Part shown: piece by piece, positions 1 through 31,010 of the stretch | Numbering within the stretch: position 1 is the stretch's first letter | Layout of the letters: each line of letters opens with the position of its first letter | Virus record (IMG/VR): IMGVR_UViG_3300033142_000314 | Coordinates: 1-31,010 of that record | Origin: a virus | DNA length: 31,010 bases | Reading direction: 5' to 3' (one strand) | Position numbers and translations under genes: made by a program | Notes under the pieces: generated by a model | What the model was told of the DNA's origin: nothing | Databases searched by the model: none | The model's input: the letters and a program-made list of their open reading frames with translations, nothing else

Positions 1-3
1 CAA

Positions 4-33
4 TCAGCGGGGGGTTGGCCCGCAGGGTTGCAT
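4..33 (-). other. Nine-codon reading frame with strong ribosome-binding site
   Basis: An ATG at 33 lies three bases after the stop codon of the radical SAM gene and is preceded by AAGGAGGT, which is part of the last codons of that gene. The frame reads nine residues (MQPCGPTPR) and stops at 4-6. The ribosome-binding site is as good as any in the window, yet the product is tiny. It could be a real micropeptide, a leader for a gene beyond the left edge, or chance. The single cysteine and the enzyme next door make a modified peptide conceivable, but nothing in the sequence proves it. Confidence 0.25.
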
Positions 34-35
34 GG

Positions 36-1040
36 CTACACCTCCTTCCTTTTTAGTTTCCGCTTCCCCACCTCCCAGGGCCGCAGCACAGGCAGCGCCA
101 TGGGCGCACCTGCACAAGCCTGCCGCACCACCGCACGGTCCGCATCAGTGGGCTCGGGCAGCACGTCAAGCCCCTTCTTGTCTGGCAGTAGCCCCACCCG
201 GTAGCTGGTGGCGTCGCAGCCCTTGCATGGCCCCTCAGTGCGCTGCCTGTGGTACAGCAGCCTGCGGATGGCGCCCATGGCTGGCGCCTGCCAGATGTCG
301 TCAATGTGCTCGGCGTCCATCGCGTTGCCTATCCGCATGGTGCCGCGCCAGTCGTTGCAGCACACAGCCACATCGCCGTTCCAGCGAAACGATAGTTCGC
401 GGAATGGCTTGGCGCACCGTTTGGCCTGCGCTGCGTCGTTAAGGGGCGCCGCGCTGCCGCAGTGGTTGTTCAGGTGCGCATGCGTCCCAGCCGTGGCCGT
501 GTCTATGCTGGCTATGAACACCACCTCGCGACGTTTGGGGCTGCGCCTACGGTGCGGGTTCGCCTCTAGGTCTTTCGGGTAGTCCCTAGTGCGGTACGGT
601 GGGGTGGCATACGCGCCAAGCCATTCCGCACGCACCTTGGGGATGATGTTGGCATGCTCGTAGTCATCCAGGGCGAGCACGTTAAGGCCAGCCTGCATCA
701 GCCGCTCAATCTGCAGCACCGGGCCAGGGTCGCGCAGTAGGCCGCCCCCGTTACTGGTCATCATCAAGCTGGCGCTGGGTAGGTACTCCCTGAAGATGCG
801 CACCATACCCGCAGCGTCCGGGTGCATGGTAGGTTCGCCGTGCATGGCGAATTCCACACGCGGGTTCCAATCCTCGTTGCTGATAAGTAGCGCAATCTGC
901 TGCGCCACCTCGGGCGTCAGGAACTTGAAGTCCCGCTTCTTGCTGCGTATGCCGTTCAGCCCACAGAAAGGGCAACGCAGGTTGCACCCCTCGGTCAGCT
1001 CAACCTGCACTGCGTTCGGCGGCTCCTGTGTACGGTACAT
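36..1040 (-). CDS. Radical SAM protein with SPASM-like C-terminal cysteines
   Basis: 334 residues. The N-terminus carries the radical SAM cluster motif CxxxCxxC (C19, C23, C26), which binds the 4Fe-4S cluster that cleaves S-adenosylmethionine. It is followed by a HGEP segment near 68-70 (the GE motif) and TSNGG near 95-99, both usual in this barrel fold. The C-terminal half has further cysteines (C194, C209, C227, C228, C272, C275) in an arrangement like a SPASM/twitch auxiliary-cluster domain. Such enzymes modify peptides, proteins or small molecules by radical chemistry; the substrate cannot be read here. The start is set by AAGGAGGT four bases upstream. A 25-base element shared with the upstream H1-like gene lies about 35 bases before the ATG. 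The C-terminus is basic (KRKLKRKEV). It does not look like QueE, and no queuosine or 7-deazaguanine genes are nearby. Confidence 0.93.
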   Translation of the reverse strand: MYRTQEPPNAVQVELTEGCNLRCPFCGLNGIRSKKRDFKFLTPEVAQQIALLISNEDWNPRVEFAMHGEPTMHPDAAGMVRIFREYLPSASLMMTSNGGGLLRDPGPVLQIERLMQAGLNVLALDDYEHANIIPKVRAEWLGAYATPPYRTRDYPKDLEANPHRRRSPKRREVVFIASIDTATAGTHAHLNNHCGSAAPLNDAAQAKRCAKPFRELSFRWNGDVAVCCNDWRGTMRIGNAMDAEHIDDIWQAPAMGAIRRLLYHRQRTEGPCKGCDATSYRVGLLPDKKGLDVLPEPTDADRAVVRQACAGAPMALPVLRPWEVGKRKLKRKEV

Positions 1041-1075
1041 CGCACCTCCTTGCTGGGTGATAAATAGAGGCCGGA

Positions 1076-1100
1076 GGTTTTGACACCCCCGACCCCGAAC
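1076..1100 (-). promoter_or_regulatory. 25-base shared upstream element, copy 1
   Basis: Read on the minus strand this is GTTCG-N6-GGGGTGTCAAA-N-CC. It matches the element at 1842-1866 at about 19 of 25 positions. TGTCAA (1085-1080) is followed after 17 bases by TATCAC (1062-1057), a weak -10-like hexamer, then by the radical SAM ribosome-binding site. The spacing resembles a promoter, but the -35 is far from the sigma-70 consensus, so an operator or a phage-specific promoter is equally possible. Confidence 0.45.
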
Positions 1101-1148
1101 GTTCCCCTGTACCCAGGCCCATGGCGGGCGGGTCGCTGCGGGCGTTCC

Positions 1149-1754
1149 TTACTTGCCGCGCTTCTTGGGCGCAGCTTTCGTGCCCTTGGCGGGCGCCTTG
1201 GTTGCGGCCTTCTTGGGAAGACCCTTGCCCTTCAAGGTCTGCTTCTTGGCCTTGGCCTTGCCCACCTTGGCCGCCGCCTTGACACGGCGCTTGATGGGCT
1301 CCACGCCCACCTTGGCACCGGGGGTGATGCGGTACTGGCTGGCACCCTCGGCCAGCGTGCACACCTTGTGTACCTTGCAGGTGGGGCCGTGCTTGCGGCC
1401 CTGCGCCTCAATGGCGTCCTGCTTTTCAAAGTGGCGGTTCACCCGCAGGGCCAGGTTACGCCAGTCGCTCATGTCCAGCATGTCTGGCGCCAACGGGTGG
1501 TCGGCCTGCTTCGCCTTCAAGTGGTCCGCAAGTGCGGACAAGGTGCGCCACCCCTTGAGCAAGGTGCGCCCGAGCTTGATGGCTTCGGGCAACAGGGCGC
1601 CGCGCGCCTCCTTGGCAGCCTTCAGTTGTACTGCGGTACGGGGCACGCGCGGGGCGGCCTTGGGCTTCTTCGCCGCTGCCTTCTTGGCCAGCTTCTTCGC
1701 CGCTGGCTTCTTGGCTGCGGCCTTCTTGGTGGCGCGTTTCTTCGGTGCTGACAT
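1149..1754 (-). CDS. Histone-H1-like lysine-rich DNA-binding protein
   Basis: 201 residues. The start is ATG 1754, with CAGGAGG seven to eight bases upstream; a longer frame continues upstream but crosses the promoter-like element and has no ribosome-binding site. The protein has three parts: a Lys/Ala/Pro-rich N-terminal tail (about 1-37, AAKKPAAKK-type repeats), a central helical domain (about 38-148), and a second Lys/Ala-rich tail (about 152-201). The core ends with a helix-rich stretch and a YRITPG segment, which could be a winged helix. The layout of a globular domain between two basic tails recalls histone H1 and bacterial H1-like (HctB/AlgP-type) proteins that bind DNA without sequence specificity. 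Likely roles are compacting phage DNA or acting on the host nucleoid; both are inference. Two Cys (126, 132) with a His at 129 could bind metal. Confidence 0.85.
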   Translation of the reverse strand: MSAPKKRATKKAAAKKPAAKKLAKKAAAKKPKAAPRVPRTAVQLKAAKEARGALLPEAIKLGRTLLKGWRTLSALADHLKAKQADHPLAPDMLDMSDWRNLALRVNRHFEKQDAIEAQGRKHGPTCKVHKVCTLAEGASQYRITPGAKVGVEPIKRRVKAAAKVGKAKAKKQTLKGKGLPKKAATKAPAKGTKAAPKKRGK

Positions 1755-1822
1755 GGTAGCCTCCTGGGGCTGGGGCTGGTGTAAAGGGAAGCGCCTGACC
1801 CACCAGCAAGCCAGGCGCGTGT

Positions 1823-1866
1823 ATTGTACATGGCTGCGCAGGGCTTTGACACCCCGCGCAGCGAAC
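1823..1866 (-). promoter_or_regulatory. 25-base shared upstream element, copy 2, with promoter-like hexamers
   Basis: The element occupies 1866-1842 on the minus strand (GTTCG-N6-GGGGTGTCAAA-N-CC). TGTCAA (1851-1846) and TACAAT (1828-1823) are separated by exactly 17 bases; TACAAT is a good -10 hexamer. It lies about 70-90 bases upstream of the H1-like gene and directly after the end of the preceding gene. The same layout as copy 1 argues for common control of the H1-like and radical SAM genes. Confidence 0.5.
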
Positions 1867-1869
1867 CCG

Positions 1870-2232
1870 CTAGAAGTTCCCCTCAAGGCGCGGGTCGTTG
1901 CCTGCCCAGTAGCTGAGTTGGCCACCCTCGGTGCAGGTGTAGTGGCCACAGGTGCCAGCTTCGCACTCGGCTTGCTGGGCCTCCGCCGCGTGCACCTCGT
2001 CGTCCAACTCCCTGGCTTCCGCAGCTATCGCGCGGTACTCGGCGTCCCTGGCTGCCAGGTTGGTACCGTTGCAGCAGTAGCCACCCTCGCACCAACCGTT
2101 GCCTGACGCGCCGACCCGGTCGGCGTGCAGCATAAGTGCCATGTCCAGGTATCTGTCTGCCACCACTGGGCTGCACCACTCGCCGGTTTCCCTGGCGATG
2201 TCGGCAGCTATGTCCCGCAGGCTAGTCGCCAT
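1870..2232 (-). CDS. Small cysteine-rich protein of unknown function
   Basis: 120 residues. ATG 2232 is preceded by AAGGAGGAGG about seven bases upstream, which decides the start. The N-terminal half is helical and acidic. The C-terminal part carries several cysteines (CEGGYCC near 48-54 and C-x4-C-x3-C near the end) that could bind a metal or form disulfides. The gene overlaps the end of its upstream neighbour by 25 bases, so its ribosome-binding site lies inside that gene and translation is probably coupled. I do not recognise a family. Confidence 0.8.
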   Translation of the reverse strand: MATSLRDIAADIARETGEWCSPVVADRYLDMALMLHADRVGASGNGWCEGGYCCNGTNLAARDAEYRAIAAEARELDDEVHAAEAQQAECEAGTCGHYTCTEGGQLSYWAGNDPRLEGNF

Positions 2233-2675
2233 CTTAAGCCTCCTCCTTGTTGGGGCACATCTTGGAGCCGTGGCACTTGCAACTGAGGTCGTCGTTGAAG
2301 GCGGCGGAGATCGCAATCAGCCTCGTCGCTGCACTGCGCAGCGCCGCACATGTCGCAGGGCTCCGGTGCTGTTGCGTGCCGCCACCTGATCTCCACGGCC
2401 TCGGCTGCCACCAACTCGCGGCGCAACCGCTCCACCCTGTTGTAGCTGCGGCGGGCGAACCGCCTGGCGTGCGTCGCCACCCGTCCGGGGTCGCACTGCT
2501 CGTGCCCAGCTAGCGTCACGATCCAGCGGCTCAGGTCGCGGTCATACTCCAGCATGCCCTTCCGGCCCAGTTCGGTCAATCGCTGTTGGTGGCACTCGTG
2601 GGCCACGTACACCCCAGCCTCGGCACCTGCGTCCATTATGGCCAACGTGGTGGCCTGGTCAGTTGTCATCCTCAT
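2208..2675 (-). CDS. Small basic protein with a C-terminal CxxC cluster
   Basis: 155 residues. ATG 2675 has AAGGAG at a good distance; an ATG six bases downstream is an alternative. The N-terminal part (about 1-60) reads like a compact helical domain (TDQATTLAIMDAG, LTELGRKGML), possibly a winged helix-turn-helix. An Arg-rich helical stretch follows (ARRFARRSYNRVERLRRELV), then CDMCGAAQCSDEADC, a possible zinc-binding motif. The tail after this is low-complexity, overlaps the next gene and may be poorly constrained. It is the first gene after the gene-poor stretch at 2676-3408. No family is recognised; a nucleic-acid-binding role is a guess from its charge. Confidence 0.75.
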   Translation of the reverse strand: MRMTTDQATTLAIMDAGAEAGVYVAHECHQQRLTELGRKGMLEYDRDLSRWIVTLAGHEQCDPGRVATHARRFARRSYNRVERLRRELVAAEAVEIRWRHATAPEPCDMCGAAQCSDEADCDLRRLQRRPQLQVPRLQDVPQQGGGLRWRLACGT

Positions 2676-3408
2676 GGTCCTACTCCTTGGTTCAGCCACA
2701 GCCTCATACTGCAGCATAGGCGCCCCGCCCTCGGTGGCGGGGTGGCGGCCTTTGTAACCGCACGCCTCCTGTCTTTATCAGCCCCATGGCGCCGTCAGGG
2801 TTGCGCCAGTTCCATGCCTCCAGGCCGCGCGCTGCCTCCAGCGCTCCACCACCAGGCCGCCTCCGTTGCGCAGCTTGTGCGCGGGCTGTCACCCTTGTGT
2901 GTAGTGTGTGGCCCCAGCATGGCTGTCAGGCGCGTCGCCGTCTGCCGTGGGGTTCATTACCTAGCCGCAGCTTATCCACCGCTCCTTCGGGCCGTCTATA
3001 CTTACCCCAGGCGGTATCCGCCTGCTGTCGCTACCCTACTTTATTATGGAGCCGGTGGTGGCTGCGTGCTTGCCTGGCGCTGGCCCCAGTTGCGTGGGGT
3101 GCCGCCTGCGGTTGGGCGGTGTCACCCTTGGAGGCCCGCTGGCGGCCCCCCAGCCGATTTGCCTTGGCTGGCCAGGCGCGGGGTTCCGGTGGTCCAGCAT
3201 CCCTGGCTGGCGGTCCCGCTGTGCAACGGCCTCAGTATGGTATGGGGCGCCGCACTATTGCAAGGGCAGCGCGCAAGGCCAAAACAAAGGTACGCGCGAG
3301 GGACCCGCCTAACACCTACAGCGACAACGAGTTACGGCGTCGTACTAATATTGATGCGCAGCCAATCCGCTGCCACTGGGGCGTCGCATCTGCGCAGGGT
3401 ATGCGCAG
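2676..3408. other. Gene-poor stretch of about 730 bases with hairpins
   Basis: No reading frame here combines a start, a ribosome-binding site and a plausible protein. The long plus-strand frames run on into the antisense of neighbouring genes. Minus-strand frames of up to about 62 codons lack ribosome-binding sites. Two perfect inverted repeats are visible: CAGGCGG-TAT-CCGCCTG at 3008-3024, and CCCCGCC-CTCGGT-GGCGGGG at 2723-2742, the latter about 50 bases before the next gene. A short AT-rich patch (TTTATTATGG) lies near 3041-3050. No tRNA is seen. The stretch may hold promoters, a non-coding RNA, an origin-like site or a decayed gene; the sequence alone does not decide. Confidence 0.6.
3008..3024. 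repeat. Perfect 7-bp hairpin with a 3-base loop
   Basis: CAGGCGG-TAT-CCGCCTG forms a perfect stem with a TAT/ATA loop on either strand. It lies in the middle of the gene-poor stretch and is not followed by a T-run, so it is not a typical factor-independent terminator. It could be a protein-binding site or part of a structured RNA. Confidence 0.5.
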
Positions 3409-4014
3409 CTATTCACTAGGGCACAGGGCGGCACACAGCGCCACGCCAGCGCCCACCCACTTGAGCGCGCCTACGCTGCGGTTCACCCAACTCACCTGCG
3501 CTACGAGACGGAAGGCTGCCACCTGCTTCTCCAGGTTGACAATCTGCGTGCTGTCGTTGGCGTGTATCTCGTCGGCGCCAAGGCGCTCGGCGAATAGCTG
3601 TGCGCGTAGGTTGCTGACCGTAGTGCTGTCATTCACGTGCACCTGCTGCAGCCGTGCTATAGTGGCCAGGCGCCTGTCGTCCAGGGCCTCCACGTCCAGG
3701 CGGAACTCTGGGGGTATGCGGTTCACGATCACGATGCGCACGCTGTCGCCCTCGGCCACGTCCACCACCACGGCAGCCAGCAGCAGCAGGTTCAGGCTGT
3801 CAGTCACCAGCCCTATGCTGTCACCCACCTCACGCAGTGCGTCCCGTTCAGCGTGCAGCGTAAGCGCGGCAGCCAGCAGGTCATCGCGCTGCTCCTCCAG
3901 CACGGCCACTTCACCCTCAGCACGGGCGTATCGCTGCAACGCGCTGGCTGCGGTAGCCACCAGCACCACACCCACCAGCGCGTACAGGACAGGGCCGTAC
4001 CGTGCGTTGATCAC
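3409..4014 (-). CDS. Membrane-anchored coiled-coil protein, inner-membrane-spanin-like
   Basis: 201 residues starting at GTG 4014, which overlaps the stop of the upstream gene (GTGA), so translation is probably coupled. A hydrophobic span at about 7-25 is followed by long helical heptad-rich stretches (about 30-75 and 105-170) separated by a short hydrophobic beta-like segment (75-100). A second, weaker hydrophobic segment is at 184-198. A short N-terminal anchor followed by a long helical rod is the layout of an inner-membrane spanin (Rz type), which joins inner and outer membranes in the last lysis step. Its place at the end of a run of small membrane genes supports this. The second hydrophobic segment is unusual for Rz, so another virion or membrane role remains possible. 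No outer-membrane partner lipoprotein is seen inside it or after it. Confidence 0.7.
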   Translation of the reverse strand: MINARYGPVLYALVGVVLVATAASALQRYARAEGEVAVLEEQRDDLLAAALTLHAERDALREVGDSIGLVTDSLNLLLLAAVVVDVAEGDSVRIVIVNRIPPEFRLDVEALDDRRLATIARLQQVHVNDSTTVSNLRAQLFAERLGADEIHANDSTQIVNLEKQVAAFRLVAQVSWVNRSVGALKWVGAGVALCAALCPSE

Positions 4015-4232
4015 ATCAGGTTCCGCAGCAGCACCATACCCGCAGTCACCACCACTGCGCCCAGCACCAGCAGGGCGAGGGCGCGATAGCTGACCTTGGT
4101 GTTGTCAACGATGGTGTCAGGTGGCACGGGGCACGGGCCACTGTGCCCATGGTAGTTGAACATCTCCTCACCCTTGGGCATCGGCAGCCCACAGAGTTGG
4201 CAGTTAGGCTGCGGGTCAGTTGGGTCAGGCAT
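4011..4232 (-). CDS. Zinc-ribbon-like protein with C-terminal membrane segment
   Basis: 73 residues. ATG 4232 has TGGAGG eight bases upstream; the first nine codons overlap nothing except the last bases of the 58-residue gene before it. CQLCGLPM near residues 10-17 and a GHSGPC near 31-36 look like a small zinc knuckle. The last 25 residues (ALALLVLGAVVVTAGMVLL) form one membrane span with a short basic/polar end. A cytoplasmic zinc knuckle with a tail anchor fits an accessory membrane protein of the lysis cluster. The function is not known. Confidence 0.75.
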   Translation of the reverse strand: MPDPTDPQPNCQLCGLPMPKGEEMFNYHGHSGPCPVPPDTIVDNTKVSYRALALLVLGAVVVTAGMVLLRNLM

Positions 4233-4401
4233 CGGTCTCGGCCTCCAGTCGCGCCGCCGCCAGGGCAGCCATCTGCTGGTCCAGCCAGAACTCGCCATAG
4301 TCAGCGCAGAAAGTAACCACCTTCTGCTCCAGGCCAGTGCGTGCCAGCAGGTTGCTGATGATCTTGCCTTGCAGCAGCGCCAGGTATTCGGAAAGCTTCA
4401 T
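4225..4401 (-). CDS. 58-residue helical protein in the lysis cluster
   Basis: A short gene that is easily missed. ATG 4401 has TAGGAG eight bases upstream, and the frame ends at TGA 4227-4225, overlapping the start of the next gene by eight bases. The product begins MKLSEYLALLQGK and is predicted helical and mildly acidic, with one cysteine and no membrane span. The 11-base gap from the DUF5675 gene and the overlap downstream place it within one transcription unit. No family is recognised. Confidence 0.75.
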   Translation of the reverse strand: MKLSEYLALLQGKIISNLLARTGLEQKVVTFCADYGEFWLDQQMAALAAARLEAETDA

Positions 4402-4412
4402 GATGGGTGCTC

Positions 4413-4910
4413 CTATATTGCGGGGCCTGTGATGCCCTCGGTTATGCGTAGCACGAACCGCTCAGTGTCCTTGCCAGTGGTTGCCTCGAAATTGGCGAAC
4501 GCCGCCCGTGATGCCGACACGCCCGGCAGCATAGCCGCAAGCGGGTGGGGGCTCTTGCCGCCTGCCTCCCAGAAGTTGTCTACCCGTGCAGTGCCAGGGG
4601 CTATACACCCGAGCAGCGTAAGCTCGCCGCCCACGTTGCGCACGGTGTTCGCTGGGTGGAACAGCAACCGGTCACGATCCGGCATGCCATCCCCATCTTC
4701 ATCGTGGGGCCAAATGATTTCCCAGGTCGGCATGGAGCCCCCGTGCCAGTAGTCGCGGACGCACTCGTAGTCACCAGCGGCTATCCTGCGGCCCAGGTTT
4801 TCAACCGTCTGGACCACCAGTTGCGCGTCACCCAGGTACGGCATAAAGCCGCGCACGGTGTTCTTATCCACGTGGAAATCGTCGCGGTGCAGGTGCCACA
4901 GCGGCTCCAT
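4413..4910 (-). CDS. DUF5675 family protein
   Basis: 165 residues. ATG 4910 is preceded by GGGGAGGG. The segment with HPANTVRNVGGELTLLGCIA followed by PGTARVDNFWE matches the signature of the DUF5675 family, in which a conserved Cys lies in a GCIAPGT-type loop; here that Cys is near residue 117. Family members are common in phages and prophages, often beside holin and lysis genes, and a lysis or peptidoglycan-related role has been suspected but not settled. Its position between two-span membrane proteins and the spanin-like gene fits that. The part from about 50 to 75 (GGSMPTWEIIWPHDEDGDGMPD) contains a DEDGDGMPD acidic loop that could bind calcium. Confidence 0.8.
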   Translation of the reverse strand: MEPLWHLHRDDFHVDKNTVRGFMPYLGDAQLVVQTVENLGRRIAAGDYECVRDYWHGGSMPTWEIIWPHDEDGDGMPDRDRLLFHPANTVRNVGGELTLLGCIAPGTARVDNFWEAGGKSPHPLAAMLPGVSASRAAFANFEATTGKDTERFVLRITEGITGPAI

Positions 4911-4912
4911 TC

Positions 4913-5176
4913 TCAGCCCTCCCCTTCGGGTGGCTCTGTGCTGTCGCCCTTGCCGCCCCACGGCCACAGCTTACGCGCCTCCGCGAACGGAATGATGCCC
5001 GTGGCCACCGCGCCCGCAAGGAACCCGCCGACCATTACGGCATGGTCGTGCCACATCAGGCCCACCAGCATGGTGATGGCCCCCGCTGCGCCGAACGCTA
5101 TGCCGCCGCCCAGCTTCAGCTTGGCCTTGCGCGCGCGTTCAAGCGCGTATTCGTTGGTGTCCTCTCCAGTCCTCAT
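4913..5176 (-). CDS. Two-span membrane protein, holin candidate
   Basis: 87 residues from ATG 5176, with ATAGGAGCA at a good spacing; a longer upstream frame has no ribosome-binding site. There are two hydrophobic spans, about 22-40 (LGGGIAFGAAGAITMLVGL) and 44-64, with a short loop (WHDH) between them and a charged C-terminal tail (GKGDSTEPPEGEG). Small size, two spans and a charged tail are the marks of class II holins, which open the inner membrane at lysis. The gene ends two bases before the DUF5675 start. The second two-span protein just upstream could instead be the holin, or the pair may act together. Confidence 0.7.
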   Translation of the reverse strand: MRTGEDTNEYALERARKAKLKLGGGIAFGAAGAITMLVGLMWHDHAVMVGGFLAGAVATGIIPFAEARKLWPWGGKGDSTEPPEGEG

Positions 5177-5186
5177 TGCGTTGCTC

Positions 5187-5525
5187 CTATCCTGCGTCTG
5201 CCCTGGGGGGCATCTGTGTGCGGTGCGTACCCGTGACAACCTGTAGCTCGTTCATCATCAGGTCGTGCCTGTGCGCCTTGTCCTCAAGCGCCAGCACACG
5301 CGCAACCAATGCGCTGTCCAGCTTGGCGTGTGCTTCAAAGGCGCGACCAGACTTGAACACCAGCAGTGCCGCCGCACCCAGCAGCCCAAGGTTCCATATG
5401 AACCCGCTGTCGGCTAGCAAGTCGGGGCCTAGCACCGTCTGCGCCAGCACAGCCTCGGCAGCCGCGACCGCAACATATGCCGCAGCGCCACCCCCTACAG
5501 TGAGGCCCATCACGTCGCGCAGCAT
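5187..5525 (-). CDS. Two-span membrane protein with coiled-coil tail
   Basis: 112 residues. ATG 5525 overlaps the preceding stop (TAATG), and no strong ribosome-binding site is visible, so re-initiation is likely. Hydrophobic spans are at about 8-30 and 40-57. They are followed by a helical, coiled-coil-prone region (66-96) and a polar end. The family is not recognised. A holin/antiholin pair with the next gene, or a membrane partner for lysis control, is plausible from position and topology. Confidence 0.7.
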   Translation of the reverse strand: MLRDVMGLTVGGGAAAYVAVAAAEAVLAQTVLGPDLLADSGFIWNLGLLGAAALLVFKSGRAFEAHAKLDSALVARVLALEDKAHRHDLMMNELQVVTGTHRTQMPPRADAG

Positions 5526-5845
5526 TAGGTGGCCAACACTCCACGGACTTCGCGGTGGTGCTCATCGCTGTACCATGTGCGCCCGCCCCCGGTGGCCTTG
5601 CCCTGCAGGTGCCAGGAGCCAGCCATGTTCCAGTCGGCTGTCAGCACCGTGTAGTCGGCCACCCCTGCGGTGGGGTCACCCACCACGATGGGCGTCCACG
5701 GCCCTGCGTTGGTGCCGTCAGGCCGGATGGCGTTGACCACCAGCGTGAGGCCCGTTAGGTCAAGGGCAGTGACCCCATCTTCCTGCACCCATATGAAGCG
5801 CAGGTCGGGGGTTGCGCCTATCCTGTGGATTGTGTCGACGCCCAC
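5525..5845 (-). CDS. Small beta-sandwich tail or baseplate protein (BppU N-domain-like)
   Basis: 106 residues from GTG 5845, with GGGAGG six bases upstream inside the last codons of the repeat-fibre gene. The pattern (GATPDLRFIWVQEDGVTALDL then TGLTLVVNAIRPDG) resembles the N-terminal domain of siphophage baseplate upper proteins and related Ig-like fibre-attachment domains: a polymer-like DG-x-x-LDLTG turn, then PDG, then ADYTVLTADW and GSWHLQGKAT strands. It probably helps attach or cap a receptor-binding protein. It is translationally linked to the long repeat fibre upstream. Confidence 0.65.
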   Translation of the reverse strand: MGVDTIHRIGATPDLRFIWVQEDGVTALDLTGLTLVVNAIRPDGTNAGPWTPIVVGDPTAGVADYTVLTADWNMAGSWHLQGKATGGGRTWYSDEHHREVRGVLAT

Positions 5846-5846
5846 G

Positions 5847-8396
5847 TTATGCCTCCCACATCTCTAGGTTCATCGGGTCTTGCACTTCCACCTGCAGCGT
5901 AGCCGCATCGTCAGTGACCACCTCCAGCGTCATGGCGTCCTGCGCAGCCACCACGAACGTGAAGTCGTCACGCTGGAACTGGATGGCTGGGTCAAACACG
6001 ATGCCGCTACTGACCAGCGTGAGCACCAGCAGTATAGCTGCCACGGCCTGCCCTGCAATGGCCACCGCCCCCGTGGCAGCCAGGGTCATGGCCAGTATGG
6101 TCGGCGAAGCGTTGCCGCTCACATCCACCGACCCCGTAGCTATCAGGGTGGGTGCGAACAGCGTGTTGCTTGCGGTGCCGCCGACGACGACCTGGCCCGT
6201 AGCTGCCAGGGTTACCGCGAACAGGGTGGCCGCCAGGTCGCCGACCAAGTGCATGCCCGTAGCGGACAGTGTCATCACGAACAGCGTATTGCTGGCCGTA
6301 CCCTGTACCTGCACCGCCCCGGTAGCTGACAGGGTCATTGTCAGCAGCGTAGCGGCAGACGCGCCCTGTACCTGCACTGCACCCGTGGCCGCCAAGGTCA
6401 TGGCGAATATGGTGGTCGCGCTGGTGCCGATTATGTCATCGCTGGTGACCGAGCCGCTACTGGCTAGGGTCATCACGAACAGGGTAGTCGCTGACGTGCC
6501 TTGCACCTGGGCGGCAGCAGTGGCAACCAAGGTCACCACGAATAGCGTGTTCGCTGCGGTGGCCTGCACATCCACCGACCCGGTGGCTGCTAGCGTCATC
6601 ACGAATAGCGTTACAGCCAGGTCGCCTGTGCTGACGGTGCCTACGCTGCCGTCACTGGCCAGCGTCATCACGAAGATGGTTGTGGCGCTGTCGCCCTGCA
6701 CGTCCACGCTACCCGTGGCTGCCACAGTCATCGTGAACAGGGTGGCAGCAAGGTCGCCAGTGTAATGCCCGCCAGGCGCCTGCGCGGCCAGCGTCATCAC
6801 GAACAACGTGGTGGCCGACGTACCTTGCACCTGCACCGTACCCGCAGCCGTTAGGGCGACCACGAAGAGGGTGGTCGCGCTGGTGGCCTGGGCCTGCACA
6901 CTACCTGTACCGACGAGCGTCATGGTGAACAGCGTATTCGCTGCGGTCCCTTGCACCTGCACGCTACCAGTCGCGGCCAGCGTGACCACCAGCACGGTAG
7001 CTGCACCGTCGCCGGTTATCTGGTTGCCCACCTCACCCGTGGAGGCCAGCGTCATCACGAACAGTGTCGTTGCGCTGGTGCCCTGTACCTGGACCGCACC
7101 CGTGCTGGCTAGGGTCATCGTGAAGAGGGTGGCCGCACCGTGGCCTATGCGCTGCGTGGTGGTGCCGGTGGCAGCTAGGGTCATCGTGAATAGCGTGGTG
7201 GCACTGGTGCCTTGCACCTGCACGGCACCGCTACTGGCTAGCGTCACGGCCAGCAGGGTAGCTGCGCCCGCACCCTGCACCTGCACGCTGCCGGTGCTGG
7301 CAAGCGTCACCACGAACAGCGTACCCGCACCGTCGCCGGTGACCGTGGCTGCCACCACCGTGCCGGTGGCTGCTAGGGTCATCGTGAACAGCGTTGCGTC
7401 TAGGGCCTGGAGCGTGACGTTGTCGATCGAGTAGTCGTCGTTGTCACCAGCCTGCATCGCGAAAAAGTCGTCGTTCGTGGTGCCCGCCTCGGCATCGACG
7501 GAGTAGAAGCCTGTTCCCGTGATTGTGACAAGCTCGCCGTTGTCGTTCAAGTTGACGAATACATTTCCCTGGACCCACGCCGTCACATCAAATGTGCAGC
7601 GGTACGTCCGCCCACGAACGATGGTGAGCAGCACCGCAGGTTCCAATCCCGTCCCGTTCGCGGCGTCGAACGTCGCAACCCCGCCCGCGATGGTCCAGCC
7701 AGTGCCCGCGTCCCAACTACTCGGCACATCCATATCGCCGTCAACGACGAGGTCGGCCTGTATCAGCTCGCCCTGCACTTGGACGCTGCCAGTAGCAGCC
7801 AACGTCATGGTGAACAGCGTAGCCGCAAGGTCGCCGGTGTAGTGGCCGCCCGGTGCCTGGGCTGCGAGCGTCATCGTGAACAGGGTCGTCGCGCTGGTGC
7901 CCTGTACCTGCACGCTGCCGGTGGCCACCAGGGTGACAACGAACAGCGTACCCGCAGACGTGCCTTGTATCTGCGCAGCCCCGGTGGCCACCAGGGTCAT
8001 GGCCCACAGCGTGGTCGCGCTGTCACCCTGTACCTGGACTGACCCGGTGGCTGCCAAGGTAACGACGAACAGCGTAGCCGCACCAGCACCAGTTATGGGA
8101 GGGGCAATCACTGTGCCCGTAGACGACAGCGTGACAACGAACAACGTGGTGGCGCTAGTGCCTTGTACTTGCACGCCACCCGTGCTGACCAGCGTGACAA
8201 CGAACAGGGTAGCCGCCGACGCACCTTGCACCTGCACGGTGCCCGTGGCCACCACTGTCATGACGAACAGTGTGGTGGTGCTGGTGCCGCCAATGGCAGG
8301 CAGGGCCAGTGGCCCCAGCACACGCGGGCGTGCGTGCGGGTTAGCTGGCTGGCGTGGGTGGCCAGCCTGCCTGGGCGACGGGTACCGAACGCTCAT
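5847..8396 (-). CDS. Tandem-repeat fibre protein with an inserted carbohydrate-binding-like domain
   Basis: 849 residues from ATG 8396, preceded by AGAGG. A Pro/Arg-rich leader (1-36) is followed by about 30 copies of a unit of about 20 residues, typically SATTLFVMTLAATGSVQVQG, then a non-repeat end of about 50 residues (FDPAIQFQRDDFTFVVAAQD and beyond) rich in alternating hydrophobics. Each unit holds two short beta strands (TLFVMTL and SVQVQG) joined by an ATG turn, as expected for a beta-solenoid or fibrous trimer. Residues 211-332 break the pattern with an unrelated domain (see separate entry). The gene lies between small beta-rich structural genes in the fibre region, so a long tail fibre, spike or surface adhesin is the likely role. 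Repeats differ mostly at silent positions, which shows selection on the protein. I know no named family for this repeat. Confidence 0.85.
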   Translation of the reverse strand: MSVRYPSPRQAGHPRQPANPHARPRVLGPLALPAIGGTSTTTLFVMTVVATGTVQVQGASAATLFVVTLVSTGGVQVQGTSATTLFVVTLSSTGTVIAPPITGAGAATLFVVTLAATGSVQVQGDSATTLWAMTLVATGAAQIQGTSAGTLFVVTLVATGSVQVQGTSATTLFTMTLAAQAPGGHYTGDLAATLFTMTLAATGSVQVQGELIQADLVVDGDMDVPSSWDAGTGWTIAGGVATFDAANGTGLEPAVLLTIVRGRTYRCTFDVTAWVQGNVFVNLNDNGELVTITGTGFYSVDAEAGTTNDDFFAMQAGDNDDYSIDNVTLQALDATLFTMTLAATGTVVAATVTGDGAGTLFVVTLASTGSVQVQGAGAATLLAVTLASSGAVQVQGTSATTLFTMTLAATGTTTQRIGHGAATLFTMTLASTGAVQVQGTSATTLFVMTLASTGEVGNQITGDGAATVLVVTLAATGSVQVQGTAANTLFTMTLVGTGSVQAQATSATTLFVVALTAAGTVQVQGTSATTLFVMTLAAQAPGGHYTGDLAATLFTMTVAATGSVDVQGDSATTIFVMTLASDGSVGTVSTGDLAVTLFVMTLAATGSVDVQATAANTLFVVTLVATAAAQVQGTSATTLFVMTLASSGSVTSDDIIGTSATTIFAMTLAATGAVQVQGASAATLLTMTLSATGAVQVQGTASNTLFVMTLSATGMHLVGDLAATLFAVTLAATGQVVVGGTASNTLFAPTLIATGSVDVSGNASPTILAMTLAATGAVAIAGQAVAAILLVLTLVSSGIVFDPAIQFQRDDFTFVVAAQDAMTLEVVTDDAATLQVEVQDPMNLEMWEA
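5997..8285 (-). repeat. About 30 tandem coding repeats of about 60 bases
   Basis: The unit encodes T-L-F-x-x-T-L-x-x-T-G-x-V-Q-V-Q-G-x-S-A. Most copies are 20 codons; a few are 22-25 codons with a longer second strand or loop. Two distant copies share the longer unit LAAQAPGGHYTGDLAATLFT (near 6743-6804 and 7808-7870) while their DNA differs at many third positions. The array is interrupted once, at 7401-7766. Confidence 0.9.
7401..7766 (-). other. Inserted jelly-roll (CBM4/9-like) domain within the repeat fibre
   Basis: Residues 211-332 of the repeat protein read LVVDGDMDVPSSWDAGTGW, then GGVATFDAANG, RGRTYRCTFDV, and DYSIDNVTLQALD. An N-terminal x-N/DGDM-x-x-W segment, a GGVA-F strand, an RTYR-C-F strand and a closing D-x-SIDNVTL strand are the landmarks of family 4/9-type carbohydrate-binding beta-sandwich modules. 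Codon choice looks different from the flanking repeats (more TCG, GAC and AAC), which suggests the domain was added later. Sugar binding is inferred from family resemblance. Confidence 0.65.
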
Positions 8397-8407
8397 GCGC
8401 TAGGCCT

Positions 8408-8848
8408 CTACTCGTCCCACTCGATGTAGGCTTGGCAGATCTGGCCCGTACCGTTGGCGACTAAGATGCCGACGCCGTTGCCGGTGCCAGGCTGGATCAC
8501 CAGGCCGGAATCGCCGAAGGTCCAGATGATGCCAGCGCCAATGGCCGCACCCAATACGCCAACCCGCAGCCCATCGCCCGATACGATGGTGGGGGTCACC
8601 GTATGCGTGGCGAACCCTGTCATCAGGGGTGGCGGGCCATCAGGGTCGTACTCGTTCTCGGTCAGCGCCGCGCCTTGGGTGCCCGTTGCGGTGAACCGCT
8701 TCACGGCCAACTCCACCGCTACCGCAGTGGTATTGAAGACGCCTATCTCCCTTATGCGGCCACCGCTGGCAGCGGGGGCGTACAGGCTTATGATCGGCAG
8801 TATGGTGCTGCCTATCGCACAGCGGTCTGCTACGGTGAAACGTGCCAT
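8408..8848 (-). CDS. Beta-rich phage structural protein
   Basis: 146 residues from ATG 8848, with TAGGAGCA upstream. The sequence is a series of short beta strands (IREIGVFNTTAVAVELAVKR, GLRVGVLGAAIGAGIIWTF, GLVIQPGTGNGVGILVANG) ending in QAYIEWDE. This is the pattern of a compact beta-barrel/jelly-roll protein that many siphophages carry beside their fibre genes. It sits between the propeller protein and the repeat fibre, with about ten bases to each neighbour. It may be a virion decoration or fibre accessory protein. No catalytic motif is seen. Confidence 0.7.
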   Translation of the reverse strand: MARFTVADRCAIGSTILPIISLYAPAASGGRIREIGVFNTTAVAVELAVKRFTATGTQGAALTENEYDPDGPPPLMTGFATHTVTPTIVSGDGLRVGVLGAAIGAGIIWTFGDSGLVIQPGTGNGVGILVANGTGQICQAYIEWDE

Positions 8849-8857
8849 CAGTTGCTC

Positions 8858-10117
8858 CTATGCTGCTGGTTGAATTGGTGCCATGATAAGTTCTGCAACG
8901 GCTGCAGGGCCGCCACCTGCTATCTCAAACGAGATAACCCTAATGTCGTGGTCGCCGTCCTTATACGCCCACTCAATGCGAGTGGAGCCGCTCACATCCC
9001 TGGAGTGGTCCAGGTCTGCAAAGTTGCGGAGCATCGTGGTGACCTGATCGTAGTCGTCGGTTATGGCGCCTACGTCGGTCCAAGGTGCGGCGGTCCAGGT
9101 GTCGCCCTGGTCGGTGGACGTAGCGCGCTTCCATTGCTGAGTGGCCGCGATAGCGTCCACCGCGATGACGTTTAGCTCATCATCGGCCTCATTCCACCAA
9201 CCCATAATAATAGGGCTCACGTCGTCGTCGTTGAAGTCAGCGTTCATGCTGTCTTCTTGCAGCGTTGGGCTTGCCTCCGATATGCAACGGACCCAGATGT
9301 GCTCCCGCGAGAATGAGCCGTACCCGTAGATCGCGGCTATCTCCGCTGACGCCCCCCCTTCTATGGGGATCGCGGGGGCAATCTCAAACGCACTCAGCTT
9401 TGGGTGTTGCGCGCCTGTGTTGGTGAGCGTCAGGGTTACTAAGTTGTCTCGGGTCTGTATGGTGTTCCATGAAAAGTGGCGGGCGGTAGCGTTGGTGATT
9501 GGACAGAACAGATGGAACCGCTGGCCAGCGGGGCTCCACGCCCCCTGGAGCCCTTGCACGCTTGTGTCCGGGGCGCCGTCTGCGTTGCCTTCGTTCACCC
9601 AGCCACCACCTGACGTCCAGGTCCAGAGGTCGAACCGGATCTGGGGCTGGCCCATGACGTTGGCGGTGTCGCTATACAGGACCGCGTATAACGTGCTGTT
9701 GATATCGTCCCAACCGAACGCGCCGGACCGGGAGGGGTCAGAAGTGTCGCGGTCTATGGTCGTTATGAGGGTGGCTGCTGCATCCCACGCATCCGTGGAG
9801 CAGTCATATTCCCGGTGGAAAATCTCCCTTGTGGCGGTCATTCCGGTGCCAAGGGACTCGGCATAGAAACAGTGAATAGTGTTGCCCACAAGGATGGCGT
9901 TTGCGATGGCTGCGCCACTGCCGCCAGGCACCGCCCACGTCTCCTCCAGCGCGTAAGTGCCTCCAACCGTGGATGCCTTGTGAATCTCAATTTCATGGCC
10001 GCCCGAGATTTGTCGGATGGCGATGTAGAAGGAGCCGTTGTCGGCCTGCCCACCCGCTAACGGACCCGTCTGGGATGACGTGCCAGCGAGGACTAGGGCA
10101 TCAACTTTAATGGTCAT
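8858..10117 (-). CDS. Sialidase-like beta-propeller protein with an Asp-box
   Basis: 419 residues from ATG 10117, which overlaps the stop of the methyltransferase-like gene (ATGA). The protein is built of repeated WD-sized beta blades. A clear Asp-box, S-T-D-Q-G-D-T-W, lies at 334-341, and a degenerate one (STVGGTYALEETW) at 49-61; further blade-like segments occur near 160-180 and 300-330. This fits a sialidase/BNR-type propeller, a fold that phages use to bind or cleave surface glycans. No full sialidase active site (arginine triad, Tyr/Glu pair) can be assigned by eye, so binding is safer than catalysis. The base composition looks less GC-rich than the tail genes, hinting at later acquisition. 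Position in the fibre region supports a receptor-binding role. Confidence 0.7.
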   Translation of the reverse strand: MTIKVDALVLAGTSSQTGPLAGGQADNGSFYIAIRQISGGHEIEIHKASTVGGTYALEETWAVPGGSGAAIANAILVGNTIHCFYAESLGTGMTATREIFHREYDCSTDAWDAAATLITTIDRDTSDPSRSGAFGWDDINSTLYAVLYSDTANVMGQPQIRFDLWTWTSGGGWVNEGNADGAPDTSVQGLQGAWSPAGQRFHLFCPITNATARHFSWNTIQTRDNLVTLTLTNTGAQHPKLSAFEIAPAIPIEGGASAEIAAIYGYGSFSREHIWVRCISEASPTLQEDSMNADFNDDDVSPIIMGWWNEADDELNVIAVDAIAATQQWKRATSTDQGDTWTAAPWTDVGAITDDYDQVTTMLRNFADLDHSRDVSGSTRIEWAYKDGDHDIRVISFEIAGGGPAAVAELIMAPIQPAA

Positions 10118-10773
10118 GCTGGCACCGCCCCCTGCGGGGTCATCCACGAATGCGCAGGCAGCAAAGCCGCCCACTCGTCAATCGTCGCCTTCCAGTTGAT
10201 GTCAGGGTCACCGCTGCCAGGCTCGCCGATTGTCGTCATGTGAACTACTCGGGACACGTCGCGGCTGTCCAGGAATCCCTCGAGCACCGGGGCCATAGCA
10301 ACCACATCAACGTCGTCGTAGCACGAAACAACATCCTCCGTCACCACCCACGCAAAGTTGCGTGAGCCAGTTGCAGAAATAAGCTCGTCGGGTGCACGGG
10401 CGTGGCGAAAGTCACGGGCCACCACTACGGATTCAGGGTCGGCCTCAGTCGGCATCATAGACGCAATCCACGCCGAACTGTCGATTCCGTAGACATTCTG
10501 GAAGCCCGCCGCCTTAGCTGCTTCTATCAGGAACCCGAACGCGCACCCAACGACAAGCACCCGGTCACCCCGCGCAATCCCGTGGAGGCGCGTGAGGCGA
10601 GCCCAACGCCACTTGAACAACTCCAACTCGTCGGTGCGGAAGTCGCCGAACCCGCGCCCGAGACCTATGCGTGAGTAGTGAAACCACACACCGCGCTGAG
10701 GGTGCGCCGGGTCTGTGATCCTGGTGCGATAGAACCGATCGAACTCGGTTTGCGTCCACGTCTCAACCGGCAT
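10114..10773 (-). CDS. Class I S-adenosylmethionine-dependent methyltransferase-like protein
   Basis: 219 residues from ATG 10773; an in-frame ATG at 10806 is an alternative, and neither has a strong ribosome-binding site. Motif I is clear: RVLVVGCAFGFLIEAAKAAG at 71-90, followed by the acidic end of strand 2, YGID (D98), which contacts the ribose of the cofactor. A motif like post-strand-4 (VVTEDVVSCYDD, 143-154) holds the usual acidic/hydrophobic pattern. This is the core of a Rossmann-fold methyltransferase. The substrate cannot be read: no N6-adenine DPPY or cytosine PC motif is present, so a DNA methylase is unlikely, and sugar or small-molecule methylation is more plausible next to a sulfotransferase. 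The start overlaps the sulfotransferase end by 11 bases, and the end overlaps the propeller start. Confidence 0.85.
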   Translation of the reverse strand: MPVETWTQTEFDRFYRTRITDPAHPQRGVWFHYSRIGLGRGFGDFRTDELELFKWRWARLTRLHGIARGDRVLVVGCAFGFLIEAAKAAGFQNVYGIDSSAWIASMMPTEADPESVVVARDFRHARAPDELISATGSRNFAWVVTEDVVSCYDDVDVVAMAPVLEGFLDSRDVSRVVHMTTIGEPGSGDPDINWKATIDEWAALLPAHSWMTPQGAVPA

Positions 10774-11284
10774 ACGTGTACCCGTACCTTTCCACGTCAG
10801 CAGCATAGAAGCTGCCCACCCGGTTGCGAAGCTCTGGCGTGTAGTAGTGGTCGCAGGGTAGGCGCTCCTGATAGTGCACATGCGGCAGCGCCTTGGGGCA
10901 CTCCACGCCGAACAGGTAGGCGATGACGTGGGCATGCTCCAGCAGCCGCTCGAAGCGGCCCACGTAGTGCGCGCCCTGCAGAAAGTGCGCACAGGGTGCT
11001 GCAATGGGCACCGCCTGCATGGGGCCTGCCACCCAGTCGGCAAAGCTGCTGGCCCGGTGGGCTCGCCTGTGGTGCTCGTACAGGCTTATAGCCCTGTCCC
11101 ATGGGTTGCGCGCCATGCCTATGACAAGTCGGTTGTCGCCGTCCCGGCCAGCATGGTAGGGCCTGTGCCCGGTAGTTAGGGGCGCTGCCAGCCCAAGGGC
11201 TTGACGCAGCGTGCCCCCGCCCGCGCGCGGTACGTGCACGAACAGGGGCTCAAGCTGCAGCGCGGGGGGTGCCGCGACGGGCAC
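10763..11284 (-). CDS. Sulfotransferase-like protein (family 2, carbohydrate sulfotransferase type)
   Basis: 173 residues if started at GTG 11284, one base after the stop of the upstream gene; the frame runs further up but only as antisense-like text without a ribosome-binding site. The 5'-phosphosulfate loop is LFVHVPRAGGGTL (14-26), and the 3'-phosphate motif is RNPWDRAIS (59-67), with R59 and S67 in the expected places. YVGRFERLLEH (107-117) and the end block with YYTPELRNRV and DVERYGYTY match Sulfotransfer_2 proteins. These use PAPS to sulfate sugar hydroxyls. The canonical Lys of the first loop (PKTGG) is Arg20 here, so activity should be tested. Sulfotransferases are rare in phages. 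The gene is embedded in the fibre region and overlaps the methyltransferase-like gene, so the two probably act on one substrate, perhaps a virion or host surface glycan. Confidence 0.85.
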   Translation of the reverse strand: MPVAAPPALQLEPLFVHVPRAGGGTLRQALGLAAPLTTGHRPYHAGRDGDNRLVIGMARNPWDRAISLYEHHRRAHRASSFADWVAGPMQAVPIAAPCAHFLQGAHYVGRFERLLEHAHVIAYLFGVECPKALPHVHYQERLPCDHYYTPELRNRVGSFYAADVERYGYTYAG

Positions 11285-11285
11285 C

Positions 11286-11651
11286 TTATCCGCCGTCTTG
11301 GTCGGGAGTCCACTTCTTGGGTGGCTCAAACGACGTCGCGTCCCGCATGGCCTCGCGAAAGTTATCGAAGCCCCCACCAATGGGCGGCAGCTTTGCGCCC
11401 TCCTCCTTGGCGGCTGCAATGCGCGCACGCATCTCCTCCTCGCCTTGCGTAAGCGCACGCATGCGCGACGTGGCCTCCAGGTACGCCAGGGTGACCAGGC
11501 TTTCGCCGCCATACCCTGTGCGCGTAAAGGCCTCAAGCAGTTGGTCTAGTTCCTTGGTGGTACCAGCCACCGCGAAGGCCGTCATCTTCGCGACCTGCGA
11601 ACTGTTCTCTGCGTTTAGCCTGCGTATCCGTACTTCCCTGCCTTCGGCCAT
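11286..11651 (-). CDS. Small helical protein of unknown function
   Basis: 121 residues from ATG 11651, with GGAG eight bases upstream. The predicted structure is mostly helical (ELDQLLEAFTRTGYGGESLV, EEEMRARIAAAKEEGA) with a Pro/Gly-rich C-terminal tail (PKKWTPDQDGG). It ends one base before the GTG of the sulfotransferase gene, so they are likely co-translated. No family is recognised. A chaperone or trimerisation factor for a fibre is possible by position only. Confidence 0.75.
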   Translation of the reverse strand: MAEGREVRIRRLNAENSSQVAKMTAFAVAGTTKELDQLLEAFTRTGYGGESLVTLAYLEATSRMRALTQGEEEMRARIAAAKEEGAKLPPIGGGFDNFREAMRDATSFEPPKKWTPDQDGG

Positions 11652-11689
11652 GGTCCGTCTCCAATGCTGGGGGATTGGCGACGCGCAGC

Positions 11690-12112
11690 TTAGATGCTGA
11701 ACGTCCAGGTGTTGATGGTGACCTGCTGCCCGACGGCGATGGTGGTGTTGTCCAGGTCCAGGTCGCCCGACCCCTGGCCCACCGTGCCTTCGATGCGCTC
11801 GTCCGTGCTGCCCGTGGCGCCGTCAGCGTCGCCGGACTGCTTCATCCGGAAGTGCGCCGCCGTGCCCGCAGCATTCGCGCTCGTGTCCTCCCAGGTGCCC
11901 GCCTTGGCAATGCTGGGGCTGGCGGCAGCCGCGAACGCGTCCGCTGGCAGCGTGATCTGCGCCAGCAGCGTGCCACCCACAGCAGCGTTGGGGCCAGGCG
12001 CAGCGCCCGTGCGGATATCCAGCGCCCCAGAGTCGAAGTTGATCCCAGCCAGCGAGTTGAAGGCGTGGTCCAGGAAGCTCTCTTTCATGAAATCCGATAG
12101 TGCGATGGCCAT
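11690..12112 (-). CDS. Beta-rich minor structural protein
   Basis: 140 residues from ATG 12112, with AGAGGAAA upstream. The start (SDFMKESFLDHAFN) is an amphipathic helix, followed by beta strands typical of short phage fibre or virion proteins: IDIRTGAAPGP-like and GGTLLAQITLPADAF segments, then a DLDLDNTTIAVGQQVTINTW end. The phrase GG-x-LLA-x-ITLPADAF occurs in small structural proteins encoded beside phage tail-fibre genes. It probably contributes to the tail tip or fibre; the exact part is unknown. Confidence 0.7.
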   Translation of the reverse strand: MAIALSDFMKESFLDHAFNSLAGINFDSGALDIRTGAAPGPNAAVGGTLLAQITLPADAFAAAASPSIAKAGTWEDTSANAAGTAAHFRMKQSGDADGATGSTDERIEGTVGQGSGDLDLDNTTIAVGQQVTINTWTFSI

Positions 12113-12237
12113 GGGTTTCCTCTTTAGTTAGGGGGCGCCGCACCATGCCCGGTTCGCGGCGTCCTTGGGAATCACGCGGTGGCCAACGCCATCCGCTGCG
12201 ACGTACTAAGCTGCGGGTGCTGGTGGTACTGCGCAAG

Positions 12238-12600
12238 CTACGCGCTGGCCTCCAATGCCGCGATAACAGGCAGCACCGTGCGCATGCGGTTGCCCGTGAT
12301 GGTCTTGGTAAGCTCTGTCAGCTTTTCGTGCAGGAAGGTTGCCTCGGCATCCTCCAGTTCGAACTCGGCGGATATGCCCTCCATCTTGTACAGGGGTGGG
12401 GCAGCCTGCAGGGGTGGGGCGCCGCACGCCTTGCACACCTCCTTCCTTGCTGGCACTGGGTCGGGCTTACCCGCCTCTTCGAGCTTGGTCAGTATCTTAT
12501 CCGCAATACGTAGCGACGCCACGTCATCGTGCGTGCACACCGCCACCACTGGGTAGACCAGATCGTTGTAGTCGGCTCGGGTTACTGTGATCGTCTTCAT
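12238..12600 (-). CDS. Small protein with a CxxC motif, unknown function
   Basis: 120 residues from ATG 12600, with AAGGAGCA eight bases upstream. The N-terminal part (KTITVTRADYNDLVYPVVAV) is beta then helical. CKACGAPP near 58-65 holds two cysteines, and the C-terminal half is helical and acidic (EFELEDAEATFLHEKLTELT). The presence of Cys 23 and the CxxC suggests a metal site or redox pair. No family is recognised. A 125-base gap separates it from the next gene. Confidence 0.75.
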   Translation of the reverse strand: MKTITVTRADYNDLVYPVVAVCTHDDVASLRIADKILTKLEEAGKPDPVPARKEVCKACGAPPLQAAPPLYKMEGISAEFELEDAEATFLHEKLTELTKTITGNRMRTVLPVIAALEASA

Positions 12601-12631
12601 GGCTGCTGCTCCTTGCTGGGGTTGTGGTTGC

Positions 12632-12781
12632 CTACTGCTCGCGGTCGCGGCGACTGCCGCCACTGCGCGTGCGCTGCGGTGCTGCCTGCCTGCGGCTGCG
12701 GCGCCTGCTGAGCAAGAAACCAATGCCCGCAAACGTCACTGCCAGGGACACCACTGTTATGATCCAGCCTGCGGTGCTCAT
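12632..12781 (-). CDS. 49-residue single-span membrane protein
   Basis: A short gene in the gap between two larger ones. ATG 12781 has GAGGAGCA six bases upstream, and the frame stops at TAG 12634-12632. One membrane span occupies about 5-24 (GWIITVVSLAVTFAGIGFLL), and an Arg-rich cytoplasmic tail follows (SRRRSRRQ, then GGSRRDREQ). The strong ribosome-binding site and clear topology support a real gene. The role is unknown; short tail-anchored or type I proteins in phage late regions can regulate lysis or exclusion. Confidence 0.7.
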   Translation of the reverse strand: MSTAGWIITVVSLAVTFAGIGFLLSRRRSRRQAAPQRTRSGGSRRDREQ

Positions 12782-12796
12782 ATGCTGCTCCTCGGG

Positions 12797-13402
12797 TTAG
12801 GGTGCTGTCACTACTAAGCGTATCATGGTCACTTCAATGTCTGCCTCGTCGCCACCGTCGGCCACACAGGCCCGCCCCACTATGCGCACGCGCATGTCGG
12901 TGGTGTCGGTTAGCAGGTCGTTCTTCTCCGACGTGGTCAGCACTAGCTGCTTAGTTGCCATTGACGTGGACAAGGATACAGCCAAGTCGCTGGCTATGGC
13001 ACCACCGCTGCCCTGGTGCAGCTCTATGTCTACGTTGCCAGTAGGGGGTGACGTGTCGGCAAAGGTGTCCTTCACGCGCGCACGCACCTCCAGTATAAAC
13101 GACTCCGCCCCCGACGGCGTGCCCGTAAAGTCGGGGAAGTCCAGCACGAAATTCTGGTCATCCTGTGGGCTGCCGCATATAGCAGTGAACCTGCCACCGC
13201 CACCGCTTTCAGTGGTGATGCCCTCGGTGTCTGGTGTGACGCCGTCGTCTACGTTTTGGAATAGGTTGGTGTTATTGCCAAGCGTAGGCGTACCCAGCGG
13301 GTCATCAACCTTGATGTATATACCGTCGGTGCGGTCGGCGTTGACGTACAGGGTTTCCGTTATGGGCACCCGCTTCGGATACATGATTGGCGGATAAACC
13401 AT
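12797..13402 (-). CDS. Beta-sandwich fibre-region protein
   Basis: 201 residues from ATG 13402, which overlaps the stop of the hub gene (TGATG); a later in-frame ATG at 13384 is possible. The C-terminal half has a regular set of strands (SFILEVRARVKDTF, NVDIELHQGSGG, DMRVRIVGRA, DIEVTMIRLVV). The pattern L-x-VRAR ... V-x-IELHQG ... TDT-T-DMRVRI is common in phage structural and adhesin proteins with jelly-roll domains. It is probably a tail-tip or fibre accessory protein co-translated with the large hub/fibre. Confidence 0.75.
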   Translation of the reverse strand: MVYPPIMYPKRVPITETLYVNADRTDGIYIKVDDPLGTPTLGNNTNLFQNVDDGVTPDTEGITTESGGGGRFTAICGSPQDDQNFVLDFPDFTGTPSGAESFILEVRARVKDTFADTSPPTGNVDIELHQGSGGAIASDLAVSLSTSMATKQLVLTTSEKNDLLTDTTDMRVRIVGRACVADGGDEADIEVTMIRLVVTAP

Positions 13403-16400
13403 CAGACGGCTATCGCCTGGAACCACGAGCCGATGATGTCGCCTTCAATCTCCACGAACTGCACGATCGTCAGGTCGCCGATAACCTGCGGGAACTGCGG
13501 GATCTGGTTGTTCACCCAGTGGGTCACGCCTGTCCACGTCGTCCACTCAGCCGCCGCACTGGCCACGTCACGCACCTTAAGCGTATAACTGCCGCCAGCC
13601 TGCATGGCAGCAGCGTTGACGTTCATGGTGCGGCTACCGGCATTCGTTATCCACTTCACGTTCGAGCGGTCCCACGTGATGGTGGTCGCGCTTTCTGTCG
13701 CGTCTTCCGCGATGTAGAACTGCCCAGCATGCACAGACACTCGCCCCGTGGTGCTGGCAAGCCACTCAAGCTGCATTTTCTTCGCGCCCCTGACCGCGAA
13801 GCCTATGACCTCCGTGCTTACCCGGTACATTCCGTATCCAGCACCGGCAGACTGTTCACCCACCTGTAAGGCTGGGACTGTTTCGGTGCCGTCGCCGATA
13901 CGGACAGTCCCCGGAAACACGAACTCGCCAGTCTTGAATGTGCCAGACCCCACATAAGCTGCGGTGATGCTAGCCGCAGCCCACTGGCCTCCCCCGTTGA
14001 CCGCCAGCACCTGATTGAGACTGCCGAGCGCAGCGAACTGTAGGCTCGCCCCGTTGCCGATCAAGACCGCGTTGGCCGTCAGGGTGCTCGCCGCCGTGCC
14101 GCCGTTGGCGACAGACACCTGACCCACGAGGTCGCCAACGAGCAGATTGGACGACGCCCACGCAGTGCCGCTTGCGCGTAAGTAGTTGCCGGTCGTGGCG
14201 GCGGCGATCATCTGCACCGCGCCGGTACCGTTGCCTAGCAGCGCAGCGCCGGAGGTGAGCGAGGCGCGGCCCGTGCCACCGTACAGTGCCGTCAATGCGG
14301 CGGGTAGTTGGGTGACGCCCGCCGCCGTGAACACCCACTCATTCCGTGACGCCCAGTTGGTCTGCGTGTTGGACGCGATAATGACCGCCGCGTCCGCGAC
14401 CATGTACAGGTTCTCGGCTGAGGTAGCAGCCACGATTCCCGCGCCCGCCAGATTCGCAACCAGCGTATCACCTGCGGATATCATGATGGACGAGTCGGCG
14501 CCGATGCCGAGCCCGCCCTGGTCGGTGGTCTTGCGCAGCACACTGATGCCGCTGCCGCCCCAGTCCAGGAAGTTGTCGTTCGTGGCTGTGTTGGTAAAGT
14601 TGAGGGACGCGCTGTCCAGCGCGAGCGTGTCGGCGAACGTGAACGAACCCGAGAACGTGCTAGCGGTTATCTGGGTGGCGCTGTGCGTGTGGCTCGGCAG
14701 GTCGCCAGCCGTAATAGAAGCCCTGATCCATGCGCCGGAGGCGGACTTGACGAACGCACCGTCCGCGCCTGGAGCTAGGGGCGTCATGGCAGAGGCCCCC
14801 GCACCCACTAGCAGGTTACCTGCAGTCGGGTTAGATACGCCTGTGCCGCCGAAAGCCTCGTCTAGTATCCCGCTCGTGATGTCGCCAGCTGTGTGTACGT
14901 GCCCCAGCACGGCGATGGTGCTGACGGTGCCCGTGCCGTCCCGGAACTTCATGGTGGGGCCAGCTTCGCCCCATAGGGTGTGATAGCCAGCGGTGCCAGT
15001 GGGGTCGCCGGTCTCGTGTTGCAGTTGTAGCCGAGCGTTGAACTTCCACTGCGCGGTAACCGTCTCCGCTGCTGCCAGCCTAGCTAATAGGCTGCCGTCC
15101 GTGATCTGGCTCTCCAGCACCGTAAGCGCAGCCTCGTGCTGGGTCACGGCGCTTGCTGCTATGTCGCTGTCCTGGATGGTGCTGCGTACCCACGCGCTGC
15201 CGCTGCTGCGCACAAAGCCACCAGCAGTGCTGAAGGCTAGCTGCGTCATGGCACTAGCCCCTGCCCCGACCAGCAGGTTACCCACAGTCGGCGAGGCCAC
15301 GCCTGTGCCGCCCTGTGCCACCACCAGCACACCACTGGTGATGTCGGCCGCCGAGTGCGCGTGCCCTACTGCGGATATGCCAGCCTCGGCCAACGTGCGG
15401 TTGATCCAATCGCCTGCCGACTTCGCCAGTATCTCGCCCGTACCTACGGCCGATATCGTTACGTCAGTGAGCCCGCCCAGGGTACTGCCTGCTGCCGGGG
15501 CGGCTAGCGTCACGGCGCCGCTGGCAGCTTGGGTCGCGGTTAGGCTGCTGGCCAGGTTGAGGTCGCGGACGGCGAACGCCTGCCCGGTGCTGTCTATAAC
15601 CCGCGCGCCGACGTTGTCGTAGTCGAAGAGGCTGCGGGTGAGGGTTGACCTAATCTGCCCAGCCGCGCCGCTGCCAGCTTCACCACCCGTGTCGTCATAG
15701 GGCGTCACGGTAACGAAGAAGCTGCCGTCGAATATGGTGGTGCCCGCGTCGTCTTGTGCAAGGAATGTCTGCGCCGCGCCCAAGCCATCCTCCAGCACAT
15801 GCACGAGCACGTCGGTGCCTGGGGTTACATCTTTGTCGTACTCGCGGTCGACAGTAGTGCTCGGCGGCGGCTGGTCCGCAGCCGTGTGTGGGCGGATGAA
15901 GCTGTAGACTACGTGTATGCTGCGGCACGATGCGCCGATCAGCAGCGATAGCTCACGCTCCCAGCCTTGCGCACCGCTGCTGCCACCACCCTCGTTGCCG
16001 GTGCTGCGTGCATCTTCGCCCAGGATGGTGACGTTGGGTGGCAGGGGGCTGGGGTGGTCGGTACCTGGCGGCGCGTCCTTCGTCGCCAGGCTGTCCAGCG
16101 TGTATGCTGTGGCATCGTACTCACGCAGCAGCACTTGGATCTCGCCGCTGTCAGGCGTCACGCCAATGGCTTCGACCCAGAACTCCTTCGCGGTCCAGCC
16201 AGGCGTGCTGTGCGTAACCTTTACCACGTCGCCGTGAGCCAGCTTCAGGGCTTCGCGCGTGGCGATCAGCAGGCAACCTGCATCGGCCCTGGTTTCCTTC
16301 AGCAGCGTCTGCGCGGTTTGCTCGGCCTGATACCTGTCGGTGCACAGGGGCAGGTCTATCTGCGCCTCGTTCAGTTGCCCGTTGTCTGCGGTCAGGAACC

Positions 16401-17547
16401 CGTTGGCAACCCCTGGCGCCGGGAACTGCACCTCGTCTGTCTGATAGTCGCCGTCCGCGTCCACATAGGTGGCCGCCATGACATTGGGGGCCTCGCGCGC
16501 ACCCGCACGCCAGAACTCCGAGAAGCCCAGGATGTTGGTTTCGTTTAGCTCAAACGTCTCCGCAGCTTGTACGCGGTGGATGACGAAGCGGTACACGCCC
16601 CCCTCGTCCACTACCCTGCCTCTGCATGTGGATAAGATGCGGTCCAGGTTCGCTTGCTGCCCAAGCGCGGGGTCGATGAACCCATTCAGTGTGAACCTTT
16701 GCTGGGTGCCACCCGGCACCGCTGGGGTCTCTTCGCAGTAGTTGGCTTCGGTCGTCACCGATGACGCCAGGATGTTGGCGTCGGGGATACCCATACCATA
16801 CCGCGTGGAGCGCATGAAGTCACGCGCCGCCAGGATGGGGTTCTGCCCGTTCTGCCAGGTGGTGTCAGCCACGGGGCGTGGGTCGTGTACCTGGACGCCG
16901 CGCGCCAGGGCCGTGACCTTGGGCACCCCGCCTGGCCAGGCTTCGTCGTTCAGATACATCCAGAGCACTAGGTACTGGACGCCCATGCCCTCGTGCGTGC
17001 TGTCGTACGCAGTGAACACGCTGTCCAGTTCCGAGTCCACCACCTGGCTGTCAGCGCCGCTGTGCAGGCCATACTTCAGCCACTGGTCTACACCGAAGGT
17101 ACCCCCACCTGCAGGCCGCCATGGAGGCTGGATGCTGGACCCCGTAACGGGCTCGCTCTCGTACACCGGGACCTGGATGGCCAAGGTGTCATTGAAGTAG
17201 ATGGAGCCGATCGGGCCGCAGCCGCCGCCGTCCTCACCCGCCAAATTGAACGCCACCACCATGACCAGGACGTTGGGGTCAGTGGGGCTGTTGCGGATAT
17301 CCAGCACCTTGGCCCCAATGACCGTTTCGCCATACACCACAGGCAGGCTGGCGTCGCTGCCGCTAACCTGCGCATTGACGTTGCGTTGCCTGTTGGGCAC
17401 TTCACTTGGTGCGCCTGGGCGTCTGCGGAATGCGTACTGCAGCGCGGCCCCTGCCAGGAATATGCCAGCCCCTACCCAGCCGCCCATGGCAAGGCCCACC
17501 ACGCCCGCCACCGAGCCCACAAAGCGCCCGAAACCGCTGTCAGCCAT
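13402..17547 (-). CDS. Tail hub and fibre protein (gpJ-like)
   Basis: 1381 residues from ATG 17547, with GGAGG ten bases upstream. The N-terminal 40 residues are hydrophobic (VGAGIFLAGAALQYAF), as in many tail-tip hubs. Residues 50-530 form the conserved hub (SDASLPVVYGETVIGAKVLD, then YGMGIPDANIL and DGDYQTDEV regions), the counterpart of lambda gpJ and of the tail-tip protein of related siphophages. An Ig-like part follows to about 660. The C-terminal half is fibre: three HxH-containing units (H729/H731, H883/H885, H953/H955), GGTG repeats (746, 900, 1090 and a variant at 1149), and a final domain to 1381. Paired histidines in phage fibres can coordinate metal along the trimer axis. The protein anchors the tail tip and contacts the host. 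The DNA after about 14700 looks more evenly composed, consistent with fibre exchange. Confidence 0.9.
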   Translation of the reverse strand: MADSGFGRFVGSVAGVVGLAMGGWVGAGIFLAGAALQYAFRRRPGAPSEVPNRQRNVNAQVSGSDASLPVVYGETVIGAKVLDIRNSPTDPNVLVMVVAFNLAGEDGGGCGPIGSIYFNDTLAIQVPVYESEPVTGSSIQPPWRPAGGGTFGVDQWLKYGLHSGADSQVVDSELDSVFTAYDSTHEGMGVQYLVLWMYLNDEAWPGGVPKVTALARGVQVHDPRPVADTTWQNGQNPILAARDFMRSTRYGMGIPDANILASSVTTEANYCEETPAVPGGTQQRFTLNGFIDPALGQQANLDRILSTCRGRVVDEGGVYRFVIHRVQAAETFELNETNILGFSEFWRAGAREAPNVMAATYVDADGDYQTDEVQFPAPGVANGFLTADNGQLNEAQIDLPLCTDRYQAEQTAQTLLKETRADAGCLLIATREALKLAHGDVVKVTHSTPGWTAKEFWVEAIGVTPDSGEIQVLLREYDATAYTLDSLATKDAPPGTDHPSPLPPNVTILGEDARSTGNEGGGSSGAQGWERELSLLIGASCRSIHVVYSFIRPHTAADQPPPSTTVDREYDKDVTPGTDVLVHVLEDGLGAAQTFLAQDDAGTTIFDGSFFVTVTPYDDTGGEAGSGAAGQIRSTLTRSLFDYDNVGARVIDSTGQAFAVRDLNLASSLTATQAASGAVTLAAPAAGSTLGGLTDVTISAVGTGEILAKSAGDWINRTLAEAGISAVGHAHSAADITSGVLVVAQGGTGVASPTVGNLLVGAGASAMTQLAFSTAGGFVRSSGSAWVRSTIQDSDIAASAVTQHEAALTVLESQITDGSLLARLAAAETVTAQWKFNARLQLQHETGDPTGTAGYHTLWGEAGPTMKFRDGTGTVSTIAVLGHVHTAGDITSGILDEAFGGTGVSNPTAGNLLVGAGASAMTPLAPGADGAFVKSASGAWIRASITAGDLPSHTHSATQITASTFSGSFTFADTLALDSASLNFTNTATNDNFLDWGGSGISVLRKTTDQGGLGIGADSSIMISAGDTLVANLAGAGIVAATSAENLYMVADAAVIIASNTQTNWASRNEWVFTAAGVTQLPAALTALYGGTGRASLTSGAALLGNGTGAVQMIAAATTGNYLRASGTAWASSNLLVGDLVGQVSVANGGTAASTLTANAVLIGNGASLQFAALGSLNQVLAVNGGGQWAAASITAAYVGSGTFKTGEFVFPGTVRIGDGTETVPALQVGEQSAGAGYGMYRVSTEVIGFAVRGAKKMQLEWLASTTGRVSVHAGQFYIAEDATESATTITWDRSNVKWITNAGSRTMNVNAAAMQAGGSYTLKVRDVASAAAEWTTWTGVTHWVNNQIPQFPQVIGDLTIVQFVEIEGDIIGSWFQAIAV

Positions 17548-17548
17548 T

Positions 17549-17977
17549 TTAGGCGAACCTCCACACGGTAGCGCCGTCAGGCAGGTTCTCGGTGCGCAGC
17601 ATATACGGGCCTCGCTCCTTGGACGATAGCAGCACCTTGCTGACCGACGCCGCTATGCCGAGTGAGGGGAACCCGTCGGTGTCGCTGGGCAACACCAGCA
17701 CGTCACCCGCTTGCACGTAGTAGCGTGTCAACTCCACGGCACCGTGCAGGGCCAGCCATGGGGGCACACCACCCTCCAGGGCCTTGAAGGCGCCACGGGC
17801 CTGCCATGACGTGTGGTACAGCATGGCGGGCACAGGGGGCACCTTGTATATGACCCCCAAGCCACGGAAGGCCAGGCTGGCACAGTCGGTCAGACCGTAC
17901 TCAAAAGCGCGGCCAACCTGCGCGCTAGCAAAGCGCACCAGCGCAGCCTCCCAGCCGTGCACGCGGGTCATCACCAT
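17549..17977 (-). CDS. NlpC/P60-like tail protein (DUF6950 type)
   Basis: 142 residues. ATG 17977 and ATG 17971 are both possible; the second overlaps the upstream stop (TGATG). FASAQVGRAFEYGLTDCASL (16-35) matches the start of DUF6950/NlpC-P60-like proteins, in which the Cys (C32 here) follows a small helix and is the nucleophile of the peptidase fold. The end (GDVLVLPSDTDGFPSLGIAA) supplies further beta strands where the His-containing part lies in related proteins, but a clear catalytic His is not obvious. In gene transfer agents and siphophages this gene lies between DUF2163 and the hub, and its product is thought to help open cell wall or assemble the tip. Confidence 0.8.
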   Translation of the reverse strand: MVMTRVHGWEAALVRFASAQVGRAFEYGLTDCASLAFRGLGVIYKVPPVPAMLYHTSWQARGAFKALEGGVPPWLALHGAVELTRYYVQAGDVLVLPSDTDGFPSLGIAASVSKVLLSSKERGPYMLRTENLPDGATVWRFA

Positions 17978-18642
17978 ACGATGTCGTCCCCGTCGCGGGT
18001 TGGGTCGCCGCCGCCCTGGTCGGGGCCTACCATCGTCACCTTATGCCCGCCCCAGATGAGCACCTTATTAGCCAGGAGCGGCACGAACTCAAACAGCTTG
18101 TCGCCCAGCGTTAGGCCAGCGCGGTCCAGCATGGCGTCGTGCGATGTGACGTTGGTGCGCACCTGGCGGGGGTGCAGCGCACGCGACAGCCTGGACACAA
18201 CCGTGGTGGATACCGTGGCTGTGCCTGGCCCGTCGTCACGCTGCTCGTGGGTTATGCGCCACTGATCATTCAGCAGGCCAGTGAACACTTCAAGGGGGTC
18301 AACCACCACCGCCCCCGTGGCAAGGTCAAGCTGGCCCCAGTGCACGGTCGCAGTGCGCCCCCGCATGTTGTCGCCCAGCACCACTGCGATCACGCCCGTG
18401 TCCACGCCCGACAGGGCTAGGCGCATAGCCTGCGCTGACAGGTCCGTAGTTTCGGGCGGCGGCGAGAAAGACATGACGCCGCCTATACCCACCCACGTCT
18501 GCCCGCCATGCGTTATATCCTGCGTCTTGTCGCAGTAGCGCAGCGTGCCCCCGCTGCTGTTCAACTCCAGCAGCCACACATCCGCGTAGCCTTCCGCAGC
18601 CTCGAGCGCAGTCTGCATGGCGCCGGTTAAGGTGCGGGACAT
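17971..18642 (-). CDS. DUF2163 tail-tip protein
   Basis: 223 residues from ATG 18642, overlapping the preceding stop (TAATG). The N-terminus with LLELNSSGGTLRYCDKTQDI and ITHGGQTWVGIGG, and the VFTGLLNDQWRITHEQ section, match DUF2163, the counterpart of Rhodobacter gene transfer agent gp13. These proteins form part of the distal tail/hub assembly and bridge the tail tube to the tip. The order tape measure, distal protein, DUF2163, NlpC-like, hub is fully preserved. Confidence 0.85.
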   Translation of the reverse strand: MSRTLTGAMQTALEAAEGYADVWLLELNSSGGTLRYCDKTQDITHGGQTWVGIGGVMSFSPPPETTDLSAQAMRLALSGVDTGVIAVVLGDNMRGRTATVHWGQLDLATGAVVVDPLEVFTGLLNDQWRITHEQRDDGPGTATVSTTVVSRLSRALHPRQVRTNVTSHDAMLDRAGLTLGDKLFEFVPLLANKVLIWGGHKVTMVGPDQGGGDPTRDGDDIVW

Positions 18643-19259
18643 TACGGTGCCTCCCTGAAGCGCACCGTTAGCGAGAGGAACTCAGCAGCGTCGGCGGACG
18701 GCATGTCGTAGTCAATGATGATGGCGCGCATGGTGTTGTCCACGAGCGTCAGGGCTGCGTCGTTGGCTGGGCTGCTGCCCACCAGTATGGGTGGGTTCAG
18801 GTTCACGGTGGCCAGCCCGGCTCCGTCGCTCACGACATCCGCGTTTATGTTGCGGAACAGTTGGTTGAGGCCAGCTATCTTGAAGCAGTCGCCTCGCCGC
18901 ATGACCGTAGTGGTGAAGGGCCACCCGTCGGTCGCAATGCTGTTGCCCGCCTCAGACGCGCCCGCCACCAAGGGGGTGCCGCCGCCTGCGCCGTTGGGCG
19001 CCTTCCCGCAGCCTGGCAGCAACCTGTGCACGATGTCAAAGGTGGCGGGGGTATTGTAGTGCTCTTCCACAAATGCCTGCAGCACTTCCTCGTCAACTTC
19101 GCCAGCCTGCAGCGCCCACCACCGCTCCTCCCAGGTACGCCCCGCGCGCACGTTGCCCCTTAGCTGCACGCCACCCGTGGTACCGATAGACACCAGGCCG
19201 CCAGGCACCTTGACGGGCTTGACTTGGTTCGGCAATATGGTGCGCGGGAAAGTGGCCAT
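18642..19259 (-). CDS. Distal tail protein
   Basis: 205 residues. ATG 19259 follows directly after the tape-measure stop (TAAATG). The fold pattern is beta-rich, with segments such as QLRGNVRAGRTWEERWWALQ (33-52), MRRGDCFKIAGLNQL (about 120-134) and SLTVRFREAP at the end. The RxGD-x-F-K-x-AGL segment occurs in siphophage minor tail proteins encoded after the tape measure. By position it is the distal tail (Dit-like) or first tip protein. It resembles neither lambda gpM nor DUF2460 strongly by eye, so the family name is left open. Confidence 0.75.
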   Translation of the reverse strand: MATFPRTILPNQVKPVKVPGGLVSIGTTGGVQLRGNVRAGRTWEERWWALQAGEVDEEVLQAFVEEHYNTPATFDIVHRLLPGCGKAPNGAGGGTPLVAGASEAGNSIATDGWPFTTTVMRRGDCFKIAGLNQLFRNINADVVSDGAGLATVNLNPPILVGSSPANDAALTLVDNTMRAIIIDYDMPSADAAEFLSLTVRFREAP

Positions 19260-21323
19260 TTATCTACCTAGTGTCCGGCGGAATGCGCCTGAGTTGCGCA
19301 TCGCGTCTACAACGGTTTCTGCGATCAGCGGGCGTAGCTGTTCACCTGCCTGCCTGGCACCGGGGCCGTCTAGGGCTTGGATGCTCAGCGGTATGTGGAT
19401 GCTGACCTGTGGGCCACCACCCCCGCCACCGCCACGCGCAGCCACGCTGGCAGGTATAGCCATGCTGGGCACCAAAGGTACAATGACCTCGTCCCTGTGC
19501 ACCTTCACTGGCTTGAGGGGGGTTAGCAGGCCACCCGTGGCCCTGCCCTTGGGGTTGGCGCCTACGATGCTGAGCAGGGTGTCGTTCTCAGGGGCAAGCG
19601 ACCTGACGATGTTGATGATGGCCAGCTTAACTGCTATCCTGTTCAGCTCCACGATGACCGAGTCCGCGAACCCTTTCCATGCGGACGCGCCCTCGCGCAG
19701 CGAATCCGCCATGCGGTCTGCAAAGTTGTCGGCAAAGCTGGTGGCCGCAGCCTCTAGCTTGCTAACGGTTTCGGTCGTGTTCTTTACCGTGCCCTCAAGC
19801 CCTTCAGCCGCTTCCTCAATACCTTCGATAATCACTATGCCTATGCGCAGCCGCTCCAACTCTTCGCGGAACGCCACGAACTCCACGGTGTTGGTGAGCC
19901 CAGCAGCAGCCAAGCTGCGCACCGCACCTTCTATGAGCTTGATGCGCTCCCTGGCCAGGTCGAACGGTGCGTCTATGCCCTCCATGGCAGCGATCTCACG
20001 TAGGCCGGACTGCACCTTGCCGAGAATTGCAGCCAGCCTGGCTGCGTCCTTGGCAGCCTGGTCCGCGCCTTCGCGCGCGGGCCTGTCCGGTACCACTACG
20101 CCAGACTGCGTCAAGGCTGCGTTCAGGGCTTTCAGGATACCCTCCGCAGACTCCTCGGCGCTGCGCTGCATGCGCAGGAAGTTGCCTTCGGCTATCGTCA
20201 CGGCCAGGCCCGTGTCGCTTTCAACCAGGCTGGCCAAGCCACGGGCGCTGGCTACTATGGGGTTGAGCCCGAGTATGGCCTGCACCGTTGGCGACAACCC
20301 CTGCATGAACTCCTCAAACCGCAGGAGGATACCGGCGACCCCGGATCCCAGCAGCGCCTTAGATGCGGCGTCCTTTACCTTGGCCCACACCACCTCGGAC
20401 TTCGCTGCCATAACAGCCAGCGTAACGCCGAATAGCTGCACCCACGCAATGCCTACGTTGATGGCGCGGCCCACCACGCCAATGGCTTCGGTCACCGCAT
20501 CAAACGCGCTGGCGTTGTCGTCCAAGGCCCCCAGCAGTTGCCCGAATATGGGCAGCACTGCCGACGACGCCGTTTCCCCTATCTCGCGGAGCCTGCTAGA
20601 TACCCGCCGCGCGGTGTTAGCTGCGGACAGTTGAGTGCGGTCAAGGTCGCCCACGGCCACACCCACGCGGTCGTAGATAACCGCCAGCGTGGCCGCCACC
20701 TTTTCCTGCGCAGTTAACTCGCTGGCGGCAGTCTTGCCCGTGTCCATCAGGGCGCGCGTCTTTACGTCCACGTCCAGGATCTGAATGCCCCACTGCTTCA
20801 GGCGCTCGCGCTCGCCCGCAGCAGCAGCGTTGATGGCCTCAATGACCACAGCCGTACCGCCAGCCACATCGTTGAAGCTGGTAATGTCGGCAGCCAGCAC
20901 GGCCACTTCTTTTGCATAAGCTGCTGACGCCTCCACTGCGAAGCCCATACCCTGCGCGATGGCTCCCGTGGTGGCGAGTAGGTTCTGTGCCTCCCTGTTG
21001 GTGAGGCCCGCCTTGTTGGCGAACACGTCAAGGAACTGCTGCACATCGTCAGCACTCTTGGCGAATACGGTGCTGAACTTGCTCTGGGTCTCCTCCACGC
21101 TGGCGCCCAGGTTGAAGATTGCCACAGACGCGCGGGCTATCTGCCGGATTATGGCAGCAGCGAAGACCGCCTTGAACGCTGCGCCTAACCCACCGAGGGT
21201 GCGCTTGGTGCGCGTAGCCTGCCGCTCCACACCCTGTAGGCCATTCGTCGCTCCCTTCAGCCCTGGCATTAGCTGCCCAGTGCTGGCGGTGATGACGATG
21301 TCTAGCCTTGCGAGTGTTGCCAC
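19260..21323 (-). CDS. Tape measure protein
   Basis: 687 residues from GTG 21323, with GGGGGT upstream. The N-terminus (LARLDIVITASTGQLMPGLK) is typical of tape measures, followed by long helical stretches (for example 30-90, 180-260, 420-560), a central hydrophobic segment near 290-310, and a C-terminal Gly-rich linker (RGGGGGGGPQ, about 630) leading to a short beta/helical end. It sets tail length and enters the cell with the DNA. At about 0.15 nm per residue its length would suit a tail of about 100 nm. It follows the chaperone genes, as expected, with an eight-base gap. Confidence 0.9.
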   Translation of the reverse strand: MATLARLDIVITASTGQLMPGLKGATNGLQGVERQATRTKRTLGGLGAAFKAVFAAAIIRQIARASVAIFNLGASVEETQSKFSTVFAKSADDVQQFLDVFANKAGLTNREAQNLLATTGAIAQGMGFAVEASAAYAKEVAVLAADITSFNDVAGGTAVVIEAINAAAAGERERLKQWGIQILDVDVKTRALMDTGKTAASELTAQEKVAATLAVIYDRVGVAVGDLDRTQLSAANTARRVSSRLREIGETASSAVLPIFGQLLGALDDNASAFDAVTEAIGVVGRAINVGIAWVQLFGVTLAVMAAKSEVVWAKVKDAASKALLGSGVAGILLRFEEFMQGLSPTVQAILGLNPIVASARGLASLVESDTGLAVTIAEGNFLRMQRSAEESAEGILKALNAALTQSGVVVPDRPAREGADQAAKDAARLAAILGKVQSGLREIAAMEGIDAPFDLARERIKLIEGAVRSLAAAGLTNTVEFVAFREELERLRIGIVIIEGIEEAAEGLEGTVKNTTETVSKLEAAATSFADNFADRMADSLREGASAWKGFADSVIVELNRIAVKLAIINIVRSLAPENDTLLSIVGANPKGRATGGLLTPLKPVKVHRDEVIVPLVPSMAIPASVAARGGGGGGGPQVSIHIPLSIQALDGPGARQAGEQLRPLIAETVVDAMRNSGAFRRTLGR

Positions 21324-21331
21324 GGTACCCC

Positions 21332-21894
21332 CTACAGTGCGCCGCCCACCCCTGCGGCCATGTTAGCCTGCGCCTGCTCTTCGTTACGCAACCGAAACTC
21401 CGCCTGCCACATTGCGAACTCGTTGGCAGGTATATTGCGCTTGCACCACCATACTGGTGCCCCCACCGCCTCTGCTATTCGGAGCCAGCTTCGGGCGCTG
21501 GGGTGTCCCCTAAGTTTCCCATGAGTTCTTCCATGTCGTCTTCAGTCAGCCCGCTAAGGCGTGTCCCCACGTCAAAGCACCGGGCCAACGCCTGCGCGTT
21601 CAGGCGGCCAAGCTGCGGGGCATCCTGCATCGTGTACAGCGGCGCCCCGCCTGCGTCGCAAGTGGCTAGCGCACACAACCTGGCGCGCGCCCCCTTCATG
21701 ATGACCTTTCGGTTTCCTTTCTTGTCGGGCTCGGCCAGGATGCTGGCCTCCCAGTCGTCGCGCTCGTCGCCCGTCAGGGCGCGCATGTACACGTGACCGC
21801 CCCACTCGGGGCACTCCACGCGCTCGCGCACGAGTTCCGTTTGCGCCAGGATGGCGCCAGCCGACAGTAGTGTGCCGGTGTCCGTGTCACTCAT
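21332..21894 (-). CDS. Tail assembly chaperone, frameshift fusion (G-T type)
   Basis: Programmed -1 frameshift product of 187 residues: the first 127 residues come from the upstream frame (ATG 21894 to the AAC codon ending at 21514), then reading slips back one base and continues for 60 residues to TAG 21334-21332. The added part contains LRIAEAVGAPVWWCKRNIPA and a helical NEFAMWQAEFRLRNEEQAQA, the W-x-A-x-F/Y-R-L signature of the T domain of siphophage chaperones. The fusion recruits tube subunits to the tape measure during assembly. The position right before the tape measure is conserved in siphophages. Confidence 0.85.
21475..21894 (-). CDS. Tail assembly chaperone, unshifted product (G type)
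   Basis: 139 residues from ATG 21894, with TAGGAGCA upstream. It has the length and position of the gpG-type chaperone (ARALTGDERDDWEAS-like helical core with the RALTGDERDDWE motif at about 38-50). Ribosomes that do not slip end at TAG 21477-21475. The product keeps the tape measure soluble until the tail tube forms. Most ribosomes make this short form, as in lambda, but the ratio cannot be read from sequence. Confidence 0.85.
   Translation of the reverse strand: MSDTDTGTLLSAGAILAQTELVRERVECPEWGGHVYMRALTGDERDDWEASILAEPDKKGNRKVIMKGARARLCALATCDAGGAPLYTMQDAPQLGRLNAQALARCFDVGTRLSGLTEDDMEELMGNLGDTPAPEAGSE
21514..21520 (-). other. Slippery heptamer GGGAAAC for -1 frameshift
   Basis: In frame (ATG GGA AAC) the heptamer is G GGA AAC, a perfect X-XXY-YYZ site, close to the GGGAAAG site of lambda. 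Three bases downstream lie GGGG-ACA-CCCC and then CCAGC-N7-GCTGG, two short stem candidates that could stimulate slippage. The -1 frame is open from well before the site to 21332 and encodes a T-domain sequence. Confidence 0.9.
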
Positions 21895-21946
21895 TTAGCT
21901 GCTCCTATGATGCTGGGGTCTGGGTACGAGACACGGTGCCGTGCGA

Positions 21947-21988
21947 GGGGGGCCAGCGCAGCCACACCATGGCCACCCCCTGCTGCGC
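21947..21988. repeat. Inverted repeats downstream of the tail tube gene
   Basis: In the 133-base gap between the tube gene and the chaperone gene, two overlapping stems can form: GGGGGCCA (21948-21955) with TGGCC-A-CCCCC (21970-21980), and GCGCAGC (21956-21962) with GCTGCGC (21982-21988). They are mutually exclusive in part. No T-run follows on the minus strand, so this is more likely an attenuator or an mRNA 3' stabiliser that lets the tube be made in excess over the chaperones than a full terminator. Confidence 0.5.
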
Positions 21989-22027
21989 CCCCAGCGACGC
22001 AGCTTTTTACGCACGACACCGCGCAGC

Positions 22028-22447
22028 TTATACGGTCAGGCGCTGGAACCCAGCGGTTGCCGCGTTCATCAGGTTCAGGGTGGCGGTTGCCATGTCGCCC
22101 ACGCTGCCCCCTAGCGGGCGATACCCACCATCGGGGATGCACGCGGTCAGCGTGTAAGCTGGGTTCGTGGCGCCCCGTGCTGCGCTGGTGGGGCGGAACT
22201 CGTTGAGGAAGGTAGTGCCCACCAGCGGGAAGATGGTTGCGTCCACGTCGCTGGCAGCAAAGTCCTGCAGGAACGTCACCTGCGCGCCCCCTGTTAGCAG
22301 GCCAGGAATGTTGCTGCGAGCAGCGAAACCCATCACGGTGTTGTCCTGCAGTTCCGAGCCGATGTCAATAGCCACCGACTGCAGGTCATTGGACAGGTCC
22401 ACCGCTACCAGCAGGTAGTACGCGTCGGTGAATACGAATGCGGCCAT
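22028..22447 (-). CDS. Major tail tube protein
   Basis: 139 residues from ATG 22447, with AGGAGA upstream. The sequence (SVAIDIGSELQDNTVMG, GAQVTFLQDFAASDVDATIF, PLVGTTFLNEFRPTSAARG, and a TLTACIPDGGYRPLGGSVGD end) matches a widespread siphophage tail tube family built as a beta-sandwich that stacks in hexameric rings. The conserved FLQDF, LVGTTF and RPTSAA blocks carry the family signal. It shares its layout with the larger neighbour at 22486-23211, so the two are probably paralogues. Confidence 0.85.
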   Translation of the reverse strand: MAAFVFTDAYYLLVAVDLSNDLQSVAIDIGSELQDNTVMGFAARSNIPGLLTGGAQVTFLQDFAASDVDATIFPLVGTTFLNEFRPTSAARGATNPAYTLTACIPDGGYRPLGGSVGDMATATLNLMNAATAGFQRLTV

Positions 22448-22485
22448 TGTACTGTTCTCCTAAGAAGTGCGCATACCTTGCGCGG

Positions 22486-23211
22486 TTACAGAATCCCGAA
22501 AGCAATCAGCGCGTCTACGCCGCTGCCACTTATGATGTTCACGCGCCAGTAGTCATCCGTGATGGCGCCCAGCACCGTGCCCGCCCACGAACCGCTCACG
22601 GTTATATCGGGCACGTCTATGCGTTGGGTGGCTGTAGTGAACCCACCGTTGTCGTCGCTCTCGATGTCGAAGCCCACTGCACCGGCAGCGTCAAACAGGT
22701 GCACCGCTACCCATAGCCGCTGCGTGGCGGATAAGGCCCCAAGCTGCTGCCCCGCCTGCGCGCCCGTGCCCGCAGCCAGGACGTCCATGGCCACCGTGCC
22801 CTTGATGGCCGCACCTGGCCACTGGTCAGGGGCGCCCTCCATGATGGCGCGCACGCTGGCGCTCAGCTTCCACCGCAGCATATCCCCCAGTTCGCCGCTG
22901 CCCATCGGCTGGTACTGGCCCTGCGTGGCCCGCATGAAATACGCGGGGTCGCCGTCGGCTCTGCCTTCTGGGCATATGGTGACAGCGAACCCGTCAAGGG
23001 CGGAGCCTGGATATCCTTCGGCCTCTACCTGGGCAGTCTTCAGCCCAGGGGTCACCTGCGCAGCGTTCGCGCCTGAGTTCACGTAGCGGTTAGCCTGCAC
23101 AGCCTCCGAGCCCAGGGTTAGCCCTACAGCGTTGAACCCCACATCGGCGTCAGCGGACAGGTCTAGGCCAGCCACTAGGAGCCCGCTGTTGGTCTGTACG
23201 TACTGTGCCAT
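22486..23211 (-). CDS. Second tail-tube-like protein (paralogue)
   Basis: 241 residues from ATG 23211, with GGGAG upstream. It has the same opening as the smaller tube protein (GLLVAGLDLSADADVGFNAV against YLLVAVDLSNDLQSVAIDI, with GSEAVQANRYV against GSELQDNTVM) and a shared central block (QGQYQPMGSGELGDML against DGGYRPLGGSVGDMA). An additional C-terminal domain (about 150-241, starting ATQRLWVAVHLFDAAGAVGF) is present here only. It may be a tube terminator, a second tube subunit with a surface domain, or a decoration on the tube. Confidence 0.7.
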   Translation of the reverse strand: MAQYVQTNSGLLVAGLDLSADADVGFNAVGLTLGSEAVQANRYVNSGANAAQVTPGLKTAQVEAEGYPGSALDGFAVTICPEGRADGDPAYFMRATQGQYQPMGSGELGDMLRWKLSASVRAIMEGAPDQWPGAAIKGTVAMDVLAAGTGAQAGQQLGALSATQRLWVAVHLFDAAGAVGFDIESDDNGGFTTATQRIDVPDITVSGSWAGTVLGAITDDYWRVNIISGSGVDALIAFGIL

Positions 23212-23215
23212 CGCC

Positions 23216-23605
23216 CTACTCCCTGTAGAACACTAGGTAGTCCTGCTCCTTCACGAACAGCCCGGCAGCCTGGTCCCAAAACTCACGAGCGTTTTCCAGA
23301 AACACATCCTCAATGACAGGCGTGCTGCCAGCGTCCCGCCACCTATGCAGCGACGTGCGCACCGCTGCAGCTAAGGCGCGGGCACCAGCGGGCCTGTCCG
23401 CAAAGCTAGCCACTTGCAGCCGTGCTTGCACGTTGCCGGGTGCGCTGCCCATAGCTTGCGGCCTCACTTCGCTGAGCACCTCGCCCACTGCGTGCGGGGC
23501 TGTGGCGTTGGCTGGCTTCTCCACAGCATAATACCTGTCCGCAGCCAAAGCGCCGAACGGAGCGTCTGCAGCCAGCCGCGCGTACACGAGGTCTTCCATA
23601 CTCAC
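23216..23605 (-). CDS. Tail completion protein (DUF3168)
   Basis: 129 residues. GTG 23605 overlaps the upstream stop (GTGA) and has GAGGAAA at the better distance; ATG 23599 is the alternative. The sequence with LVYARLAADAPFGALAADRY, YAVEKPANATAPHAVGEVLS and a final KEQDYLVFYRE fits DUF3168, the tail-terminator/completion family next to HK97 gp10 in many siphophages. It caps the tail tube at the head end and joins it to the head. Confidence 0.85.
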   Translation of the reverse strand: MSMEDLVYARLAADAPFGALAADRYYAVEKPANATAPHAVGEVLSEVRPQAMGSAPGNVQARLQVASFADRPAGARALAAAVRTSLHRWRDAGSTPVIEDVFLENAREFWDQAAGLFVKEQDYLVFYRE

Positions 23606-24063
23606 TTGGCTTTCCTCTTCTTCCGGGGCTTCGGCAGCCTCTGCAGTTCATCGGCCAGCGCCTTACGCGCCACTTCCTTTGCTATGTCCTTGCGGCGGTC
23701 GAACGCTGGCACAAGAAAGGGCTTCGCGTCCACGCTCCCAGTACGCCCGCCACTCTTGCGCGTGCGCTCCTTCGTGCCCACTTCGCTGAACAGGCCATAG
23801 AACGCTTTCGTGCGGCTGGCCTTGCCTGACCTCCACGACACGTTGGCCACAGCGAAGCCGCTCTTCGCGCTGAATATCCGCGCCTTGATTGCGCGGCGCA
23901 GCTTGCCCTTGCGGTATGGCGCGTTCACGCGCGCGGCCACGGCAATCTCCTCGCCACCAGCCAGCACCGCCTTGCGTAAGGCTGCCCCGCGCAGCTTGGC
24001 GGGTATGCGGTTGAGGGCGGCAGCGACCGCTTTCGTGTCGGCGTCCAGCGTGATGCTACTCAT
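23602..24063 (-). CDS. HK97 gp10-like head-tail protein
   Basis: 153 residues from ATG 24063, overlapping the preceding gene by eight bases. The layout with LRKAVLAGGEEIAVAARVNA followed by APYRKGKLRRAIKAR and FYGLFSEVGTKERTRKSGG, and a final basic PKPRKKRKAK tail, matches the HK97 gp10 family (FS-E-x-GT then x-A-x-PFLVPAFD motif). These proteins sit at the head-tail junction. The tail is unusually basic. Confidence 0.9.
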   Translation of the reverse strand: MSSITLDADTKAVAAALNRIPAKLRGAALRKAVLAGGEEIAVAARVNAPYRKGKLRRAIKARIFSAKSGFAVANVSWRSGKASRTKAFYGLFSEVGTKERTRKSGGRTGSVDAKPFLVPAFDRRKDIAKEVARKALADELQRLPKPRKKRKAK

Positions 24064-24412
24064 TGGCCATTGCCGTGCCGGTGGCTGCCAGGATGGCGAA
24101 CTTGATGTTGCGCCCGCCTACGTTCACCACGCTCACGATGTCGTACGTGACACCTGCGTATACGATGCGCCACTTGTCCGGCGCCATAGCCGCAAAGCGT
24201 GAGTCGTAGCGCATCCCTATGTCCACGGGCTGGCGGCCCACCAGGGCGGCCCCCGCAAGGAACTCGCGCCCCTCGGCTGGCTCTATGCTGCACCAGGCCG
24301 TGGCCACCTCGGCCCATGCGGGCGTCTCATGGCCATCAGTGTCCTGGGTGGGCGTGTCGCGCTCCACGCTGGCCTTGTAGCGGTACGCGCCCGCCCTGGA
24401 GGACACGGGCAT
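24056..24412 (-). CDS. Head-tail joining protein (Phage_H_T_join)
   Basis: 118 residues. ATG 24412 overlaps the preceding stop (TAATG), which decides the start over longer frames. The pattern (AWAEVATAWCSIEPAEGREF, then ALVGRQPVDIGMRY, DKWRIVYAGVTYDIVSVVNV) is that of SPP1 gp16/HK97-type stoppers: a small beta-barrel of about 110 residues with R-x-V-D-I-x-R/MRYD and a W-R-I-x-Y-x-G-x-x-Y-D-I-x-x-V. It closes the connector after DNA packaging. Confidence 0.9.
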   Translation of the reverse strand: MPVSSRAGAYRYKASVERDTPTQDTDGHETPAWAEVATAWCSIEPAEGREFLAGAALVGRQPVDIGMRYDSRFAAMAPDKWRIVYAGVTYDIVSVVNVGGRNIKFAILAATGTAMANE

Positions 24413-25029
24413 TAGAAGATCACGTTCTTGTACGTGTACATGAGGCGCTCGTAGCTGAACGGTATCTTGGTGGCGATTGTGCCCGTAACCACCGGCTCGC
24501 GGTTTTCGTAGTAGTGCGCGGCCAGCAGCCACATGCAGGCGCGTATACCCTGCGGCACCGTGTTCGGGTTGGCGCCGTAGCCCGCCACGAACTTGAACAC
24601 CGCAGCATCCATGATGTTGTCCACCTCGGGCCACACCTCGTTCTCGTTCAACGCCACCTGGCCGTGCCCCTCGCCGTTGGTGCGCACATGGTACTTGCTG
24701 GCTGCGAAGGTCTGCGGGGCGCCGTCCTGGTCTGTGTACGTAATGCTGGTCACGCTGCTAAGGGGCGGCAGCGGCATCTGCACAATACGCGCAGCAGGGA
24801 ACCCGAAGTCAAACTTCAGATCCCAAGTCTGGTCCACCAGCGCGCGGCCTAGCTCACGCTGCACTTGGTCCTCCACTGCTGGCAGCAGTGCGTCCAAGTA
24901 CGTGTCGTCGTCCGTGTGCAATACGCGGATATGACGCTTGGCCTCTTCGCGGTCCAGCACCACCGCTGCCGCTTCCGTGACCAGGCCCAGCGACCAGCCT
25001 ATGCCCAGATCATCACTCGTTGACCACAT
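24412..25029 (-). CDS. Head-tail connector protein (gp6-like)
   Basis: 205 residues from ATG 25029, with GGAGGGTGGT upstream. REEAKRHIRVLHTDDDTYLD and the following LLPAVEDQVQRELGRAL form the helical start of gp6-like adaptors, and the end with RACMWLLAAHYYENREPVV is the conserved C-terminal helix (WxLLAxHYYENREPV) of this family. It forms the ring between portal and stopper. It lies first after the terminator-separated capsid block, together with the small basic protein before it. Confidence 0.9.
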   Translation of the reverse strand: MWSTSDDLGIGWSLGLVTEAAAVVLDREEAKRHIRVLHTDDDTYLDALLPAVEDQVQRELGRALVDQTWDLKFDFGFPAARIVQMPLPPLSSVTSITYTDQDGAPQTFAASKYHVRTNGEGHGQVALNENEVWPEVDNIMDAAVFKFVAGYGANPNTVPQGIRACMWLLAAHYYENREPVVTGTIATKIPFSYERLMYTYKNVIF

Positions 25030-25044
25030 ACCACCCTCCGCAGG

Positions 25045-25287
25045 TTAGCTGCTCTCGCCTTCAAGCTCGCGAGTCTCCTTCTTGCCCTTGCCCTTGGCCG
25101 CCTTGGCCGCAGCAGCCTCCGTGGCCTTCTCGGCCTTGACGTGCGCCTTGGCAGCCTTGTCGTGCGCCTTGGCTTCGTCCTTGGTCGCCAAGCGCGCGAA
25201 CCCAGTAGCCACAGCGTGGCGGCCACCGAACGCGTCCAGGTCCTTGACCATGCCTGCTTCGCTGCCCTGTGTGATACATACCAGCAT
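25045..25287 (-). CDS. Small Lys/Ala-rich protein of the head-tail region
   Basis: 80 residues from ATG 25287, with ATAGGAGCA upstream. The first 40 residues look like the small domain found between capsid and connector genes of many siphophages (VKDLDAFGGRHAVATGFARL-type). The rest is an alternating Lys/Ala/Glu helix (AKAHDKAAKAHVKAEKATEA) ending in GKGKKETRELEGESS. A DNA- or capsid-binding tail is possible; the function is unknown. Confidence 0.75.
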   Translation of the reverse strand: MLVCITQGSEAGMVKDLDAFGGRHAVATGFARLATKDEAKAHDKAAKAHVKAEKATEAAAAKAAKGKGKKETRELEGESS

Positions 25288-25300
25288 GATTGCTCCTATG

Positions 25301-25348
25301 CTGCAGAAGAAACAAGGAGGGGGCCAGGCGCGTGGCCCAACCCCCTCC
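25301..25348 (-). terminator. Factor-independent terminator after the capsid block
   Basis: On the minus strand GGAGGGGG (25348-25341) and CCCCCTCC (25323-25316) pair, with an inner GGGCCA-CGCGCC-TGGCCC alternative stem, followed by TTGTTTCTTCT (25315-25305). This is a strong hairpin plus T-rich tail. It separates the abundant head proteins from the connector and tail genes, which follow after only about 20 bases; read-through or a promoter in the gap must supply those. Confidence 0.8.
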
Positions 25349-25373
25349 AGGTGAACTTGCGCAAGCTACCCGC

Positions 25374-25847
25374 CTACGCGATGGCGGTCGCGGTACGATC
25401 GCCGTAGCGAGACCCGGAAAGGATGGCCAGCACCGACGCAATGACGCTGTTCGCGCCGTTGGTCAGGCTGACTTCCAGGTTGGGACTGCCGTCCGGCAAC
25501 TGGTCTGCGTCGATCTCAATGACGTAGAAGATACCGTCGGCTGCGGCTGGCGTCTTGCCTGTGGCCGCAACTTCTTCCCGCGCACCGAGCGTGTCGCCCG
25601 CTGCGGTTTCCTCGCCGTACAGCCCATACGCGATGGGCACCCGTGTCGACGGAGTGAAGTCGTCACAGGCGTTGACGATGATCTTGGTAAACGCTGCTGC
25701 GCTTACCCCGATCGCCACGATGATGGTGCAGTGGTCGTAATGCGCCATGCTCCACACGTCGCTGAACACGCCCCCGGTAATGTCGATCGGGGCCATGGCG
25801 TTGACGACGTGCCCACCTTCCGCGATCGGGAATCCATGTGCTGCCAT
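25374..25847 (-). CDS. Probable capsid accessory or head protein
   Basis: 157 residues from ATG 25847, with AAGGAGCA upstream. The sequence (DHCTIIVAIGVSAAAFTKII, then NACDDFTPSTRVPIAYGLYG, and GIFYVIEIDADQLPDGSPNL) is an all-beta protein of a type regularly found next to siphophage major capsid genes. FYVIEIDADQLPDG and SVLAILSGSRYGD are the best-conserved-looking blocks. A decoration or head-assembly role is inferred from position directly after the capsid gene and from its place before the terminator. Confidence 0.7.
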   Translation of the reverse strand: MAAHGFPIAEGGHVVNAMAPIDITGGVFSDVWSMAHYDHCTIIVAIGVSAAAFTKIIVNACDDFTPSTRVPIAYGLYGEETAAGDTLGAREEVAATGKTPAAADGIFYVIEIDADQLPDGSPNLEVSLTNGANSVIASVLAILSGSRYGDRTATAIA

Positions 25848-25877
25848 GATTTGCTCCTTTGCTGCCGTCGTTGCTGA

Positions 25878-27317
25878 TTAGGTGCGGACGGCGATGCGGA
25901 GGAAGGGTGACTGTGTGCTCGAGCCCTTGGCAGGCGTGAGGGCTTTGCGCCACATGGGCTGGCCACCTGCCCGCCACGTGAAGCGCAGAACCTGCTCGCC
26001 GTTGAGGAACCGAACGTGAATGCTGCTGTCGCCACGGATGCCGCCCTTGGTGACGAACATATACTGCGACCAGTCGATGAAGTTGAAGTCACCGGCGTCG
26101 CCGACCGTTTCCGCATGCTCCCACGGGAAGATCGGGCGGCCCAGCAATGTGCCGAACGGCGCCCCGGCAATCACGCCACCGGGCAGATAGATGCTGTTGC
26201 CGTTGGCGTCGGCCAGGCTGAACAACTGCGGCCACACATCCTGGTTGATGTACCATGCGGCGCCGAGGAGGTTGAACATGCGCGCCCACGACTTGTAGAC
26301 GTTGCCCGCAACCACGGTGTCCGCAGCTTGCGAGCCCTCCTTGGCGATCTCCACCTGCGCAGCGTGCCCCTGCACGCCCAACGGCATACCCACACCGTTG
26401 CCTTCCCAGATGGCCGACTCGGCCTTCCAGCGAAGCTCTGCGGGCATGTCCCGCAGGATAGCCGCCGAAAGCGCACCTGCGTCCTGCATGCTTTCGTCGG
26501 TCAGGTACACCAGGCCGGTCAGCTTGTGGACGTTGACCTCGAACGGATAGGTCTTCGCCTTGCTGGCGGTGTAGGCGTCAGCCTCACCTTGCCAGTACGC
26601 AAGCAATCCGCCGTGACGACTGCCGTCCACGCGGCTGTCCTCGTCGATGAACTCCTGCTTGTACCCATTGGCGTTGCCGCTGATGGGCTGGTTCGTGACG
26701 CGGGACAACACCACACTGTCGTCAAAAGCCTTCTTGACGAGTTGGTCGTTGTGGTCCTTCTGGACCAGGAACCCACCGTCCGACGGCACGCCCGTGCTCT
26801 GCCCCGTGGGGGCACGCAACTCGGCGGGCATGGCAGCGCGGCGCGTAAGCACCTCGTCGCCGAAGTGTCCGCCGTTGGCGTTGAGCGCGAACAGGCGCCG
26901 ATCCACTTGATCGGCTGGCGTGCCAGGTGTGCACGCGCGGGTGACGGCCTCCAGGAACTGGGAGAAGTCGGGGAACCCGCGCTCCGCTTCGTCCAGCACC
27001 ACCGCGTCCGGCACGTCGGTCACCAGTTCCGCGCCGCCCTGCGCAGCCAGCACCGCTGCGCGTTGCTCGTCGGTCAGGTCCTCGTCGCTTGGCGTGGGTG
27101 GCGTGGGGGCCGCCCCGGTAATCCCGAGGTCCCTGGCTGCCTCCAGGTTGGTGATCGATGCGCGTAGGGTGCGCACTTCACCAATCGCTTCGTCGTACTC
27201 CGTTTGCTCCGCCTCCGTAAAGGCGCGCTGTGCGTCTTCGGCGGCGGTGCGCAGCAGGGCGCGTGCGCGCTCCTCTGCTTCCTCCATCCGCTTGCGTAGC
27301 TTCTGCAATGGGGTCAT
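25878..27317 (-). CDS. Major capsid protein, HK97 fold
   Basis: 479 residues from ATG 27317, with GGGAGG eight bases upstream. The N-terminal part (1-about 60, KLRKRMEEAEERARALLRTA) is a coiled coil of the scaffolding delta-domain type. A Pro/acid-rich linker and a variable part follow, then the capsid core from about GVPSDGGFLVQKDHNDQLVK (near 178) to the end. Blocks such as VYLTDESMQDAGALSAAI, ESAIWEGNGVGMPLGV, VWPQLFSLADANGNSIYLPG and GRPIFPWEHAETVGD are typical of the HK97 family (P-domain, then A-domain loops). The protease upstream should remove the delta domain, probably ahead of the GVPSDGG region. The gap of 113 bases before this gene may hold its own promoter or a processing site. 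Confidence 0.95.
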   Translation of the reverse strand: MTPLQKLRKRMEEAEERARALLRTAAEDAQRAFTEAEQTEYDEAIGEVRTLRASITNLEAARDLGITGAAPTPPTPSDEDLTDEQRAAVLAAQGGAELVTDVPDAVVLDEAERGFPDFSQFLEAVTRACTPGTPADQVDRRLFALNANGGHFGDEVLTRRAAMPAELRAPTGQSTGVPSDGGFLVQKDHNDQLVKKAFDDSVVLSRVTNQPISGNANGYKQEFIDEDSRVDGSRHGGLLAYWQGEADAYTASKAKTYPFEVNVHKLTGLVYLTDESMQDAGALSAAILRDMPAELRWKAESAIWEGNGVGMPLGVQGHAAQVEIAKEGSQAADTVVAGNVYKSWARMFNLLGAAWYINQDVWPQLFSLADANGNSIYLPGGVIAGAPFGTLLGRPIFPWEHAETVGDAGDFNFIDWSQYMFVTKGGIRGDSSIHVRFLNGEQVLRFTWRAGGQPMWRKALTPAKGSSTQSPFLRIAVRT

Positions 27318-27430
27318 TTCTGTTGCCTCCCTATGGGGGCTCGTAAAGGTCCACTGCAGCTTGGAAGGTGGATGGCCCGTCTGTGCGCAGCCTTTCCGCT
27401 GCCCCCCTGCTGCCCTTGATTGCGCATAAG

Positions 27431-28078
27431 CTACAGCGCCCCGCCCAGCAATGCCAACTCAAGACGCCGCTCCTGCGAGCGCAGGAACTCCGCTGCCGGG
27501 TCGGTGACCATGTCTTCGGGTGCCCCTGGCAACGTGATGCCGTGATGCGCAGCGCAGCGCACGGCCACCTTGGTCTGCCTGTAGGCTGCGAAGGTCACGG
27601 GGCTGATCTCCAGCAGCGACATGCGCAGCACCGTGCGCAGGAAACGGCCACCCGTCAGCTCCTCCCACTTCTCGTGCGCAGCCTTCGACACGCGGAACCC
27701 GAACGACATGGTGTCCACCACACCGTCCTCAATGCGCATACGCTGTTCGGCAGTTAGGCTGCGCGCTTCTTGTAAAAAGCGCACACCGTCGGAAGTGTTC
27801 TCCAACTGCAGCGGGCTCACGCGCGCGGTCGTCTTGCTGATGGGGTGGCTGGGGTCGTGCTGCCACAGCATGGCGATAGGCTTGCCACTCTCCACGTCAG
27901 CGCGCGCGGCGTCCTGGGCAATGACCTCCCTGAAGCCGCCCAGGTCCTCGCTCGTTTTGTTGTACGGTACGGCCAGGCCCCGCAGCATAGGCACACCTGC
28001 GCGCTCCTCAACGATCAGGTCCTCCACAGGGTACGCGCGCACCTCCACGCCACCAAGCCACTTGTCTTCGGTCATCAT
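27431..28078 (-). CDS. Prohead protease, HK97 family (U35-type)
   Basis: 215 residues from ATG 28078, overlapping the portal stop (ATGA); a second ATG follows directly. LRGLAVPYNKTSEDLGGFRE is the conserved start, LWQHDPSHPISKT holds the catalytic His (H74), and VVDTMSFGFRVSKA the nucleophile Ser (S125); LLEISPVTFAAY is the next family block. It matures the capsid by removing the delta domain of the capsid protein and itself. The C-terminal 40 residues are a helical, charged tail. Confidence 0.92.
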   Translation of the reverse strand: MMTEDKWLGGVEVRAYPVEDLIVEERAGVPMLRGLAVPYNKTSEDLGGFREVIAQDAARADVESGKPIAMLWQHDPSHPISKTTARVSPLQLENTSDGVRFLQEARSLTAEQRMRIEDGVVDTMSFGFRVSKAAHEKWEELTGGRFLRTVLRMSLLEISPVTFAAYRQTKVAVRCAAHHGITLPGAPEDMVTDPAAEFLRSQERRLELALLGGAL

Positions 28079-30111
28079 CCTTGCTCCTCAGCAGTTATCG
28101 CGCAGTTGCACCCCTTGTGCAGCGGCGCATGCCGCACAATGCGGCGCGGGGTTATCCGCGTGGTTTCGTCGCCCACCAACTCCTCACCCTGTGCCACGAA
28201 TGCTTCCTGGGTGCCCACCACCTTGCCGCTCAGGCGGTTACACAGCGGACAGTTAGGACCGAACGTAACCCAGCGAATCTTCGTGACCGACAGGGCTGCG
28301 TATGCCAGCAGCGTGAAGAACTCGGCCGTCTGCACCTGCTCCCTATCCGCAACTTTCTTCGCGCGGGTGGCCTGCCAGTTTTCCAGCCGCTCCGTTACCG
28401 CAGCCTCCCATTCCTCTTCCTGGGCTAACGCCTCAAGCTGGCCACGGCTGCTGCTAACGTGGCGCAGGGCCAGCGTGGCGGCATACTGGCCGACCATGGC
28501 CTGGTCGTCCTCAGCCATGTCGCCATCACCACCTACTTCGCGGCTGGCCGTGGCGTAGGACTGCTCAGCGTATGCTTCAATCGTCGGGCGGTATAGGTTG
28601 CGCGCCTGCGCCTCGAACCCCTCGTAGTAGCTGGCCACGCGCACGAGGAACGCCTCACGGTCACCAGCGCGCGCAGTTAAGGCGCGGCCCATGGACTTCA
28701 CCTCGCGGTCCACTACGTGCTGGGCTGTGCGCCGCAGCAGCTTGTGGAACGTGCCCCGCAGGCGCACGCGCGTGGCTAGGCTGCGCTTCTGCCCCTTGTT
28801 GAGCGTGGCCACCTCGGCCGCCCCACGGTGCTCCAGGTACCGAGCGTCTTCCTCCCCTTCCTCGTCGTCGTCGTCATCGTCGCCAGCTATCGGTATGGGC
28901 TCCGGCTCGGGCGGGTCCAGGGCCAGCGTGGCTGGCATCATGTTGGCGGGCACCCATGCAGCGTCGCCCACCTCAGCCATCTCGCCGTCGTAGGGGTTGT
29001 CGCCCTCGTTGGCCCGCCACTCGTTCAGCGTCAGCGCGCCGCTGCGCCAGCGTATTTCCTGCGCTTCCTGCCGTGTCTTTACGTCGCCGCGCAGTAGGGC
29101 GTCAATCAGGAACTCCATGAATATGCCGCCTGCGCCCATAGGCCAGAAGGTGCGGGTAGCCTGCTGCTCCCAGCGTGTGGCCACCGGGCGCACGGTGTCA
29201 CGCACCAACTCAAGGTTCTGCTGCTCCACGTTGTTGAAGTGGCTGTTCGTCAACTCCTTGAGCAAGTGGACGGGCACGTTGTATATGCGCGCCACGTCGG
29301 TGATGCTGAACGCGCGGGTGGCTAGGAACTGCGCCTCCTCGGGCGTGACCCCCAGCTTCTTGATAGCCAAGCCCTCTTCCAGCAGGGCCACGCTGTGCTG
29401 ATTGCGGCCACCCTGCGCAGTGACCCAGCTATCGGTGATGTTCTTGCGCGCGGTGGCGCTCAAGGTTGACGGGTGCTCCAACACCACTGTGGGCGACGCG
29501 TTGTTACGGAAGAACCTGGCGCCATAGGCTTCGGCGGCCATGCCGAGGCCGATAGCCTGCGCGTGCGCTGCTATGGGACTGATGCCCCAAAGGCCCCGCG
29601 CGTGCGGGCCACGCACATGCCAGATATCCTCCATGGGCACTAGGTGGTGCCCGCCCATGGTCTTGTCCAGCTTGTAGAACAGGTTCCCGTTGATGAACTC
29701 CATGCGCACCATGTCGGGATCCCACGGTATGAGCGCGGTCACGTTGGTGCCTGTACGCTGCACCCATGTGACAGCGTTGCCGCGCAGCATGACGTGGGTC
29801 TGGCCCATTTCAAAGAACTCCATGGCGGTCTGCCACGGGTTGGGCTGCCAGCGCATCAGCGGATAGAGGGGGTGGTCGTCTGCCCTGTCGCGACCCCTGC
29901 CTCCACCGCGACGCCTGTACATGATGGCGGGTAGGCTGCCCAGGGTGCCCGCGACAATGTTTATCGCAGCCCATATAGCAGAATAGGTGACTGCCGTTTC
30001 CGGCGTCACCTGCATCCCACTGTCTGCCCCTTGCCAGCCGATGGGGCCATACCAGAAGTCGTCATGGACATGGGGCGGCCAGTTCCCTTCCAGGTTGCTG
30101 AAGATTCCCAT
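28075..30111 (-). CDS. Portal protein fused to a MuF-like domain
   Basis: 678 residues from ATG 30111, with AGGAAT upstream. Residues 1 to about 400 are an HK97-family portal (ETAVTYSAIWAAINIVAGTL, ALIPWDPDMVRMEFINGN, ARIYNVPVHLLKELTNSHFN and VEQQNLELVRDTVRPVATRW are characteristic). A Pro-Glu stretch and an acidic run (DDDDDDEEGEED, 411-422) form a linker. Residues 430-678 are helical and end with a MuF-type module: WVTFGPNCPLCNRLSGKVVG (613 onward; C621, C624), HAPLHKGCNCAI (H665, C668, C670). In most phages the MuF protein is a separate gene after the portal; here the two are one chain of more than 200 residues longer than a usual portal. MuF-like parts help head assembly and, in toxin fusions, carry an effector; none is seen here. 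Confidence 0.9.
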   Translation of the reverse strand: MGIFSNLEGNWPPHVHDDFWYGPIGWQGADSGMQVTPETAVTYSAIWAAINIVAGTLGSLPAIMYRRRGGGRGRDRADDHPLYPLMRWQPNPWQTAMEFFEMGQTHVMLRGNAVTWVQRTGTNVTALIPWDPDMVRMEFINGNLFYKLDKTMGGHHLVPMEDIWHVRGPHARGLWGISPIAAHAQAIGLGMAAEAYGARFFRNNASPTVVLEHPSTLSATARKNITDSWVTAQGGRNQHSVALLEEGLAIKKLGVTPEEAQFLATRAFSITDVARIYNVPVHLLKELTNSHFNNVEQQNLELVRDTVRPVATRWEQQATRTFWPMGAGGIFMEFLIDALLRGDVKTRQEAQEIRWRSGALTLNEWRANEGDNPYDGEMAEVGDAAWVPANMMPATLALDPPEPEPIPIAGDDDDDDEEGEEDARYLEHRGAAEVATLNKGQKRSLATRVRLRGTFHKLLRRTAQHVVDREVKSMGRALTARAGDREAFLVRVASYYEGFEAQARNLYRPTIEAYAEQSYATASREVGGDGDMAEDDQAMVGQYAATLALRHVSSSRGQLEALAQEEEWEAAVTERLENWQATRAKKVADREQVQTAEFFTLLAYAALSVTKIRWVTFGPNCPLCNRLSGKVVGTQEAFVAQGEELVGDETTRITPRRIVRHAPLHKGCNCAITAEEQG

Positions 30112-30122
30112 GTGGTGGATTC

Positions 30123-30275
30123 CTATCGCGTGCGCATGCGGTGGACGCCTACATACCAAAAGGCTGCACCAACCAGCAACATACAAGCACCAGCGCCGAA
30201 CTGCACGTAGGCGCCCCACGCTGCCAGGGCCAGTCCGCCGTAGATGTGCACATCCCTGATGTCAGGCTTTGCCAT
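30123..30275 (-). CDS. 50-residue membrane protein between terminase and portal
   Basis: A short gene easily missed. ATG 30275 has AGGAGG six bases upstream; an ATG at 30281 lies too close to that site. It ends at TAG 30125-30123, 11 bases before the portal start. The hydrophobic middle (GGLALAAWGAYVQFGAGACM and the following LLVGAAFWYVG) can form one or two membrane spans, and the end HRMRTR is basic. Small membrane proteins at this place occur in other HK97-type siphophages, without a known role. Confidence 0.75.
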   Translation of the reverse strand: MAKPDIRDVHIYGGLALAAWGAYVQFGAGACMLLVGAAFWYVGVHRMRTR

Positions 30276-30277
30276 GG

Positions 30278-31010
30278 TCATCCTCCTATGGTGTGGATAC
30301 CCTGCTGTTCGTATATGCTGTCCGGCTCGTGCACCGCAAGGTACCCGCGCCCCACTGCCATGATGCTAGCCACTATGCCATCGATGCGCTTGCGGCTCGC
30401 CTTCTTGTCTGGCTTGTAGTTGCCCGAAGCGTCCTCCACTACTACGACGTTGTTCTGCTGCCACAGCAGCACTGGGTTGTCGGAATGGATGATGCGGTGG
30501 CTGACAACCTGCGCTTCGAAATCCTTGCACGGCTCGCTCATGCTAGCGAAGCCCTGGCGGTGCAGCACCATGGGCAACCCCCAGGTCTCCTCCAGGGTGT
30601 TGGCCAACCCGAGCGCGTTATACGGGTCGTACGCTAATTCCTTCAGGGTGTACATGTCTGCCATCTGGCGTATATCCCGCTGGATGAACTCGTAGTCAAT
30701 GACCGTGCCAGGGGTTGCGGTTACCCAGCCGTCGTCTATCCATTGCTGATAGGGTGCGCGGTCTTCTTGCGTGCCTAGCTCCACGCGCTCCTCGGGCATG
30801 TAGTGCTGCGCTAGCAACTCCCAGTGGAGGACGTCGCCTATCCACCGGGGGAACGCATAAGCTGCGCAGGTCAAATCTAGCTTGGTGCTTAGATCCAGCC
30901 CACCCCAGCACTCTTCGCTACGCAGGCCCACCCAGCCCAGTGGCGGCACCGCGCACGCCCGCCAGTCCTCGGTCCGCAGCCACAGGTCTACCGTCGCTGT
31001 CCAGACGTTG
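30278..31010 (-). CDS. terL: Large terminase subunit, C-terminal part (cut by window edge)
   Basis: The frame is open to the right edge, so about 244 codons of the C-terminal part are visible. CWGGLDLSTKLDLTCAAY holds the first acidic residue of the RNase H-like nuclease domain, LKELAYDPYNALGLANTL the second, and KKASRKRIDGIVASIMAVGR the third (R/K-x-D-G-x-x-A). The earlier part NVWTATVDLWLRTEDWRACA is the conserved stretch before the nuclease domain. The domain cuts concatemeric DNA during packaging; the ATPase half and the small subunit lie outside. The stop overlaps the ribosome-binding region of the 50-residue membrane gene. Confidence 0.93.
   Translation of the reverse strand, partial: NVWTATVDLWLRTEDWRACAVPPLGWVGLRSEECWGGLDLSTKLDLTCAAYAFPRWIGDVLHWELLAQHYMPEERVELGTQEDRAPYQQWIDDGWVTATPGTVIDYEFIQRDIRQMADMYTLKELAYDPYNALGLANTLEETWGLPMVLHRQGFASMSEPCKDFEAQVVSHRIIHSDNPVLLWQQNNVVVVEDASGNYKPDKKASRKRIDGIVASIMAVGRGYLAVHEPDSIYEQQGIHTIGG

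Follow-up and report, generated by a model that had tools for sequence, protein, structure and literature searches.

The window analyzed here, a 31,010-bp fragment of a virus from IMG/VR, carries three consecutive minus-strand genes coding for a sulfotransferase (ST, P0004), a methyltransferase (MT, P0005) and a beta-propeller protein (P0006). Comparison with relatives reveals that the methyltransferase and the propeller form a strong unit of near-obligate pairing, which was not foreseen by an earlier sequence-only reading of this DNA, and that the sulfotransferase is an optional partner of this pair. It is tentatively proposed, at a little under an even chance, that these late enzymes decorate glycans on the phage's own fibre or propeller proteins.

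The fragment has no end repeats and the rest of the genome is missing. According to profile matches and tblastn, the minus strand of the window is an ordinary siphovirus head-tail (late) operon. Its head part runs in the order large terminase C-terminus (assigned by reading of the sequence), portal (assigned through tblastn relatives), head protease, major capsid protein, head-tail adaptor, head closure, neck and terminator proteins. The tail part consists of the major tail proteins, chaperone, tape measure protein, distal tail protein and the tail-tip protein J (positions 13402-17547, minus strand; phrog_5616 with 1.3e-39 and phrog_31 with 3.5e-37). Between J and the cassette are located a 209-aa ORF, a virion structural protein (11690-12112, minus strand; phrog_3758, 3.3e-20) and a 121-aa ORF. 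The three genes had been said to interrupt the structural genes, and they do lie inside this head-tail operon, downstream of J and of the phrog_3758 virion gene. A near-identical phage (99.6%) from another metagenome, L002 (IMGVR_UViG_3300033155_000266), was found by a capsid search; its contig stops within J and is silent on the trio.

Directly 3' of the propeller gene there is a 146-aa ORF (8408-8848, minus strand), which has no family match and probably belongs to the same operon as the cassette. It is followed by an 849-aa protein (5847-8396, minus strand) recognized by repeat spacing and composition, with 18% Thr and at least 24 copies of a repeat of about 21 residues (ATLFVMTLAATGSVQVQGTS). 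This protein, coded by a gene of its own, is a candidate fibre stalk; in relatives, repeat stalks form one protein with the propeller, and its layout would be analogous to theirs. When the profile of its repeats was compared with the stalks of relatives, a homologous stalk was not found. At approximately residues 206-330 the repeats are broken by a stretch that resembles a carbohydrate-binding module, as judged by eye only. Two further minus-strand genes were observed towards the far end of the fragment: a Radical SAM/SPASM protein (36-1040; Pfam SPASM 1.1e-10, Radical_SAM 3.7e-10), for which the best NCBIfam scores, to peptide and cofactor maturases, all stay under the cut-offs, and a 266-aa ORF (1149-1949) with Lys/Ala-rich, histone-H1-like stretches (KKRATKKAAAKKPAAKK).

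The three minus-strand ORFs of the cassette fill exactly the span 8858-11284. Their start and stop codons overlap as claimed previously: the ST and MT genes share 11 nt, and the MT stop and the propeller start share the four nucleotides ATGA. The ST gene starts with GTG at 11284, one base past the stop of the ORF 11286-11651. A lower GC content had also been suggested for the whole set. This does not hold for ST (67.0%); the values for MT (61.5%) and the propeller (59.4%) are lower, but they are matched by some structural genes, for example TerL (60.8%) and the 209-aa structural ORF (58.1%). The codon use of ST is ordinary, while MT and the propeller are the most deviant. Since ST differs from the other two genes in both GC content and codon use, the trio is not one compositional block, and a recent joint acquisition of the three genes is ruled out by the same difference. 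The identities given by the sequence-only reading (sulfotransferase, class I methyltransferase and propeller) are right by profile and fold, and the cofactor motifs of ST and MT are intact. Queries with the single ST, MT and propeller proteins against phage records and IMG/VR returned zero relatives, so that profiles were required.

The sulfotransferase (10763-11284, minus strand, 173 aa) is Sulfotransfer_2-like and is assigned by its match to phrog_3347 (galactose-3-O-sulfotransferase, E 9.4e-8) and by its profile relatives. Its scores against Pfam Sulfotransfer_1/2 are below the cut-offs (14.9 bits for PF03567, with a cut-off of 22 bits); the PF03567 cut-off is exceeded by viral relatives aligned to it, for example L012. 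With a three-sequence profile (A1), 157 viral relatives were confirmed, of which 80 were kept. The 3'-phosphate-binding motif RNPWDRAIS (residues 59-67, positions 11084-11110, minus strand) is conserved in alignments A1 and A7, and the 5'-phosphosulfate loop HVPRAGGGTL corresponds to residues 17-26. Residues R59, N60, P61, S67 and E112 are invariant across the eight aligned phage sulfotransferases. The protein keeps the PAPS-binding motifs, and sulfation of a carbohydrate is predicted. The function of phage sulfotransferases has been described as unclear (PMC10580990).

The methyltransferase (10114-10773, minus strand, 219 aa, ATG start at 10773) belongs to the class I S-adenosylmethionine-dependent enzymes (phrog_27380, E 4.6e-6). 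Motif I is found in the VVGCAFG region (residues 72-80, positions 10534-10560, minus strand), defined by conservation in relatives, and is followed by the acidic GID98; residues G76, C77, A78, G80 and D98 are invariant in relatives. Pairwise comparison with the MT of L094 gives an E-value of 2e-9. The score of P0005 against a held-out profile of the propeller-linked viral MT clade is 34 bits, compared with 58-99 bits for the chromosomal outgroup and 288-323 bits for the members, and in the MT tree it forms a long unplaced branch. By these scores, the divergence of the window MT is too great for an assignment to the propeller-linked clade. Its tie to this clade follows from the gene order and from the homology of P0006.

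The propeller protein (8858-10117, minus strand, 419 aa, ATG start at 10117) was recognized first by synteny: in the MT relatives L092 and L094, the gene for a large propeller-like tail protein begins no more than 2 nt after the MT gene. P0006 has zero matches in the family libraries, a first scan of the contigs with it gave nothing, and pairwise BLAST against the propellers of relatives also gave nothing, the match being seen by profile only. Against a held-out profile of five propeller sequences P0006 scores 20.9 bits, compared with 9.7 bits for the best of about 3,500 shuffles and 8.9 bits for the best non-propeller ORF; with a held-out profile of eight sequences the score is 25.2 bits, compared with 12.7 bits for the best of about 3,500 shuffles. 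The profile match spans only about the first two blades. One clear Asp-box (S/T-x-D-x-G-x-x-W), STDQGDTWT, is present at residues 334-342 (positions 9092-9118, minus strand), and the others are degenerate.

The AF2 model of P0006 from the single sequence has a pLDDT of 34, and the model from 14 sequences has a pLDDT of 53 and a pTM of 0.53, with four-stranded units along the chain. In the N-terminal blades most values are 55-90; the C-terminal half is of low confidence, which limits the fold call. The structures matched to the model by Foldseek and VIA-align are propellers, the best of them sialidases and related glycoside hydrolases (4irt, Z 14.9 at about 9% identity; other sialidases 13-14); propeller lectins are also matched in fold. 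The top BFVD hit is a short tail fibre protein, and the propeller-family profile weakly matches Sialidase B in the PDB (E 0.0036). P0006 is taken as a propeller of sialidase-like fold that probably serves as an adhesin or fibre domain, and it is a predicted virion or tail protein.

The clearest result of the comparison is the pairing of MT and propeller. In all eight distinct members of the viral MT clade (288-323 bits: L094, L092, L107, which equals L100, L099, L118, L120, L121 and L150), a propeller ORF starts from -1 to +3 nt from the MT stop, whereas no propeller was found near any of the 79 chromosomal MT relatives (58-99 bits). Six of the eight members (L094, L092, L118, L120, L121 and L150) were reached via MT alone, although the profile used in part of these searches included two MTs found through propellers. 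The window fits the gene order of the clade, with the propeller gene immediately 3' of MT and the ATGA overlap. A looser case is L122, in which a divergent MT is followed by one intervening gene and then by a propeller scoring 48 bits. Propellers without MT are found in L103, L104, L106, L108 and others, which means that the dependence is one-way: an MT of the clade comes with a propeller, and not the reverse. The propeller proteins of relatives are mostly long, repeat-stalked and located among capsid, connector or tail genes, and for these reasons they are probably virion proteins. One phage protein of 1,095 aa in L104 (4735-8022) has three tandem propeller domains. The contig that carries the MT-propeller pair of L150 (1113-5484) was assigned by binning to a Patescibacteria MAG and is probably a phage contig.

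Arrays of glycosyltransferase (GT) genes are located directly upstream of MT and propeller in L094 and in L107/L116. The propeller proteins of L094 and L107 have a Ser-rich SASISPSA stalk with 31-40% Ser; this stalk is absent from L092, L099, L103, L104 and L122, and P0006 is also without it. The joint presence of GT array and Ser-rich stalk in L094 and L107 is suggestive, the numbers being small. No GT was found near the pair in five loci (L092, L099, L118, L120 and L122). Very long Ser-rich stalks, with SASISPSASES or SISPSLSPS repeats and 31-40% Ser, were observed at L094 6506-10279, L107 5968-10380 and L101 2-6475.

The three genes had been regarded as one set, and this did not survive the comparison with relatives: ST is mostly found without MT and propeller, and MT and propeller are mostly found without ST. 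All three occur within about 3 kb in one other phage, L107/L116, the only one of the MT-propeller phages that has ST. Here the MT-propeller pair directly continues an array made up of ST, GT2s, an NAD epimerase, an RGP-type protein and further MTs. A different four-gene cassette with ST is located between the major capsid and head-tail adaptor genes of three divergent siphophages (L012 4854-7103, L013 512-3973 and L019 4782-7142); it contains a sialyltransferase/MptE-like gene, Methyltransf_24, Sulfotransfer_2 and the GT phrog_1962. At several further ST loci an MT is found no more than about 1.5 kb away, a count that is incomplete because it was made with one MT model; Methyltransf_23 alone undercounts the ST-MT neighbours and missed the MT of L012. 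Both combinations, MT with propeller and ST with MT, thus recur in structural operons. These neighbourhoods, with GT, sugar epimerase and sialyltransferase-like genes, fit the earlier suggestion that glycans or virion proteins are the substrates of ST and MT.

The proposed mechanism is as follows. The three genes would be read late, along with the tail genes. Both enzymes would act in the host cytoplasm, ST transferring sulfate from PAPS and MT a methyl group from S-adenosylmethionine to sugar hydroxyls on the phage's own fibre proteins. The acceptor could be the propeller, the neighbouring stalk of 21-aa repeats, or both, and the propeller, with its sialidase-like fold, would serve as an adhesin or tail-fibre domain. 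The altered fibre surface might tune adsorption or protect the fibre. A role on the phage's own fibres is preferred because of the late-operon position, the tight link between MT and a virion-type propeller, with the pairing seen in eight of eight clade members against none of 79 chromosomal relatives, and the GT and epimerase company of both ST and MT. The GT arrays with Ser-rich stalks of L094 and L107, the L012/L013/L019 cassette and a precedent in phage Corndog, described below, point in the same direction. On the other side, no GT was found among the scanned genes of this 31-kb fragment, so that the acceptor sugar would have to be supplied by the host or by the part of the genome outside it. 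Further points against are that P0005 scores only 34 bits, below the chromosomal MTs, and is unplaced, that most MT-propeller phages lack ST, that five of the pairs have no GT nearby, and that P0006 lacks the Ser-rich stalk.

The adjacency of MT and propeller could also mean a dedicated pair of enzyme and substrate, in which the direct target of MT, and possibly of ST, is not a sugar but the amino-acid side chains of the propeller protein. The coupled start and stop codons, which are also found in phages with no GT detected nearby (L092, L099, L118 and L120), and the one-way dependence would agree with this. However, distant phage relatives of MT adjoin GT, carbamoyltransferase and UDP-sugar dehydrogenase genes, and the MT of L094 weakly matches a pseudaminic acid methylase model, so that direct protein modification is considered unlikely. 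A simpler possibility is that unrelated accessory genes were gathered by chance in a gene-dense late operon. The recurrence of the MT-propeller arrangement in eight divergent viral sequences, the divergent homology of P0006 to the very propellers found in this arrangement, and the recurrence of the trio in L107/L116 all make this improbable, although ST is unlike the other two in GC content and codon use and is mostly found without them, and P0005 could not be assigned to the propeller-linked clade.

The sequence-only reading left a choice between a change of the host glycan and decoration of the phage's own fibres, and the latter is the better supported half. Surface glycans are possible substrates of sulfotransferases and methyltransferases, and in fold the propeller resembles both sialidases and propeller lectins. 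The enzymes might therefore alter the host surface polysaccharide in infection, with a block of superinfection or a changed release as the result, and the propeller might bind that polysaccharide. This has a low likelihood in our estimate, since the genes are located in late structural operons of unrelated phages and not with early host-takeover genes, MT is tightly coupled to a virion-type gene, and known defence families are unmatched except for a weak mad2 match. The more specific ideas that the propeller recognizes the same glycan and that the set blocks other phages found no direct support.

Decoration of the virion may extend beyond this phage. It is possible, though rather doubtful, that a widespread self-decorating fibre module exists, in which translation of a dedicated MT is coupled to that of a virion propeller adhesin, with ST, GTs and an epimerase added in some phages; the fibre glycans would then be methylated and sulfated, and mucin-like where the stalk is Ser-rich. 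The neighbourhoods point to a concrete substrate for phage sulfotransferases, namely virion fibre or capsid glycans, and the strict pairing singles out an enzyme together with its likely target in eight viral sequences that are divergent. Sulfate and methyl groups on phage fibres, if true, would bear on adsorption and host range.

It remains to compare the cassette with known systems. P0004 shares with the phrog_3347/Sulfotransfer_2 phage sulfotransferases the profile match, the PAPS motifs and a C-terminal YYTPE..RV..FY..D..YGYT block; however, the viral members are mostly uncoupled to the MT-propeller pair, and P0004 itself is below the Pfam cut-off. P0006 shares with the sialidase/BNR (Asp-box) propellers the fold and one canonical Asp-box, but the identity is about 9% and P0006 is probably an adhesin or fibre domain. 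The cassette of L012, L013 and L019 resembles that of the window in having ST and MT in a siphovirus structural operon, and differs in its MT family, in having no propeller and in its position between capsid and adaptor. In mycobacteriophage Corndog (Cluster O), the O-methyltransferase gp35, the GTs gp36/37 and the GlcNAc-transferase gp38 are coded between portal and protease, and capsid modification by the enzymes of the gp35-gp38 region was proposed by the authors (PMC4351075). Capsid glycans of the related phages Che8 and Rita are referred to in a citing statement of PMC11256854. Corndog and the window both have methyltransferase or glycan-type modification genes inside the head-tail operon, those of Corndog being proposed to modify a virion protein. 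In contrast, no sulfotransferase or propeller pairing is reported for Corndog, and its genes occupy the portal-protease site while the window cassette follows J. The trio had been put forward as an undescribed combination, and in the open-access literature searched neither the trio nor a description of the ST addition or of the MT-propeller pair was found. Modification genes in structural operons are thus already known from Corndog, and the addition of ST and the pairing of MT with a propeller are new within that literature.
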